DNA of 64,000 bases from Micromonospora coxensis. GTDB lineage: Bacteria > Actinomycetota > Actinomycetes > Mycobacteriales > Micromonosporaceae. The stretch spans positions 1,054,001 through 1,118,000 of the forward strand of contig NZ_LT607753.1 in NCBI RefSeq assembly GCF_900090295.1, in the 5' to 3' direction. The position numbers and the translations under genes were made by a program. Positions 1-64,000 of the stretch are shown piece by piece. The notes beneath the pieces were generated by a model that was not told the origin of the DNA, ran no database searches, and saw only the letters and a program-made list of their open reading frames with translations. Position 1 is the stretch's first letter. Every line of letters begins with the position of its first letter.

Positions 1-113
1 CCGGACGGCCGGCGCGGGCCCACCGGCACCCCGGGCCGGAGGTCCGGCCCCCGGTCGCCGGCTCACCACCGGTCGGCCATCGCCGGTACGGCGCCGGGCG
101 CGCATCCGGGCAG

Positions 114-434
114 CTAGTGGGCGCCGCCCAGGTTGAGCACCACCACCCCGGCGACCACGAGGCCGACTCCCACCACCTTGGTGACGCTGAGCGGCTCGCC
201 GAGGAAGACCGCGCCGATCGCGACGATCGCCGCCGTGCCCAGCCCCGACCACACCGCGTAGGCCACGCCGACCGGGATGTCCCGCACCGCCAGGGCGAGC
301 ATGCCGAAGGCGAACAGGTACGACCCGGCCAGGCCGAGGGTCGGCCAGAGCCGGGTGAACCCGTCGGTCGCCTTGAGCAGGCTGGTGCCGAGGACCTCGG
401 CGGAGATCGCGAGCAGCAGGAAGACGTACGCCAT
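114..434 (-). CDS. SMR-family small multidrug efflux protein (EmrE/QacE-like)
   Basis: This 106-residue, four-helix inner-membrane protein should export cationic compounds in exchange for protons, working as a dimer. The family glutamate is present in helix 1 (AISAEVLGT, E13, equivalent to EmrE E14), followed by the GFTRLWPT loop and the YAVWSGLGT helix 3 motif. The length matches the family. I start at the ATG at 434 because GAGG sits 9 nt upstream; an ATG at 443 is an in-frame alternative, and longer upstream reading frames are arginine-rich and not SMR-like. It stands alone, with a gene-poor stretch upstream. The family call is secure; substrate is unknown. Confidence 0.9.
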   Translation of the reverse strand: MAYVFLLLAISAEVLGTSLLKATDGFTRLWPTLGLAGSYLFAFGMLALAVRDIPVGVAYAVWSGLGTAAIVAIGAVFLGEPLSVTKVVGVGLVVAGVVVLNLGGAH

Positions 435-612
435 GCCCGTCATCCTCGACGACGACCCACAGCCGGCCGTGCCTGACCAGCCATACCTCCGCCATCGACG
501 CCGCCCGCCACACCGACGCCGACCGCGACGACGGCGACCGCGAGCGCAACGCCGGCGCCCGCGAGGGCACCTGACGCGCCACCACACCACACCACACCGC
601 ACCGACCGCACT

Positions 613-670
613 CACTTTCAGAGAATGAGTGGCCATTTCTCCTCGGATAGCCACTCATTCTCTGAAAGTG
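613..670. repeat. Perfect 21-bp inverted repeat, copy 1 of a two-copy palindrome family
   Basis: Arms at 613-633 and 650-670 are exact reverse complements (CACTTTCAGAGAATGAGTGGC and its complement) around a 16-bp loop. The element in reverse orientation aligns along its whole length, loop included, with the palindrome at 60451-60504. The stem position that differs (AATG/CATT here, AAAG/CTTT there) changes on both arms so pairing is kept. It is more AT-rich than its surroundings. It could be a REP/MITE-like element or an RNA hairpin. Confidence 0.85.
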
Positions 671-905
671 CGGCCTCGAAGGCGGCGGGGGCGCGGGGTG
701 CGGAGGCGGGGTGTGGAGGCGGGGGTAGGGGTTGGCGGGGAGGCGGGGAGGCGGCGATGGAAGGGTGGGGCATTGACGCATGTGTCAGAGTCGGCTCGCG
801 CCCTCCCGCGGCCGCACCCGGCTGTGCGGCCCGGCACCGGATGACAGCGACAGTCGCTCACCCGGTGTGACGACGGGGCGAGCGCCGACACCCCCAGCCG
901 ATCCG

Positions 906-1028
906 CTTTGCTCTGCACCCACGGACGCGCCGGTCACGGAAAGTAGCACGACAGCGCGGTCGCACCCGACACTCCAACGAGTGAACCCCTGGTGATGGCG
1001 TTGGCGCGTCAGTGGGTGCAGAGCAAAG
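906..1028. repeat. 123-bp element bounded by 26-bp inverted repeats (MITE-like)
   Basis: Arms at 906-931 and 1003-1028 are inverted copies with 25 of 26 positions matching (core TTTGCTCTGCACCCAC and its complement). They enclose about 71 bp with no ORF of note. I see no clear target-site duplication, so mobility is inferred only from the shape. Confidence 0.6.
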
Positions 1029-1163
1029 GACGCGCGACGCAGGGGCGGACCCCACCGGGCCGATGACGGGCCGTTACGACCCGGGCGGTGGCGGCCGACA
1101 GTGACCAACAGTGACGTCCGCACCGTCGGCCGCCACCGTGCGGAGCGGGGTGGCGGCGGCCGG

Positions 1164-1487
1164 TCAGACCCGGGCCACCTCCGGGGTCTGCGCGTGGATG
1201 ACGAAGCGCAACGACCGGGCGTCGCTGAAGCACTCCCGCATCGGCCGCACCAGCTCCCGGTGCTCGGGACTGCGTTCCCACGCCTCGAAATCGGCCAGCG
1301 TCTCCCACTCGCTGGTGATCAACCACTGCTCCGGGTCGGCGGCCGAGCGGCACACCTGGTCCACCAGGTGTCCCGGCACGCCCTCGGCGACCAGGTGACG
1401 CACCGCCTCGTAGGCGTTCAGGAAGTCCGCCGTGCGGTCCTCGGCGACGCGTACCAGGAAGACGATCCGGGCTCGTTCCACGCTCAT
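1164..1487 (-). CDS. ABM-fold antibiotic biosynthesis monooxygenase-like protein of the polyketide cluster
   Basis: A 107-residue protein with the ferredoxin-like ABM pattern: an N-terminal beta strand (RARIVFLVRVAEDR), then WLITSEWETLADFEAWERS, the W-x-S/T-E-W segment typical of the family. Small ABM proteins of this kind oxidise or help fold aromatic polyketides and occur in whiE-like spore pigment clusters. It is the last gene of the nine-gene operon; its ATG overlaps the KS-beta stop (ATGA, 1484-1487), and GAGGAG lies 7 nt before the start. Enzymatic activity versus a chaperone-like role cannot be told from sequence. Confidence 0.75.
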   Translation of the reverse strand: MSVERARIVFLVRVAEDRTADFLNAYEAVRHLVAEGVPGHLVDQVCRSAADPEQWLITSEWETLADFEAWERSPEHRELVRPMRECFSDARSLRFVIHAQTPEVARV

Positions 1488-2734
1488 TCCGCTGCTCCTC
1501 TCGGTGCCGGTGGCGCCCCGCGCAGCACCAGCGCGCTGTTGAAACCGTCGAACCCCCGCGCGCAGACCAACGCCAGCCGGCTGCGCGGCTGCCGGGGCGT
1601 ACGCAGGAAGTCCAGCTCGCAACCCGGCGCCGGCTCACGGGGGCCGGCGGAGGCGGGCAGCGTGTCGTGGTGGAAGGCGAGCAGCGCGGTCGCCACGTCC
1701 AGCGCGGAGCCGCCCTGGTGGGCGCGGCCGGTCAGCGGCTTGTGGGTGCTCACCGGCGGCGGCCGGTCACCGAAGACCGTACGCAGGGCCTCGGCCTCGG
1801 CCCGGTCGTAGCGGGGCACCCCGAGGGCGTCGGGCAGGACCACGTCCACCTCGTCCGCGTCGACACCGGAGCGGTCCAGGGCCAGCCGCATCGCCCGGGC
1901 GTAACGGTCCGGGTCGCCCGCGCCGTCCGGGCCGGTGTGCGCCGCGTCGTGGGTGGCCCCCCAACCGGTCACCTCGCCGTAGACCCGGGCGCCCCGGGCC
2001 AGGGCGTGCCCCAGCTCCTCCACCACGAACACCGCCCCGCCCTCGGCGGGCACGTAGCCCCCGGCGGTGCGGTCGAACGGCCGGTACGCCGACTCCGGAT
2101 CGGAGACGTCGCTGAGCAGGCCGGAGCGGAGCTGGCAGGCCAGCGCGTACGGGCTCAGCGGGCACTCGGTCGCGCCGGCGAGGACCACCGGCGTGCCCCG
2201 GCGCACGGTGCGCACCGCGTGGGCGAGGCTGTCCAGCCCGCCGGCGGACTCGGCGACCAGCACCCCGCACGGCCCCTTGAACTGGTGGTGGATGGAGAGC
2301 TGCCCGACGCTTGCCGCGTAGAACCAGGCGATCGACTGGTACGCCCCGACGGTGCGGCTGGCGCCGCCCCACAGCCGTTGCAGCTCCCGCTGCCCGAACA
2401 GGTTGCCCCCCGACGAGCTGGCCAGGGTGACCGCCCAGCCGTACGGGTCGGGGGCCCGCTCGGGCAGCCCGGCGTCGGCGAGCGCGAGCCTGGTGGCGGC
2501 GAAGCCCAGGTGTGTCCAGCGGTCGGTCTGCACGAGCTGCCGGGCGTCGGCGTACGCCGACGGGTCGAACCCGGGCACCTCCCCGGCCACCCGGGTCGGG
2601 TAGCCGGCCGGGTCGAACAGGGTGATCGGCCCGGTGCGCCGGGTGCCCTCGACCACCGTGCGCCAGTGCGCGTCGACGCCGACGCCGCTGGGCGCCACCA
2701 CGCCGATCCCGGTGACCACCGCCCGGACGCTCAC
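1484..2734 (-). CDS. Type II PKS ketosynthase chain-length factor (KS-beta)
   Basis: This 416-residue thiolase-fold subunit pairs with KS-alpha and sets polyketide chain length. The start is GTG at 2734, overlapping the KS-alpha stop (GTGA). The active-site Cys of KS-alpha is absent, as expected: the aligned segment is [11 protein letters not shown], with Ser163 where Cys would be. Most chain-length factors carry Gln here (EQAGGLD), so Ser is unusual. The HGTGT and KxxxGH regions of true ketosynthases are degenerate ([22 protein letters not shown]). Length and position directly after KS-alpha fit the family. The chain length made cannot be read from sequence. Confidence 0.93.
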
Positions 2735-3995
2735 GCGGGCACCGCCAGCCGGCGGAAGACCATCGCGGACTGGAACCCACCGAAGCCGCTGCCCACCGAC
2801 AGCGCCACGTCCACCGGGGTCTCCCGGGCCACGTTCGGCACGTAGTCCAGGTCGCACTCCGGGTCCCGGGTGGCCCAGTTGGCCGTCGGTGGCACCACCC
2901 CGTACTCGATGGCCAGCGCGCAGGCGGCCATCTCGATCGAGCCGATCGCGCCGAGCGAGTGCCCGACCATCGACTTGATCGAGCTGATCGGCACCCGGTA
3001 CGCCGCCTCGCCGAGCGCCCGCTTGAACGCCGCCGTCTCGTGCCGGTCGTTCTGCCGGGTGCCGGAGCCGTGCGCGCTGATGTACGACACGTCCTGCGGG
3101 GACAGCCGCGACTGGCGCAACGCGTCGGTGATGGCCAGCCCCATCTCCACCCCGTCCGGGCGCAGCCCGGTCATGTGGAAGCCGTTGGCGCGGGTGGCGT
3201 ACCCGGACAGCTCGCAGTAGACGTGCGCGCCCCGGCGGCGGGCGTGCTCCCACTCCTCCAGCACCAGCACCGCGGCGCCCTCGGCGAGGACGAAGCCGTG
3301 CCGGTCGGCGTCGAACGGGCGTGAGGCGTGCGCCGGGTCGTCGTTGTCCGGGCTGGTCGCCTTGATCGCGTCGAACGAGGCGACGGTGACCGGGGAGATC
3401 GGCGAGTCCGACGCGCCGGCCAGCACGACGTCGGCCTCGCCGTCGACGATGAGCTGGTGGGCGTAGCCGATGGCGTCGATGCCGGAGGTGCAGCCGGTGG
3501 AGATCACCTGGGCGGGGCCGTGCAGGCCGTGCCGCACGGCCACGTCGGCGGCGAGGCTGCTCGGCACCAGCGCCGGATAGAGGTACGGCCCGCCGAGGGT
3601 GTGGTCGACCAGCCACCGCCGGCCGGAGTCGCTGACCCGCACGTACTCCTGCTCCAGGGCCATGGTGCCGCCCACGGCGGTGCCGAGCACCACCCCGGTG
3701 ACCTCCCGCTCGGCGTCGGTGAGCTCCAGGCCGCTGTCGGCCAGCGCCTCGGTGGAGCAGGCCAGCGCGAACTGCACGTACCGGTCGGCGCGCTGCCGCT
3801 CGGCCAGGGTGATGCCGGCGGCGTCGGGGTCGAAGTCGCACTCGGCGGCGATCTGGGAGCGGAACGGCGACGGGTCGAAGAAGCTGATCCGCCGGGTGGC
3901 CGTACGCCCCTCGGTCACGGTCTTCCAGAAGCGGTCCCGGGTGACGCCGCCCGGCGCGACCACCCCGACGCCGGTGACGACCGTGCGGCGCCCGG

Positions 3996-3999
<4 letters not shown>
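2731..3999 (-). CDS. Type II PKS beta-ketoacyl synthase (KS-alpha)
   Basis: A 422-residue condensing enzyme that extends the poly-beta-keto chain with malonyl units delivered by the ACP. All catalytic residues are visible: nucleophile C170 (STGCTSG), H310 in HGSGT, K342 in SIKSMVGH and H347. The GTG start at 3999 overlaps the stop of the cupin gene (GTGA). It is followed directly by KS-beta, the invariant type II order. Together with the ACP-cyclase, cupin, TcmI-type cyclases and FAD monooxygenase it resembles whiE-type spore pigment clusters, which is my inference for the product class. Confidence 0.96.
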
Positions 4000-6903
<2,904 letters not shown>

Positions 6904-6913
6904 CCGCACCACC

Positions 6914-7438
6914 TCACGCCGGGTCGAGCGCGACCAGCGGCTGGTCGTACTCCACCGGCCGGCCGTCGTCGACGAGGATCTCGACCACCCGACCGGCCCG
7001 CTCGGCGGTCACCTCGTTCATCAGCTTCATCGCCTCCACGATCCCCACCACCTGACCCGGCCGGACCGTGTCGCCGACGCGGACGAACGGCGCGGCGCCC
7101 GGCTCGGGCGCCCGGTAGAAGGTGCCGACGATCGGGGAGCGCACCTCGATCCGGCCGGACGCGGCCACCGGCGCGGCGGGCGGGGCCGGCGCAGTGCCCG
7201 GGGACGGTGGCTCCGGGACCCGGACCGGCTCCGCCGTGGCGGCGGCCCCGTGCCACTCGACCTCCAGCACGGTGTCCCCGCTGCGCAGCCGCACCCGCCG
7301 CAGCGGGCCGGCGACCTCGGCGACGAGCTGCCGGGCGTGCCGGCGCAACCCGGCCAGCACGGCGTCCACGTCCGGGGCCACCGCCGCGTCGTCGGCCTCG
7401 GTGGCCACGGCGTCGGCCGGGACGGTGCCGGCGCTCAC
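6914..7438 (-). CDS. accB: Biotin carboxyl carrier protein of acetyl-CoA carboxylase
   Basis: A 174-residue carrier that shuttles carboxyl groups between biotin carboxylase and carboxyltransferase. The C-terminal 80 residues form the biotinyl domain with the biotinylation site K138 in VEAMKLMN, preceded by IVGTFYRAPEPGA. An N-terminal helical region and an Ala/Pro linker give the usual AccB length. The GTG start overlaps the accDA stop (GTGA 7435-7438). The subunit set (DA, B, C) is complete inside the polyketide operon, so it most likely supplies malonyl-CoA for the pathway. Confidence 0.95.
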   Translation of the reverse strand: MSAGTVPADAVATEADDAAVAPDVDAVLAGLRRHARQLVAEVAGPLRRVRLRSGDTVLEVEWHGAAATAEPVRVPEPPSPGTAPAPPAAPVAASGRIEVRSPIVGTFYRAPEPGAAPFVRVGDTVRPGQVVGIVEAMKLMNEVTAERAGRVVEILVDDGRPVEYDQPLVALDPA

Positions 7439-9147
7439 CGGGCACCCGCCCGTACGCCGGTGCGGGCGGCGCCGAAGCGCCGGAAACGCTGCCGGCGACG
7501 ACGCACCAGGGTCGCCCTCGGCACGTCCAGCAGCGGCACCAGGTGGGCCAGCACCGCCTCGCGCAGCAGCCGCGCGGCGGCCTCCGGATCGTGGTGGGCG
7601 CCCGGCGCCGGCTCCGCGACGACGTCGTCGACGACGCCGAGTCGGCACAGGTCCGGCGCGGTCAGCCGCAGCGCGCGGGCCGCCTGCGGGGCGGCGCCCC
7701 GGTCCGGCCACAGGATCGCCGCGCAGCCCTCCGGGCTGATCACCGAGTAGACCGCGTGCTGGAGCATCAGCACCCGGTCGGCGACCGCCAGGGCCAGCGC
7801 GCCACCACTGCCCCCCTCACCGGTGATCACCGCGACGACCGGGGTGGGCAGCACACTGAGCGACAGGATGTTCTCCGCGATGGCCGCCGCCTGGCCCTGC
7901 TCCTCGGCGTCGACGCCCGGGTCCGCCCCGGGGGTGTCCACCAGGGTCACCACCGGCAGTCCGAGGCGGGCCGCGAGCCGCATCAGCCGCAGCGCCTTGC
8001 GGTGCCCGGCCGGGCTGGCCATGCCGAAGTTCCGCGCGACCAGCTCACCGGTGGTGTGCCCCTTCTGGTGGCCGATCACCATGACGTGCCGGCCGTCGAG
8101 CCGGGCCAGCCCGCCGACCACGGCCGGGCAGTCCCCGCCGAGCCGGTCGCCGTGCAGCTGGACGAACCCGTCGAAGGCGGTGTCCAGGTAGTCCAACGTG
8201 GTCGGCCGGCCGGGATGCCGGGCCAGCCGGACCGTCTCCCAGGCGTCCCGGGCCTCGGCCGGCGGGGCCGGGCGGGCCGGGGGGTCGGCCGGGCACTCCG
8301 GCCCCGGCGGCGGCTGCTGCCCGGGGACGCCCGGCGCGCGGCGGCCGGCCTCGGCGGCGGCCAGCAGCGCCACCAGCCGACCGCGCAACGCGTGCCGGGG
8401 CACCACCATGTCGACCTGGCCCTGGCGCAGCAGGAACTCGGCGGTCTGGAACCCCTCGGGCAGCTCCCGACCGGTGACCTGCCGGATCACCCGGGGCCCG
8501 GCGAAGCCCATCCGCGCCCCGCTCTCGGCGAGCACCACGTCGGTGTTGGTGGCGAACGACGCGGCCACGCCCCCGTACGTGGGATCGGTGAGCACGCTGA
8601 CGGTGAGCAGCCCCGCCTCCCGCAGGCCGGCGACGGCCTGGCTGACGGTGGCCATCTGCATCAGCGACAGTGCGCCCTCCTGCATCCGCGCCCCGCCGGA
8701 GGCGGTGACCAGCACCAGCGGCAGCCGCTCGGCCAGGGCCCGTTCGGCGGCGCGGGTGATCAGCTCGCCGACCGCCGAGCCGAGGCTGCCGCCGAGGAAC
8801 CGGAAGTCCATCACGGCCAGCGCGCACCGGTGCCGGCCGATGGTCGCGGTGCCGCAGACCACCGCCTCGGCCAGCCCGGTGCCGGCCCGGGCGGCGCTGA
8901 GCCGGTGCGGGTACGGCAGCACGTCGACGAAGCCGATCGGGTCCACCTCGGCCGCCCGCTCCGGCAACGGGGTGAACGACCCCGGGTCGACCAGCTGGGC
9001 CACCCGCTCGGGCGCGTCGAGGCGGGCGTGCTCGCCGCACTCGGGACACACGTCGAGGTTGCGGCGCAGCCGCTTGCGGTACAGCAGCGTGGCGCAGCCG
9101 CCGCAGCGGGACCAGAGCTGCCCCTCGCGAGGGGCGGTGGCGGTCAC
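7435..9147 (-). CDS. accDA: Fused acetyl-CoA carboxylase carboxyltransferase, beta-alpha (AccD-AccA)
   Basis: A 570-residue protein transferring carboxyl from biotin to acetyl-CoA. The AccD half starts with a zinc ribbon (C15, C18, C34, C37) and carries the crotonase-fold segments SGGARMQEGALSLMQM and the TYGGVAASFA loop. The AccA half begins near residue 300 (WETVRLARHPGRPTTLDYL) and holds HQKGHTTGELVARNFGM and GEGGSGGALALAVADRV. Fused DA subunits are common in actinobacteria. The GTG start at 9147 overlaps the upstream cyclase stop. The last 40 residues are arginine-rich. Confidence 0.95.
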   Translation of the reverse strand: MTATAPREGQLWSRCGGCATLLYRKRLRRNLDVCPECGEHARLDAPERVAQLVDPGSFTPLPERAAEVDPIGFVDVLPYPHRLSAARAGTGLAEAVVCGTATIGRHRCALAVMDFRFLGGSLGSAVGELITRAAERALAERLPLVLVTASGGARMQEGALSLMQMATVSQAVAGLREAGLLTVSVLTDPTYGGVAASFATNTDVVLAESGARMGFAGPRVIRQVTGRELPEGFQTAEFLLRQGQVDMVVPRHALRGRLVALLAAAEAGRRAPGVPGQQPPPGPECPADPPARPAPPAEARDAWETVRLARHPGRPTTLDYLDTAFDGFVQLHGDRLGGDCPAVVGGLARLDGRHVMVIGHQKGHTTGELVARNFGMASPAGHRKALRLMRLAARLGLPVVTLVDTPGADPGVDAEEQGQAAAIAENILSLSVLPTPVVAVITGEGGSGGALALAVADRVLMLQHAVYSVISPEGCAAILWPDRGAAPQAARALRLTAPDLCRLGVVDDVVAEPAPGAHHDPEAAARLLREAVLAHLVPLLDVPRATLVRRRRQRFRRFGAARTGVRAGAR

Positions 9148-9482
9148 GACCGCCGCCCGACAGCGGTGGCGTCGAAGCGGTAGAAGCAGCGGGCCATCGC
9201 GTCGCGCGGCTCCCGCCACGTCGGCAGGTACGGCGAGACGTAGGGCCGCAGCCGCTCGCTGACCCGGACGAACTCGGGATGGCCCCGGGCCGCCTCGACC
9301 GCCGCGTGCGTCGGCGTGTCCGTCTCCAGCAGGTGCACGTACAGGTCGTGCAGCCGGTAGAGCGACCGGTGCCGGACCCCGACCAGCCCGGGCAGCTCGG
9401 TCGCGTCGGACTCCGCGAAGATCTCGGCGACGCGCGCCTCGGCGGTCGGGACCACCTTCGCGACGATCAGCGAACGGTCCAT
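9144..9482 (-). CDS. TcmI-family aromatic polyketide cyclase
   Basis: A 112-residue cyclase, first gene of the nine-gene operon. Family signatures are the N-terminal beta strand SLIVAKVVPTAEARVAEIF, ESDATELPGLVGVRHRSLY and the C-terminal PYLPTWREPRDAMARCFYRF. It closes later rings of the folded chain, like TcmI or WhiE ORFVII. I start at the ATG at 9482, where a strong GGGGGGAGG lies about 8 nt upstream. It is a paralog of the protein at 10887-11234 (both share AEIFAESDATELP and SPYLPTWR). Residues such as the ExxD before SDATELP are kept in both, so neither looks degenerate. Confidence 0.92.
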   Translation of the reverse strand: MDRSLIVAKVVPTAEARVAEIFAESDATELPGLVGVRHRSLYRLHDLYVHLLETDTPTHAAVEAARGHPEFVRVSERLRPYVSPYLPTWREPRDAMARCFYRFDATAVGRRS

Positions 9483-9565
9483 GGATGGGCCTCCCCCCAC
9501 GGCCGCCGGCACGGTGTGCACCGCGCCGGCCGGGCCGGACGACTGGCGTCACGATGCGCCGGGGC

Positions 9566-9583
9566 CCGTCACGGGGGCGTCAA
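9566..9583 (-). promoter_or_regulatory. SARP-type direct repeat upstream of the nine-gene operon
   Basis: Read on the minus strand, TTGACGC then, 11 bp later, GTGACGG; a further GTGACGC lies 20 bp downstream at 9552-9546. Eleven-bp-spaced heptamers are the binding pattern of SARP activators. The site is about 85 bp before the start at 9482. No clear -10 box follows. Confidence 0.55.
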
Positions 9584-9609
9584 CGACCACCCACCAAAGG
9601 CGACAGTTG

Positions 9610-9641
9610 GTGACGGTGCGTTGACGCAACCTGTGTATGAG
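9610..9641 (+). promoter_or_regulatory. SARP-type direct repeat with spaced -10-like box
   Basis: GTGACGG (9610-9616) and TTGACGC (9621-9627) are 11 bp apart; TATGAG (9636-9641) follows 8 bp after the second heptamer, the spacing known for SARP-controlled promoters. It faces the SARP gene, which begins 250 bp downstream, so autoregulation is possible. Confidence 0.5.
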
Positions 9642-9734
9642 CTGTGCGAAGATCCATTGCCCCGCCATCCCCTCTGACCAGTTCAGAGTGGCATTCACGG
9701 AAGCGCCCTGACCTGCGCCTGAGCAACAGCAACA

Positions 9735-9764
9735 TTGACCGAGAGTGACCACGATTGATAATCT
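9735..9764 (+). promoter_or_regulatory. Candidate promoter of the SARP gene
   Basis: TTGACC (9735-9740) and TAATCT (9759-9764) are separated by 18 bp, close to the consensus for the main sigma factor. A GTGACC lies inside the spacer, 10 bp after TTGACC. The GTG start is 128 bp downstream, leaving a long leader. Confidence 0.5.
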
Positions 9765-9891
9765 TCGTCACGGTCAGCCCGGTGGCCGCGGCGCGACGCC
9801 GCGCCGCGGCGCGAGCAACGCCGACAGTGGAGTCATGGGCAGCCGCGCCGGGGACACAGAATCGGGACCAGGGTTCCACAGGGGGTGCCGC

Positions 9892-10701
9892 GTGGCCGCT
9901 GATCCGTCGAGGCCGACCACCGGGCCACGCCCCGGCACACCGATCTCGCTGCACCTGCTCGGCGGCTTCCAGCTGCAGCACGGCGACCTGCCGATCGTGG
10001 TGCCCCGCGGTCTGCAACGGGTGATCGCGCTGATCGGCCTGCGCCCCGGCGCCACCCGCAGCCACCTGGCCGGCCTGCTCTGGCCCGACGCGCTGGAGGA
10101 ACGCGCCCTGTCGTCCCTGCGCACCGCCCTGTGGCGGCTGCGCCAGGACCCCTGCTGCCCGCTGCTCACCAGCGGCGACACCGTCCGCCTCGACCCGGCC
10201 GTCCAGGTCGACGTGGACGCCCTCGTCGGCACGGCCGCCCGAGTCCGTGACGGTGACGACCCGTGCACCGCCGCGGCCCTCGCCGCCGGCCGCCACGACC
10301 TGCTCCCCGGCTGGTACGACGACTGGGTGCTCGCCGACCGGGAACGGCTGCGCCAGCTACGCCTGCACATGCTGGAGGACCTGGCCGACCAGCACCTGGC
10401 CGCCGGGCGGCACGGCGAGGCCCTCGAGGCCGCCCTGGAGGCGATGGCCGCCGAGCCGCTGCGCGAGACCCCGCACCGCCTGGTGGTCCGCATCCACCTC
10501 GCCGAGGGCAACGCCTTCGAGGCCGTGCACGCCTTCTACGTCTACCGCGACCTGCTCCTGCGCGAGCTGCGGCTGGAGCCGTCCACCGCGATGACCGCCC
10601 TGCTGCAGGACACCCTCGCCCCCATCCGCGAGGCCACCCGGGAGCGCGCCGGCGGCCCCGGCCGGGCCCCGGGCGCCCGCCTCGCCCCCCGTACCCCCTG
10701 A
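9892..10701 (+). CDS. SARP-family transcriptional activator of the polyketide cluster
   Basis: A 269-residue activator with the small-SARP layout: N-terminal OmpR-like winged helix (ISLHLLGGFQLQHGDL, then SLRTALWRLRQDP) at about 17-110 and a bacterial transcriptional activation domain at about 115-260 (DLLPGWYDDWVLADRERLRQL and HAFYVYRDLLLRELRLEPS). I start at GTG 9892, 6 nt after AGGGGG; an ATG at 9835 is in frame but has poor spacing and would add a glycine/arginine-rich leader. Placed between the two divergent cluster arms, each with 11-bp direct repeats upstream, it is the likely pathway switch. I see no ATPase or sensor domain. Confidence 0.93.
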   Translation: MAADPSRPTTGPRPGTPISLHLLGGFQLQHGDLPIVVPRGLQRVIALIGLRPGATRSHLAGLLWPDALEERALSSLRTALWRLRQDPCCPLLTSGDTVRLDPAVQVDVDALVGTAARVRDGDDPCTAAALAAGRHDLLPGWYDDWVLADRERLRQLRLHMLEDLADQHLAAGRHGEALEAALEAMAAEPLRETPHRLVVRIHLAEGNAFEAVHAFYVYRDLLLRELRLEPSTAMTALLQDTLAPIREATRERAGGPGRAPGARLAPRTP

Positions 10702-10794
10702 CCCACGCTCCCGGTCGGCCATGCCCGCGCGGGGCGTGGTCGAGCGTGACCACCGGCCGCCGTGGGCCGGGGCGTCACCGGGGGACGGCCAGGA

Positions 10795-10812
10795 GTGACG
10801 GCCAGGTGACAC
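10795..10812 (+). promoter_or_regulatory. SARP-type direct repeat upstream of the cyclase-monooxygenase pair
   Basis: GTGACGG (10795-10801) and GTGACAC (10806-10812) are 11 bp apart, about 75 bp before the ATG at 10887. The heptamers match those found upstream of the nine-gene operon, which suggests one regulator for both arms. Confidence 0.55.
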
Positions 10813-10886
10813 ACGGCGGGCAGGGTGGGGCGCACAGCAGTCCGTGGCGTCCGAACTGGGCGGAGCCACCGGCGAGAGGGGTCCCC

Positions 10887-11234
10887 ATGAGTCGTCTACT
10901 GATCGTCAGCAGGATCATCCCCGGCTCGGAGGGGCGGGTGGCGCAGATCTTCGCCGAATCCGACGCCACCGAGCTGCCCGCCCTGACCGGTGTCCGGCAC
11001 CGGTCCCTGTACTGCCTGCACGACCTGTGCGTGCACCTGATGGAGACCGAGGACGTGGACCCGGACGCGTTGGCCGAGGCCCGCAACCATCCGCTCTACC
11101 TCCAGGTCAACGAACGCCTCTCCGCGCACACCTCGCCGTACCTGCCGACCTGGCGCTCGCCGCGCGACGCGATCGCCGGCTGCTTCTACCGCTGGGACGC
11201 CGCCGACGTGCCGTCGCCGCGGCCGGCCGGATGA
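10887..11234 (+). CDS. Second TcmI-family aromatic polyketide cyclase
   Basis: A 115-residue cyclase, paralogous to the one at 9144-9482: N-terminal SRLLIVSRIIPGSEGRVAQIF, then AESDATELPALTGVRHRSLY and SPYLPTWRSPRDAIAGCFYRW. Two TcmI-type proteins in one cluster suggest two separate ring closures or a heteromer; the sequence does not decide. GAGAGGGG lies just before the ATG at 10887. Its stop overlaps the start of the FAD monooxygenase (ATGA 11231-11234), so the two should be made together. Confidence 0.92.
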   Translation: MSRLLIVSRIIPGSEGRVAQIFAESDATELPALTGVRHRSLYCLHDLCVHLMETEDVDPDALAEARNHPLYLQVNERLSAHTSPYLPTWRSPRDAIAGCFYRWDAADVPSPRPAG

Positions 11235-12598
11235 CCGGGACGGCCGCCATGGCATCCGGACCACCGCACGTCCTGATCATCGGGGCCGGCACCGGCGGGC
11301 TCTGCCTCGCCCACGGCCTGCGCCGCGCCGGCATCAGCGTCGCCGTCTACGAGCGCTACCGCACCCGGGGCGAGGGGCTGCTCGGCTACCGCGTCGGCAT
11401 CGGACCGACCGGCAGCAAGGCCCTGCGTGAATGCCTGCCGCCGGAGCTGTTCGACGTCTACCTCGCCACCTGCGCCCGCTCCCCCCGCTACTTCAACGTC
11501 ATCACCCAGCGTCTGCGCCGGACCGCCTCGTTCACCCTCCGGCCGGACACCGACCCGGTCGAGACCGAACGCTCGGTGGCCCGGATGACGCTGCGGCAGG
11601 TCCTGCTCACCGGCATGGAGGACGTGGTCCACTTCGACAAGACCTTCACCCGGTACGAACAACGCGACGACGGCACCGTCACCGCGCACTTCGCCGACGG
11701 CAGCACCGCCACCGGCGACCTGCTGGTGGCCGCCGACGGCACGCACTCCGCGGTCCGTCGCCAGTACCTGCCGCACGCGGTCGTCCGCGACGCCGGCACC
11801 ATCAACATCGCCACCCGCGTCCCGCTGACCCCGCACACCCGCCAACTGCTGCCCGAACGCGTCGAGAAGGGCATCTCGCTCATCTTCGGCGCCGGCGGGA
11901 TCATGGGCGTGCTGCACGTGATGGAGTTCAAGTGGGACCGCGACGGCGAGATCAAGCCGGACGTCGCCGACGCCGACGCCGAACTGCTGCGCAACTGGCC
12001 CGGCCGCCGGCACGACAACACCCGCGACAACATCAACTTCATCATCTGGAGCACGGCCCGCCGGTTCCCGCCGGACGTCATGCAGCGCCGTGGCGAGGAC
12101 CTCGTCCAGGTCGCCCGCGGCCTCACCCGGCACTGGCACCCGAACCTGCGCGAACTGCTCGCCCGCAGCGACCCGGGCAGCGCCCTGCCGATCCGGGTGG
12201 CCACCAGCGAACCGGTCCCGGCGTGGAAGGCCAGCACCGTCACCCTGCTCGGCGACGCCATCCACACCATGACCCCCGGTCGCGGGGTGGGCGCGAACAC
12301 CGCCCTGCGCGACGCCGCCCTGCTCTGCCGGCAGCTCCGCCAGGCCGCCGCCGGGGACAAGACGCTGGTGCAGGCGGTCGCCGACTACGAGGCCGCCATG
12401 GTGCCGTACGGCTTCGCCCGGGTCGCCGACTCGCTGCAGCGCAGCGGCACCAGCGGTGACGACCGGATGTACAAACCGGTCGTCGGCCGGCTCGCCCTAC
12501 TCGGTGCGCGCGGCTACTTCGGCGTCACCAGCCGGGTGCCCCGGCTGGCCCGCAAGTTCGTCAACGACTTCTACACCTACCGGGGCGAAGAGGACTGA
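11231..12598 (+). CDS. FAD-dependent aromatic polyketide monooxygenase (whiE ORFVIII-like position)
   Basis: A 455-residue class A flavoprotein monooxygenase. The N-terminal dinucleotide fold is VLIIGAGTGGLCLAHGL, the middle DG-type motif is LLVAADGTHSAVRRQ, and the FAD ribityl GD motif is TLLGDAIHTMTPGRGVGANTALRDA. The NAD(P)H-supported hydroxylation of the cyclised polyketide is the likely job; substrate is inferred from context. Start ATG 11231 overlaps the cyclase stop. No C-terminal thioredoxin-like extension is present, unlike larger polyketide hydroxylases such as PgaE, so it belongs to the shorter subgroup. Confidence 0.9.
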   Translation: MTGTAAMASGPPHVLIIGAGTGGLCLAHGLRRAGISVAVYERYRTRGEGLLGYRVGIGPTGSKALRECLPPELFDVYLATCARSPRYFNVITQRLRRTASFTLRPDTDPVETERSVARMTLRQVLLTGMEDVVHFDKTFTRYEQRDDGTVTAHFADGSTATGDLLVAADGTHSAVRRQYLPHAVVRDAGTINIATRVPLTPHTRQLLPERVEKGISLIFGAGGIMGVLHVMEFKWDRDGEIKPDVADADAELLRNWPGRRHDNTRDNINFIIWSTARRFPPDVMQRRGEDLVQVARGLTRHWHPNLRELLARSDPGSALPIRVATSEPVPAWKASTVTLLGDAIHTMTPGRGVGANTALRDAALLCRQLRQAAAGDKTLVQAVADYEAAMVPYGFARVADSLQRSGTSGDDRMYKPVVGRLALLGARGYFGVTSRVPRLARKFVNDFYTYRGEED

Positions 12599-12824
12599 CC
12601 TCCCGGTCGGGTCGCGGCGACGGCACCTCGTCGCGGCCCGGCCGGGCCGGTCACCGCGACCGCCGGCCGGTACCGTCGGTCATCCCGCCACCACCGCCCG
12701 ACACCGACCGTCCCACCTGCGACGTCGTTACCGGACCTCTCTGTCGCCCGACGTGCGCGTGTGCAAAGCTGCGGCGAGTTTTCTTCGCCACTTTTCACCG
12801 ACGTACGCATAAGGGAGGTTCGCC

Positions 12825-13832
12825 GTGCCGTCGAGTTTCGGGCAATGGCTGATCGTGATCCTGGCCCTGGCGCTGGGCGGGGCCGCCGGCTGGCTGGCCC
12901 GTGGCCGGCAGTCGGCGGCTGCCGCGCCGAGCGCACCCATCGTGGAGGGTGACCCGGTCGTCGGCCTCACCGAGGTCGAGAAGGCCGAGGCCACCACCGC
13001 CACCCTCGACACGCCACGGCCCGAGGCCACCGTGGACCACTCCCCCGCGCCCGCCGCGGTCGTCGACGAGCCGGCCGGCCACGACCTCACCGTCGCGCCG
13101 GCCGCCGCCACCCTGACCACGGCGACCACCGACGAGCCGGTGAGCACCGGCGCCGACGGGACGCCGGCCGACCACCGGTCCGCCGCCGAGGAGCCGGCCG
13201 CGCCGGCGCGGGACGCCCGGGAGGCGGCCGACGACACGCCGCGGGCCACGCCGGAGCAGGACGAGCCCGTCCGGGCCGACGCCGAGTCCGGCACGCCGCT
13301 CACCGCCGACCCGACCCCGCAGCCGGCCGACGCGCCGGACTCGGTGACGGCCGAGGTCGACGGCCCGGCCGAGAAGGCCACGCCGGCCATCCCGGCGCCG
13401 CGCGCCGCCGCCGACGACACCGCGCCGGTCGCGGACGGCGACGACCTCGCCTCGACGACCAGCACGGCGGCGGCGAGCACGCCGGAGCCGGCCACCGCTC
13501 CCGCCGCCGAGCCGGCTGCCGCTCCCGCCGTGGCGGAGCCGGTCGTCGCCGCCGGGCCGGCGGTGGCGGACGAGGAGACGGCGGACGACTTCCGCCGGAT
13601 CCAGGGCGTCGGGCCGAAGATGGCCGCCGCGTTGCAGGCCGCCGGCATCCGCACCTACCGCCAGCTCGCCGAGCTGGACGAGGCCGCGCTGCGGGAGACC
13701 ATCCGCGCCGCCGGGCTGCGGACCGCGGCGAGCCTGGCCACCTGGCCGCAGCAGGCGAAGGTGCTGGCCGGCGCCGGCGCCGAGGCCGACGCGGTGCTGC
13801 CCGTCCCGACCGGGGCCGGCGAGCAGGGCTGA
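12825..13832 (+). CDS. Membrane-anchored protein with C-terminal helix-hairpin-helix domain
   Basis: A 335-residue protein with one N-terminal membrane helix (LIVILALALGGAAGWLA, residues 9-25), a very long Ala/Pro/Asp/Thr-rich disordered stretch (about 30-250) and a compact C-terminal helix-hairpin-helix domain (DDFRRIQGVGPKMAAALQAA, about 255-305). Such HhH domains bind DNA non-specifically and resemble those at the end of some ribosomal L21-fused proteins, but I know no experimentally fixed role for this architecture. GTG start 12825 has GGGAGG 6 nt upstream. Monocistronic, preceded by a relatively AT-rich 40 bp. Confidence 0.8.
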   Translation: MPSSFGQWLIVILALALGGAAGWLARGRQSAAAAPSAPIVEGDPVVGLTEVEKAEATTATLDTPRPEATVDHSPAPAAVVDEPAGHDLTVAPAAATLTTATTDEPVSTGADGTPADHRSAAEEPAAPARDAREAADDTPRATPEQDEPVRADAESGTPLTADPTPQPADAPDSVTAEVDGPAEKATPAIPAPRAAADDTAPVADGDDLASTTSTAAASTPEPATAPAAEPAAAPAVAEPVVAAGPAVADEETADDFRRIQGVGPKMAAALQAAGIRTYRQLAELDEAALRETIRAAGLRTAASLATWPQQAKVLAGAGAEADAVLPVPTGAGEQG

Positions 13833-14126
13833 CCCGTCCCGGTGGGCGTGCCGACCCCGGCCCGCCCACCGGGCTCCGCCCGACCTCCGCGTCACCCGCC
13901 CACCGCGCCCCACCCGACCTCCGCGTCAGGGGCCGGTCGCCTGCCGACTGCGCCGTCCGCGCCCTCGGCACACCCGCCCGGACCGCTCGGTCCTCCGGAC
14001 CGCTCGGTCCCCCGCGCCGCCCGGTTCACCCACGCCGCCCTGTCCGGAACGGACGCCGTTTATCCGTTCGCCGTGTCTGGGTACACAGGCGTCACCCTCG
14101 AACCACCACGACCCGGGAGGCCCCCC

Positions 14127-14333
14127 ATGCGCGGAACGTCGATATTCGGAGTCCTCGTCGTCATCTGGCTGCTCATCGGCGCCATCGCCGCAGGCCAGCG
14201 CGGCTACTACAGCAACGACGACACCAACTGCGCGGAGGCCGGCACCATCCTGGTGACCATCGTCGCCGGGCCGCTGAACTACATCGGCGCCAACCCCAAG
14301 GTCGACTGCAAGCTGCCCGAGCCGTCCAAGTAG
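14127..14333 (+). CDS. Small conserved membrane protein, function unknown
   Basis: A 68-residue protein with an N-terminal hydrophobic helix (SIFGVLVVIWLLIGAIAAGQ) and a second weaker one (AGTILVTIVAGPLNYIGANP). Two cysteines (NCAEAG and DCKLPEP) flank the second helix and could pair. GGGAGG lies 6 nt before the ATG at 14127. A strong hairpin follows the stop. I do not recognise a functional family. Confidence 0.75.
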   Translation: MRGTSIFGVLVVIWLLIGAIAAGQRGYYSNDDTNCAEAGTILVTIVAGPLNYIGANPKVDCKLPEPSK

Positions 14334-14351
14334 GCGTTCGCACGTCCGTCC

Positions 14352-14382
14352 GGCCCGCGCCCACACCCCCGGGGCGCGGGCC
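14352..14382 (+). terminator. Hairpin terminator after the small membrane protein
   Basis: GGCCCGCGCCC (14352-14362) pairs with GGGCGCGGGCC (14372-14382) around a 9-nt loop, inside a wider GCGTTCGC/GCGAACG pairing. No U-tract follows, as is common in high-GC actinobacteria. Confidence 0.6.
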
Positions 14383-14482
14383 GTTCCGTGTCCGCGAACG
14401 ACCATCACCGTCACCACCCCTAGAGCGACCTAGGAGGCTGGGTCAGGGGGTGGCCAGGGTTCGCGCGGCAGCGCGCACGGCA

Positions 14483-14525
14483 GGGGCGCGCCCGGCCCGG
14501 ACCGTGGTCCGGGTGGGCGCGCCCC
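14483..14525. terminator. Strong hairpin between convergent genes
   Basis: GGGGCGCGCCCGGCCCGGAC (14483-14502) pairs almost completely with the segment 14506-14525 (one bulge, one mismatch) around a 2-4 nt loop. It lies between the convergent ends at 14333 and 14544 and may stop transcription from both sides. Confidence 0.65.
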
Positions 14526-14543
14526 GGTGACAGCGAGCGGCCG

Positions 14544-16064
14544 TCAGCGGAAGCAGTGCGCGATCGGCACCGCGCTGCCCTCGCAGTTGCTCGGGGTGTT
14601 GGCGACGATGTCGGTCTCGTCGTCGACGCGGACCCCGGCCCGCGCGGCGAACAGCCCGCCCGGCTTGAGCGTGGCGGCGTTCTCGAAGATGCTGCTCTTG
14701 AAGATCGAGAGCTTGCCCAGGGTGGCGAAGATGCCGCCGCCCTTGGACAGGTTGCCGACCGCGTGGTTGCGGTTGACGTCGGTCGTACGCACCAGCAGGT
14801 TCGACTTCTCCGCGTAGATGCCGCCGCCGTGGCCCCGGGCGGTGTTGCCGGAGACGACACTGTCGTCGATCGGGAGCAGGCCCTGCACGCTGGAGATCCC
14901 ACCGCCGTTGACGGTCGCGGTGTTGTCCCGGATCTTCATGTCCCGCAGGACGATCACCGCGTCGCTGTTGGCGATGCCGCCGCCGTACTGGGCGCTGTTG
15001 CCGATGACCGCGGTGTCGGCCACCTTCGTCCGGGCCGAGAAGCTCGCGATGCCACCGCCCTGCGCCGCGTTGTTGTGCACGAAGGTGGTGCCGTCGACGT
15101 CCGCCGCCGCGCGGTAGTTGCCGAGACCACCGCCGTACGCGACGGCGCTGTTGTCGCGGAACTGGGACTTGCGCAGGGTGAGCACGCCGCCGTTGAGCAG
15201 GCCCCCGCCCTTGCCCGCGGCGCCGGCGGCCCGGTTGCCGACGAAGGTGCTCTCCTCGACCACCATGTTGCCGTCGTTGAAGACCCCGCCGCCGCCACTC
15301 TCGGCCGAGTGGGACGTGCTCCCGACGACGGTCACCCGGGTCAGCACGGCGGTCGCGCCGTGCACGACGTGGACACTGCCGCCCTCCCCGGTCGACCTGC
15401 CGTTGCGCAGGGTGACGTCGTTGAGGAACAGCTCCCCGCCGTCGCGGACGGTGAAGAACCGGAACGCCTCGGCGTTGCCACCCCGCGCGATGGTGGCGCC
15501 GGCGCCCTTGATGGTGATCGGCTGGTAGACGATCGGCAGCCCGGTCGCGTCGTCCCGGGGGTGGCGGGGCGGCGCCTCGGCGTCACCCGGCTGTTCGGCG
15601 GCGTCGTTGGCCTCCCGGGCGTCCCGGACGCCGCCGTCCCAGTCGTCCTTCTGCACGAAGGCGTGCCCGAGGGTGTACGTGCACTTCGGCGCGAGCTGGA
15701 GCACCGCCCCGCCCTCGGCGTTGGCGCGGACCAGCGCCGCGATCAACTTGGTCGTCTCGCAGGGCACGAAGATCGGCTTGCGGTCGTCGTGCCGGCCACC
15801 GGGCCGGGCGGGTCCGTCGTGCTTCCGGCCCTGCTCGCGACCGGCGTCGGGGCGTTCCCACCGGCCGCCGTCGTCCTTGCTGACGGCGCGGATCGGGGCG
15901 CCCAGGTTGGCGAAGGACAGACCGCGGTCGGCGGCCATCGCGGCGGCACCGGTCAGCCCCGCCGCTCCCGCCACCAGGCTTCCCGCCACCAGGCCGCCCG
16001 CCAGAAACCACCCGGGCCGGCGCCCGGGGCGTGCCGCCCGCCGGCCTCCTCGGTACGTGGACAT
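14544..16064 (-). CDS. Secreted right-handed parallel beta-helix protein with GGG(I/L) repeats
   Basis: A 506-residue exported protein. Residues 1-45 are a signal sequence (basic RRAARPGRR, then WFLAGGLVAGSLVAGAAGL, cleavage near AMAAD). Residues about 190-480 hold roughly eleven coils of a beta-helix with recurrent GGG(I/L/V) and (R/G)N(T/S/A)A turns, such as SAQYGGGIANS and TARGHGGGIYAEKS. The pattern resembles polymorphic-membrane-protein and adhesin-type repeats. Cys pairs at CETTKLI/KCTYT and NCEGS/HCFR could form disulfides. GGAAG lies before the ATG at 16064. Ligand or substrate is unknown; polysaccharide binding or cleavage is possible. Confidence 0.8.
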   Translation of the reverse strand: MSTYRGGRRAARPGRRPGWFLAGGLVAGSLVAGAAGLTGAAAMAADRGLSFANLGAPIRAVSKDDGGRWERPDAGREQGRKHDGPARPGGRHDDRKPIFVPCETTKLIAALVRANAEGGAVLQLAPKCTYTLGHAFVQKDDWDGGVRDAREANDAAEQPGDAEAPPRHPRDDATGLPIVYQPITIKGAGATIARGGNAEAFRFFTVRDGGELFLNDVTLRNGRSTGEGGSVHVVHGATAVLTRVTVVGSTSHSAESGGGGVFNDGNMVVEESTFVGNRAAGAAGKGGGLLNGGVLTLRKSQFRDNSAVAYGGGLGNYRAAADVDGTTFVHNNAAQGGGIASFSARTKVADTAVIGNSAQYGGGIANSDAVIVLRDMKIRDNTATVNGGGISSVQGLLPIDDSVVSGNTARGHGGGIYAEKSNLLVRTTDVNRNHAVGNLSKGGGIFATLGKLSIFKSSIFENAATLKPGGLFAARAGVRVDDETDIVANTPSNCEGSAVPIAHCFR

Positions 16065-16266
16065 GGCGCTTCCTACCTCTCGTGCGTGCGATACACGGCC
16101 GCACCGAATCGGGCGCGGGGTAACCGAGATCCCCTCAGCTACCGAAGGTCACCATACGACCGCAGAACGGGCAGAAGTCGTGAAAGCGAATAAAGCTGAG
16201 TTTCGCGTTGAAAGCCTCATCCGGGGAGAATCAGGCGTAGCGTCGGGGCGAACCGCACGACCGGGC

Positions 16267-18375
16267 TCAACCGCCGACGTGGATGCCCGGTCGCCGGGAC
16301 GGGTCCGGCTCGGACTTGCGGATGATCTCCCGGACCACCGGCGGCGTGTCTCCCCGGCCCAGGATCAGGTACCGCAGCAGGTGGGCGATCGGGTTGCCCT
16401 CGGACCACTCGAAGTGCGCGTGCGGGCGTACCCCGGTGGCGTCGCGCAGGGCGAGCAGGATCGCGGCGATGGCGTTGGGCACCGCCGGGCTGCCCGCCCG
16501 CAGCACCCGGTGCCCGCCGACCTCCACCCCCCGTACCCGCAGCACCTGGCTGAACTGCGACGGGTCCACCACGTCGATCTCCAGGAACAGCACGTCGGCC
16601 GCGCCGGGCACCGGGTTGAGGCCGCGCTGGGCCCGTTCCTTGACCCGGTACTCCTTCAACGCGCCGCTGTCGCGCTTGTGGGCGATCAGGTGCAGCCGGC
16701 CGTCGTGGGCCAACGACTCGCCGACGAACCGTCGGGCGGCCTCGTCGAACTCGATCCGCTCGGCTCGCAGCTCGGTGGTGCGCGACACCCGGGACACCAG
16801 CGACACGACGATGATGCCGGCGATGAACAGGGCGGAGATGGCGATCCCGTCCGGTTTCTCGATCACGTTCTCCACCAGCGCGTAGAGCAGCACGGCGACC
16901 AACACGCCGAACCCGACGCCGGCGGCCCGGTGCCGGGCCCGCACCGCCGCGATGGTCACCGCCACCGCCCCGGAGACCATCATCGCCAGGATCCCGGTGG
17001 CGTACGCGCCGGCCTGGGCGTTCACGTCCGCCCGGAAGGCCACCGTGATCAGGATGCTGACCACGGTGTACACCAGCACCACCGGGCGCACCGCCCGCCC
17101 CCACTCCGGGGCCATGCCGTACGACGGCAGGTAGCGGGGCACGATGTTGATCAGACCGGCCATCGCCGACGCGCCGGCGAACCAGAGGATCAGCACGCTG
17201 CTGACGTCGTACACCGTGCCGAACGCCTCACCGAGGTGCTCATGGGCGAGCCAGGCCAACGCCCGTCCGTCGGCCGCGCCGCCCGGGCGGAACTCCTGCG
17301 CCGGGATCACCACGGTGGTCACGAACGTGGTGGCGAGCAGGTAGACCGACATGACGAGGGCGGCGGTGGTGAGCAGTTTGCGGGTGTTGCGGATCCGCGC
17401 CTCCAGCCGCTCCTGCTTGGCCGCGCCCTCCCCCTTCACCAGGGGCATCATGCTGACACCGGTCTCGAAGCCGGAGAGCCCCAGCACCAGCAGCGGGAAG
17501 GCCAGCACCGCCGGGCCGACCAGGTCGCCGACGCCGGCGCCGCCGGCGGTCAGCGCGGCGGTCCAGTCCGCCAGCAGCGACGGGTCGGCGACCACCTCGG
17601 CCAGACCCGCCGCCACGATCACCGCGTTCAGCCCGAGGAAGGCCACGACCAGCGGGATCGCCACGCGCACCGCCTCGCTGAAGCCCATCAGGAACACCCC
17701 GCCGAGCACGAGCAGCAGCACCACGGTCACCACCACCGCCGCGACGTCGCCGTGCGGGACGGCGTCCGGCAGGTACGGGTTCTCCAACAGGTGCACCGTG
17801 GCGTCGGCGGCGGACAGGGTGATCGTGACGATCCACGAGGTGGCGACGAAGCCGAGCAGCACCAGGACGAAGACCTTGCCCCGCCAGAACGGCAGCAGCC
17901 GCTCCAGCATCGCCACCGAACCCTGCCCGTGCGGGCTCTCCCGGGCCACCCGCCGGTACATCGGCAGCATGCCGAACAGGGTCAACGCCACGATCAGCAG
18001 CGTGGCCAGCGGGGAGAGCGCCCCGGCCGCCAGCGCCGCGATGCCGGGCAGGTAGGACAGCGTGGAGAAGTAGTCGACCCCGGTCAGGCACATCACCTGC
18101 CACCAGGGGTGGCGCTGCTGGGTGCCCTCCTCGGTCTCCGGGCCGACCGGCTGGACGTGGTGGGCGAAGAGCCAGCGGCGCAGCGCGCCGGCGGGCGGCG
18201 CCGGGCGCACGTGACTGTCCACGCAGTCGGGCACCACCGACGGCCCCGGTCGGGTCCGCTCCCCCTGGCCCGGCCGGCGCGCCTCGCGCACCGCCCGGCC
18301 CGGGACAGCCGGCGTCGACGGGCCGCGCCGCCGGTGACCGCGCCGCCCCGCCGCCCCGTCCCGCCCGTGCGCCAT
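16267..18375 (-). CDS. APC-superfamily permease with cytoplasmic C-terminal domain
   Basis: A 702-residue membrane protein. An N-terminal charged stretch of about 70 residues precedes some twelve membrane helices (from [18 protein letters not shown] to [14 protein letters not shown]). The opening [17 protein letters not shown] and [17 protein letters not shown] segments resemble the glycine-rich substrate loops of APC transporters. The last 150 residues, after [16 protein letters not shown], form a soluble domain. I start at the ATG at 18375, which has GGGAGG close upstream; a longer frame reaches 18447. It is probably an amino-acid or organic-cation transporter; substrate not predictable. 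Confidence 0.75.
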
Positions 18376-18474
18376 GGCCCTCCCGCTCTCGCGACCCTGC
18401 ACCGACCGTAGGGGTCCGTCCGACGGCAGCCGGGCGGAATGGGGCAAAGCCCGGGCCGTCCGCCACCACGGCGG

Positions 18475-18903
18475 TCAGGCCGGCGGCGGCTCGCGCAGGG
18501 CCCGCACCAACGCCTCGGGGTCCCCGACGGTCACGGTGGCCGCCGGATGCCGCAGCCACGGCCCCGGCGCCAGGGCCCGGACGCCGTCGACGAAACGGAC
18601 ACAGACCCCCGCCGCGGTGCTGCTGCCGAAGGTGACCCCGCCGTCGGCCAGCGACAGGTGCGGCCCGACCGCCCGCCACCAGCGGTACGGCCCGCCGAGT
18701 TCCGCGCCGGCGACGTTGGCGCGCGGGGTGCGCAGCCGCCACGGGCCGAAGCGGATCTCCACCGCCTCGTCGTCGACGAGCACCCAGGAGGTCTCCGGCC
18801 GGACGCCGAGCAGCGCCAGCGGGACCCGGAAGGCCGGGTCGAACCGGAACGCCGAGCGGTGCGCGGGCATGCCCCGGCGTACCCGGTGCGCGGCGGCCGA
18901 CAC
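18475..18903 (-). CDS. Conserved hypothetical protein next to APH-fold kinase
   Basis: A 142-residue soluble protein without a family I can name. It starts with GTG immediately after the kinase stop (TGA then GTG, no gap); an ATG at 18870 would shorten it by 11 residues. It is rich in beta-strand-like alternation (SWVLVDDEAVEIRFGPWRL) and in Trp (five). The tight join suggests co-translation with the kinase but not a function. Confidence 0.65.
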   Translation of the reverse strand: MSAAAHRVRRGMPAHRSAFRFDPAFRVPLALLGVRPETSWVLVDDEAVEIRFGPWRLRTPRANVAGAELGGPYRWWRAVGPHLSLADGGVTFGSSTAAGVCVRFVDGVRALAPGPWLRHPAATVTVGDPEALVRALREPPPA

Positions 18904-19650
18904 TCACCGCAGGGCGCGGAGCCAGACCTCGGTGTGCGCGGCGAGGTACCCGGCGACCCCCTGCCAGTACGGGCCGTCCTCGGTGAAGATCCGGGCCCAG
19001 GGCTGCACGCCGTCGCGCGCCCCGTCGCGCAGCAGCGAGTACATCGCCCCGGCGCGGCGCGCCAGCGTGGCGGCGAGCGCCGGACGGTCCGCCTCGGCCA
19101 GGCCGTACCCCTCGACCACCAGGGCGCGCAGCCGCCGGGCCGACTCCTCGACCGGGCGGTCCGGCCGCATCCCCGCCATGCTCTGCCCGGCGTAGGCGAG
19201 TTCCCACCCGCGGGTGCCGGGGCCGGCGCCGTCCCAGTCGATGAGCACCCAGCCCCGGGCGGCCCGGACCAGGTTCCACGGCGCGGCGTCGTGGTGGCAG
19301 ATCAGCTCCGCGCCGTCCGGCGCGATGGCGGGCCGCCAGCCCGCCGGCTCCGGGGGCACGAAGCCGGCCGTCGCGTCGTGCAGGTCGCGCAGCATCCGGC
19401 CGATCGAGACCAGCTCCGCCAGGGGGTACGTCCCGGTGTGGTCGCCGCACTCCCCCGGCACGTACTCCAGCACCTGGCGGCCCTGCTCGTCGCGGCCGAG
19501 CGGCCGGGGCGCGCCGGCGAAGCCGACGTCGCGCAGGTGCGCCAGGAGGGCGTCGACGGCGTCGGTCCACGGACCTGCCGGCCGGCGCACGGTGTCGCCG
19601 ACCCGGACCACCCCGGTGGTGACGTTGCCGGGCAGCGGCTGCTCGATCAT
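18904..19650 (-). CDS. APH-fold small-molecule phosphotransferase family protein
   Basis: A 248-residue member of the aminoglycoside phosphotransferase/choline kinase fold. The catalytic loop is CHHDAAPWNLV (Asp and Asn present), and the metal-binding motif is LIDWDGAGPG. The N-terminal lobe is short, with EYVPGECGDH as hinge. Similar proteins are widespread in actinomycetes and most are not resistance genes; the substrate is unknown. It precedes the hypothetical gene at 18475-18903 without a gap. The ATG at 19650 has only a weak RBS. Confidence 0.82.
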   Translation of the reverse strand: MIEQPLPGNVTTGVVRVGDTVRRPAGPWTDAVDALLAHLRDVGFAGAPRPLGRDEQGRQVLEYVPGECGDHTGTYPLAELVSIGRMLRDLHDATAGFVPPEPAGWRPAIAPDGAELICHHDAAPWNLVRAARGWVLIDWDGAGPGTRGWELAYAGQSMAGMRPDRPVEESARRLRALVVEGYGLAEADRPALAATLARRAGAMYSLLRDGARDGVQPWARIFTEDGPYWQGVAGYLAAHTEVWLRALR

Positions 19651-19676
19651 CCCGCCATCCTGCCCCGGACGGACGC

Positions 19677-19710
19677 GTCCCCGCGCCCCGGTTTCCCGGA
19701 GCGCGGGGAC
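19677..19710 (-). terminator. Hairpin downstream of the DUF5995-like gene
   Basis: GTCCCCGCGC (19677-19686) and GCGCGGGGAC (19701-19710) are perfect complements, with an inner CCGG pairing and a TTT loop. It lies 13 nt after the gene stop at 19723 and before the next minus-strand gene. Confidence 0.65.
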
Positions 19711-19722
19711 CCCCCGTCCCGG

Positions 19723-20493
19723 CTACTGCAGGAACGCCCCCAGCGGCGAGAGCAGCAGCCGGCCGAGCGCGGCGGCGTTGTCGTCCAGCCGCGCACGCTC
19801 GCAGTCGCGGGCGTTCGGGTCGTGCCGGCAGCGCCAGATCTTCTGCGCGTTGCGCCAGGCCACGTCCCGGGTGTACTCCACCAGTTCGCCCTGGTACCAG
19901 TCGTCGATGTCGCCGTTGAGCATGTCCAGCAGGAGCTGCCAGCGCTCCAGGTAGCCGCGGCGCAGCGACGGGATCTTGTCGGCGAAGATGTCGTTGATCT
20001 TCAGGTAGTCGCGGTGCTGGTCGCTGCCGTCGACCGGCTCCGACTCCAGGTGGCCGAAGGTGGTCACCAGCGCGAACGGCAGGTCGAAGTTGATGTGGGC
20101 GTTCACCCCCGCCGCGGCCGAGGGCAGCGGCCGGGCGTCCGGGCCGCGCATCCGCCTGAACAGGCAGGCCCACGCCTTCGGGGTGGTCGGGCTGGACTCC
20201 GTCCACATGCGCAGCGCGTCGAAGTAGCGCGCGGCGAACTCCACGTCGAGCCGGGAGAGGAAGACCGGGTCGGCGAAGAAGTCGTCGTACAGCCCCTCCA
20301 GCACGCTGGTGGTGATGGTCAGGTACAGCTCGTTGAAGTCGGCAAGCGGGCAGCTGCGCTCCAGCGGGGGCAGCCGGACCAGCAGGTCCTGGAGTTTGGT
20401 GAGGTGGTCCACCACCGCAGGCACGTCCTCCGGATGGTCGGCGAGCAGGCCGACGATGTCCGCGTGGACCGGGCCCCAGACCGGCTCCGTCAT
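19723..20493 (-). CDS. DUF5995-like conserved protein
   Basis: A 256-residue, largely helical cytoplasmic protein. Its recognisable parts are FNELYLTITTSVLEGLYDD, RYFDALRMW, NAHINFDLPFALV and the C-terminal RNAQKIWR, which fit the DUF5995 family as I know it; no activity has been assigned that I can name. The NAHIN and FNELY motifs could contribute metal or small-molecule contacts. GGAGGAGAC stands directly before the ATG at 20493. It follows the LAL regulator gene on the same strand after 116 bp. Confidence 0.7.
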   Translation of the reverse strand: MTEPVWGPVHADIVGLLADHPEDVPAVVDHLTKLQDLLVRLPPLERSCPLADFNELYLTITTSVLEGLYDDFFADPVFLSRLDVEFAARYFDALRMWTESSPTTPKAWACLFRRMRGPDARPLPSAAAGVNAHINFDLPFALVTTFGHLESEPVDGSDQHRDYLKINDIFADKIPSLRRGYLERWQLLLDMLNGDIDDWYQGELVEYTRDVAWRNAQKIWRCRHDPNARDCERARLDDNAAALGRLLLSPLGAFLQ

Positions 20494-20609
20494 GTCTCCT
20501 CCACTGTGGTCAGGGGCATCCCCGTGCCGTCGCCTCCGGTGCAGAGCCTGCCAGCGGGCGGCGCCGGTGGGATCAGTAGAACGACGTATTCGCGCCGGAC
20601 GGGCGTACG

Positions 20610-23531
20610 TCACTCGCCCCGGGTACGCAGGAAGATCGCGCTGGCCTGCACCCGGGTGCGGACCTGGAGCTTGTCGAAGATGTGCGAGACGTGCACCCCG
20701 ATGGTCCGTTCGCTGATGAACAGCCGCTGGCCGATCTCCTTGTTGGTCAGCCCCTCGGCGACCGCGGCCAGCACCTCACGCTCCCGGGCGGTGAGCACCG
20801 CCAGCTCGTCGCCGGCCGGCTCGCCCCGGCCCGCGGACCGGCCGGCCGGCCGCACCCGCTCCTCCAACTCCACCCGGGCACGACCGGCGAGGGTGGTGAT
20901 CTCACTGGTCAGCGGCGCCGCGCCGAGCGCCTGCGCCATCTCGTACGCCCGACGCAGCAGCTTCGCGGCGGTGGCGCTGCGGCTGCGCCGGGCCAGCAGC
21001 GCCTCGGCCTGCCGCAGCCGCGAGTACGCCGCCGGGTACGGGTGGTTGCGCCGGTCCCACTCGGCCGCCGAGCGGGCCCAGGCGTCCGGGTCACCGCGTC
21101 CGTCGAGCCGGCTCAGCTCCGCCGTGCACAGGGCGAGGAAGCCGTCCGCGACGTAGCGGACCGGACGGGCCGCCGTCACGCTCTTCGTCGTCACCCGGTC
21201 GACGGCGTCGCGCAGCCGGCGCAGGGCGGTCTCGTCGACCGGCACGCTCCGGCTGGCGTGCGCCTCCGCCTCCGCCCGCAGCCCGTGCCAGGCCAGCGTG
21301 GCCAGCAGCACCACGTCGTCGGAGCGGCTCTCGGTCAGGCCGCGCTGCACCGCCTGCCGGGCGACGTCGTGCCGCCCCTGCCACATGGCCAGCCCGGCGC
21401 GCAGGATCAGCATCGGCAGCACGTGCCGGGGCGCGCCACCGCCGGCGAGCATCGTCGCCACCGCCTCCAGGTCCCGGTCGGACGCCTCGACGTCGCCGTA
21501 CCCGACGGAGAGCCGGCAGCGGGCCAGCAGCAGCTCCACCGCGTCCGCGCCGGACGGGCGGTGCCGCAGCGCCGCCGCGACCACCTTCTCCGCCTCGGCC
21601 CACTGCCCCACCCGGAACAGCCCGTTGGTGGCGATGGCCAGCAGCCGGGTCTCGTAGGTGCGCCCCAACCCCAGCTCGGCGACCCGCTCGGCACCCCGCC
21701 GGGCCACCACCACCCCCTCCTCGAGGATGTTCAGCGGCCCGGTCAGCAACTCCGCCAGGTGCAGGTACGCGCATGCGACGTCCTCGGGTCGGCCGGCCCG
21801 CTCGGCGATCTCCAGCGCCCGCCGCACCACCGCCAGCCCGGCGTCCGGGTCCTCCAGGAACGCCTCGCTGAAGCCGAGCGCCGAGCTGGCGAGCACCACC
21901 TCCGTGGTGCTGCCCTCGACCTTCGCCGCGAGCTCCAGCGCCTCCCGCGCGCGCCGACCGGCGTCGGCGTACCGGCCCAGGTGCAGCAGCAGCTCGGCCA
22001 GGTGCGCCGCGGCGGTGGCCCGTTCCCGGGCGGTGCAGTCGGCGGCGGCCAGGACCTGCTGGTACTCCGCCTCGGCGGGGGCGGACCGGCCGGCGGCGGC
22101 GAGGTAGCGGGCGCGCCGGATACGGACCGCGCAGGACGGCTCGGCCTCCTGCGCGCCGGCCAGCTCCGCCAGCAGGGACAGCGCCCGGGCGTGCTCACCG
22201 CACTGGTGGGCGGTCTCGGCGGCGTGTTCCAGCAGCGCCGCCCGGTCGACGTCGTGCGGGGCGGGACCGGCCGGGCCGCTCGCCGGGGTGGACGCCAGCT
22301 GCAGCGCCACCGACCAGTGCCGGTGCGCCTCGGCGAAGCCGTGCAGCCGCTCGGCCTCGCGGGCGGCGGCGATGGCGGCGGGCAGGGCACGGCCGGGCTC
22401 ACCGGCCAGCCGCCAGTGGTGGGCCAGCCGGGCCTGGTGCAGCTCGGCCGGCGCCCGGGTGAGCGCCTCCGCGTACCGCCGGTGCAGGGCGGAGCGCTCC
22501 GCCGGGAGCAGCTCGTGCTCCAGCACCTCGGCGACGAGCCGGTGCCGCAGCCGGTAGCCGTCGTCGGCGGAGACGACCAGGCGGTGCGCGACGGCGGCAC
22601 GAGCCGCCTCGATCAGCTCCTGCTCGGGCAGCGCCAGCACCTCGGCCAGCAGCCAGTGCTCGACCGGCTCCACCCCGGCGGCGACGGCGTGCACCACCGC
22701 GTGCGCGTGCTGGGGCAGCGCGTCGACCCGGGTCAGGAAGATCTCCCGCAGCGTGTCGGAGAGCCCGTCACGGCCGTCCCGCAGGTCGCGGGCCAGCTCC
22801 TCGACCACGAACGGGTTGCCGCCGCTGCGCTGCCAGACCTGCTCGGCGGCCTCCGGGGCCAACGGGGTGCCGACGATCGCGGCGGCCAGCCGGTCGGTGT
22901 CCGCGCGGTCCAGCGGGGCCAGGTCGAGCACCCGCACCGAGCGCAGCCGGCGCAGCTCGGTGAGCACCCGACGCAGCGGGTGGGCGCCCTGCAACGACTC
23001 GGCCCGCACCGCGGCGAGCACGGAGAGCTGGAGGTCGCCCAGCCCGGCGAGGAGGTAGAGCAGCAGTTGCCGGGTGCTCCGGTCGACCCACTGGAGGTCG
23101 TCGAGGACCAGCACCAGGGGGCGGCCCTCGGCGATCAGGCTCAGCCCCCGGGAGACCCGTTCGAGCAGCGCTCCGCCGTCCGGCGTCGCCGGCTCCTCGG
23201 CGAACATGCCCAGCAGGCCACGGACCGCCGACGAGGTGCGGGCGTGGGTGGCGGTCAGGTCGGCGTCGAAGCGGCGCAGCGCCTGCAACACCGGGTGCAG
23301 CGGCGAGGCGTCGCCGATGTCCAGGCAGGAGCCGGTCAGCACGACGGCTCCCGCGTCGCGCAGCCGCGCCCCGACCTCGTGCAGGAGGCGGGACTTGCCC
23401 ACCCCGCTCTCGCCGCTGACGAAGACCGCCGCCGTCTGCCCCGGGCCCAGCTCGTCGAGGAGCGCGGAGCGCAGCATGGTCAGTTGGTCGGCACGGCCGA
23501 CGAGCGGTGCGGTGTCCACATCGCTGGCCAT
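20610..23531 (-). CDS. LAL-type LuxR regulator with N-terminal AAA ATPase
   Basis: A 973-residue transcriptional regulator. The N-terminal ATPase has an intact P-loop GESGVGKS (residues 40-47) and Walker B LVLVLDDLQWVDRST. The middle (about 350-880) is TPR-like helical repeat sequence that could sense a small molecule. The C-terminal 65 residues are a LuxR helix-turn-helix (LTAREREVLAAVAEGLTNKEIGQRLFISERTIGVHVS in part). Length fits LAL regulators such as MalT relatives. It is divergent from the cyclase/ATPase gene with 190 bp between starts. Target genes are not evident. Confidence 0.92.
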   Translation of the reverse strand: MASDVDTAPLVGRADQLTMLRSALLDELGPGQTAAVFVSGESGVGKSRLLHEVGARLRDAGAVVLTGSCLDIGDASPLHPVLQALRRFDADLTATHARTSSAVRGLLGMFAEEPATPDGGALLERVSRGLSLIAEGRPLVLVLDDLQWVDRSTRQLLLYLLAGLGDLQLSVLAAVRAESLQGAHPLRRVLTELRRLRSVRVLDLAPLDRADTDRLAAAIVGTPLAPEAAEQVWQRSGGNPFVVEELARDLRDGRDGLSDTLREIFLTRVDALPQHAHAVVHAVAAGVEPVEHWLLAEVLALPEQELIEAARAAVAHRLVVSADDGYRLRHRLVAEVLEHELLPAERSALHRRYAEALTRAPAELHQARLAHHWRLAGEPGRALPAAIAAAREAERLHGFAEAHRHWSVALQLASTPASGPAGPAPHDVDRAALLEHAAETAHQCGEHARALSLLAELAGAQEAEPSCAVRIRRARYLAAAGRSAPAEAEYQQVLAAADCTARERATAAAHLAELLLHLGRYADAGRRAREALELAAKVEGSTTEVVLASSALGFSEAFLEDPDAGLAVVRRALEIAERAGRPEDVACAYLHLAELLTGPLNILEEGVVVARRGAERVAELGLGRTYETRLLAIATNGLFRVGQWAEAEKVVAAALRHRPSGADAVELLLARCRLSVGYGDVEASDRDLEAVATMLAGGGAPRHVLPMLILRAGLAMWQGRHDVARQAVQRGLTESRSDDVVLLATLAWHGLRAEAEAHASRSVPVDETALRRLRDAVDRVTTKSVTAARPVRYVADGFLALCTAELSRLDGRGDPDAWARSAAEWDRRNHPYPAAYSRLRQAEALLARRSRSATAAKLLRRAYEMAQALGAAPLTSEITTLAGRARVELEERVRPAGRSAGRGEPAGDELAVLTAREREVLAAVAEGLTNKEIGQRLFISERTIGVHVSHIFDKLQVRTRVQASAIFLRTRGE

Positions 23532-23721
23532 GGTCGCAGCCTAGTCACAGGTCCCCGGACCGTTCTACGGGCTTAATCCCGCTGTGGTACCTCTCGCGTC
23601 GACATTGCGACTAAAGGTTGCGGCCGGCCGACATACGTCGTTCTGCAGATCCCCCGTCGGCCCGGTGGTGACAGTCTCCGGAGGTCGTCAGGCACCGCGG
23701 CTGGGGGGAAAGGTGGGTGCG

Positions 23722-26277
23722 ATGCCACTGTCCACGATCGTCACCGGTCGGGAGGACGTCACCGGTCCGGCCTGGCCGGTGCCGGAGGAACGTCGCACGG
23801 TCACCGTGCTCTTCGCCGACATCGTCGGCTCCACGTCGCTGACCGAGCGGCTCGACCCGGAGGACGTCCGGGCCCTGCAACGGGCGTACTTCGACACCGT
23901 CGCCGGGGTGCTGCGGCGGTGGCACGGCGTGGTGGAGAAGTACGTCGGCGACGCGGTGATGGCGCTGTTCGGCGCCCGCCGCTCCGACGGGCTCGACGCG
24001 TACCGGGCGGTGCGGGCCGGGCTGGAGATCCAGCGCGCGCTGGACCGGCGGCCGATGCCGGGGGGCGTCCGGCTGCGGGTGCGCGTCGGGATCGCCACCG
24101 GCGAGGCGGTGGTCGACCTGGCCGCCGCCCGCGACGGCGGCCACTTCGCCGCCAGCGGCGCGGTGACCAGCACCGCCGCCCGCCTCCAGGAGCACGCCAC
24201 GGCCGGCGGCGTGGTCGTCTGCGCGGCCACCCACCGGGCCACCGCCGGGCTGGTCGACCAGCACGCGCTCGCCCCGGCGGCGCTGGCCGGCAAGGCGCTG
24301 CCGGTGGACGTCTGGCGGGTCACCGCGGCGACCCGGCCCCGGCCGGCCCGGCACGAGGGGCCGCTGGTGGGCCGACGACGCGAGCTGGCCACCGCCCGGG
24401 ACCAGCTCGTGCGCGCCGCCCGGGAACGCCGGCCGCGCTGGGTGTCGCTGGTCGGCCCGGACGGCATCGGGCGCAGCCGGCTGCTGCACGAGCTGCGCCG
24501 CACGGTGCGGCAGGTGGACGGCACGCCGGTGCGCTGGGGCGTGACGCGCTGCCCGCCGTACCCGGACGGGGTGCTCGCCCCGCTCGCCGACCTGGTCCGC
24601 GACCTCGCCGAGGTGGGCACGACGGACCCGGACCCGCTGGTCCGCCGGCGGCTGACCGCGCTGGTCGAGGGCCTGGTGCCGCCCGCCCGGTCGGCGCCGA
24701 CCGTGGCGGCGCTGGCGGCGCTGCTGGCCCGGCCGGACGACCCGGTGAGCGCGGCCCGGGGTGCGGCCGCCTGCCGGCAGGTGCTGCTGGCGTGTGCCGC
24801 CCGGCAGCCGTTGGTGGTCGCGGTCGACGACCTCGACCGGGCCGCCCCCGAGCTGGGACGGTTCCTGCACACCCTGTTCGCGGCGGCGACCCTGCGCGGG
24901 CTGCCGCTGGCGGTGGTGGCCACCCACCGGCCGCACTGGGCCGACCTGCTGCCCGGCCCCGCCGACCGCTGCCGGGTGGCGCTGTCGCCGCTCGGCACGG
25001 TCGACAGCGGACGGCTGCTGCGGCGGATGCTGACCCGCGCCGGCCGCCCGGCCGCGCTGGCCGCCCGGCTGCTGCCACTGGTCGCCGGCATCCCCGGCTA
25101 CGCCGCCGCGTACGTGGCCGACGCCGGCCGGGGCGAGGGGGCCCGGCCGGCCGGCCCGCCGGATCCCGCCGCACGCCCGTCGGGCAGCGCCGCCAGGGCG
25201 GAACCGGCGCTGCCCGAGGCGGTACGACGGGTGGCCGACGCCCGGCTGGACCGCCTCGACGGGGCGGGCCGGGCGGTGCTGATGGCCGGCGCGACGCTCG
25301 GCGCACCGTTCACCCCGACCACGGTCGACGGGTTGCTCGACTGGCCGAGCGGCCGGGCGGCGGCGGCGCTCCGCCGGCTCGCCGGGGAGGGACTGCTGCG
25401 ACGCGCCCCGGGCGGCCGGTACGCGATCGTGGACCCGGCCCTGTGCCGGGCCGCGTACGACCGGCTGCCGCGCGCGGTGCGGGCGGAGTTCACCCGGCGG
25501 GCCCGGGCCGGCGGCGCACCGATCGTCGTCGCCCGGGACGACCGCGCACCGGCCACCGGGGCGGCGCAGGACGTCCTGCCGGACCCCGGCCTCCGCCCCG
25601 AGGGCCCGGTACGCCGGCCCGTCGTCTCCGTGACGGCCACGGCCGACGCCCGCCGGCCGGGCGGCCCGGCCGGGCACGCGGGGACCGTATCGCGCGCCGG
25701 TGCCGCACTCACGCCGGTGTCCACGATGGCCGGCCGGACCACGACCGGGCCCGACGAGCCGTCCGGGCAGCCGCACCCACCCCGCTCGCCCGGCTCCGCG
25801 CCCGCCGTCGTCGCGCTCCCGCCGATGCCGGCCATCGTCGCGTCCTCGCCGACATTGGCCATCGTCGCGTCCTCGCCGACATTGGCCACCGTCGCCCTCG
25901 CGCCGGCACCGGCGGCCCCGGTCGTCGTCGCCCTGCCCCGGTCACCGGCCGCCCCGGACGCCGTCCTCGCGCCGGCACCGGCCGCCGCTGTCCTGCCGCC
26001 GGTGTCGCTCGCGGCCGGGCGGGCGGGCGCCCGGCCGGCGTCGACCGGGCCGGTGGCGACGGTCCGGGGCGGGACCGGGGACCGGGCGTGGCGCGCTGCG
26101 GTGAACGGCGACGACCGCCCACCGGGCCCGGGCAGCGGTCGACCGCGCCGGCAGTCCGACGCGGGCGGGGTCCCGGCGGGCAGCCGCCCGAACGCCCGTC
26201 CTGCGCTGACCGTGGTCGGCACGGGCCACCCCGCGCCACAGCCCTGGGCGACGGCGACCCACGCCCGCGCGGCATGA
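23722..26277 (+). CDS. Class III nucleotidyl cyclase-ATPase protein with degenerate P-loop and long disordered tail
   Basis: An 851-residue protein. Residues about 20-195 are a class III cyclase domain (TVTVLFADIVGSTSLTERL; VEKYVGDAVMALFG; metal Asp residues and the Lys present). The strand that normally carries the transition-state Asn reads AVTSTAARLQ, so Asn looks replaced. Then comes an NTPase-like region whose P-loop is GPDGIGRS, with Arg in place of the essential Lys. The last 250 residues are Ala/Pro/Val repeats (such as AIVASSPTLAIVASSPTLA). Start ATG 23722, with a GTG at 23713 as alternative. Activity is doubtful on this evidence; a ligand-binding or scaffold role is possible. Confidence 0.8.
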   Translation: MPLSTIVTGREDVTGPAWPVPEERRTVTVLFADIVGSTSLTERLDPEDVRALQRAYFDTVAGVLRRWHGVVEKYVGDAVMALFGARRSDGLDAYRAVRAGLEIQRALDRRPMPGGVRLRVRVGIATGEAVVDLAAARDGGHFAASGAVTSTAARLQEHATAGGVVVCAATHRATAGLVDQHALAPAALAGKALPVDVWRVTAATRPRPARHEGPLVGRRRELATARDQLVRAARERRPRWVSLVGPDGIGRSRLLHELRRTVRQVDGTPVRWGVTRCPPYPDGVLAPLADLVRDLAEVGTTDPDPLVRRRLTALVEGLVPPARSAPTVAALAALLARPDDPVSAARGAAACRQVLLACAARQPLVVAVDDLDRAAPELGRFLHTLFAAATLRGLPLAVVATHRPHWADLLPGPADRCRVALSPLGTVDSGRLLRRMLTRAGRPAALAARLLPLVAGIPGYAAAYVADAGRGEGARPAGPPDPAARPSGSAARAEPALPEAVRRVADARLDRLDGAGRAVLMAGATLGAPFTPTTVDGLLDWPSGRAAAALRRLAGEGLLRRAPGGRYAIVDPALCRAAYDRLPRAVRAEFTRRARAGGAPIVVARDDRAPATGAAQDVLPDPGLRPEGPVRRPVVSVTATADARRPGGPAGHAGTVSRAGAALTPVSTMAGRTTTGPDEPSGQPHPPRSPGSAPAVVALPPMPAIVASSPTLAIVASSPTLATVALAPAPAAPVVVALPRSPAAPDAVLAPAPAAAVLPPVSLAAGRAGARPASTGPVATVRGGTGDRAWRAAVNGDDRPPGPGSGRPRRQSDAGGVPAGSRPNARPALTVVGTGHPAPQPWATATHARAA

Positions 26278-26419
26278 CGGCCGGCGAACCGCTGCCGGAC
26301 GGGCGTCCCCGCGCACGACCACGACCGCGCGGCGCGACGCACCACGACCGCGAAGGCGTGACGCACCACGACGACGCGGCGTGACGCACCGCGACCGCGC
26401 GGTGTGACGGGTCGGGCCG
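26278..26419. repeat. Degenerate tandem repeat in the convergent gap
   Basis: About four imperfect copies of a 25-30 bp unit built on GACGCACCACGACCGCG and GGCGTGACGCACC. It separates the cyclase/ATPase gene from the convergent hydrolase gene. No gene or terminator is obvious. Confidence 0.5.
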
Positions 26420-26995
26420 TCAGCCGGCGGGGAGGGCGGCGAGGAACGCCTCGACGCGTTCCCAGGTCAGCGCCGTGGCGTCCGGGTCGTGATCCGGCAC
26501 GCCGGGATCGGTGAAGAGGTGGCCGGGGCCCGGGTAACGGAACACACCCAGCCGCGCGCCGGCGGCGGTCATCGCCCGTTCCCACTCGTCGATCTCGGGC
26601 TGCGGCTCGTACTCGTCGGGATCGGCCAGGTGCAGCTGCACCGGCAGCCCCGGGCGCACCGCCGCCGGGTCGCCGCCGGTGCCGTGCAGGAGCAGCAGCG
26701 CGGCGGCGGCGGGCCGTTCGGCCAGCAGCGCGCCGGCCACGCCCGCGCCCATCGAGTAGCCGGCGAGCACCGTCTGCGGCGGCAGTGGGGCGAGCGCCGC
26801 CCGGGCCCGCCGCAGCACCTCGTCCTGGCCCACCTTCTCCAGCAGGGCGAAGCCCTCCTCGACGGTGGTGGCGGCGGGCACGCCGTACAGGTCGGGGGTG
26901 AGCACCCGGTTGCCGGCGGCGCGCAGCCGCTCGGCGTCGGCCAGCACGGCGGGCCGGAGCCCGAAGACGGAGTGCAGGAGGACGATGTCGGCCAT
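26420..26995 (-). CDS. Dienelactone hydrolase-like alpha/beta hydrolase
   Basis: A 191-residue alpha/beta hydrolase. The nucleophile elbow is AGYSMGAGV (S81), the acid is in HLADPDEYEP and the His in YPGPGHLFTD. Dienelactone hydrolases usually have Cys as nucleophile; this one has Ser, as many actinobacterial relatives do. The length is a little short for the family. I start at the ATG at 26995; another in-frame ATG lies 9 nt upstream. Substrate unknown. Confidence 0.85.
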   Translation of the reverse strand: MADIVLLHSVFGLRPAVLADAERLRAAGNRVLTPDLYGVPAATTVEEGFALLEKVGQDEVLRRARAALAPLPPQTVLAGYSMGAGVAGALLAERPAAAALLLLHGTGGDPAAVRPGLPVQLHLADPDEYEPQPEIDEWERAMTAAGARLGVFRYPGPGHLFTDPGVPDHDPDATALTWERVEAFLAALPAG

Positions 26996-27051
26996 GACCC
27001 CCATCCTGCCCCGCCCGGGCGATGGTGTCCGGCCACCACGACCGGGGCCGG

Positions 27052-28161
27052 TCAGACCAGCGACTCCAACCGGGGCACCAGCTCGGCCGGGGCCGGCATC
27101 GCGGCCATCTCCCCGGCCACCTCGCGGGCGGCCGAGGCCAGCGCGGCGTCGGTGACCAGCCGGGTCAGCATGGCGGCGGTGACGGCCCGGGCCGGCGCGG
27201 CGAGCCCCGCGCCCCGGGCCGCCACCAGCTCGGCGTTGTGCCGGCGGTCGCCCGGCCCGACCGTCGCCAGTTGCGGGGCCCCGGCGGCCAGGGCGGCGTA
27301 GACGCTGCCGGCGCCGCCGTGGTGCACCAGGGCCGCACCGGCCGCCAGCGCCGCGCCCAGCGGGATCCAGCCGACGGTACGCACGTTCGGCGGCAGGCTG
27401 GCCCGGGCCAGCCGGGGCTCGGGGCGGACGAGCACGACGTCGGCGTCGACCCGTCCCGCCGCAGCGACCACCGCGCGCATCGGCCCGGCCGCGCCCGGAC
27501 CGGGCACGGTGCTGCGGCTGACCAGGATCCGGGGCCGCTCGCCCGGCTCGCGCAGCCAGTCGGGCAGCTCCCCCGCGCCGCCGTGCGCGGCGTACCGCAT
27601 CGGCCAGCCCTCCTGGACCAGCACGCTCGGCGGGGCGACGGCGATCGCGGCGGCCGGGGGCGGCAGGGCGTCGAGCCCGTGCCGCGCCAGCGCCCCGCCG
27701 AGCCGTTCGGTGGTCGCCCGGACGAGTTCCCGACCGTCGAACAGGGAGTTCTCCTGACGGACCGCCGGCACGCCGGTGCGGGCGGCGGCGAGCGCGCCCG
27801 CCACCGCGAGTGGCTCGTGGACGACCAGGTCGGGCCGCCACTGCCGGGCCAGCGCGACCAGCCCGTCGGCCAGCTCGTCGTTGACCCGCCCGAAGAGCCG
27901 GGCGACGCCCCGGGTGCCGGCCGTGCCGGCCAGCTCGGCCCGGGCGAGCAGTGGGTGACGCAGCAGCAGGGACCGGGCGATCGGCCCGAACGCGAAGCGC
28001 GGCGCGACGTCGCGCACCGGCAGGCCCGCGTCCGGCCCGGGGAGGCCGTCGGCGGCGCTGGCGACGAGCACGTCGTGGCCGGCGTCGCGCAGCGCCACGG
28101 CGAGCGGGACCATCGGCAGGACGTGCCCGGTCATGGGTGCGGAGACCACCAGGACGCGCAT
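27052..28161 (-). CDS. GT1-family glycosyltransferase (macrolide/MGT type)
   Basis: A 369-residue GT-B fold glycosyltransferase. The N-terminal acceptor domain begins RVLVVSAPMTGHVLPMVPLA, and the donor-binding motif HHGGAGSVYAALAAGAPQL sits near residue 291, as in nucleotide-sugar transferases of natural-product pathways. It lacks long insertions and is slightly shorter than most (about 390-420). No sugar or aglycone genes adjoin it, so acceptor and donor are unknown. It may glycosylate an endogenous lipid or inactivate foreign compounds. Confidence 0.88.
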   Translation of the reverse strand: MRVLVVSAPMTGHVLPMVPLAVALRDAGHDVLVASAADGLPGPDAGLPVRDVAPRFAFGPIARSLLLRHPLLARAELAGTAGTRGVARLFGRVNDELADGLVALARQWRPDLVVHEPLAVAGALAAARTGVPAVRQENSLFDGRELVRATTERLGGALARHGLDALPPPAAAIAVAPPSVLVQEGWPMRYAAHGGAGELPDWLREPGERPRILVSRSTVPGPGAAGPMRAVVAAAGRVDADVVLVRPEPRLARASLPPNVRTVGWIPLGAALAAGAALVHHGGAGSVYAALAAGAPQLATVGPGDRRHNAELVAARGAGLAAPARAVTAAMLTRLVTDAALASAAREVAGEMAAMPAPAELVPRLESLV

Positions 28162-28206
28162 CCGGCCGATGGTAGGCCGCGCCGGGGCGGCCGTGGGGGC
28201 GGCGCG

Positions 28207-28647
28207 TCAGCCGGGCGGGCCGGCGGCGGTGTCCGGGGCGAGGGTGCGGCTGCGACCGCGGAACTCGGCGACCACCTCGTCGCCGCGCCGGACGGTGACG
28301 TCGTAGATGCCGCTGCGGCCGTACCGGGTGCGCTCGGTGGCGTACGCGGTGAGCAGGTCACCCTCGCGGACCGGGCGCAGGAAGCTGATCTCGCCCCCGG
28401 CGGCCACGGTCACCGGGCCGTGGCTGTTGCAGGCCAGCGCGAACGCCGTGTCGGCGAGCAGGAACACGTAGCCGCCGTGGCCGATGGCGTGCCCGTTGAG
28501 CATGGCCGAGGTCACCCGCATCCGGGCCACCGCCGCCCCGTCACCGGCGTGGACCAGCTCGATGCCGAGGCTGCGCGACGCGACGTCCGCGTCGAACATG
28601 TCGTGCGCGGCGGTACGCGCCGACGCCGCGCCGTTCTCCGCCGCCAT
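28207..28647 (-). CDS. PaaI-type hotdog-fold acyl-CoA thioesterase
   Basis: A 146-residue hotdog-fold thioesterase. The helix motif LNGHAIGHGGYVFLLADTAFALACNSHG contains the catalytic HGG and the Asp of the PaaI family, and the following strands (AGGEISFLRPVREGDLL) match. PaaI proteins hydrolyse hydroxyphenylacetyl-CoA and rescue CoA from dead-end intermediates. No phenylacetate genes are nearby, so the substrate is inferred only as an aryl or acyl-CoA. RBS before the ATG is weak. Confidence 0.87.
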   Translation of the reverse strand: MAAENGAASARTAAHDMFDADVASRSLGIELVHAGDGAAVARMRVTSAMLNGHAIGHGGYVFLLADTAFALACNSHGPVTVAAGGEISFLRPVREGDLLTAYATERTRYGRSGIYDVTVRRGDEVVAEFRGRSRTLAPDTAAGPPG

Positions 28648-28862
28648 CAGCCCACCCGCCGGTCGACGGGGTCGCTCGGGAGTCGGGGGCTGCGCTCCTG
28701 CACGGCGCTCCTCCTGCCAGTCGTCGCCGGCACCCGCGCCGGCCGCCCCGGGTACCGTACGCCGCCGCGCAGGTCAGCCCGGCGGCGGCGGGTCACCGAC
28801 GCACGTCACCGACCGGCGCGGCACAATGACGGACCGTCGGACCGTAGCGGGAGGGAACGCCG

Positions 28863-29945
28863 ATGACGCGCAGCGCAGTCGCACCGGACCCGGCAGGACG
28901 CGAGGCGGGCCGGTCGACGCCGACCGCCGGGCCGGTGGTGCGCCCGGCCAGCCGACGCGACGATCTGGTCACCGTCGTGCTGGGCGCCTGCCTGATCGCC
29001 GGGGCGATGTCCGACGGCTGGGCGCACGCCAACATCGTCGACACCATCGAGGGCTTCTTCACCCCGTGGCACGGCCTGCTGTACGCCGGTTTCGCCGGCA
29101 CCGCCGGCTGGGTGCTCTGGCTGGCGTACCAGCGGCGGGACGCGGCGCCGCGCTGGTGGCGGGACGGCTGGCCGGCCGGTTACCGGGCCGGCGCGCTGGG
29201 CATCGCGGTGTTCCTCGTCGGCGGCCTCGGCGACATGGTGTGGCACGAGACGCTGGGCGTGGAGGTCGGCCTGGACGCCGCGTTCAGCCCGAGCCACCTG
29301 CTCATCGACGCCGGCGCGGTGCTGCTGCTGACCAGTCCGCTGCGCTCCTGGTGGGCCAGTGGCGAGGGCGGTACGCGGGCGGTGACCGGGGTGCTGTCCA
29401 TGACGCTGGGGGTGATGGCTCCGACCATCCTGCTCACCCACTCCTCGGCGTTCCTCACCGCCGCGCCGACGGAGGCGATCGGCGCGTACGGCAACCAGGG
29501 CCCGGCGATCCTGGGCGTCGACGCGTACCTGGTGACCACCGTGCTGCTGGTGGTGCCGTTCCTGTGGGCGCACCGGCGGCGGGCCACCGTCGGCGCGGGC
29601 ACCGCCCTGGTCGCCGGCGTCGCCCTGTTCGACCTGGTGATGTTCGAGTTCCCGGCGCCGCAGACCGTCGCCGCGCTCACCGCGCTGCTCGGCGCCCTGC
29701 TGGCCGACGTGGCGCTGCTGCGGCTGGACGCGGTCCGGGGCCGGGACGCGGCGCTGCGGCTGCCGATCGCCGGCGCGCTCTACGCCGGCCTGGTCTGGGC
29801 GGGGCACCTGCTGGGGCTGGCCCTCACCGACGGCCTGCGGTGGACCCCGGAGGTGTCCGGCGGCCTGGTCACCCTCACCGCGATCGTCGGTGCCGTCCTG
29901 GGTGGACTGGCGGCCCGGCCCTCGCCCGCGGACCGGACCGCCTGA
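28863..29945 (+). CDS. Polytopic membrane protein, function unknown
   Basis: A 360-residue protein with about eight membrane helices. Recognisable segments are SDGWAHANIVDTIEGFFTPW at the first periplasmic loop, GGLGDMVWHETLGVEV, and FSPSHLLIDAGAVLLL. The His residues in the WAH, PWHGLLY, WHE and SHLL motifs lie near membrane faces and could bind metal or heme, which is inference only. GGGAGG precedes the ATG at 28863. I recognise no characterised family. Confidence 0.75.
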   Translation: MTRSAVAPDPAGREAGRSTPTAGPVVRPASRRDDLVTVVLGACLIAGAMSDGWAHANIVDTIEGFFTPWHGLLYAGFAGTAGWVLWLAYQRRDAAPRWWRDGWPAGYRAGALGIAVFLVGGLGDMVWHETLGVEVGLDAAFSPSHLLIDAGAVLLLTSPLRSWWASGEGGTRAVTGVLSMTLGVMAPTILLTHSSAFLTAAPTEAIGAYGNQGPAILGVDAYLVTTVLLVVPFLWAHRRRATVGAGTALVAGVALFDLVMFEFPAPQTVAALTALLGALLADVALLRLDAVRGRDAALRLPIAGALYAGLVWAGHLLGLALTDGLRWTPEVSGGLVTLTAIVGAVLGGLAARPSPADRTA

Positions 29946-29961
29946 GCACCCGGGCGGCGGG

Positions 29962-30924
29962 TCAGACGGTCAGCAGGGCCTTGCCGACCACGGCGCGCTC
30001 CTCGATCGCCCGGTGCGCGTCGGCGGCCCGGTCGAGGGGGAAGGTCCCGCCGACGAGCGGCCTGATCCGGCCGGCGGCCACGGCCGCCAGGGCGCTCGCC
30101 AGGTGGCGGCGCATGGTGGCGGGGTCGAACTGGACGTCCCTGATGCCGGTGACGGTGATCTGCCGGGCGTCGGCCTGCGCCGGGTCGGGGACGGCGAAGC
30201 CGCCGGCGGGCGCGCCGTGCGCGGAGAAGCGGCCGCCCGGGCGGAGCAGGGCGAAGGCGGCCCGGCCGTGGTCGCCGCCGGCGCCGTCGTAGACCACGTC
30301 CAGGTCGCCGGCCTCCGCTCGGACCCGGTCGGTCCAGCCCGGCTCGGAGTAGTCGACGACCACGTCGGCGCCGAGCCGGCGTACCGCCTCGCGCTTGCGC
30401 GCGCCCCGGGCGGCCGCCACCACCACGGCGCCGGTGGCGTGCGCGGCCTGCACGAGCAGGGCCCCCAGGCCACCGGCGGCGGCGGTGACCAGCACCCGGT
30501 CGCCGGGGCGCACCGGCACCAGGTCGAGCAGGCCGAAGGCGGTCACCCCGTCGTGCAGCAGCGCGGCGGCGTCGGTCAGGGCGACCGGGTCGGGCACCGG
30601 CACCAGCGCCTCGGCGGGCACGACCACCCGGTCGGCGTAGCCGCCAGCGGCGGTGTGGGCGACCACCCGCCGTCCGGTCCAGCCCGGGTCGACGCCAGCG
30701 CCGACCACGTCCACCGTGCCGGCGACACCGGCGCCCGGGCGGTACGGCGGCCGGATCGGGAACCACTGCTCCGCGTGGCCGGCCCGGATCGCCGTGTCGA
30801 CCCAGAGGGTGTCGGCGACCGCGACGTCCACCGCGACCTCCCCCGCCCCGGGCGACGGGGCCGGCGCCTCGACCAGCCGCAGCTCCTCCGGCCCACCGAA
30901 CCGGTCCACCTCGATGACTCGCAT
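29962..30924 (-). CDS. Zinc-independent quinone oxidoreductase (MDR family)
   Basis: A 320-residue medium-chain reductase. Order: N-terminal GroES-like domain (GEVAVDVAVADTLWVDTAIR), substrate cleft RPGAGVAGTVDVVG, then Rossmann motif VTAAAGGLGALLVQAA. The structural zinc Cys quartet and catalytic Cys/His are missing, as in NADPH:quinone reductase and zeta-crystallin types. Start is ATG 30924, with GGGGAG 7 nt upstream. Likely reduces quinones or enones with NADPH; physiological substrate unknown. Divergent from crcB with 312 bp between. Confidence 0.88.
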   Translation of the reverse strand: MRVIEVDRFGGPEELRLVEAPAPSPGAGEVAVDVAVADTLWVDTAIRAGHAEQWFPIRPPYRPGAGVAGTVDVVGAGVDPGWTGRRVVAHTAAGGYADRVVVPAEALVPVPDPVALTDAAALLHDGVTAFGLLDLVPVRPGDRVLVTAAAGGLGALLVQAAHATGAVVVAAARGARKREAVRRLGADVVVDYSEPGWTDRVRAEAGDLDVVYDGAGGDHGRAAFALLRPGGRFSAHGAPAGGFAVPDPAQADARQITVTGIRDVQFDPATMRRHLASALAAVAAGRIRPLVGGTFPLDRAADAHRAIEERAVVGKALLTV

Positions 30925-31236
30925 GTCGTCTCCCCGTCGTCGTCGCCGTCCGTCCACCCGGAACCCTCCGACCTCAAGTGAGGTTGAGGTCAACCCCGGC
31001 CGGACCCGCGCGGACCGTGAGCACCCCCACACCCGCCTGACCCGGCCAGTCGATCAAGAGGTTCGGGTCCGGATCCGGCCGTGCCGCCGCCGCACACTTC
31101 TTGATCAACGCTGGGAGGGCGCGGGTGCGGGGGCGCGGGGGTGGGCGGGGTTAGGGTGGGTCGGCCGGGCGGGAGGGCCGGGAGGTCCGGGAGGTCCGGG
31201 CTCGGCCGGTGGTGCGCGTACCGGTGGGAGGGGCAG
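30925..31236. other. Divergent intergenic region, no clear control element
   Basis: Contains an 8-bp inverted pair GATCAAGA (31052-31059) and TCTTGATC (31099-31106) around a 39-bp GC-rich spacer, and a GGGAGGTCCGG direct repeat near 31175. I see no fluoride riboswitch core before the crcB pair and no clear -35/-10 box. Confidence 0.5.
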
Positions 31237-31707
31237 GTGTCGGAGCCGCGTCGGGTCGACCCCGACGTCGACCTGCGGGTCCCCGCCGACCGGGCCGAAC
31301 TCGGCGCGCGTCCGGCGGCGGTGCTCGGGGCCATCGCCGTGGGCGGGGTGCTCGGCGCGCTGGCCCGGGCCGGCCTCCAGGCGGCCCTGCCGCACTCCCC
31401 CACCGGGTTCCCCTGGGCGACCTTCGCGGTCAACGTGACCGGGTGCCTGCTGATCGGGGCGTTGACGGCGGTGCTCGACCGGCGTCGGGTCCCGCCGCTG
31501 ACCCGCCCGTTCCTCGGCGTCGGGGTGCTGGGCGGGTTCACCACCTTCTCCGCGTACGTGGTCGACGTCCACGCGGCGCTCGCCGCCGGGGCCCCGGTGA
31601 CCGCGCTGGCGTACCTGGCGGCGACCCTGGTGGCCGGGTTGCTCGCCGTGCTCGCCGGGGACGCGCTGGCCGCGCGGGCGCTGGCGGAGCGCGGAGGTGG
31701 GCGGTGA
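31237..31707 (+). CDS. crcB: Fluoride ion channel CrcB/Fluc, first subunit
   Basis: A 156-residue, four-helix fluoride exporter subunit. It keeps the Fluc signatures GGVLGALARAGL, FAVNVTGCLLIGALT and GGFTTFSAYVVD (the Phe/Thr/Ser line of the fluoride path). About 35 residues precede the first helix. Start GTG 31237 follows GGGAGGGGCAG. Its stop overlaps the next crcB GTG (GTGA 31704-31707), which fits a heterodimeric channel. Confidence 0.93.
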   Translation: MSEPRRVDPDVDLRVPADRAELGARPAAVLGAIAVGGVLGALARAGLQAALPHSPTGFPWATFAVNVTGCLLIGALTAVLDRRRVPPLTRPFLGVGVLGGFTTFSAYVVDVHAALAAGAPVTALAYLAATLVAGLLAVLAGDALAARALAERGGGR

Positions 31708-32066
31708 CGGTGCTGCTCGTCGCGCTCGGGGCCGCGCTCGGCGCGCCGCTGCGCTACCTCGTCGACCGGGCCGTGCAGGCCCGGCACGGCGCGGCCTTCC
31801 CCCGGGGCACGGTGACCGTCAACGTCGTCGGGTCGCTGCTGCTCGGCGTGCTCGTCGCGATCCCGGCCGGGCCGGCCGTCACCGCGCTGCTCGGCACCGG
31901 GTTCTGCGGCGCGTTCACCACCTGGTCCACCTTCGGCTACGAGACGGTGCGGCTGGCCCGGGCCGGCGAGCGGCGTCGCGCCCTGGCCAACGTCCTGCTC
32001 AGCGTGGCCGGCGGACTCGGCGCCGCCGCGCTCGGGTACGCGGTGACCCGGTGGGCGGCCGGCTGA
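31704..32066 (+). CDS. crcB: Fluoride ion channel CrcB/Fluc, second subunit
   Basis: A 120-residue paralog of the upstream gene, with VALGAALGAPLRYLVDRAV, VTVNVVGSLLLGVLV and GFCGAFTTWSTFGYETVRL. Fluc channels are dual-topology homodimers or, where two genes adjoin, antiparallel heterodimers. Start and upstream stop overlap by 4 nt, as expected for subunits made in equal amounts. Confidence 0.93.
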   Translation: MTVLLVALGAALGAPLRYLVDRAVQARHGAAFPRGTVTVNVVGSLLLGVLVAIPAGPAVTALLGTGFCGAFTTWSTFGYETVRLARAGERRRALANVLLSVAGGLGAAALGYAVTRWAAG

Positions 32067-32287
32067 CCGTCCCCCTGCCGGCTGTCCGTCCACCCCTGCC
32101 GGCGGTCGGGCGGGCCGCCGTACGGGCCATCGGGCCGGAGCAGGCGTATGGTGGGCCCACGCGGTCGTCGCCAGGACACCCGCACACCCGACGGATCCGG
32201 GGACCGACCGACCAGCCACGGCCAACCGGACATCGTTCCGGCCGACGAGGCGTCCGACCGGCACGACGCGGGGATCGAGGTGGCGCG

Positions 32288-33232
32288 ATGGAGTGGTTGC
32301 TCGCACCGGCGACCCCGGCAGCGGCGAGCGCCCTGCGCACCGAGCTGACCGCGTTCCTGCGCCGGCACGCCCAGGAGCGCGACGAGGTCGAGGACGCCGG
32401 CCTGGTCGTCTCCGAACTCGTCGGCAACGCGGTCGAGCACGCCGGCGGTCCGGTCTGGGTGGGTCTGGACTGGTCCGCGGCGCGGCCCGCGCTGGTGGTG
32501 CACGACCTCGGCCCCTCGTTCGACCTCGCCGAGCTGCCGCCGCCGGAGTTCGGCAGCGTCCGTGGCCGGGGCCTGTGGCTGGTCCGCCAGCTCGCCGCCG
32601 AGCTGGAGGTGGTGGCGAAACGGGGCACCGGCAAGCGGGTCCGCACCGTGCTGCCGGTCACCCGTCGGGTCGAGCCGACCTACGACCCGCCCCGCCGCGA
32701 GGTCAACGCGCTGCCCGCCCCCGACGAGGCGGGCCCGGGCGGCTTCGGCCGGGAGTCGTTCCTGCGCGCCCTCGTCGTCGAGTTGGCCCGCACCGCCGAG
32801 AACCGGCAGGGCCCGGCCGTGGCCGAGGAGATGGTGGCCCAGGTGGGCGCGACCGTCGGCGGGCAGATGGAGGACGAGTACCGTCGCGCCCGGGAGCTGA
32901 CCGGCCGACTCACCGCCGAGCAGCTCGCCGACTCCTACCTGCGGCTCAAGTCCGCGCTCGACGGCGGCTTCTACGTCATCTCGGTCGACACCGACCGGGT
33001 CGTGCTGGGCAACCGGCGGTGCCCGTTCGGTGAGACGGTGCGCCGGGCGCCCGCGCTGTGCCGGATGACCTCCAGCGTGTTCGGCGGCATCGCCGCGCGC
33101 AACCACGGGGAGGCGGTGGTGCTGCTCGACGAGCGGATCGCCGTCGGTGACCCGGAGTGCCGGGTCACCGTGCTGCTCGGCGAGGCCGCCCGGAACAGCC
33201 CGGGCGGCCACCACTACCGACAGGATTCCTGA
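32288..33232 (+). CDS. HATPase (RsbW-like) protein with C-terminal MetOD1-like domain
   Basis: A 314-residue signalling protein. Residues about 1-120 are a GHKL ATPase fold of the anti-sigma-kinase type: N-box LVVSELVGNAVEHAGG and G-box VRGRGLWLVRQLAAEL. Residues about 220-314 resemble the methanogen output domain 1 family (YLRLKSALDGGFYVISVDTD), with three cysteines (NRRCPFGE, ALCRM, DPECRV) that could bind metal. The middle 60 residues are a helical linker. No partner STAS protein is nearby. ATG 32288 has a poor RBS. Family assignment of the C-terminus is from memory of the pattern and is less certain. Confidence 0.75.
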   Translation: MEWLLAPATPAAASALRTELTAFLRRHAQERDEVEDAGLVVSELVGNAVEHAGGPVWVGLDWSAARPALVVHDLGPSFDLAELPPPEFGSVRGRGLWLVRQLAAELEVVAKRGTGKRVRTVLPVTRRVEPTYDPPRREVNALPAPDEAGPGGFGRESFLRALVVELARTAENRQGPAVAEEMVAQVGATVGGQMEDEYRRARELTGRLTAEQLADSYLRLKSALDGGFYVISVDTDRVVLGNRRCPFGETVRRAPALCRMTSSVFGGIAARNHGEAVVLLDERIAVGDPECRVTVLLGEAARNSPGGHHYRQDS

Positions 33233-33302
33233 GCCCGCTGCGGGCCGCGCCGACCGGCTCGCGCCCCGGTCGACGGCGCCGACGTCCCGGCCGGTCCGCT
33301 GG

Positions 33303-34940
33303 TCAGCCGCGCAGCCCCACCACCGGACCGAGGACGAAGACCGCCGGCGGCCGGACGTCCTCCCGGGCGGCCAGCTCGCCCACCTCGTCCAGCCGGGACG
33401 CCCAGGCCCGCTGCTGCGGGTGTCCGGCGTCGCGCACCACCAGCACGGGGGTGTCCGGGACACGGCCGTGCTCCAGCAGCACCGCCGCGATCTTGGAGAT
33501 GGTGTCGACCGCCATCAGCAGCACCAGGGTGCCCCGGGCGCGGCCCAGCGACGCCCAGTCCACCAGCGAGTCGGGGTGACCCGGCGGCAGGTGCCCGGAG
33601 ACGACGGTGAGGTCGTGGGCGACGCCCCGGTGGGTGACCGGCACCCCGGCCAGGGCGGGCGCGGCGAGCGCGCTGCTGACCCCGGGCACCAGCACGGTCT
33701 CGATCCCGGCCGCCGCACACGCCTGGACCTCCTCGTGGCCCCGGCCGAAGACGTACGGGTCGCCGCCCTTGAGCCGGACCACCCGCCGTCCGGCGCGGGC
33801 GTGCGTGACCAGGGCGTCGTTGATGGCGTCCTGCGTCATCGACGGCCCGCGCGGCACCTTCGCGGCGTCGACGACCAACACGTCGGGGCGGAGCCCGGCG
33901 AGCAGCCCCTGCGGGGCGAGCCGGTCGGCCACCACCACGTCCGCGCTGTCCAGCAGCGCCCTGCCGCGTACGGTGATCAGGTCGTCGGGACCCGGGCCGC
34001 CACCGACCACGGCGACCTGCCCGGGGCGCAGGCCCGGCCCGTGGTGGTGCCGGCCGCCGTCGTGGTGATGGTGGTGGTGGCCGCCTACCGGGTCGTCGGG
34101 GTGGTCGTGCGGGGTCTGCGGCCGGCCCACCTTGTCGGCGAAGCCCGGCATCAGCACCCGGTACGCGCAGGTGTCGCAGTTCATCCGGATGTCCCCGCCC
34201 AGCGCCTCGGCGTGCCGTTCCAGGACGAGGTCGGCCAGCGCGTCGCAGTCGCCGATCAGGTCGGCGACCCGCACGTCCAGGTCGGGGTGCGCGGCGGCGT
34301 ACGCCTGCGACTGCGCGACGATCCGGTCCGGCAGCACCCCGGCGAAGAGGAAGTACGGGGCGACGACGACGCGCCGGGCGCCGAGCCGGCGCAGCCGCTC
34401 CAGTACCGCCGGCACGGACGGCTCGGCCAGCGAGATGAAGCCCGGCTCGACACCGGCGTACCCGCGCCCCTCCCAGAGCAGCCGGGCCACCTTGGCCACC
34501 TCGGCGTTGGCGTCCGGGTCGGTGGAGCCCCGCCCGATCAGCGCGACCCAGGTGCCGGCCCGGTCCGCGCCGGCCAGCGCCGCGTCGATCCGCTCCTCGA
34601 GCGCGGCGTGCAGCAACGGGTGCGGGCCGAGGGGCCGGCCGTACCGGTAGGTCAGGCCCGGGTGCCGCTCCTGCTCGCGGGCCATCGCGGCGGGGATGTC
34701 GCCCTTGCCGTGCCCGGCGGCGGTGAGCACCAGCGGCAGCGCGACCAGGTTGCGGTGTCCCCGCTCGACGAGCGCGGTCACCGCGTCGGTGAGCGGTGGG
34801 CGGGACAGCTCGATGAAGCCGCCCTCGACGTCGCCGACGCGGTCGGCGGCCCGACGGCGGACCCGGTCGACGAGCGCGGCGAACTGGTCGACCCCGGCCG
34901 CGCTGCGCGTGCCGTGCCCGACGATGACCAGCGCGGTCAT
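33303..34940 (-). CDS. cbiX-cobA: CbiX-CobA fusion: sirohydrochlorin cobaltochelatase and uroporphyrinogen-III C-methyltransferase
   Basis: A 545-residue bifunctional enzyme. Residues 1-280 are a long-form CbiX that inserts cobalt into sirohydrochlorin (VIVGHGTRSAAG with H9; LTAAGHGKGDIP). It ends with the MNCDTC cluster motif (near 253) and a His-rich stretch (286-304, six His in a row), both known from the Bacillus CbiX. Residues about 310-545 are CobA: VAVVGGGPGPDDLITVRG, ADRL, VRLKGGDPYVFGRGHEE. It makes precorrin-2 and loads cobalt early. Last gene of the cob operon; ATG 34940 overlaps the cobH stop. Confidence 0.94.
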   Translation of the reverse strand: MTALVIVGHGTRSAAGVDQFAALVDRVRRRAADRVGDVEGGFIELSRPPLTDAVTALVERGHRNLVALPLVLTAAGHGKGDIPAAMAREQERHPGLTYRYGRPLGPHPLLHAALEERIDAALAGADRAGTWVALIGRGSTDPDANAEVAKVARLLWEGRGYAGVEPGFISLAEPSVPAVLERLRRLGARRVVVAPYFLFAGVLPDRIVAQSQAYAAAHPDLDVRVADLIGDCDALADLVLERHAEALGGDIRMNCDTCAYRVLMPGFADKVGRPQTPHDHPDDPVGGHHHHHHDGGRHHHGPGLRPGQVAVVGGGPGPDDLITVRGRALLDSADVVVADRLAPQGLLAGLRPDVLVVDAAKVPRGPSMTQDAINDALVTHARAGRRVVRLKGGDPYVFGRGHEEVQACAAAGIETVLVPGVSSALAAPALAGVPVTHRGVAHDLTVVSGHLPPGHPDSLVDWASLGRARGTLVLLMAVDTISKIAAVLLEHGRVPDTPVLVVRDAGHPQQRAWASRLDEVGELAAREDVRPPAVFVLGPVVGLRG

Positions 34941-35533
34941 GGCGTCTCCTCCTGGTAGAGCAGGGCGTTGAGGGCGGCGGCGGCGACCGCCGAGCCGCCC
35001 TTCTCGCCGACGTTGGACACGGCGGGCAGGCCGCTGGCGCGCAACGCCGCCTTGGACTCGGCGGCCCCGACGAAGCCGACCGGCAGCCCCACCACGAGGG
35101 CGGGCGCCGCGTCCAGGGTGATCAGCTCCTCCAGCGCGGTCGGCGCGCAGCCGACCACCCAGACCGCTCCGGGGCCCACCCGGTCCAGGGCGATGCGGAC
35201 GGCGGCGGCCGAGCGGGTCAGCCCGGTGGCGGTGGCCCGCTCGGCGGTGGCCGGCTCGGCCACCGGGCAGACGATCTCCCGTCCGGCCCGGGTGACGCCG
35301 GCGGCGACCATCCACACGTCGGTGACGATCGGCGCCCCGGCGCGCAGCGCGGCCAGGCCGCCGGCCAGCGCCGTCTCGTCGCAGACCAGCTCGGTGACGT
35401 ACGCCAGGTCGGCGCTGGCGTGCACCACCCGTTCGGTGACCGCCCGGGTCAGCGGCGGCAGGTGCGTCAGGTCGACCCGCGAGCGCAGGATCCGGTACGA
35501 CTCCGCCTCGATCGGGTGCACGACGCGGGTCAC
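34937..35533 (-). CDS. cobH: Precorrin-8X methylmutase
   Basis: A 198-residue enzyme moving a methyl group from C11 to C12 to give hydrogenobyrinate or cobyrinate. The catalytic His is probably H38 in RVVHASADLAYV, and PVGFVGAAESK and SNVGEKGGSAVAAAALN are family motifs. The GTG start overlaps the permease stop (GTGA 35530-35533), and its own stop overlaps the cbiX-cobA ATG. Confidence 0.94.
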   Translation of the reverse strand: MTRVVHPIEAESYRILRSRVDLTHLPPLTRAVTERVVHASADLAYVTELVCDETALAGGLAALRAGAPIVTDVWMVAAGVTRAGREIVCPVAEPATAERATATGLTRSAAAVRIALDRVGPGAVWVVGCAPTALEELITLDAAPALVVGLPVGFVGAAESKAALRASGLPAVSNVGEKGGSAVAAAALNALLYQEETP

Positions 35534-36621
35534 GACCCCGCCTCCGCGCCGACGCCGGGGCCGTAGCGCCGGTCGTGCCCGCGCAGCTTCCACAGCGCCA
35601 CCGCGCCACCCCAGGCCAGCGCGAAGAGCGCCACCACCACGTAGCCGAGCTGCTCGAAGTGGTCGCCGAGCGCGGCGTAGCCGGACAGCGCCGTCACGCC
35701 GAGGTGCTCGACCAGCAGGCCGGACAGGTAGACGCTGGCGACCAGGGCGCCGACGACGACGGTCATCCCGGTGGTGGCGAGGTTGTACCAGAGCCGCCGG
35801 GCCGGCTGCCGGTACGCCCACGAGTAGGCCCGGGCCATCAGCAGGCTGTCCGCGGTGTCCATGGCCGACATCCCGGCGGCGAAGAGCAGCGGCAGGGTGA
35901 GCAGGGCCAGCACCGGCAGGCCACCGGCCGCGGCGGTGCTCGCCGACAGCGACAGCAGGGTGACCTCGCTGGCGGTCTCCAGGCCGAGCCCGAACAGGAA
36001 GCCCACCGGGGCCATGTGCCAGGAGGATCGCACCAGCGAGCGGGCGCGGGAGCCGAGGATCCGGTGCACCAGGCCCCGGTTGAGCATCAGCAGGTCCAGT
36101 TCGGACTCGTCGAGTGTGCCGGCCCGCAGCCGGCGCCACAGCTTCACCAGCCCGGCCAGCACGGCCGCGTTGAGCCCGGCGACCAGCAGCAGGAACGCGG
36201 TGGCGGTGGCCGCGGCGACCACCGCGCCGACCTCGCGGACCCCGGCCATACCCTGCTCGGTCATGCTCGCCGAGGCGAGCCCGATCACCAGGGCGAGCAG
36301 CAGCACCACCGCGCTGTGCCCGAGGGCGAAGAAGAAGCCGACGCCGACCGCGCGCCGACCGCGCAGCAGCATCAGCCGGGTGGTGTCGTCGATGGCGGCG
36401 ATGTGGTCGGCGTCGAAGGCGTGCCGCACGCCGAGCGCGTACGCCAGCGCGCCCGCCCCGGCCAGCCCGCCGGCCGCCGCCGGCTGGTCGTTCCAGTACA
36501 GGTAGAGGGTCCAGCCCGCGACGTGCAGGGCGGCGACGGCGAGCACCACGCCGCCGAGGCGTACCCGCTCGGCACGGCTCCACCGGCCCACCGGCGGGGC
36601 TGCGGTCGGGATCGGGTTCAT
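35530..36621 (-). CDS. NiCoT-family nickel/cobalt permease
   Basis: A 363-residue membrane protein with about eight helices. The HX4DH signature (VRHAFDADHIAAIDDTTR) and the second motif FFFALGHSAVVLLLALV define the family. HoxN/NixA members take up Ni or Co; its position in a riboswitch-controlled cob operon makes cobalt for B12 the likely cargo. Start ATG 36621 overlaps the ferredoxin stop (ATGA) and has GAGGAG 4-5 nt upstream. Confidence 0.93.
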   Translation of the reverse strand: MNPIPTAAPPVGRWSRAERVRLGGVVLAVAALHVAGWTLYLYWNDQPAAAGGLAGAGALAYALGVRHAFDADHIAAIDDTTRLMLLRGRRAVGVGFFFALGHSAVVLLLALVIGLASASMTEQGMAGVREVGAVVAAATATAFLLLVAGLNAAVLAGLVKLWRRLRAGTLDESELDLLMLNRGLVHRILGSRARSLVRSSWHMAPVGFLFGLGLETASEVTLLSLSASTAAAGGLPVLALLTLPLLFAAGMSAMDTADSLLMARAYSWAYRQPARRLWYNLATTGMTVVVGALVASVYLSGLLVEHLGVTALSGYAALGDHFEQLGYVVVALFALAWGGAVALWKLRGHDRRYGPGVGAEAGS

Positions 36622-36890
36622 CGCTCTCCTCGGGGTTCGGCGGTGGCGCGGATGGCGTCCACCGGGCAGATCTCCAGGCACTCCAGGCAGCCGGTGCACC
36701 GGTCGGCGCGGACGGTCAGCCCGAGCGGGGTGGGACGGATGGCGTGCGTCGGGCAGGTGAGCAGGCAGGCGCCGCAGCCCTGGCAGGCGCCGATGCTCAC
36801 CGGCGCGGACGGGTCCGGCGCGGCGGCCGTGGGCGGGTCCGGCGCGGCGACGGCGCTCGGCGGGGCGGTCGGCGCGGTCGGCGCGGTCAC
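36618..36890 (-). CDS. 2[4Fe-4S] ferredoxin in the cobalamin operon
   Basis: A 90-residue ferredoxin with two four-Cys motifs: CQGCGACLLTCP and CTGCLECLEICP. An Ala/Pro-rich N-terminus of about 30 residues is added. GTG 36890 overlaps the cbiG-cobJ stop (GTGA), though a GTG at 36899 is also possible. It probably donates electrons within B12 synthesis, for example to a precorrin reductase or to reduce Co(II), but no partner is shown by sequence. Confidence 0.88.
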   Translation of the reverse strand: MTAPTAPTAPPSAVAAPDPPTAAAPDPSAPVSIGACQGCGACLLTCPTHAIRPTPLGLTVRADRCTGCLECLEICPVDAIRATAEPRGER

Positions 36891-39073
36891 CGCTGCCACC
36901 GGTAGCCGCGCGGGGTGACCATCCGGCCGGCGACCACCCGGGTCTGTGAGCTGCCGACCACCACCACGCTGTACATGTCGACCACGGCGGGGTCGAGGGT
37001 GGCCACGGTGGCCAGGTGGACCTGTTCACCGTCGCGGCTGGCGTTGCGCACCACGCCGACCGGGGTCGCCGGCGGACGGTGCGCGGCGAAGGTCTTCAGC
37101 ACCGCCCCGAGCTGCCAGTCCCGGGCCCGGCTGCGCGGGTTGTACAGCAACGCCACCAGGTCCGCCTCGGCGGCGGCGGCCACCCGCCGCTCGATGACCT
37201 CCCACGGGGTGTGCAGGTCGGACAGGCTCAGGTACACGTGGTCGTGGCCGATCGGCGCGCCGAGCAGGGCGGCGGCGGCGAGCCCGGCGGTCACCCCGGG
37301 CACCCCGACCACGTCGATGCGCCCGTCGGCGTACTCCAGGGCGGGGCTGGCCATCGCGTACACCCCGGCGTCGCCGGAGCCGACCAGCGCGACCGCCTGC
37401 CCGACGGTGGCCTCGGCGACGGCGGCGCGGGCCCGCTCCTCTTCCGCGCCGAGGCCGCTGGCGAGCACCCGGGTGCCCGGTCGCAGCAGGTCGCGGACCT
37501 GGTCGACGTACTGGTCGAGGCCGACGACCACGGCGGCCCGGCGCAGCTCGGCGACCGCGCGGGGGGTGCGCAGGTCGGGCGCGCCCGGCCCGAGACCGAC
37601 GACCGCCAGCCGGCCGCGCGGGGCGTGCCGGGCGACCGCGACGGTCGCCATCGCCGAGGCGGTCTTCGGCACCAGCAGGGTGCCGCCGCCGGCCAGCGCC
37701 GCCGCCTCGGCGACGCTGGGGGTGCCGACCACGGCGCGGACCACCTCGCTGGGGTGCGGCACGTCGACCGCCGCCAGCTCCGCCGCCGGCCGGGTCTCCA
37801 GGGGTACGCCGAGCGCGCGGGCGGTCGCCAGGATGCCCTCCTCGTCGGCCTTGAGGTCGACGCTGGCCAGGCAGCGCAGGCTGGCCGGGGCCAGGCCGGC
37901 GTCGGCGAGCGCCCGGTGCAGCAGCGCGGAGACCTCGGCGGCGGCGACGCCCCGGCTGGAGCCGATCCCGGCGACCAGCGAGGGTGGGCGCAGCACGGCG
38001 GTCCGCTCGTCCAGCGGCACGATCCGGTCGGTGACCAGCAGCCGCCAGCCGCCGTCGCTGGTTCCGACGTCGCTGGTCCCGCCGTCGCTGGTCCCGCCGT
38101 CGCTGGTCCCGCCGTCGCTGGTCCCGCCGTCGCTGGTCCCGCCGTCGCTGGTCCCGCCGTCGCTGGTCCCGCCGTCGCTGGTCCCGCCGTCGCTGGTCCC
38201 GCCGTCGCTGGTCCCGCCGTCGCTGGTCCCGCCGTCGCTGGTCCCGCCGTCGCTGGTCCCGCCGTCGCTGGTCCCGCCGTCGCTGGTCCCGCCGTCGCTG
38301 GTCCCGCCGTCGCTGGTCCCGCCGTCCGGGTCGGCGCCGTCCGGGTCGGCGCCATCCGGGTCGGCGCCATCCGGGTCGGCGCCGTCCGGGTCGGCGCCGT
38401 GCGCCCGGTGTCGGCCCGCGACACCGGAGCCGGCCGCACCGTCCGCACCGGCCGGCGGGCTCGGGACAGCCGGATCGACGGGGGTCGCCGGGATCTCCGA
38501 AGTCGCCGCATCGGTGGGAGTCGCCGCGTCGTTGGCAATGGTCTCGATCAGGACGTTCGGCGGGAGGGCGGGCAGCGGCCAGGTGGCGTCGGCGAGCAGC
38601 CGGACCGGCTCACCGTCGAGGATCGCCCGGGACACCGCCGCGACGGCCCCCTCGACCGGCCAGCCCAGGGCGTCCAGTCCGGGCAGGCCGACGGCGTCGG
38701 TGGCGGTGGTGACCACCGGGCGGGCGTCGAGCAGCGCGGCCACCTCCCCGGCGAGCGTGTTGGCACCACCCGCGTGCCCGCCGAGCAGGGCGACGGCGTG
38801 CCGCGCCGCCTCGTCCACGACCACCACCGCCGGGTCGGTGCGCTTGTCGCCGAGCAGCGGCGCGAGGATCCGCACCACCGCCCCGGTGGCCAGGAACGCC
38901 ACCACCGCGCCGCACTCCGTCCACGCGGTGCGCAGCGCGTCGGCCACGCCGGTCGACTCGACGAGCCGTGCGTGCGGCCAGGCGTCGGCGAGGATCCGGG
39001 CGTGCCGGCGGCCGGCGGCGGTGGCCGCCACGAGTCCGACGGTCATCGGGCCGCCCGGCGTAGTGGCCGTCAC
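36887..39073 (-). CDS. cbiG-cobJ: CbiG-CobJ fusion with a 115-residue repeat insert
   Basis: A 728-residue protein. Residues about 1-185 are the CbiG N-terminal part (cobalt-precorrin-5A hydrolase; [16 protein letters not shown]), and residues about 345-480 are the CbiG C-terminal domain ([17 protein letters not shown]). Between them is a low-complexity block (about 190-340) made of five GADPD and eighteen GTSDG units. From about 488 on it is CobJ, precorrin-3B C17-methyltransferase ([25 protein letters not shown]). Start is GTG 39073, overlapping the stop of the 45-codon ORF; an ATG at 39046 is an alternative. Ring contraction and acetaldehyde loss are joined in one chain. Confidence 0.93.
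38055..38399. repeat. In-frame 15-bp minisatellite, 23 units, within cbiG-cobJ
   Basis: Eighteen units of TCGCTGGTCCCGCCG (17 identical, one variant at 38055) followed by five units of TCCGGGTCGGCGCCG, all 15 bp and all in frame. They encode GTSDG and GADPD (read on the minus strand). The unit identity suggests recent expansion by slippage or unequal exchange. Confidence 0.97.
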
Positions 39074-39207
39074 GGTCCGGTCCTCACCGGGCCGCGCGGC
39101 GCGGTGGCCGTCCCGGACCCGGTGGTCGCCGGGCCGTCCGCGGCGGTGTCGACGGGGTGGTCCACGGGCGCTCCTGGTCCGATCGGATGGCGGTACGGGC
39201 GGGTCAC
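39070..39207 (-). CDS. 45-codon ORF between cobL and cbiG-cobJ
   Basis: The frame starts at GTG 39207, overlapping the cobL stop (GTGA), and ends at TGA 39070, overlapping the cbiG-cobJ GTG. It encodes a 45-residue peptide beginning [18 protein letters not shown] and otherwise rich in Thr, Gly, Pro. It matches no family I know. Both 4-nt overlaps are exactly of the operon type, which supports real translation, perhaps only as a coupler. The frame could also be chance in GC-rich DNA. Confidence 0.45.
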
Positions 39208-40493
39208 GGGCGCTCCCCGGTGAGTACGACCACCGGGTTGGTGGCGGCGAGCCGCACGGATCCGCCGGGCAGGTCGGCCAGGCGGGCGGCGGAGAGTTGG
39301 CTGCCGTCGACGGCGTAGCCGGCGTCGCGCAGCAGGTGGACGGCGGGCGCGACCCGGTCCAGCGCGGCGAGGGTGTGCACCACCCGCGCGGGGCGGCGGG
39401 CGACCACCGCGGCGAGCACGTCGGTGCCGCCCCCGCCGACGAAGACGGCGTCCGGGTCGGGCAGGTCGCGCAGGGCCGCCGGCGCGTGGCCGGTCACCAC
39501 CCGCACGTGCGCCCCGTGTCGGGCGGCGTTCGCCGCGACCGGCGCGTCCGGGTCCCGTTCCACGGCGATGACGGCCGCGCCGAGCAGGGCGCACTCGATG
39601 CCGACCGAGCCGCTGCCCGCGCCGACGTCCCAGACGAGCCGGCCGAGACGCGGACGCAGCCGGGCCACCGCGAGGGCGCGTACCTCCGACTTGGTGATCA
39701 TGGAGTCACGGTGGTGGTACGCGGTCTCCGGCAGCGCCCAGCCGCCGGCCGGCGCGGCGGCCGGCTGGTTGTCCGTGCGCACCGGCCCGACGGCGGGCGG
39801 GGCGGACCCGTCGGTGGCGAGACTGAGCAGCACGTGCGGGTCGGCCCAGGCCCGCCGGGCGGCCTCCTCCGGCGTGGTCCAGGTGACCCGCTCGGCGTCG
39901 GTGCCGAGGTGTTCGGCGACCACCAGGCGGCGGGGCCAGCCGGCCAGCCCGGCCCCGATCTCGGCGGCCCCGGCGCCCGGGGCGGTGAGCACGGCGACGG
40001 CGGGCAGCGCCCGGCAGGCGTTGAGGGCGGGCCCGGGGTCACGGCCGTGCGCGGTGAGCACCGCCGCGCCGTCCCAGTCGAGCCCGGCGCGGGCGAACGC
40101 GGCAGCCACGCTGGAGACCGCCGGCAGCACCCGCAGCGGCAGCCCGGCGGCGCGCAGCCGGCGGACGATGCCGAAGAGCCCGGGATCGCCGCTGGCCAGC
40201 ACGACGGCCGGCGCTCCGGCCGCGACGGCGGCGGCGAGCCGGTCCAGCGCGGGGGCGAGCGGTCCCAGCACGACGCGGGGGCAGTCCGGCGGCGCGGGCA
40301 GGGCAGCCAGGTGGCGGGCCGCGCCGACGACGAGCCGGGCCCGGGCCAGCGCGTCGCGCGCGCCGGGGTGCGGCGGTCGGCCGGCGGCGTCGATCCCGAC
40401 CACGGTGACCGCCGGCCGCGCCGTGCCGGTCCGGTCCGCCGGCCCGACGGCGCGGGGGTCGGCGTCCGGGCCCACGCCGGTCGCGGCGGTCAC
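39204..40493 (-). CDS. cobL: CobL: precorrin-6Y C5,15-methyltransferase (CbiE-CbiT fusion)
   Basis: A 429-residue bifunctional enzyme. The N-terminal half (about 30-230) is the CbiE-type methyltransferase ([32 protein letters not shown]). The C-terminal half (about 245-429) is CbiT, a class I methyltransferase that also decarboxylates ([20 protein letters not shown]). It follows cbiD with a GTGA overlap at 40490-40493. A roughly 28-residue Ala/Asp-rich extension precedes the first strand. Confidence 0.95.
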
Positions 40494-41641
40494 CCGGACC
40501 ACCGCCCGGAGGAGGCGACCACCCGGGAGCCGGTGAAGTCCACCATCGCCACGTCGACGGTGACGGCGTGCCCGGCGAAGCGGCGCAGCACCTGACGTAC
40601 CCGGCGGCAGAGCAGGTCGCCGGCGGGGCCGAGCAGGCCGGCGGCCTCCCACAGCTCGTACGCGTGCCGCCCGGTGTTGGCCGCCGCGACCGCCGCCACC
40701 AGGTCGGCGTCGCCGCCGGCCTCGGCGGTGACCGCGCCGAGCAGCGACAAATCCACCTTGGAGCGGGTGTAGTGGGTCATCAGGATCCCGGCGGCGAGTT
40801 TGGCGAGCTTGCCGGCCATGCCGACGAAGACCACACCGGTCATCGCGTCGCCGACGGCGGCGGTGACCGCCGCGCCGGTGAAGTCGCCGACCTCGACGAA
40901 GCACACCTCGGGCAGCTCCGGCAGGAGTTCACGGGCGGCCCGCTCGGTACGCCCACCGGTGCACAGCACCACGGTCCGCTCCCCCTGCGCGGCCATCACG
41001 TGCACCGCCTGCACCACGCTGGCCCGCCAGGAGGCGGTGGAGAACGGCCGGACGATCCCGGTGGTGCCCAGGATGGAGATGCCGCCCAGGATCCCCAGCC
41101 GCCGGTTGGTGGTCTTGCGGGCCATCACCTCGCCGCCGGGCACGCTGATCACCACCCGGACGCCCACCTCGGCCAGGTCGACCACCTCGGCGACCGCCTC
41201 GCCGATCATGCGGCGCGGGGTGTCGTTGATGGCCGGGCCGCCGACGGACAGGCCGAGCCCCGGCCTGGTCACCGTCCCGACGCCGGGTCCCCCGTCGAGC
41301 TGGAGGCCGGGACGGTCGTGCCAGCCGACGGTGGCGGTGAGGTGCGCGCCGTGGGTGACGTCCGGGTCGTCCCCGGCGTCCTTGACCACCACCGCCTCGG
41401 CGTGCGCGTCCGGCAGCGGGCTGAAGTCGCAGCGGTGCACGGTGAAGCGCACCCGCCGGCCGGCGGGCAGCCCGATCTCCACCTCCCGCTGCGGGGCGCC
41501 GGTGACCAGCGCGGTCACCGCCGCCTTCGCCGCCGCCGTCGCGCAGGCGCCGGTGGTCCAGCCGGTGCGCAGCGCGGTCGGCCGGACCTTCGCGGTCCGC
41601 GGCAGGTCCGGCTCGCGCAGCGGCGGCTCGGCGTACGTCAT
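40490..41641 (-). CDS. cbiD: Cobalt-precorrin-5B C1-methyltransferase
   Basis: A 383-residue CbiD, typical of the anaerobic-type route. Signatures: [18 protein letters not shown] near the N-terminus and [19 protein letters not shown] in the middle, then [27 protein letters not shown] 41641 overlaps the cobM stop (ATGA) and precedes cobL. The presence of CbiD together with CbiG and CbiX argues for cobalt-bearing intermediates in this strain. Confidence 0.96.
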
Positions 41642-42501
41642 CGCGGCGGCCCGCCCGGCTCGGGTGCGGTCGGCCGGTCGGCGGCGACCGGCGGGTTCGC
41701 CGCCCGGGTGCGGCGCAGCTCGGCGCGGGCGGCCGGCTCGGCCCGGCGGAAGGTGTGGAAGTGCCCGGGGTGGTACAGGTGCGAGCGGGTGCCGCTGGCG
41801 GCGAGGGCCGGGCCGACCAGGAAGAGGGTGTGCTTCCAGAGCTTGTGCTCCTTGACCGTGGCCTCCAGCTCGCCGAGGGTGCAGCGGACCACCAGCTCGT
41901 CCGGCCAGGTCGCCTGGTACGCCACCACCACCGGGGTGTGCGCGGGGTAGCCGCCGGCGAGCAGTTCGGCCTGCGCCTGCCCGGAGCGGGCGGCGGAGAG
42001 GAAGAGCGCCATGGTGGTGCCGTGCCGGGCGAACTCGCGGACCCGCTCCCCCGGCGGCATCGGCGTCCTGCCGCCCTCCAGCCGGGTGAGGATGACCGAC
42101 TGGGCGACCTCGGGGATGGTCAGCTCCCGGCCGACGATCGCGGCGACGGCGGTGAACGAGGAGACCCCGGGCACGATCTCCACCGCCAGGTCGAGGGCCC
42201 GGCAGAGGTCGAGCTGCTCCTGCACCGCGCCCCACAACGCCGGGTCGCCGGAGTGGATCCGGGCCACGGTCAGCCCCTCGGCGGCGGCCCGCCGGTACAG
42301 CGGCAGCACCCCCTCGATGGGCAGCTGGGAGGAGTCGACGATCTCGGCGTCGGGGCGGGCGTGGGCGAGGACGTCGGCGTGCACCAGGCTGGCCGCCCAG
42401 ATCACCACGTCGGCCTCGGCGATCACCCGCGCGGCGCGCAGGGTGAGCAGGTCGGCGGCGCCGGGGCCGGCCCCGACGAACCACACCTTCGCGGTGGTCA
42501 C
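41638..42501 (-). CDS. cobM: Precorrin-4 C11-methyltransferase
   Basis: A 287-residue SAM-dependent methyltransferase of the CobM/CbiF type: VWFVGAGPGAADLLTLRAARV, IVDSSQLPIEGVLPLYRRA and HSGDPALWGAVQEQLDL. The C-terminal 35 residues are an Ala/Arg/Pro extension. Start GTG 42501 overlaps the cobI stop (GTGA 42498-42501). Confidence 0.95.
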   Translation of the reverse strand: MTTAKVWFVGAGPGAADLLTLRAARVIAEADVVIWAASLVHADVLAHARPDAEIVDSSQLPIEGVLPLYRRAAAEGLTVARIHSGDPALWGAVQEQLDLCRALDLAVEIVPGVSSFTAVAAIVGRELTIPEVAQSVILTRLEGGRTPMPPGERVREFARHGTTMALFLSAARSGQAQAELLAGGYPAHTPVVVAYQATWPDELVVRCTLGELEATVKEHKLWKHTLFLVGPALAASGTRSHLYHPGHFHTFRRAEPAARAELRRTRAANPPVAADRPTAPEPGGPPR

Positions 42502-43328
42502 AGCTTTCCTCCCCGCCGGTCCCGGCGGGCCGGGACCAGCAGCGTCGACAGGTAGGGCAGGTCGTCGTCGGCCCGGTCGACCGGGCCGATCCGCTCGTCG
42601 GGCAGGCCCAGGCCCCGGCCCAGCACGGCGTCGGGGAGCCGGCCGTGCCGGCGCAGCGCGTCGACCAGTTCGGCGTGGCGTCGCCAGCCCTTGTAGACCA
42701 CGACGGTGCCGGGGCCGGCGAGGGCGTCGTCGACCAGCGCCGGCCCGGCGGTGGCCGACAGCAGGGTGAGCGGTTCGCGGCCCTCGCAGAGCGGCACGCC
42801 GCTGCGGGCGGCGAGTTCCTGCATGGCGGTGATCCCGGGCACGGTGCGCACCTCGACCGCCGGGCGCAGGGCGCGCACGCTCTGCGCCAGGTAGCCGAAG
42901 GTGGAGTAGACGTTCGGGTCGCCGATGGTGGCGAAGGCGATCGCGCGCGCCCCGTCGTCGAAGGCGGCGACCACAGCCGCCGCCGCCGCGTCCCACGCGG
43001 CCTCCCGGCGGGTGGTCACCCCGCCCCGGTCGTCGAGGGCGAACGGCAGCCGGCGCAGCCGGTCGGCCGGGACGTGCGCCCGCACCGTGGCCTCGGCGCG
43101 GCCCCGGGGCGCGTCGCCGTCCGCCCCGGTCCGGTCCATCACCGGTACGACCACCAGGTCGGCCTCGCGCAGCACCCGGACCGCCCGGAGGGTGAGCAGG
43201 TCCGCCTCGCCCGGTCCGACGCCGACCCCGGTCAGGGTGCCGGCCCCGGCAGCGCCCGCCCCGGCGCCGCTGGGGCTGTCGTGGGGCCGGCCGGCGCTCG
43301 GGTGGCCGGCGTCGGCGTGGGCGGTCAC
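42498..43328 (-). CDS. cobI: Precorrin-2 C20-methyltransferase
   Basis: A 276-residue methyltransferase of the CobI/CbiL type: TLTGVGVGPGEADLLTLRAVRV, DDRGGVTTRREAAWD and FATIGDPNVYSTFGYLAQ. About 30 Gly/Ala/Pro-rich residues precede the catalytic fold. GTG 43328 overlaps the cobB stop, in line with the operon rule. Confidence 0.95.
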   Translation of the reverse strand: MTAHADAGHPSAGRPHDSPSGAGAGAAGAGTLTGVGVGPGEADLLTLRAVRVLREADLVVVPVMDRTGADGDAPRGRAEATVRAHVPADRLRRLPFALDDRGGVTTRREAAWDAAAAAVVAAFDDGARAIAFATIGDPNVYSTFGYLAQSVRALRPAVEVRTVPGITAMQELAARSGVPLCEGREPLTLLSATAGPALVDDALAGPGTVVVYKGWRRHAELVDALRRHGRLPDAVLGRGLGLPDERIGPVDRADDDLPYLSTLLVPARRDRRGGKL

Positions 43329-44965
43329 CGGCTCGCCGCCTCGACCAGGCGGCGGGCGGCCGACGGGCGGCCGGCCCAGTGGGTGTGCAGGTAGGAGGCG
43401 TGCACCCGGTCGGTGACGAAACCGTGCGGGCTGCCGTCCCAGCGCCACGCCGGCCGGTCGCCGTACCCGGGGTCGGTGGCGGTGCGGTGGAACTCGTGCC
43501 CGCGTACCGGCTCACCGGCGGGGTGGACCGGGGAGTCGGTGGCGGCGACGGCGTCGCGGTAGCCCAGGGTGAGCCGGCCGGTCATCCGGGCGGTGTGCGG
43601 CAGCCGCCCGCACATCGGCACGCCGTCGAGGGCCTTGCCGAGGTAGAGCAGCCCGGCGCACTCGGCGACGATCGGCCCGTCGAAGTCGGCGAGTTCGGCG
43701 CGCAGCGCCGTGTTGGCCGCCAGGGCCTCGGCGTGCACCTCGGGGAAGCCCCCGCCGATGACCACGGCCCGGGTGCCGGCCGGCAGGGCGGGGTCGCGCA
43801 GCGGGTCGAAGGTGACCACGGCGGCGCCGGCCGCGGCGAGCAGTTCGGGTGTCTCGGCGTACGAGAAGGTGAAGGCCGGCCCACCGGCGACCGCGACCAC
43901 CGGACGGCCGGCGCCGGCCGGGCCGCCGACGGCGAGGCCCGGGTCCCAGGGCGCGACGGTCAGTGGTGGGGCCGAGCGGGCCAGGTCGAGCACGGCGTCG
44001 AGGTCGACGGTGGACTCGACCAGTCCGGCCAGCGCGTCGACGACGGCCAGGGACTCCGGGGCCCGCTCGGCGACCGGCACCAGCCCGAGGTGGCGCGCGG
44101 GCGCGGCCACCTCGACGGTCCGGGTGACCGCCCCGAGCACCGGGACGCCCACCTCGGCGAGCGCGTCGCGCAGCAGTTTCTCGTGCCGGGGGGAGCCGAC
44201 CCGGTTGAGGATCACCCCGCCGACGCGCACGCCGGGGTCGAAGGCGCGCATGCCGAGCACCAGTGCGGCGGCGGAGCGGCCCTGCGCGGTGGTGTCGAGG
44301 ACCAGCACGACCGGCGCGTCGATCAGCCGGGCGACGTGGGCGGTGGAGGCGTACCCGCCCCGGCCGACCGCGCCGTCGTGCAGGCCCATCACGCCCTCGA
44401 CGACGGCGATGTCGGCGGGGGTGGGGACGCGGGCGCCGTGGCGCAGCAGCGGCGCGATCCGCTCCTCGCCGACCAGCCACGGGTCGAGGTTGCGCCCGGG
44501 CCGGCCGGCGGCGAGCGCGTGGTAGCCGGGGTCGATGTAGTCGGGGCCGACCTTGTGCGGGCTGACGGTCAGGCCCCGGCGGCGCAGCGCGGCGAGCAGC
44601 CCGGTGGCCACCGTGGTCTTGCCGTGCCCGCTGGCCGGCGCGGCGACCACCAGCCGGGGCAGCGCCCACGGCGCGGCCGGACCCGCCCCGGCACCGCCGG
44701 CGTCGCGGGCGGCCCGGCCGGCGGCACCGTCGCGCTCGGCGGCATCCGCCGGGCCGGCGGCATCGGCCGGGTAGGCCGGGCCGGTCGGGTCGGCGGCGTC
44801 GGCCGGGTCGGCCAGGTCGGTCGGGTCGGCGGCGTCGGCCGGGTCCGCGTCGAAGGGCGGGCGGCCGGCGTCGGGGACGGCCGGGGCGGGGTGGCCGGGG
44901 TGGCCGGCCGGGGCGGACGGCCCGTCGGGGCGGCGCTGGTCGGTGCGGCGGGTCGGTCCGGTCAC
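43325..44965 (-). CDS. cobB: Cobyrinate a,c-diamide synthase with Asp/Ala/Pro-rich N-terminal extension
   Basis: A 546-residue amidotransferase (CobB/CbiA). Residues about 105-300 are the dethiobiotin-synthetase-like ATPase (VVAAPASGHGKTTVATGLLAAL; HKVGPDYIDPGYH), and about 345-546 the class I glutamine amidotransferase domain (ECAGLLYLGKALDG with nucleophile Cys; YLHTHWAG). The first ~100 residues are a disordered extension with ADPADAADPT-like repeats, not found in the usual enzyme. Start GTG 44965 overlaps the cobO stop (GTGA). Confidence 0.94.
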   Translation of the reverse strand: MTGPTRRTDQRRPDGPSAPAGHPGHPAPAVPDAGRPPFDADPADAADPTDLADPADAADPTGPAYPADAAGPADAAERDGAAGRAARDAGGAGAGPAAPWALPRLVVAAPASGHGKTTVATGLLAALRRRGLTVSPHKVGPDYIDPGYHALAAGRPGRNLDPWLVGEERIAPLLRHGARVPTPADIAVVEGVMGLHDGAVGRGGYASTAHVARLIDAPVVLVLDTTAQGRSAAALVLGMRAFDPGVRVGGVILNRVGSPRHEKLLRDALAEVGVPVLGAVTRTVEVAAPARHLGLVPVAERAPESLAVVDALAGLVESTVDLDAVLDLARSAPPLTVAPWDPGLAVGGPAGAGRPVVAVAGGPAFTFSYAETPELLAAAGAAVVTFDPLRDPALPAGTRAVVIGGGFPEVHAEALAANTALRAELADFDGPIVAECAGLLYLGKALDGVPMCGRLPHTARMTGRLTLGYRDAVAATDSPVHPAGEPVRGHEFHRTATDPGYGDRPAWRWDGSPHGFVTDRVHASYLHTHWAGRPSAARRLVEAASR

Positions 44966-45573
44966 CACTCGATGCCCTTCTGGCCCTTCTGGCCGGCGTC
45001 CATCGGGTGCTTCACCTTGGTCAGCTCGGCGACCAGGTCGGCCGCCTCGACCAGGCGCGGGTCGGCGTCCCGGCCGGTGATCACCACGTGCTGGAAGCCG
45101 GGCCGCTCGGCGAGGGTCCGCACCACCTCGTCGACGTCCACCCAGCCCCACTTCATCGGGTAGGTGAACTCGTCGAGCACGTACAGGCCGTAGCGTTGCG
45201 CGGCGAGGTCCCGCTGGATCTGCCGCCAGCCCTCCAGGGCGTCGGCGGCGTGGTCGGCCTCGCCGCCGCGCTGAATCCACGACCAGCCCTCGCCCATCTT
45301 GTGCCAGGCGACCGGTGCGCCCTGGCCGGTGCGCTCGTGCACCTCGCCGAGGGCCCGGAACGCGGCCTCCTCGCCGACCCGCCAGCGGGCGCTCTTGACG
45401 AACTGGAACACCCCGATCGGCAGCCCGGCGGTCCAGGCGCGCAACGCCAGCCCGAACGCGGCGGTCGACTTGCCCTTCATCGCTCCGGTGTGGACGACGA
45501 CCAGCGGACGGTTGCGCCGCTGCCGCGTCGTCAACCCGTCGGCCGGTACGTGGGACGGCTTGCCCTGCGGCAT
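44962..45573 (-). CDS. cobO: Corrinoid adenosyltransferase (CobA/CobO type)
   Basis: A 203-residue ATP:cob(I)yrinate adenosyltransferase. P-loop VVHTGAMKGKSTAAFGLALR at about 26-45, FQFVKSARWRVGEE and LDEFTYPMKWGWVDVDEV match the CobO family. Its ATG and the chelatase stop share one base (TGATG at 45571-45575). Adenosylation follows cobalt insertion and diamide formation, fitting its neighbours. Confidence 0.96.
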   Translation of the reverse strand: MPQGKPSHVPADGLTTRQRRNRPLVVVHTGAMKGKSTAAFGLALRAWTAGLPIGVFQFVKSARWRVGEEAAFRALGEVHERTGQGAPVAWHKMGEGWSWIQRGGEADHAADALEGWRQIQRDLAAQRYGLYVLDEFTYPMKWGWVDVDEVVRTLAERPGFQHVVITGRDADPRLVEAADLVAELTKVKHPMDAGQKGQKGIEW

Positions 45574-47873
45574 CAGGCGACACTCCTCGTGGTGGTGGGG
45601 ACGGTGGCGGACGGCGATGCCGGCCGCGTCCGGGGACGCGACGGCGCGGCGGCGAGGCCGGCGAGCGGGTCGGCGGCCACCGCGTCGAGCCGGTGGTGCT
45701 CCGCGCCGAGCTGGGTGGCGAGGCGGCGGGCCAGGCCGAGGTGGACCGGCCCGGACTCGCAGTCGACGACGACGCAGGGCGCGCCGGTGGCGGCCAGCAC
45801 GGCCGCCGCACGGGCGGCCCGGTCCAGCGGGCGGGTCCCGGCGGTGGCCCGGCCGTCGGTGACGATCAGCACCAGGGGGCGGCGGCGCGGGTCGCGCAAC
45901 CGCTCCACCCGCAGCAGGTCGGCGGCGGCGAGCAGCCCTTCGGCGAGCGGGGTGCGCCCGCCGGTGGGCAGCTCGGCCAGCCGTGCCGAGGCGGCCAGCA
46001 CGGAGGAGGTGGCCGGCAGCAGGACCTGTGCGCCGGTGGCCCGGAACGCGACCACCGCGACCTTGTCCCGACGCTGGTAGGCGTCGGTGAGCAGGGCGAG
46101 CACCGCGCCCTTGACGGCGGACATCCGCTGCCGGGCCCCCATCGACCCGCTGGCGTCGACCACGAACAGCACCAGGTTGCCCTCGCGGCCCTCCCGGACC
46201 GCCTCGCGCAGGTCGTCGGGGCGCAGCACGAGCGGCCCGTCGTGCCGGCCCCGGCCGGCCTGGCGCGGGGCGGCGGCCCGCAGCGTCGCCGGCAGGTGCA
46301 GCGCGCCGGGGCGGCCGGCGGGCACCCGGGCCCCGGTGGTCCGGCCCCGGCCGGTCCGCGCCCGCGACCGCCGCCCGGGCACGCCGTCGCCGACCCCGGG
46401 CGCGGTGAACAGCCGCGCCGTCAACCCCGGCTCGGGTACGGCGACCGCCTGCGCCCGGCGCGGGACGTCCCCGGTGCGCGACCGGCCGTCGTCACCGTCG
46501 CGGGCGCCTGCCGTGCCGTCGGCCGGCCCGCCGGGCTGGTCCGGCCCGCCGGCCCGCCCGTCGCGCCGGTCGTCGTCCACGTCCCACCGGTCGGCCGCCT
46601 CCGGCCACCGGTGCGCGGGGTCGCCGTCGCGCGAGAAATCGCGGTCCTCGGGCTGCGGCCCGGGGCCGTCCCCGTGCCGTGCCGAGGGGTCGCCGGCGTC
46701 CGGTCCACGGTCCTGCCCGGTCGTAGCCGGACCCGCGTCAGGGTCGACGTCCGGGTCCCGGCCACCGTCGCCACCGGGTCCACCCGGTCCCTCGGGGCCA
46801 CCCGGACCACCGGGCGCCGGCCCGCCGCCGGGGCCGTCGTCGTCCGGGTCGTCGGGGTGTTCCTCGCGGGCCCGCTCCAGCGCCTCGTCGAGCCGCTTGT
46901 CGTCCAGGCCGGGGGTGTCGAACGGATCCCGGCGACGCCGGTGCGGCAGGGCCAGCCGGGCGGCCACCCGGACGTCCTCGGCGGTCACCCGCTCCCGCCC
47001 CTGCCAGGCGGCGTGCGCCACGGCGGCACGGGCGGTGACGATGTCGGCGCGCATCCCGTCGACGTCGAACGCGGCGCACACCTCGGCGATCTGCCGCAGC
47101 GCCGCGTCGGGCAGCAGCACGTGCTCCAGCCGCGCGCGGGCGGCGGCCACCCGGCGGGCGACCTGCGCGTCGGCGTCGACCCAGCCGGCGGCGAAGCCGG
47201 CCGGGTCGGCGTCGGCGGCGAGCCGGCGGCGGACCACCTCGACCCGGACGGCGGGGTCGCGGCTGGCGGCCACCTCGACGGTGAGCCCGAACCGGTCGAG
47301 CAGCTGCGGGCGCAGCTCCCCCTCCTCCGGGTTCATCGTGCCGACCAGCAGGAACCGGGCGGCGTGGCTGACCGAGACGCCCTCCCGCTCGACGTGGCAG
47401 CGGCCCATCGCGGCGGCGTCGAGCAGCAGGTCGACCAGGTGGTCGTGGAGCAGGTTGACCTCGTCGACGTAGAGCACGCCGCGGTGGGCGGCGGCGAGCA
47501 GCCCCGGCTCGAAGGCGCGTACCCCCTCGGCGAGGGCCTTCTCCAGGTCGAGCGAGCCGACCACCCGGTCCTCGGCGGCGCCGACCGGCAGCTCGACCAG
47601 GCGGGCCGGGCGGCGCTCGGCCGGCGACCCGGCCGGGTGCGGACCGTCCGGGCAGCCGGGGTCCACGGCGGCCGGGTCGCAGCCGAAGCGGCAGCCGGCC
47701 ACCCGGTCCACCGGGGGCAGCAGCGCCGCGAGGGCCCGCACGGCGGTGGACTTGGCGGTGCCCTTCTCACCCCGGACGAGCACCCCGCCGATGGCCGGGC
47801 TGACCGCGTTGAGCAGCAGGGCCAGACGCATGTCGTCCATGCCGAGCACCGCCGAGAAGGGGAACCCGCTCAC
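45573..47873 (-). CDS. ChlI-ChlD-type AAA+/VWA chelatase subunit (cobaltochelatase partner of CobN)
   Basis: A 766-residue protein joining two magnesium-chelatase subunit types. Residues about 1-330 are the AAA+ ATPase (Walker [37 protein letters not shown]). An acidic, Gly/Pro-rich linker runs to about 540. The C-terminus is a VWA domain with MIDAS motif [17 protein letters not shown]. It supplies ATP-driven force for metal insertion, replacing separate CobS and CobT. GTG 47873, with GGAGGAG 5 nt upstream inside the 59-bp repeat, overlaps the last mini-ORF stop. Confidence 0.93.
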
Positions 47874-47932
47874 TGCGACTCCTCCGTTCGCGACTGCGGG
47901 GCTCGCAGAACCGGCTCACTCCTCGCGCTCAC
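47870..47932 (-). CDS. Mini-ORF 3 (20 codons) of the tandem coupling repeat
   Basis: Starts GTG AGC at 47932, ends TGA at 47870, encodes a 20-residue peptide beginning [15 protein letters not shown]. Identical to the other two. Its stop overlaps the GTG of the chelatase gene; its 3' part carries that gene's GGAGGAG. Translation is inferred from the spacing only. Confidence 0.5.
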
Positions 47933-48046
47933 TGCGACTCCTCCGTTCGCGACTGCGGGGCTCGCAGAACCGGCTCACTCCTCGCGCTCACTGCGACTCC
48001 TCCGTTCGCGACTGCGGGGCTCGCAGAACCGGCTCACTCCTCGCGC

Positions 48047-48047
<1 letters not shown>
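47871..48047. repeat. Three identical tandem 59-bp units between cobN and the chelatase gene
   Basis: Copies begin at 47871, 47930 and 47989, with identical sequence and a partial fourth (CACTGC) at the cobN end. Each contains a GGAGGAG, a GTG start, and a small CTGCG/CGCAG hairpin. They fill the whole cobN-chelatase gap. It is not a CRISPR array: there are no spacers. Confidence 0.98.
47929..47991 (-). CDS. Mini-ORF 2 (20 codons) of the tandem coupling repeat
   Basis: GTG at 47991 to TGA at 47929, same 20-residue product as its neighbours. The start overlaps the stop of mini-ORF 1 and the stop overlaps the start of mini-ORF 3, each by GTGA. GGAGGAG lies 5 nt before the start. Confidence 0.5.
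   Translation of the reverse strand: MSARSEPVLRAPQSRTEESQ

Positions 48048-48050
<3 letters not shown>
47988..48050 (-). CDS. Mini-ORF 1 (20 codons) of the tandem coupling repeat
   Basis: GTG at 48050 overlaps the cobN stop (GTGA 48047-48050); GGAGG from the cobN end lies 7 nt upstream. TGA at 47988. Same product as the other two. It is the first link of a chain cobN, three mini-ORFs, chelatase. Confidence 0.5.
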
Positions 48051-51715
<3,665 letters not shown>

Positions 51716-51857
51716 GGACGGCTCCGGAGAGTGACACCCGGACCGGCGCGGAGGCGGTCGGGCGGGGCGGGGGGCGGGCGCGGTTCAGCGGGTACGACGA
51801 GCGGCCGACCGGGTCACCGGCGGTGAGCCGGTGGGCGCGGACGGCGCGGTGCGGGAC

Positions 51858-51986
51858 TCAGCGGTGAACGGCGCAACGGGCGGCGCGTGGGCCGGGAGCG
51901 GCCCCGGCACGGCCGGGCAGGGGCGCGGCGGCGCGCCCGGCACGGGTACGACGGGTGTCGTCGACGGTGGAGACGCTGCGCGTCAT
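51858..51986 (-). CDS. 42-codon ORF between the B12 riboswitch and cobN
   Basis: ATG 51986 has GGAGG 5 nt upstream, unusually good spacing, and the frame ends at 51858. The peptide begins MTRSVSTVDDTRRTRAGRAA and is Arg/Ala-rich. No family is recognised and no membrane segment is seen, so it is not CbtB. It could be a leader peptide whose RBS is controlled by the riboswitch, or chance. Confidence 0.4.
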   Translation of the reverse strand: MTRSVSTVDDTRRTRAGRAAAPLPGRAGAAPGPRAARCAVHR

Positions 51987-52024
51987 CGGGTCCTCCTCGG
52001 GTGTCCACGCCCTGGGGTCACTCC

Positions 52025-52190
52025 GACGGCCGAAGTATCCTGGCTCCCGGATCGACGCTCTCCCCCGGCCTTCCAACCGCAGACACACGGCCGTGACTCA
52101 CGAGGGGGGATCGCTCCCCGGTGACAGTGGCGGGACCGCGCCGGAATCGCACCGGCTTCCTTCACTGCCGTCAGGCCGCGAATGCTGCCA
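52025..52190 (-). promoter_or_regulatory. Cobalamin (B12) riboswitch
   Basis: On the minus strand the conserved order is present: GAAGCCGGTGCGATTCCGGC (52159-52140), CGGTCCCGCCACTGTC (52138-52123) and the B12 box AGCCAGGATAC (52045-52035). Together these make the adenosylcobalamin-binding core. It sits 320 bp before cobN and should switch the whole cob operon off when cobalamin is plentiful. The expression platform probably masks the RBS at 51992-51996, but I cannot fold it here. Confidence 0.93.
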
Positions 52191-52430
52191 CACCCGTCGC
52201 CGCCGGGTCAACGCCGCCCCACCACCGGTCGACGTCGACAGCGGTCGATCGCTTCGGTGCCCGCTCCGCAGTGGACACCGGCGCGCGATCGATGCGTCCG
52301 CACCCCGCGCCGGGACACCCGGACACCGCGCGGCCGGCCGCCGGGGCCGGCTGGCGGGGCCGGGCGACCGACCCGACGCGACGGCGTATCGGCCGGTCAG
52401 CGAGGTCCACGGGGCAGCGGGGCGGCGGCG

Positions 52431-53198
52431 GTGCGCCTACCATCGGCCGGGATCGTCCACCACGGTCGCGCGGAGGAGGGCCAGGCCATCAGCGGCACGA
52501 CGTTCCAGCACCTGACCGGGCGGGTCTGGCTGCTGCCCGGTGACGCGGACCCGCTCGCCGTGCAGGCCGGCGTGGCGCTGATCACCGACGAGCGGGGCGC
52601 CGTGCTGGTCGACGCCGGCCAGAGCCCGGCCCACGCCCGCGAGATCCGCGCCGCACTGGACGCGACGGGGCTGCCCGCGCCGCGCTGGCTGGTCTACACC
52701 CACCACCACTGGGACCACGTCTGGGGCGCCTGCGCCTGGCCGGACGTGGAGATCGTCGGCCACGTCGCCGGGGAGTCGCTGCTGCGGGCCGAGGCGGCCC
52801 GCCCGTGGAGCCACCGCTACCTGCGCGAGCAGGTCCGCGCCGAGCCCCGGCTCGGGCCCAGCTTCCGGGCCCGGGCCCTGGCCATGGAGACCTTCGACGA
52901 CTTCGCGATCCTGCCGCCGACCCGGACCTTCACCGACGAGCTGGAGCTGCCCACCGGCGTACGACTGCGGCACGTCGGTGGCCGGCACGCCCCGGACTCC
53001 ACGGCGGTGCTGGTGCCGGACTCGGGGGTGATGCTGCTCGGCGACTGCTGGTACCCGCCCCCGGCGCACCTGCGCGGGCCGGACGACGGCCCCGACCTGG
53101 CGCTGGTCGGGCGGCTGCTCGACGACGCCTACGGCTGGTACGTCTCCAGCCATTCGCCGCCGATGACCCTGGCCGAGGCGCGCGCCGCGCTGGCCTGA
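52431..53198 (+). CDS. Metallo-beta-lactamase-fold hydrolase
   Basis: A zinc-hydrolase-fold protein: THHHWDHVWGACAW (HxHxDH with the metal His and Asp), GHV, GRHAPDSTAVLV and GDCWYPP. The domain begins near TFQHLTGRVWLLPGD. Only one canonical in-frame start, GTG 52431, precedes it and it has no RBS. GGAGGAGG at 52472-52479 is spaced correctly for ATC at 52488, which would start IleSerGlyThr. The true start is unresolved; the C-terminal end is secure. Divergent from the cob operon riboswitch. Confidence 0.85.
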   Translation: MRLPSAGIVHHGRAEEGQAISGTTFQHLTGRVWLLPGDADPLAVQAGVALITDERGAVLVDAGQSPAHAREIRAALDATGLPAPRWLVYTHHHWDHVWGACAWPDVEIVGHVAGESLLRAEAARPWSHRYLREQVRAEPRLGPSFRARALAMETFDDFAILPPTRTFTDELELPTGVRLRHVGGRHAPDSTAVLVPDSGVMLLGDCWYPPPAHLRGPDDGPDLALVGRLLDDAYGWYVSSHSPPMTLAEARAALA

Positions 53199-53204
53199 GC
53201 CGGG

Positions 53205-53540
53205 TCAGCGCATCCGGCGCTCCGGGTGGGCCCGGTTCCAGGCGCGCATCCGCTCCGGGTAGCCGGTCCGCGCCGCCTCGTACAGCGGCACCGCGTGCCG
53301 GTGGGCCAGCTTCGCCGCCGTCCGCGGCGAGCCGGTCCGGCGGCGGATCCACTCTCCGTCGTGGGCGATCGCCATCACCGTGGTGTCGGTGGCGGTGGTC
53401 TCCGGTTCGAGGTAGAACTCCACGCCGTGCCGGCTGGCGACGAACGCCTCCAGCGCGGCGAGGTCCTCCCGGGTGGCCTCCCGGTCGAGCCTGGTCGGGC
53501 TCCCCTCGGCGGCCCGGGACCGTCGGCTGAACCAGCCCAT
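53205..53540 (-). CDS. Conserved hypothetical protein
   Basis: A 111-residue basic protein starting MGWFSRRSRAAEG. It contains LAALEAFVASRHGVEFYLEP, TTVMAIAHDGEWIRRRTGS and ends in PERRMR. Orthologues in actinobacteria are known only as hypothetical, as far as I can tell. AAGGAG lies 6 nt before the ATG. Next to the unrelated MBL gene, on the opposite strand, end to end. Confidence 0.65.
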   Translation of the reverse strand: MGWFSRRSRAAEGSPTRLDREATREDLAALEAFVASRHGVEFYLEPETTATDTTVMAIAHDGEWIRRRTGSPRTAAKLAHRHAVPLYEAARTGYPERMRAWNRAHPERRMR

Positions 53541-53629
53541 CTCCCGCTCCTTCCCTGTCGGCCTGTCCTCCAGTGCAGCACCCGAACCTGGCAGGAGGCT
53601 GCGAGCCCGGTGACAACGACCTGACCGGG

Positions 53630-54526
53630 TCAGCCGAGCGCGGCCATCTCCTCGTCGCCGAGGCGCAGCGCCCCGGCGGCGATGTTCTGCGCCAGGTGCT
53701 CCGGATCGCCGGTGCCGGGGATGGCCAGCACGTGCGGCCCCCGGTGCAGGGTCCAGGCGAGGCGCACCTGGTGCGGGGTGGCCCCGTGCGCGCGGGCGAC
53801 GGCGTGCACGGCGGCGGCGTGCTCGGCCACCGCGCCGGACTCCCGCCGGGTCCCGGCCAGCGCGAAGAACGGCACGTACGCCACCCCCCGTGCCCCGCAC
53901 TCGCGCAGCAGCGGGTCCTGCTCGCCCCGGTTGTCGACGGCGTAAGCGTTCTGCACGCAGACCACCGGGGCGATCGCCTGCGCCTCGTCCAGGTGGTCGA
54001 GGCGGACGTTGGACAGGCCCAGGTGCCGGATGAGCCCGGCCTCGCGCAGGTCGGCGAGGACACCGAACGCCTCGGCGACCGAGTCCCGGCCCGGCCGCCG
54101 CACGATGCGCAGGTTCACCACGTCGAGGTGGTCGCGGCCGAGCCGGCGCAGGTTCTCCTCCACCTGGGCGCGCAGCCCGGCCGCCGAGGTGTCCTCGTAC
54201 AGGCCGTGCGTCGGGTCGTACCCGAAGCCGACCTTGGTGGTGATCACCAGGTGCTCCGGGTACGGCGCGAGGGCGGCGCGGATCAGCTCGGTGGCGTACC
54301 GGGCGGGGCCGTCGCCGACGTTGAGGGTGCCGCCGGGCGAGACGTAGAACGCCGCCGTGTCGATGTGGTTCACGCCCAGCTCGACGGCGCGGCGCAGCAC
54401 CCGGATCGCGCGCGCCGGGTCGGGGTCGGGGGTGGTGCGCATGGAGCCGAAGCCCATCCGGTGCACGGTCCTGTCACCCAGGGTCCAGCTGCCCGCGGCG
54501 GCCGCGGTGATCTCGTCGACTGGCAT
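53630..54526 (-). CDS. Aldo/keto reductase family protein
   Basis: A 298-residue (beta/alpha)8 NADPH oxidoreductase. The Asp and Tyr of the catalytic tetrad are in NHIDTAAFYVSPGG and the Lys in ITTKVGFGYD. The tetrad His position reads LDVVNLRIVRR, so His appears replaced by Asn. That may alter catalysis or point to the class with substituted tetrads. C-terminal GTGDPEHLAQNIAAGALRL binds NADP. ATG 54526. Confidence 0.87.
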   Translation of the reverse strand: MPVDEITAAAAGSWTLGDRTVHRMGFGSMRTTPDPDPARAIRVLRRAVELGVNHIDTAAFYVSPGGTLNVGDGPARYATELIRAALAPYPEHLVITTKVGFGYDPTHGLYEDTSAAGLRAQVEENLRRLGRDHLDVVNLRIVRRPGRDSVAEAFGVLADLREAGLIRHLGLSNVRLDHLDEAQAIAPVVCVQNAYAVDNRGEQDPLLRECGARGVAYVPFFALAGTRRESGAVAEHAAAVHAVARAHGATPHQVRLAWTLHRGPHVLAIPGTGDPEHLAQNIAAGALRLGDEEMAALG

Positions 54527-54606
54527 CCGGCGACCCTAGCCAGCCCTGCCGGGCCGCGCAGTCGGCCGCGCACCCGATACCGCGATCGACCGCCCACTGT
54601 TAGGTT

Positions 54607-55836
54607 CTATGTGCTGGAGCGGTGCGCCGGCGGGCGGGTCGCCGGCACCAGGGCCAGCGTCGGGATCAGCAGCAGCGGCACCACCAGCAGGGCGCGCAGC
54701 GTCCCGACCCGGTCGCCGAGGAGGCCGAGCAGCGGCGGGCCGGCCAGGAAGGCCGTGTAGCCGATCGCCGCGACCACGCTGACCCGGTACGGCGCCCGGT
54801 CCTCGTCGTCGGCGGCGGCGCTCATCCCGACCGGGAAGCCGAGTGAGGCGCCGAGCCCCCAGAGCGCCACCCCGACGATCGCCACCGGGCCGTTGCCGGC
54901 GAGCACCGCCAGGCCCGCGCCGGCGGCGGCGAGCAGGATCGTGCCGAGCAGCACGGGCACCCGTCCCCAGCGGTCGATGGCGACCGTGCCGGCGGTGCGG
55001 CCCAGGGTCATGCCGACGACGAAGACGCCGAAGACGGCCGCGCCGGTGGCCTCGCTGACGCCGTACCCGTCGACGAAGGCGACGGCGACCCAGTCGTTGG
55101 CGGTGCCCTCGGTGAACGCCATGACCATGACCAGCGCGCCGACGAGCAGGGTGCGCGGCTCCCGCCATGCGGCGAGCAGCCCGCCGCGCCGGGCCTTCGC
55201 GCCGGCCCCGCCGGGTTCGGGGCGCTGCGCGGGCAGGAACGCCCGCGCGCCGAGCAGGGTGCCGCCGAGCACCACCACGGCCAGCAGGCCCAGGTGTACG
55301 CCGATCGGCGCGCCGAGCCGCGCCGCGCCCGCGCCGATCCCGGCGCCGGCGACCGAGCCGAGGCTCCAGGCGGCGTGGAACCGGGGCATGACCGTGCGGC
55401 CGAGTCGCCGCTCCACCGCCGCGCCCTCGACGTTCATCGCCACGTCGCAGGTGCCCGAGCCGTAGCCGAGCGCGAAGAGGCCCACCGCCACGCCGGGCAG
55501 CGAGCCGGCGACCCCGGCGGAGAGGCCGACCACGACCAGGCCGAGGGAGACCAGCACCGTGGCGAACACCACCGCCCGGGCCGCGCCGAGGCGTTGGGCG
55601 ACCAGCCCGGCGGTCGGCAGCGCGAGCATCGCGCCCACCGACATGGCGAGCAGCAGCAGGCCGAGCCGCCCCGGGCTGAGGCCGAGGGACTCGCGTACGG
55701 CGGGGACCCGGGCGAACCAGGACGCCACGGCGAGACCGTTGAGGGCGAAGACCACCGCCACGCCGGTACGGGCGGCGAGGACCGCCGGCGGCACGGCGGG
55801 CGCGGGCGGTGCGCTGACCGGGTGGGCTGACCTCAC
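54607..55836 (-). CDS. MFS transporter
   Basis: A 409-residue permease with twelve predicted helices. The charged loop after helix 2 reads GLVAQRLGAARAVVFA and MNVEGAAVERRLGRTVMPRFHAAW follows helix 4; the latter resembles the sugar/metabolite-exporter subgroup of YbjJ type. GTG 55836 has GAGAGG 8 nt upstream. It is divergent from the LacI regulator, with a LacI-type operator 41 bp upstream. Confidence 0.88.
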   Translation of the reverse strand: MRSAHPVSAPPAPAVPPAVLAARTGVAVVFALNGLAVASWFARVPAVRESLGLSPGRLGLLLLAMSVGAMLALPTAGLVAQRLGAARAVVFATVLVSLGLVVVGLSAGVAGSLPGVAVGLFALGYGSGTCDVAMNVEGAAVERRLGRTVMPRFHAAWSLGSVAGAGIGAGAARLGAPIGVHLGLLAVVVLGGTLLGARAFLPAQRPEPGGAGAKARRGGLLAAWREPRTLLVGALVMVMAFTEGTANDWVAVAFVDGYGVSEATGAAVFGVFVVGMTLGRTAGTVAIDRWGRVPVLLGTILLAAAGAGLAVLAGNGPVAIVGVALWGLGASLGFPVGMSAAADDEDRAPYRVSVVAAIGYTAFLAGPPLLGLLGDRVGTLRALLVVPLLLIPTLALVPATRPPAHRSST

Positions 55837-55876
55837 GGTGTTCCTCTCGTCGGTGTCGTGCCCGACGATCGCACAC

Positions 55877-55892
55877 CTGGAAGCGCTACCAG
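55877..55892. promoter_or_regulatory. LacI-type operator (site 1)
   Basis: CTGGAAGCGCTACCAG is a 16-bp palindrome with one symmetric mismatch pair, centred on the AGCGCT core typical of LacI-family sites. It lies between the divergent MFS and regulator genes. Confidence 0.7.
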
Positions 55893-55951
55893 CACAAGCC
55901 GTCCCGCCCCTTACCGGCACGCCGCCCGGCAGGGCATGATCGGAGGCGGGA

Positions 55952-55959
55952 GAGCGCTC
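55952..55959. promoter_or_regulatory. LacI-type operator core (site 2, weaker)
   Basis: GAGCGCTC, a perfect 8-bp palindrome with imperfect flanks (GGGA and CCAT), about 33 bp before the regulator ATG and 70 bp from site 1 centre to centre. Autorepression would fit. Confidence 0.45.
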
Positions 55960-55991
55960 CCATCACCGTCCCCGACGAGGTGGAGGACCAC

Positions 55992-56978
55992 ATGACGTCG
56001 CCGCACCGCCCGGCCACCCTCGACGACGTGGCCCGGCTGGCGGACGTGTCCCGTTCGACCGCGTCCCGGGTGGTCGCGGGCACCGGGTTCGCCTCACCGG
56101 CCGCCCGGGAACGGGTCCGCGCCGCCGTCGACCGGCTCGGGTACGCGCCGAACCCGGCAGCCCGGGCGCTGGCTCGCAGCGCGGGCGTACGGCTGGTGGT
56201 GGCGGTCTCCGGCGCCACCCGGGACGTCCTGGACGACCCGTACGTCGACCGGGTCGTCGGCGCCGCCGCGGCGGCCTGCGCGCCGTACCCGGCCGGGGTG
56301 GTGCTGCACTGGCTGCCGCTGCACGACCCGGCCGCCCTGGGACGTGTCGCGGAGGACCGGGGCGTGGCCGGGGTGGTGCTGGTGAACACCACCGAACCGC
56401 TGCTCGACGCGATCCCGGCCCGGCTGCGCGGGCGGGTCGCCTCGATCGGCATCGGCTCGGCGACGGTGCCCAGCTTCGACGTGGACAACGCGGGCGGGGC
56501 CAGCCAGATCGTGCACCACCTGTACGCCTCCGGCCGCCGCCGGATCGCCATGGTGACCGGCCCCCGGTGGTTGTCCTGCGCGGGCCGCTCGGTCGGGGCG
56601 TACCGCCGGATCATGCGGGCGGCCGGGTTGCCGGTCCGGCTGGTCACCGGTGACTTCACCGCCGCCCGGGGGCGGGCCGCCGCCGGTGAGCTGCTGGCCC
56701 GGTGGCCCGACACCGACGCCGTCTTCGCGGTCAGCGACCTCACCGCGCTGGGCGTGATCGCCGGGCTCCGGGAGACCGGCGTACGGGTGCCCGGCGACGT
56801 CGCGGTCGCCGGCTTCGACGACATCCCGCACGCCGCGCTCAGCTCACCCGGCCTCACCACGGCGAGCCACCCGGTCGGCCCGATCGCCGCCGCCGCGGCC
56901 ACCGCCGTGCTGGAGGGCCGGCCCGTCGCGCCGGTGACCTCGTTCCCGTCGACGCTCGTCCGCCGCACGAGCGCCTGA
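55992..56978 (+). CDS. LacI-family transcriptional regulator
   Basis: A 328-residue repressor. N-terminal helix-turn-helix ATLDDVARLADVSRSTASRV and hinge helix NPAARALARSAG, then the periplasmic-binding-protein fold with FAVSDLTALGVIAGLRE and VAGFDDIPHAALSSPGLTTA. ATG 55992 has GGAGG 4-5 nt upstream; a GTG at 55980 is an alternative. It probably controls the divergent MFS gene. Ligand is likely a sugar-like molecule but is unknown. Confidence 0.93.
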   Translation: MTSPHRPATLDDVARLADVSRSTASRVVAGTGFASPAARERVRAAVDRLGYAPNPAARALARSAGVRLVVAVSGATRDVLDDPYVDRVVGAAAAACAPYPAGVVLHWLPLHDPAALGRVAEDRGVAGVVLVNTTEPLLDAIPARLRGRVASIGIGSATVPSFDVDNAGGASQIVHHLYASGRRRIAMVTGPRWLSCAGRSVGAYRRIMRAAGLPVRLVTGDFTAARGRAAAGELLARWPDTDAVFAVSDLTALGVIAGLRETGVRVPGDVAVAGFDDIPHAALSSPGLTTASHPVGPIAAAAATAVLEGRPVAPVTSFPSTLVRRTSA

Positions 56979-57033
56979 GGCCCGACGCACCGGCCGGTGG
57001 TGTCGGTCACCCCCGGATCCGCCGGGCGCCCGG

Positions 57034-58158
57034 TCAGAGCGCCGGCAGCCCGAGCGCCTCGTCCACCCGGGCCAGCACCGCCGCGTCGTCGTCGGTGCGT
57101 ACCCCGCGCAGCAGGTCGATGGCGGTGGCCCGGACCTGACCGACGATCACGGCCAGCGGCAGGGTCTGCCCGGGGGTGAAGAGCCGGCCGACGGCGCGTA
57201 CCGCCGCCAGGGCGGCGTCGTCGGCGCGCTCGGCGTGCCGGTCGGCCTCGGCGTCCGCGCCGTCGAGGTCGGCGGCGAGCGCCGCGCCGGCCTCGCGGAC
57301 CGCCTCGGCAAGCACCCGCAGCGCCGCCACCAGCTCGGCCGGCACCGGGCCGGGCAGCCGGTTGAAGGTCACCCCGGCCCGGGCGAGGACCCGCACGTTG
57401 CGCACCGCGTAGTCGATCTGGCCGACCGAGGCGTCCACGGTGCGCAGCCGGCCGATGTGCCGGTGGCGGCGCACGTGCAGCCGCAGCGCCTCCCCGGCGG
57501 CGAGGACGGCGGTGCGCAGCCGCTCCACCCCGGCGTCGAGCCGGCGGGCCCGGTCCAGGGCGGCCAGGGCCGCCGCCTCGTCCCGGTCGGCGAGGGCGGC
57601 GGCGACCTCCTCCAGCGCCTCGGCCATCCCGTCGAAGGTGCGCCGGAACTCGGCCACCAGCGGGGCCAGCGGCCGGCGGACGTCGACGAGCTGGCTGGCC
57701 ACCAGCGCCACCACGCCACCGATCAGCGCGTCGACGAAGCGGAACGGCACCAGCGACTCGGTCGGCGGGGAGACCACCACCAGGTACAGCGCCGACACGG
57801 CGGCCTGGACCACGGAGACGCTGCTCGCGCCGATCGCCACCGCCAGGGCGACGGTCAGCAGGATGACCGTGAAGACGGTCCAGGTGGTGCGGGGCCCGAG
57901 CGCCTGCACCACCAGGTCCGCGACGAGCACGCCGGCGGCCACCCCGAGCACCACCTCGACCGCGCGACGCACCCGCTGCCCACGCGCCTGGCCGAGGACG
58001 ATCAGCGCGGCGGCCGGAGCGAAGAACGGCTGCGGGTGCCCGACCAGCCGGGTGGCGAGCATCCAGGCCACCGTCGCGGCCAGGGTCGCCTCGACCACCG
58101 GCAGCCAGCCCTGCCGCAGCCGTCCGGCGGCGTCCCGCCACCAGCCCCACCGGAGCAT
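57034..58158 (-). CDS. FUSC-family (aromatic acid exporter-like) membrane protein
   Basis: A 374-residue protein. Residues 20-170 hold about six membrane helices (EATLAATVAWMLATRLVG; FFAPAAALIVLGQARGQR; DALIGGVVALVASQLVD), as in the FUSC/ArAE half-family. The rest is a long coiled cytoplasmic domain (ALEEVAAALADRDEAAALAAL). GGAGGAGG lies 5 nt before the ATG at 58158. Substrate is not predictable. Confidence 0.8.
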   Translation of the reverse strand: MLRWGWWRDAAGRLRQGWLPVVEATLAATVAWMLATRLVGHPQPFFAPAAALIVLGQARGQRVRRAVEVVLGVAAGVLVADLVVQALGPRTTWTVFTVILLTVALAVAIGASSVSVVQAAVSALYLVVVSPPTESLVPFRFVDALIGGVVALVASQLVDVRRPLAPLVAEFRRTFDGMAEALEEVAAALADRDEAAALAALDRARRLDAGVERLRTAVLAAGEALRLHVRRHRHIGRLRTVDASVGQIDYAVRNVRVLARAGVTFNRLPGPVPAELVAALRVLAEAVREAGAALAADLDGADAEADRHAERADDAALAAVRAVGRLFTPGQTLPLAVIVGQVRATAIDLLRGVRTDDDAAVLARVDEALGLPAL

Positions 58159-58206
58159 CGCCGCCTCCTCCCACCGGGTCGGCCCCACCGTAGCCCGGCC
58201 GGCGGG

Positions 58207-59028
58207 TCAGGCCCGCCAGACCCCGGCGGCCTGCGCGGCGTACGCCCGGAAGTCGCGCGGCGGGCGGCCGAGGATCCGCTCGACGCCGTCGGCCAGGTGC
58301 GCGTTGCGCCCGTCGAGCAGGTCGCTGAACAGGTACGTCAGCAGCGCCACCACCTCGGCCGGGACACCTGCGGCGGCGAGGTCGGCCGCGTACGCCTCGA
58401 CGGCGACCGGCACCAGGCGCACCGGCCGGCCGGCGGCCGTGGCGATCTCGGCGACCGCCTCGGCGAAGGTCAGCAGCCGGGGGCCGGTCAGCTCGTACGT
58501 CGCCCCGGCGTGCACGTCGGTGGTGAGGGCGGCCACGGCCGCCTCGGCGATGTCGTCGGCGTCGACGAACGGCTCCGGCACCGCGCCGACGGGCAGCGCC
58601 AGCACCCCGGCGCGGACCGGCTCGACCAGGTGCCCCTCGCTGAAGTTCTGCGCGAACCAACTGGCTCGCAGCACGGTGGTGGGGACGCCGCTCGCGGCGA
58701 CGGCCCGCTCGGCCCGGGCCGCCTCCGGCTCGCCGCGTCCGGAGAGCAGCACCAGCCGCCGTACCCCCTCGTCGGCCGCGAGCCGGGCGAGGCCGCCGAC
58801 CGTCTCCACCGCCCCGGGGACGGCCAGGTCCGGTTGGTACGCCAGGTAGACCGCGCCGACGCCGCGCAGCACCGGCTGCCAGGTGTCCGGGTCGGTCCAG
58901 TCGAAGGGCGGCGTGCCGGCCCGGGAGCCGATCCGGTGCGGTACGCCGCGCGCGGCCAGCCGCGCCGCGACCCGCCGTCCGGTCTTGCCGGTGCCGCCGA
59001 GGACGAGTGTCGTCAGGTGTGCTGCCAT
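58207..59028 (-). CDS. NmrA-like NAD(P)-binding protein
   Basis: A 273-residue atypical short-chain reductase: TTLVLGGTGKTGRRVAARLA dinucleotide motif, VYLAYQPDL, LRASWFAQNFSEG and DADDIAEAAVAAL. The YxxxK pair of true SDR enzymes is missing, consistent with the NmrA/azoreductase-like group. It is divergent from the AraC regulator (81 bp between starts), which may control it. Function likely redox sensing or quinone reduction. Confidence 0.85.
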   Translation of the reverse strand: MAAHLTTLVLGGTGKTGRRVAARLAARGVPHRIGSRAGTPPFDWTDPDTWQPVLRGVGAVYLAYQPDLAVPGAVETVGGLARLAADEGVRRLVLLSGRGEPEAARAERAVAASGVPTTVLRASWFAQNFSEGHLVEPVRAGVLALPVGAVPEPFVDADDIAEAAVAALTTDVHAGATYELTGPRLLTFAEAVAEIATAAGRPVRLVPVAVEAYAADLAAAGVPAEVVALLTYLFSDLLDGRNAHLADGVERILGRPPRDFRAYAAQAAGVWRA

Positions 59029-59109
59029 GCCGCCCAGTCAACCCGCCGGCGGTGAGACGCTGAATGGCTCGGACGCGCAACGGCATTCGCCGGCGTCTAC
59101 GATTCGCTC

Positions 59110-60042
59110 GTGGATCCATTGACCGGCCTCCTCGACGGCCCCCGGGCCCGGGGCGCGTTCCTGCTCCGGTCGCTGCTGGACCCGCCGTTCGCGCTGCGCA
59201 TCGAGGACCGCGCCCCGCTGACCGTGGTGGCCCTGGTGCGCGGGAGCGCCTGGGTGGTGCCGGACGACGGCACGGCGCAACTGCTGCGCCCCGGGGACGT
59301 CGCGGTGCTGCGCGGTCCCGACGCGTACACCGTCGCCGACGACCCGGGCACGCCGCCGCAGGTGGTCGTCCACCCCGGGCAGCGCTGCACCGACCTGCGC
59401 GGCGAGTCGCTGGCCACCACGTGGGGGCTGGGGGTACGCACCTGGGGCACCGGGACGCCGGGCGACACGGTGCTGCTGACCGGCACGTACCAGCTCCCGG
59501 GTGAGGTCGACCGGCGGCTGCTCGGCGCGCTGCCGCCGCTGCTGGTGGTCCGCGCGCAGGAGTGGCACAGCCCTCTGGTCGGCCTGCTCGCCGAGGAGGT
59601 GACCCGGGACGCCCCGGGCCAGGAGGCGGTCCTGGACCGGCTGCTCGACCTGCTGCTGATCGCGGTGCTGCGCCACTGGTTCGACCGGCCCGGCGGCGGC
59701 CCGTCCTGGTACGCGGCCACCGCCGACCCGGTGGTCGGGCCGGCGTTGCGGCTGCTGCGCGCCGAGCCCGCCCGGGCGTGGACGGTGGCCTCCCTCGCCG
59801 CCGAGGTGGGCGTCTCCCGGGCCGCGCTGGCCCGCCGCTTCACCGAACTGGTCGGCGAGCCACCGATGACCTTCCTGACCGACTGGCGGTTGAGCCTCGC
59901 CGCCGACCTGCTGCGCGAGCCGGACGCCACCCTCGCCTCGGTGGCCCGCCGGGTCGGCTACGGCAGCCCGTTCGCGCTGAGCACCGCCTTCCGGCGGGTA
60001 CGCGGCATCAGCCCTCGCGCCCACCGCACCCGCACCCCCTGA
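59110..60042 (+). CDS. AraC-family regulator with cupin-type sensor
   Basis: A 310-residue regulator. Residues about 1-180 are a cupin-like ligand domain (LLRPGDVAVLRGPDAYTVAD), residues about 205-310 two AraC helix-turn-helices (VASLAAEVGVSRAALARRF; LASVARRVGYGSPFALSTAFRR). The start is GTG 59110, with no good RBS. It probably governs the divergent NmrA-like gene. Confidence 0.92.
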   Translation: MDPLTGLLDGPRARGAFLLRSLLDPPFALRIEDRAPLTVVALVRGSAWVVPDDGTAQLLRPGDVAVLRGPDAYTVADDPGTPPQVVVHPGQRCTDLRGESLATTWGLGVRTWGTGTPGDTVLLTGTYQLPGEVDRRLLGALPPLLVVRAQEWHSPLVGLLAEEVTRDAPGQEAVLDRLLDLLLIAVLRHWFDRPGGGPSWYAATADPVVGPALRLLRAEPARAWTVASLAAEVGVSRAALARRFTELVGEPPMTFLTDWRLSLAADLLREPDATLASVARRVGYGSPFALSTAFRRVRGISPRAHRTRTP

Positions 60043-60300
60043 CCCCCCACCACCCCTCCCAGCCGAGCCACCCCGCCCCTCCCGCCGGCCAACCGCCCGC
60101 CCCCAGCCACCCCTACCCCACACGCTCCCGAGCCGACCCCGCCCCGCCCTCACGCTGCCCCCGTCCCCCCTCGCGCTGCCCCCCGCTGCCCCCGCGCGCC
60201 CCGCACCTCGCACTGCCCCTACCCCGCCCTCACGCGCCGCCCCCCCACCCCGCCCTCCCACACGCCGCCCTCGCACGCCGCTCTCGCGCCGCCCTCGCGC

Positions 60301-60435
60301 CGCCCTCCCACGCGCCGCCCTCGCACGCGCCGCCCTCGCACGCGCCGCCCTCGCACGCGCCGCCCTCGCACGCGCCGCCCTCGCACGCGCCGCCCTCGCA
60401 CGCGCCGCCCTCGCACGCGCCGCCCTCGCACGCGC
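60301..60435. repeat. 15-bp tandem repeat, nine units
   Basis: One variant (60301-60315) then eight identical units of CGCCCTCGCACGCGC. No spacers and no coding role. It ends 16 bp before the palindrome. Confidence 0.95.
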
Positions 60436-60450
60436 CGCCCTCGCGCTGCG

Positions 60451-60504
60451 CTTTCAGAGAAAGAGTGGCTATCCGAGCCGGAATAGCCACTCTTTCTCGG
60501 AAAG
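60451..60504. repeat. 22-bp imperfect palindrome, copy 2 of the two-copy family
   Basis: Arms 60451-60472 and 60483-60504 pair at 21 of 22 positions (core GAGAAAGAGTGGCTAT) around a 10-bp loop. It aligns along its length with the reverse complement of 613-670. It lies between two unrelated tandem arrays. Confidence 0.85.
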
Positions 60505-60540
60505 TGGCCGCACACGGCGGGGCGGTGGCATGCCCCCGGA

Positions 60541-60620
60541 GCGGCGCACGCATGGAGCGGCGCACGCACGAGGCGGCGCACGCACAGGGCGGCGCACGCA
60601 CAGGGCGGCGCACGCACGGA
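60541..60620. repeat. 16-bp tandem repeat, five units
   Basis: Five near-copies of GCGGCGCACGCACAGG, differing at the last three or four bases. It lies 36 bp after the palindrome and is unrelated to the upstream array. Confidence 0.9.
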
Positions 60621-60683
60621 GCGGTAGCGGCGGGGGGGCGAAGTGGAGGGCGCAGCGGAGGGGGGTGCGCGGGACGGGGCGGG

Positions 60684-61313
60684 TCAGGTGCCGGTGAAGG
60701 CGTGCAGCAGAGTGCGCACGGCCGCCCGCAGATCGGCGCGGCTCTGCGGGGTGCCGGGCGGCGGGGCGCTCAGCGCCCCGGCGCCGACCAGGCGGTCGAA
60801 GAGCAGCCCGTCGACGAAGGCGACGAACTGGTCGCCCTGCCGGCGCGGGTCCGTCGCCCCGGCGCCGGCCAGCAGCGCCCGGGCCTGCTCCCGCAGCGCG
60901 GTGCCGTGTTCCAGGATGGAGCGCAGCTCGGGGCGGTGGACGGCCTCCAACAGGCAGGCGTACCGGGCGAGGGTGCGGTCGCGGTCGGTGGTGAGCCAGC
61001 GGTCGAGCACCTCGGCGGTGCCGGCGGCGAGCCGGTCGAGGTCGGCGGCGGTGAGCCGGGGCGGCGGGCCCGGTGGCGGCGTACCGGTGGGCAGCGAGCG
61101 TGCGGCCAGGTCCTCCCGGTCCCGCTCGGCCAGGCGTCGGACCACCGCTTCGATGAGCGCCTGCCGGGTGCGCAGGTACGCCGAGGTGGTGCCGAGCGGC
61201 ACGCCGGCGCGGGCGTCCACCGCCCGGTGGGTCAGCGCCCGCATGCCGCCCTCGGCGAGCAGCGTGATGGCCGCGTCGGCGAGCGACGCGACCCGCGCGT
61301 CCCGAGCGTTCAT
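60684..61313 (-). CDS. TetR-family repressor
   Basis: A 209-residue regulator. N-terminal helix-turn-helix SLADAAITLLAEGGMRALTHRAVDARAGVPLGTTSAYLRTR, in part, and a helical ligand domain. ATG 61313. It is divergent from the FAD monooxygenase with a 67-bp gap that contains two palindromes, so it most likely represses that gene and itself. Confidence 0.92.
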   Translation of the reverse strand: MNARDARVASLADAAITLLAEGGMRALTHRAVDARAGVPLGTTSAYLRTRQALIEAVVRRLAERDREDLAARSLPTGTPPPGPPPRLTAADLDRLAAGTAEVLDRWLTTDRDRTLARYACLLEAVHRPELRSILEHGTALREQARALLAGAGATDPRRQGDQFVAFVDGLLFDRLVGAGALSAPPPGTPQSRADLRAAVRTLLHAFTGT

Positions 61314-61334
61314 CCTGGGCCCCCTCCATACGTT

Positions 61335-61346
61335 CTACGCCTGTAG
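61335..61346. promoter_or_regulatory. TetR operator candidate, site 1
   Basis: CTACGCCTGTAG is a 4-bp-arm palindrome whose half-site CTAC/GTAG recurs in site 2. It lies 22 bp before the repressor start. Confidence 0.5.
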
Positions 61347-61353
61347 TATGAGT

Positions 61354-61369
61354 TTCTACAGTTGTAGAA
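61354..61369. promoter_or_regulatory. TetR operator candidate, site 2
   Basis: TTCTACAGTTGTAGAA has perfect 7-bp arms around a 2-bp centre. It ends 11 bp before the monooxygenase ATG, so a bound repressor would cover the ribosome-binding region and probably the promoter. AT-rich against its surroundings. Confidence 0.75.
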
Positions 61370-61380
61370 GGGCGGTCGGG

Positions 61381-62541
61381 ATGGACGGACACGCGGTGGT
61401 CGTCGGCGGCGGCATCGGCGGCCTGGCCGCCGCGCTCGCCCTGCACCGGTCGGGCTGGCGGGTCACCGTGCTGGAACGCGCGCCGGAACTGGGCGAGGTG
61501 GGCGCGGGGCTGGCCCTGATGGAGAACGCGCTGCGCGGGCTGGACGCGCTCGGCGTCGGCCCGGCGGTCCGCGCGCACGGGCGCGTCGACGGCTCGGGCG
61601 GGCTGCGCAGCCGCACCGGCCGCTGGCTGTCCCGGGTCGAGGCGGCGGGGATGACCAGCCAGCTCGGCACCACCATGGTCGGCATCCACCGCGCCGACCT
61701 GCACGGCATCCTGCGTGACGCCCTGCCGCCGGCCGCGCTGCGCACCGACGCCGAGGTCCTCGACGTGACGACCGGCCCGCACGGGGCCGAGGTGCGCCAC
61801 CGCCGGCACGGGGAGCCGGCCACCCTCGCCGCCGACCTGGTCGTCGGCGCGGACGGCCTGCGCTCGACGGTACGGTCCCGACTCTGGCCGGACGTCCCGC
61901 CGCCGGTGTACGCCGGGGCGACGGCCTGGCGGGCGGCGATCGCCTGGACCGACCCACTGCCGACCGCGGTGAGCTGGGGCGCCGGGGCGGAGTTCGGCAT
62001 GCTGCCGCTCGCCCCGGGCCGCATCTACTGGTACGCCGCGGTGACCGCCCCGCCCGGCGGGCGGGCGCCGGACGAGCTGGCCGCCGTGCGGGAGCGCTTC
62101 GGCGACTGGCACGACCCGATCCCCGCGCTGCTCGCCGCCACCGCGCCGGAGCAGGTGCTGCGCCACGACCTGTACCACCTGGCCACCGGGTTGCCCTCCT
62201 ACGTGCACGGCCGGGTGGCGCTGCTCGGCGACGCGGCGCACGCGATGACCCCGTACCTCGGTCAGGGCGCCGCCCAGGCGATCGAGGACGCGGTGACCCT
62301 CGGCGCGGCGTGCGCCGGCGGGCCGGCCGACCTGGACGCCGCCCTGGCCCGGTACGACAGCCGGCGCCGCCCGCGCACCCAGGCGCTCGCCCGGGCCTCG
62401 GCCCGCGCCGGCCGGTACGGGCAGCAACTGCGCCACCCGGTCGCGGTCGCCCTCCGCGACACCGCCATCCGGCTCACCCCGTCCCGGGTGGCGCTGCGCC
62501 AGGCCGCCCGGTACGCCGACTGGCATCCGCCGCGCCCCTGA
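61381..62541 (+). CDS. FAD-dependent monooxygenase (salicylate hydroxylase-like group)
   Basis: A 386-residue class A flavin monooxygenase: VVVGGGIGGLAAALALHRSG (residues 6-25), VVGADGLRSTVRSRL, and VALLGDAAHAMTPYLGQGAAQ. Length and motif spacing match the small aromatic hydroxylases. Under the divergent TetR gene it may respond to a toxic aromatic or xenobiotic. Substrate unknown. ATG 61381. Confidence 0.9.
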   Translation: MDGHAVVVGGGIGGLAAALALHRSGWRVTVLERAPELGEVGAGLALMENALRGLDALGVGPAVRAHGRVDGSGGLRSRTGRWLSRVEAAGMTSQLGTTMVGIHRADLHGILRDALPPAALRTDAEVLDVTTGPHGAEVRHRRHGEPATLAADLVVGADGLRSTVRSRLWPDVPPPVYAGATAWRAAIAWTDPLPTAVSWGAGAEFGMLPLAPGRIYWYAAVTAPPGGRAPDELAAVRERFGDWHDPIPALLAATAPEQVLRHDLYHLATGLPSYVHGRVALLGDAAHAMTPYLGQGAAQAIEDAVTLGAACAGGPADLDAALARYDSRRRPRTQALARASARAGRYGQQLRHPVAVALRDTAIRLTPSRVALRQAARYADWHPPRP

Positions 62542-62849
62542 CCCAGCACCCGACAGGACGGCACGCCCACCGACGCATGCCAGCCCGAAGCGCCGGCCGG
62601 GACCCGGGCGCGCCCCCGGCGCATTGACAGGAGCCAGCCGCAGGAGCCGGCCGCAGGGGCAGGCACCGGCACCGGCACCGGCACGATCGAAATCGGACCG
62701 GAAATCGTCACCGGCCCAACCCTTCAGATTATCGACCGCGTACGTTTTTCCGGCTCCACCGAATGGGAGATCACGTCGGTAAGATCGGCGACACCGATCT
62801 GACTGATCATTGACTGCTCACCGTGACCGCGATCACACACACTGCTGGC
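62542..62849. other. Intergenic stretch before the LppM-like gene
   Basis: A relatively AT-rich block lies at 62720-62820 (CAGATTATCGACC; GATCATTGACTGCTCACC). It could hold the promoter; TTGACT at 62810-62815 is a possible -35. A short ACCGGC tandem run is at 62665-62685. Nothing else is recognised. Confidence 0.45.
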
Positions 62850-63683
62850 ATGAATACGAGACTCACACGCGGCAGGGCATTCCGCGTCGCGGTGTGTCTC
62901 GCCCTGGTGGCCACGCTCGCCGGATGCATGCAACTGCACGTCGGGCTCACCGTCCACGCCGACGACACGGTCGACGGGCAACTGCTCCTGACCGCCGAGA
63001 AGCGGTTGCTGACCACCAGGAACAGGACGGTCCAGGTCGGCTTCGCCGAGCTGCGGCAGAACATGCCCTCCCTGCCTCCCGGCGAGGAGAGCGTCTACGA
63101 GAACCCGACCCACTACGGTTCTCTGATCGATTATCGGCGCACTCCGCTGGCGGATTTCCGCAGCGACAGCCTGAATCTGGTGCGCGACGGCGACCTGCTC
63201 CGCTTCCACCTCTCGCTCGATCCGCGGAAATACGGCGGGAAGGTGGCCGAGCAGGATCCGCGCAACCAGGCCCTGTTCCTCCAGTCGGCGTCGTTCGAGA
63301 TTTCCGTGACCTTCCCCGGCCGGGTGATCGATTCCAACGGCGCGGTGACCGGCCGTTCGGTCACCTGGAAGGTCGGGCCGGGCCGCGACAAGCCGACCGA
63401 ACTACGGGCCGTTGCCGAGGCCCCGCCCCCGGCCACGCCGACGGCCGCCGGTCCGGGCGGCGCGGCCACCACCGACGACGACGGCGGCGTCCCGTGGCTC
63501 GTGGTCGGCGTCGGTCTCGGCGTCGTGCTGCTGCTGGCCGCGGTGGGCGTCGTCGTCCTGCTGCGCCGCCGCCGGGGCGCTGCCGCCCCGGCGACCCCGA
63601 CGGACACTCCCGTCGTCCCGAGCCCGTCGACCCCGACGGACACTCCCGCCGCCGCGGCGGCGGAGCATCCGGGGTCGGTCTGA
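62850..63683 (+). CDS. LppM-like lipoprotein with C-terminal membrane anchor
   Basis: A 277-residue exported protein. Signal peptide with lipobox LATLAGC-like (LVATLAGC, cysteine near residue 26). The soluble domain MQLHVGLTVHADDTVDGQLLL, DPRNQALFLQ... matches the LppM pattern known from mycobacteria, where it acts at the envelope. A second helix (VPWLVVGVGLGVVLLLAAVG) and a basic stop-transfer RRRRG precede a Pro/Thr tail with PTDTP repeated. ATG 62850; a GTG at 62823 would displace the signal. Confidence 0.8.
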   Translation: MNTRLTRGRAFRVAVCLALVATLAGCMQLHVGLTVHADDTVDGQLLLTAEKRLLTTRNRTVQVGFAELRQNMPSLPPGEESVYENPTHYGSLIDYRRTPLADFRSDSLNLVRDGDLLRFHLSLDPRKYGGKVAEQDPRNQALFLQSASFEISVTFPGRVIDSNGAVTGRSVTWKVGPGRDKPTELRAVAEAPPPATPTAAGPGGAATTDDDGGVPWLVVGVGLGVVLLLAAVGVVVLLRRRRGAAAPATPTDTPVVPSPSTPTDTPAAAAAEHPGSV

Positions 63684-63793
63684 CCGACGCCGGTCCGACC
63701 GCCCCACCACCGTCACCCGGACGTCCGCCCGTCGGCCGTCGCACCTCCCCACCACCCCACCCGCTCCACCGCACCGTCCGAAGGGAGATCGCC

Positions 63794-64000
63794 GTGAACG
63801 ATCTCTTCACCTGGGCCGCCCTCGGCAGCCTCACCGGCGCCAGCGCCGCCACCCTGCTGACCGCCAACGTCGTCGGCGGGCTGATCGGCCCGAACGGCGA
63901 CAAGGCCCGCAAGTGGATCGCCCTGGGCGTCGCCCTCGCGCTCTCCTACGCCACCGCGGCGTTCGCCGCCGACGCCGGCGCCGAGAAGTGGATCATCGCG
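63794..64000 (+). CDS. Small membrane protein, cut by the window end
   Basis: The first 69 codons are visible. Two hydrophobic segments (FTWAALGSLTGASAATLL; WIALGVALALSYATAAF) are linked by GPNGDKARK. GTG 63794 has GGGAG 7 nt upstream. It could pair with the upstream lipoprotein, 110 bp away. Family unknown from this part. Confidence 0.65.
   Translation, partial: MNDLFTWAALGSLTGASAATLLTANVVGGLIGPNGDKARKWIALGVALALSYATAAFAADAGAEKWIIA

Follow-up and report, generated by a model that had tools for sequence, protein, structure and literature searches.

A dispersed 59-nt repeat at gene starts in Micromonospora, probably a MIRU-like element that ribosomes can pass

The three identical 59-nt units that separate cobN from a chelatase gene in Micromonospora coxensis belong to a dispersed repeat family and are not a local invention. 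The same genome harbors the unit at 28 places (BLAST, E ≤ 1e-3), the cobN junction included, which rules out a minisatellite confined to a single locus. Judging from the sequences compared here, the unit is likely to be a short interspersed element of the Micromonosporaceae, similar in kind to the mycobacterial MIRU, that inserts at start codons and persists as termination and reinitiation can carry the ribosome past it. Throughout, the window denotes the 64,000-nt stretch of contig NZ_LT607753.1 (positions 1,054,001 to 1,118,000) that was analysed, and coordinates are given within it.

The cobN junction and its repeat family

On the minus strand cobN is followed by the three units and then by the chelatase gene:

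48047..51715, minus strand: cobN (PF02514), with its TGA within the first GTGA
48047..48050, minus strand: GTGA join of the cobN stop and the start of mini-ORF 1; the supposed insertion point, where relatives show an empty ATGA or GTGA overlap
47992..48050, minus strand: unit 1, 59 nt (mini-ORF 47988-48050, 20 codons)
47933..47991, minus strand: unit 2, identical (mini-ORF 47929-47991)
47874..47932, minus strand: unit 3, identical (mini-ORF 47870-47932)
47870..47873, minus strand: GTGA join of the mini-ORF 3 stop and the chelatase start, as read from the sequence
45573..47873, minus strand: gene for a cobaltochelatase-type AAA + VWA subunit of 766 aa (AAA-lid and VWA domain matches)

The units (3 x 59 nt, minus strand, 47874-48050, pairwise identity 100%) each read GTG AGC GCG AGG AGT GAG CCG GTT CTG CGA GCC CCG CAG TCG CGA ACG GAG GAG TCG CA, followed by GTGA. 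The mini-ORF of each unit is a GTG, 19 further codons and a TGA (63 nt), and its stop lies within the GTGA that opens the next ORF. The original prediction of three identical tandem units, each with a GTG-started ORF of 20 codons, is borne out by the letters and by Tandem Repeats Finder, which gives the exact 59-nt triple a score of 374; such an array is not due to chance. The predicted overlaps are also present, with the cobN stop in 48050-48047 and the chelatase start in 47873-47870; the "five links" of the predicted relay are, however, four NTGA joins connecting five ORFs (cobN, the three mini-ORFs and the chelatase gene). A GGAGGAG does occur in each unit, as had been noted, but it is located at the 3' end and thus serves the next start and not the start of its own unit. 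For the first mini-ORF, a GGAGGA inside the 3' end of cobN would be the Shine-Dalgarno sequence. The nearest named relative of this CobN is that of M. halophytica (96%).

The suspicion of a recent duplication fared well: the three units are identical among themselves and share 86-93% identity with their ten next-best BLAST matches in the genome, so the tandem growth at cobN looks local. The window contains two further tandem arrays. At 38049-38400, within a minus-strand ORF (36887-39073) whose product looks from its sequence like a cobalamin CbiG-CbiH-type fusion, a near-perfect 15-bp array encodes pentapeptides (GGTSD many times, then GADPD) as a linker; at 60132-60446 there is a long, degenerate and GC-rich array of about 14 copies of a 15-bp unit.

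Whether the unit occurs elsewhere had been left to further searches. When fetched loci were scanned with a profile (nhmmer, E < 1e-3), this census recognised 29 arrays with 44 units in the M. coxensis genome (G000), 23 arrays with 48 units in G012 and 61 arrays with 87 units in G047. Measured against a sequence-only model (R1) built from 11 unit variants, the loci take in every place matched at E ≤ 1e-3 in G012 and in G047 and, for G000, nearly every place matched at E ≤ 1. The three genomes together contain 113 arrays of one to six mini-ORFs each; the longest array noted, with six units, is in G012. R1 has matches in all 61 sampled genomes of the genus, M. coxensis included, with 10-87 matches per genome; since few candidates were scored per genome in these large searches, the counts are minimum values and some weak matches may have been missed. 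Within the Micromonosporaceae 59 of 121 genomes and 25 of 44 genera have matches, and across the class sample 3 of 197 genomes and 1 of 90 genera, while in the other 194 genomes nothing scored with the model at E ≤ 1e-4. A second subfamily, found in M. coxensis itself at L109, L100 and L113, differs in the middle of the unit (AACGCAGCGGAGCGGAGTCCC or AGTGCAGCGGAGCGGAG), and the units of L109 are 57 nt long. The titles and abstracts retrieved for Micromonospora, its family or the unit's letters hold no description of this repeat family, subscription journals being mostly outside this coverage.

Position and reading frame at gene starts

The arrays are placed at gene starts and in sense. The downstream gene lies on the same strand in 110 of the 113 arrays of the three-genome census, and in 72 of the 113 the upstream gene ends precisely on the TGA within the NTGA that opens the first unit. 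Co-directional gene pairs without a unit, taken from the window and the fetched loci, show a possible -4 overlap in 21 of 100 cases (Fisher p 3e-10 against the arrays, a value that is indicative given the kinship of the copies). For the remaining 41 arrays the upstream stop falls outside the first NTGA: 19 have no called upstream stop or NTGA anchor, in L108, L233 and L256 the upstream frame continues through the first unit, and in the rest the stop lies elsewhere. At L005, L103 and L116 units stand at starts without any overlap with an upstream gene, and the target therefore seems to be the start codon, beyond the stop/start overlap alone. Unit-bearing junctions in M. coxensis include nadB-nadC, pdxS-pdxT, gap-pgk, nuoD-nuoE and one that resembles pyrC-carA (names read off the protein sequences). 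Top-hit loci from other genomes, which favour the standard unit length and share one array (L171) with the census, give a similar picture: 40 of 40 arrays are in sense (33 from the genus, 7 from other genera), and the upstream stop sits at the NTGA in 26 of the 33 and in 3 of the 7.

The length of a unit, taken modulo 3, determines what a ribosome would meet at its end. With a remainder of 2 the stop of the mini-ORF falls on the next start (relay), with 0 the mini-ORF is read through in frame, and with 1 it would run out of frame into the gene (blocking). Gene frames were assigned by codon usage, the score having been trained on 11,091 codons from the window, so the counts do not depend on which in-frame start is picked. 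Between the last unit and the gene the remainder is 2 in 80 cases, 0 in 17 and 1 in 2 (n = 99); between units it is 2 in 34, 0 in 26 and 1 in 1 (n = 61). Among the top-hit loci the blocking frame occurs in none of 39 last spans, and internal spans have a remainder of 1 in 1 of 17 cases within the genus and in 0 of 6 in other genera.

One could assume that this rule is purely mechanical, the element spreading at a fixed length of 59 nt without any selection on translation, and indeed 56 of the 99 last spans and 32 of the 61 internal spans are exactly 59 nt long. However, the blocking frame is still avoided when only last spans that deviate from 59 nt are counted (remainder 2 in 24, 0 in 17 and 1 in 2, n = 43; binomial 7e-6, with copies that are not fully independent). 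Among spans in frame 2 or 0, moreover, the share of frame 0 is higher from unit to unit (26 of 60) than ahead of the gene (17 of 97; Fisher p 8e-4). Such an in-frame excess between units is expected if an N-terminal extension is less welcome on a real protein than on a mini-ORF. A mechanical origin of the rule thus appears improbable to us. The near absence of the blocking frame across the family suggests that ribosome passage matters and that passage through the units is under selection, the frame rule being the sign of it that sequences alone can give.

A simulated walk of a terminating and reinitiating ribosome covered 99 of the 113 arrays; of the others, three have the downstream gene on the opposite strand, ten have no usable unit start and one has no gene start. 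The walk ended in an exact NTGA join to the gene in 71 of the 99 arrays and on a stop within 9 nt before the gene in 11, while 16 were in frame with the gene and one overshot. Removing a single tail nucleotide in silico makes the walk stop more than 4 nt into the gene in 81 of the 99 arrays, as compared to 1 of 99 when unaltered. At L007, the pdxS-pdxT junction of M. coxensis, two units are followed by an additional stretch that prolongs the chain and terminates precisely in the ATGA of pdxT, and a 2-nt deletion in the first unit is relieved by an internal GTGA. The relay originally envisaged for cobN and the chelatase gene is real as a geometry, and the family-wide scarcity of the blocking frame speaks for it, but it is not specific to this gene pair, as the element precedes many unrelated genes.

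Selection is unlikely to act on the peptide as a product. Minor letters in the core of 60 units have frequencies of 0.274, 0.219 and 0.25 at the three codon positions, which thus vary alike, and the second subfamily encodes another peptide. A conserved micropeptide was rejected for these reasons; judged by the letters, the mini-ORF peptide is probably without function.

Turnover at orthologous junctions and the arrival of units

The comparison of copy number at the cobN junction covered 40 loci, the window and 39 of a set of 80 loci (all those of Micromonospora and Salinispora except L055, which ends before the junction). Zero, one, two and three units are present in 24, 9, 6 and 1 of them, respectively. 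The copy number differs between close relatives and is not conserved among them. Nineteen of the 24 loci without units have a plain ATGA or GTGA overlap, four are from Salinispora, and one (L081) contains a different insert of about 170 bp with no match to the unit. A CobN tree from a quick search requires a minimum of 13 changes in unit presence (36 rows, without Salinispora) and 16 in unit number (40 rows). At nadB-nadC, 17 of 30 loci (from 30 of the 41 genomes searched) contain one to four units. Both junctions examined therefore provide filled and empty orthologous sites; the empty site is an NTGA, and the filled site, with few exceptions, has an NTGA at both ends.

Of the 16 cobN loci with units that were scored, 8 have a last unit that reads in frame into the chelatase, for which no stop and restart is needed, and the other 8 have the relay form. 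These observations bear on the original idea that copy number tunes the ratio of CobN to its ATPase partner. If the copy number were a selected rheostat, each reinitiation step would lose some ribosomes, and the presence of three units would keep the chelatase low relative to CobN. None of the three M. coxensis units has a broken relay, and the unit number does vary among species. However, no unit is recognised at 24 of the 40 loci, relatives carry zero, one or two copies, half of the scored unit-bearing loci have forms that need no restart, the number changes between close relatives, and the same element is found ahead of many unrelated genes. We regard a selected rheostat as quite improbable; a role in the CobN:chelatase ratio is possible but unsupported, and the tuning as first stated finds no support in these data.

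In the four Salinispora loci (L030, L033, L036 and L039) the chelatase has at its N-terminus, in frame, a stretch much like a decayed unit; the unit profile scores only L030 among the four. We read this stretch as the fused relic of a unit.

With regard to the arrival of units, the base before the NTG is the same on the left and right side in 52 of 80 two-sided NTGA sites, as compared to 24.4 in shuffled data (z 7.0). The agreement is weaker at -2 and -3, and 4 of the 80 sites agree over 12-13 of 15 bases. Taken genome by genome, the excess is present in G000 and G047; in G012 alone it is not (163 of 2000 shuffles reach the value). SD-like 4-mers are found in 78 of 89 unit tails against a shuffled mean of 57.8, using a permissive set of 4-mers. 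The agreement before the NTG and the SD-like tails fit an insertion that would duplicate the start site and leave the downstream gene a start and often an SD-like tail. When flank and tail were compared within a junction, the outcome was 2 of 5000 shuffles at nadC (12 rows, with a unit pattern that misses decayed units) and 48 of 5000 at cobN (16 rows), both being confounded by shared species descent. Single sites (nadB-nadC of M. coxensis, and L009 and L013 among the cobN loci) make a longer target duplication, one that takes in the entire Shine-Dalgarno region, look appealing, but the position-wise test supports a short one.

The course of events that we favour would thus begin with an insertion at a start site that duplicates a few bases there. 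A ribosome finishing the upstream gene would translate the mini-ORF or mini-ORFs, terminate on the next start codon and reinitiate, and the insertion would in consequence be nearly neutral for the downstream gene. Insertions or changes in length that block the passage of ribosomes would be purged by selection, and tandem arrays would expand and shrink through local duplication and deletion.

Alternative functions and comparison with known elements

The units might instead represent a portable promoter for the downstream gene, as one study reports for the MIRUs of senX3-regX3, which in H37Rv comprise three identical 77-bp units (PMC4213456). Besides this mycobacterial precedent, the position of the arrays, nearly always in sense upstream of a gene, would agree with a promoter. 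However, the frame rule would then be needless, and a promoter and terminator consensus scan of 47700-48200, which is not made for actinobacterial promoters, returned nothing and in particular no sigma-70-type site. We consider a promoter very unlikely as the explanation of the family.

A structured RNA or REP-type hairpin that acts as an attenuator or processing site is hardly credible, as the weak consensus stem that is predicted shows a two-sided change in 1 of 11 pairs, four single units fold no better than their shuffles (z 1.42, 0.37, -0.19 and 0.92), 47000-49000 is without an Rfam match, and the genome has no Y1 transposase match. REP and BIME elements are short, dispersed and extragenic, form a stable palindromic hairpin and are associated with a Y1 (RAYT) transposase encoded in the genome. 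The 59-nt unit is likewise short, dispersed and outside genes; in contrast to REP and BIME, it stands in sense at starts, has no hairpin better than shuffled sequences and occurs in a genome without a Y1 transposase match. Given the folding scores and the 0 matches to PF01797 in M. coxensis, in a search that was positive in 5 of 14 control genomes, an identity with REP/RAYT was rejected.

The closest likeness is to MIRU, for which Supply et al. (1997) reportedly named the DTGA sites. Like the 59-nt unit, MIRUs are short and dispersed and occur in head-to-tail copies, comparable to the 44 units in 29 arrays of M. coxensis; they insert at start codons with the unit ORF at -4 spacing, which corresponds to the NTGA join to the gene in 71 of the 99 arrays walked here; and they are apparently mobile, a property mirrored by the cobN and nadB-nadC junctions, which carry units in some relatives and lack them in others. 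The MIRU lengths of 77 and 53 share with 59 the remainder 2 (mod 3). The likeness is one of description and not of sequence alignment: the host family is another one, the unit is 59 nt long instead of 77 or 53, and its model matches a single genus among the 90 of the class sample. For the 59-nt unit, in-frame read-through variants and the frame rule have also been counted. In PMC12548453, ribosome-passing behaviour is attributed to the mycobacterial repeats, and ordinary -4 (NTGA) overlapping gene pairs are described with translational coupling. The units use the same join as these pairs, but in the 59-nt arrays it is a repeat that brings the join along and multiplies it.

A bolder reading is that these repeats represent a second class of elements that insert at start codons and let ribosomes pass. 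This class would have arisen independently, without sequence kinship to MIRU, and would have spread through the operons of one bacterial family to up to tens of copies per genome. The arrays would then be evolvable relays in which the number of units and the length of the tail set stoichiometry and N-termini, and the Salinispora chelatases would represent a domesticated end state. We think this unlikely.

The more modest interpretation as a MIRU-like interspersed element already has consequences. A last unit of 60 or 57 nt continues in frame into the coding sequence behind it, so automated gene prediction may put starts in the wrong place at such junctions. A principle described for mycobacteria would be extended to a repeat family present in all 61 sampled Micromonospora genomes, and the 113 arrays in three genomes, together with orthologous junctions with and without units, offer a natural experiment on translational coupling.
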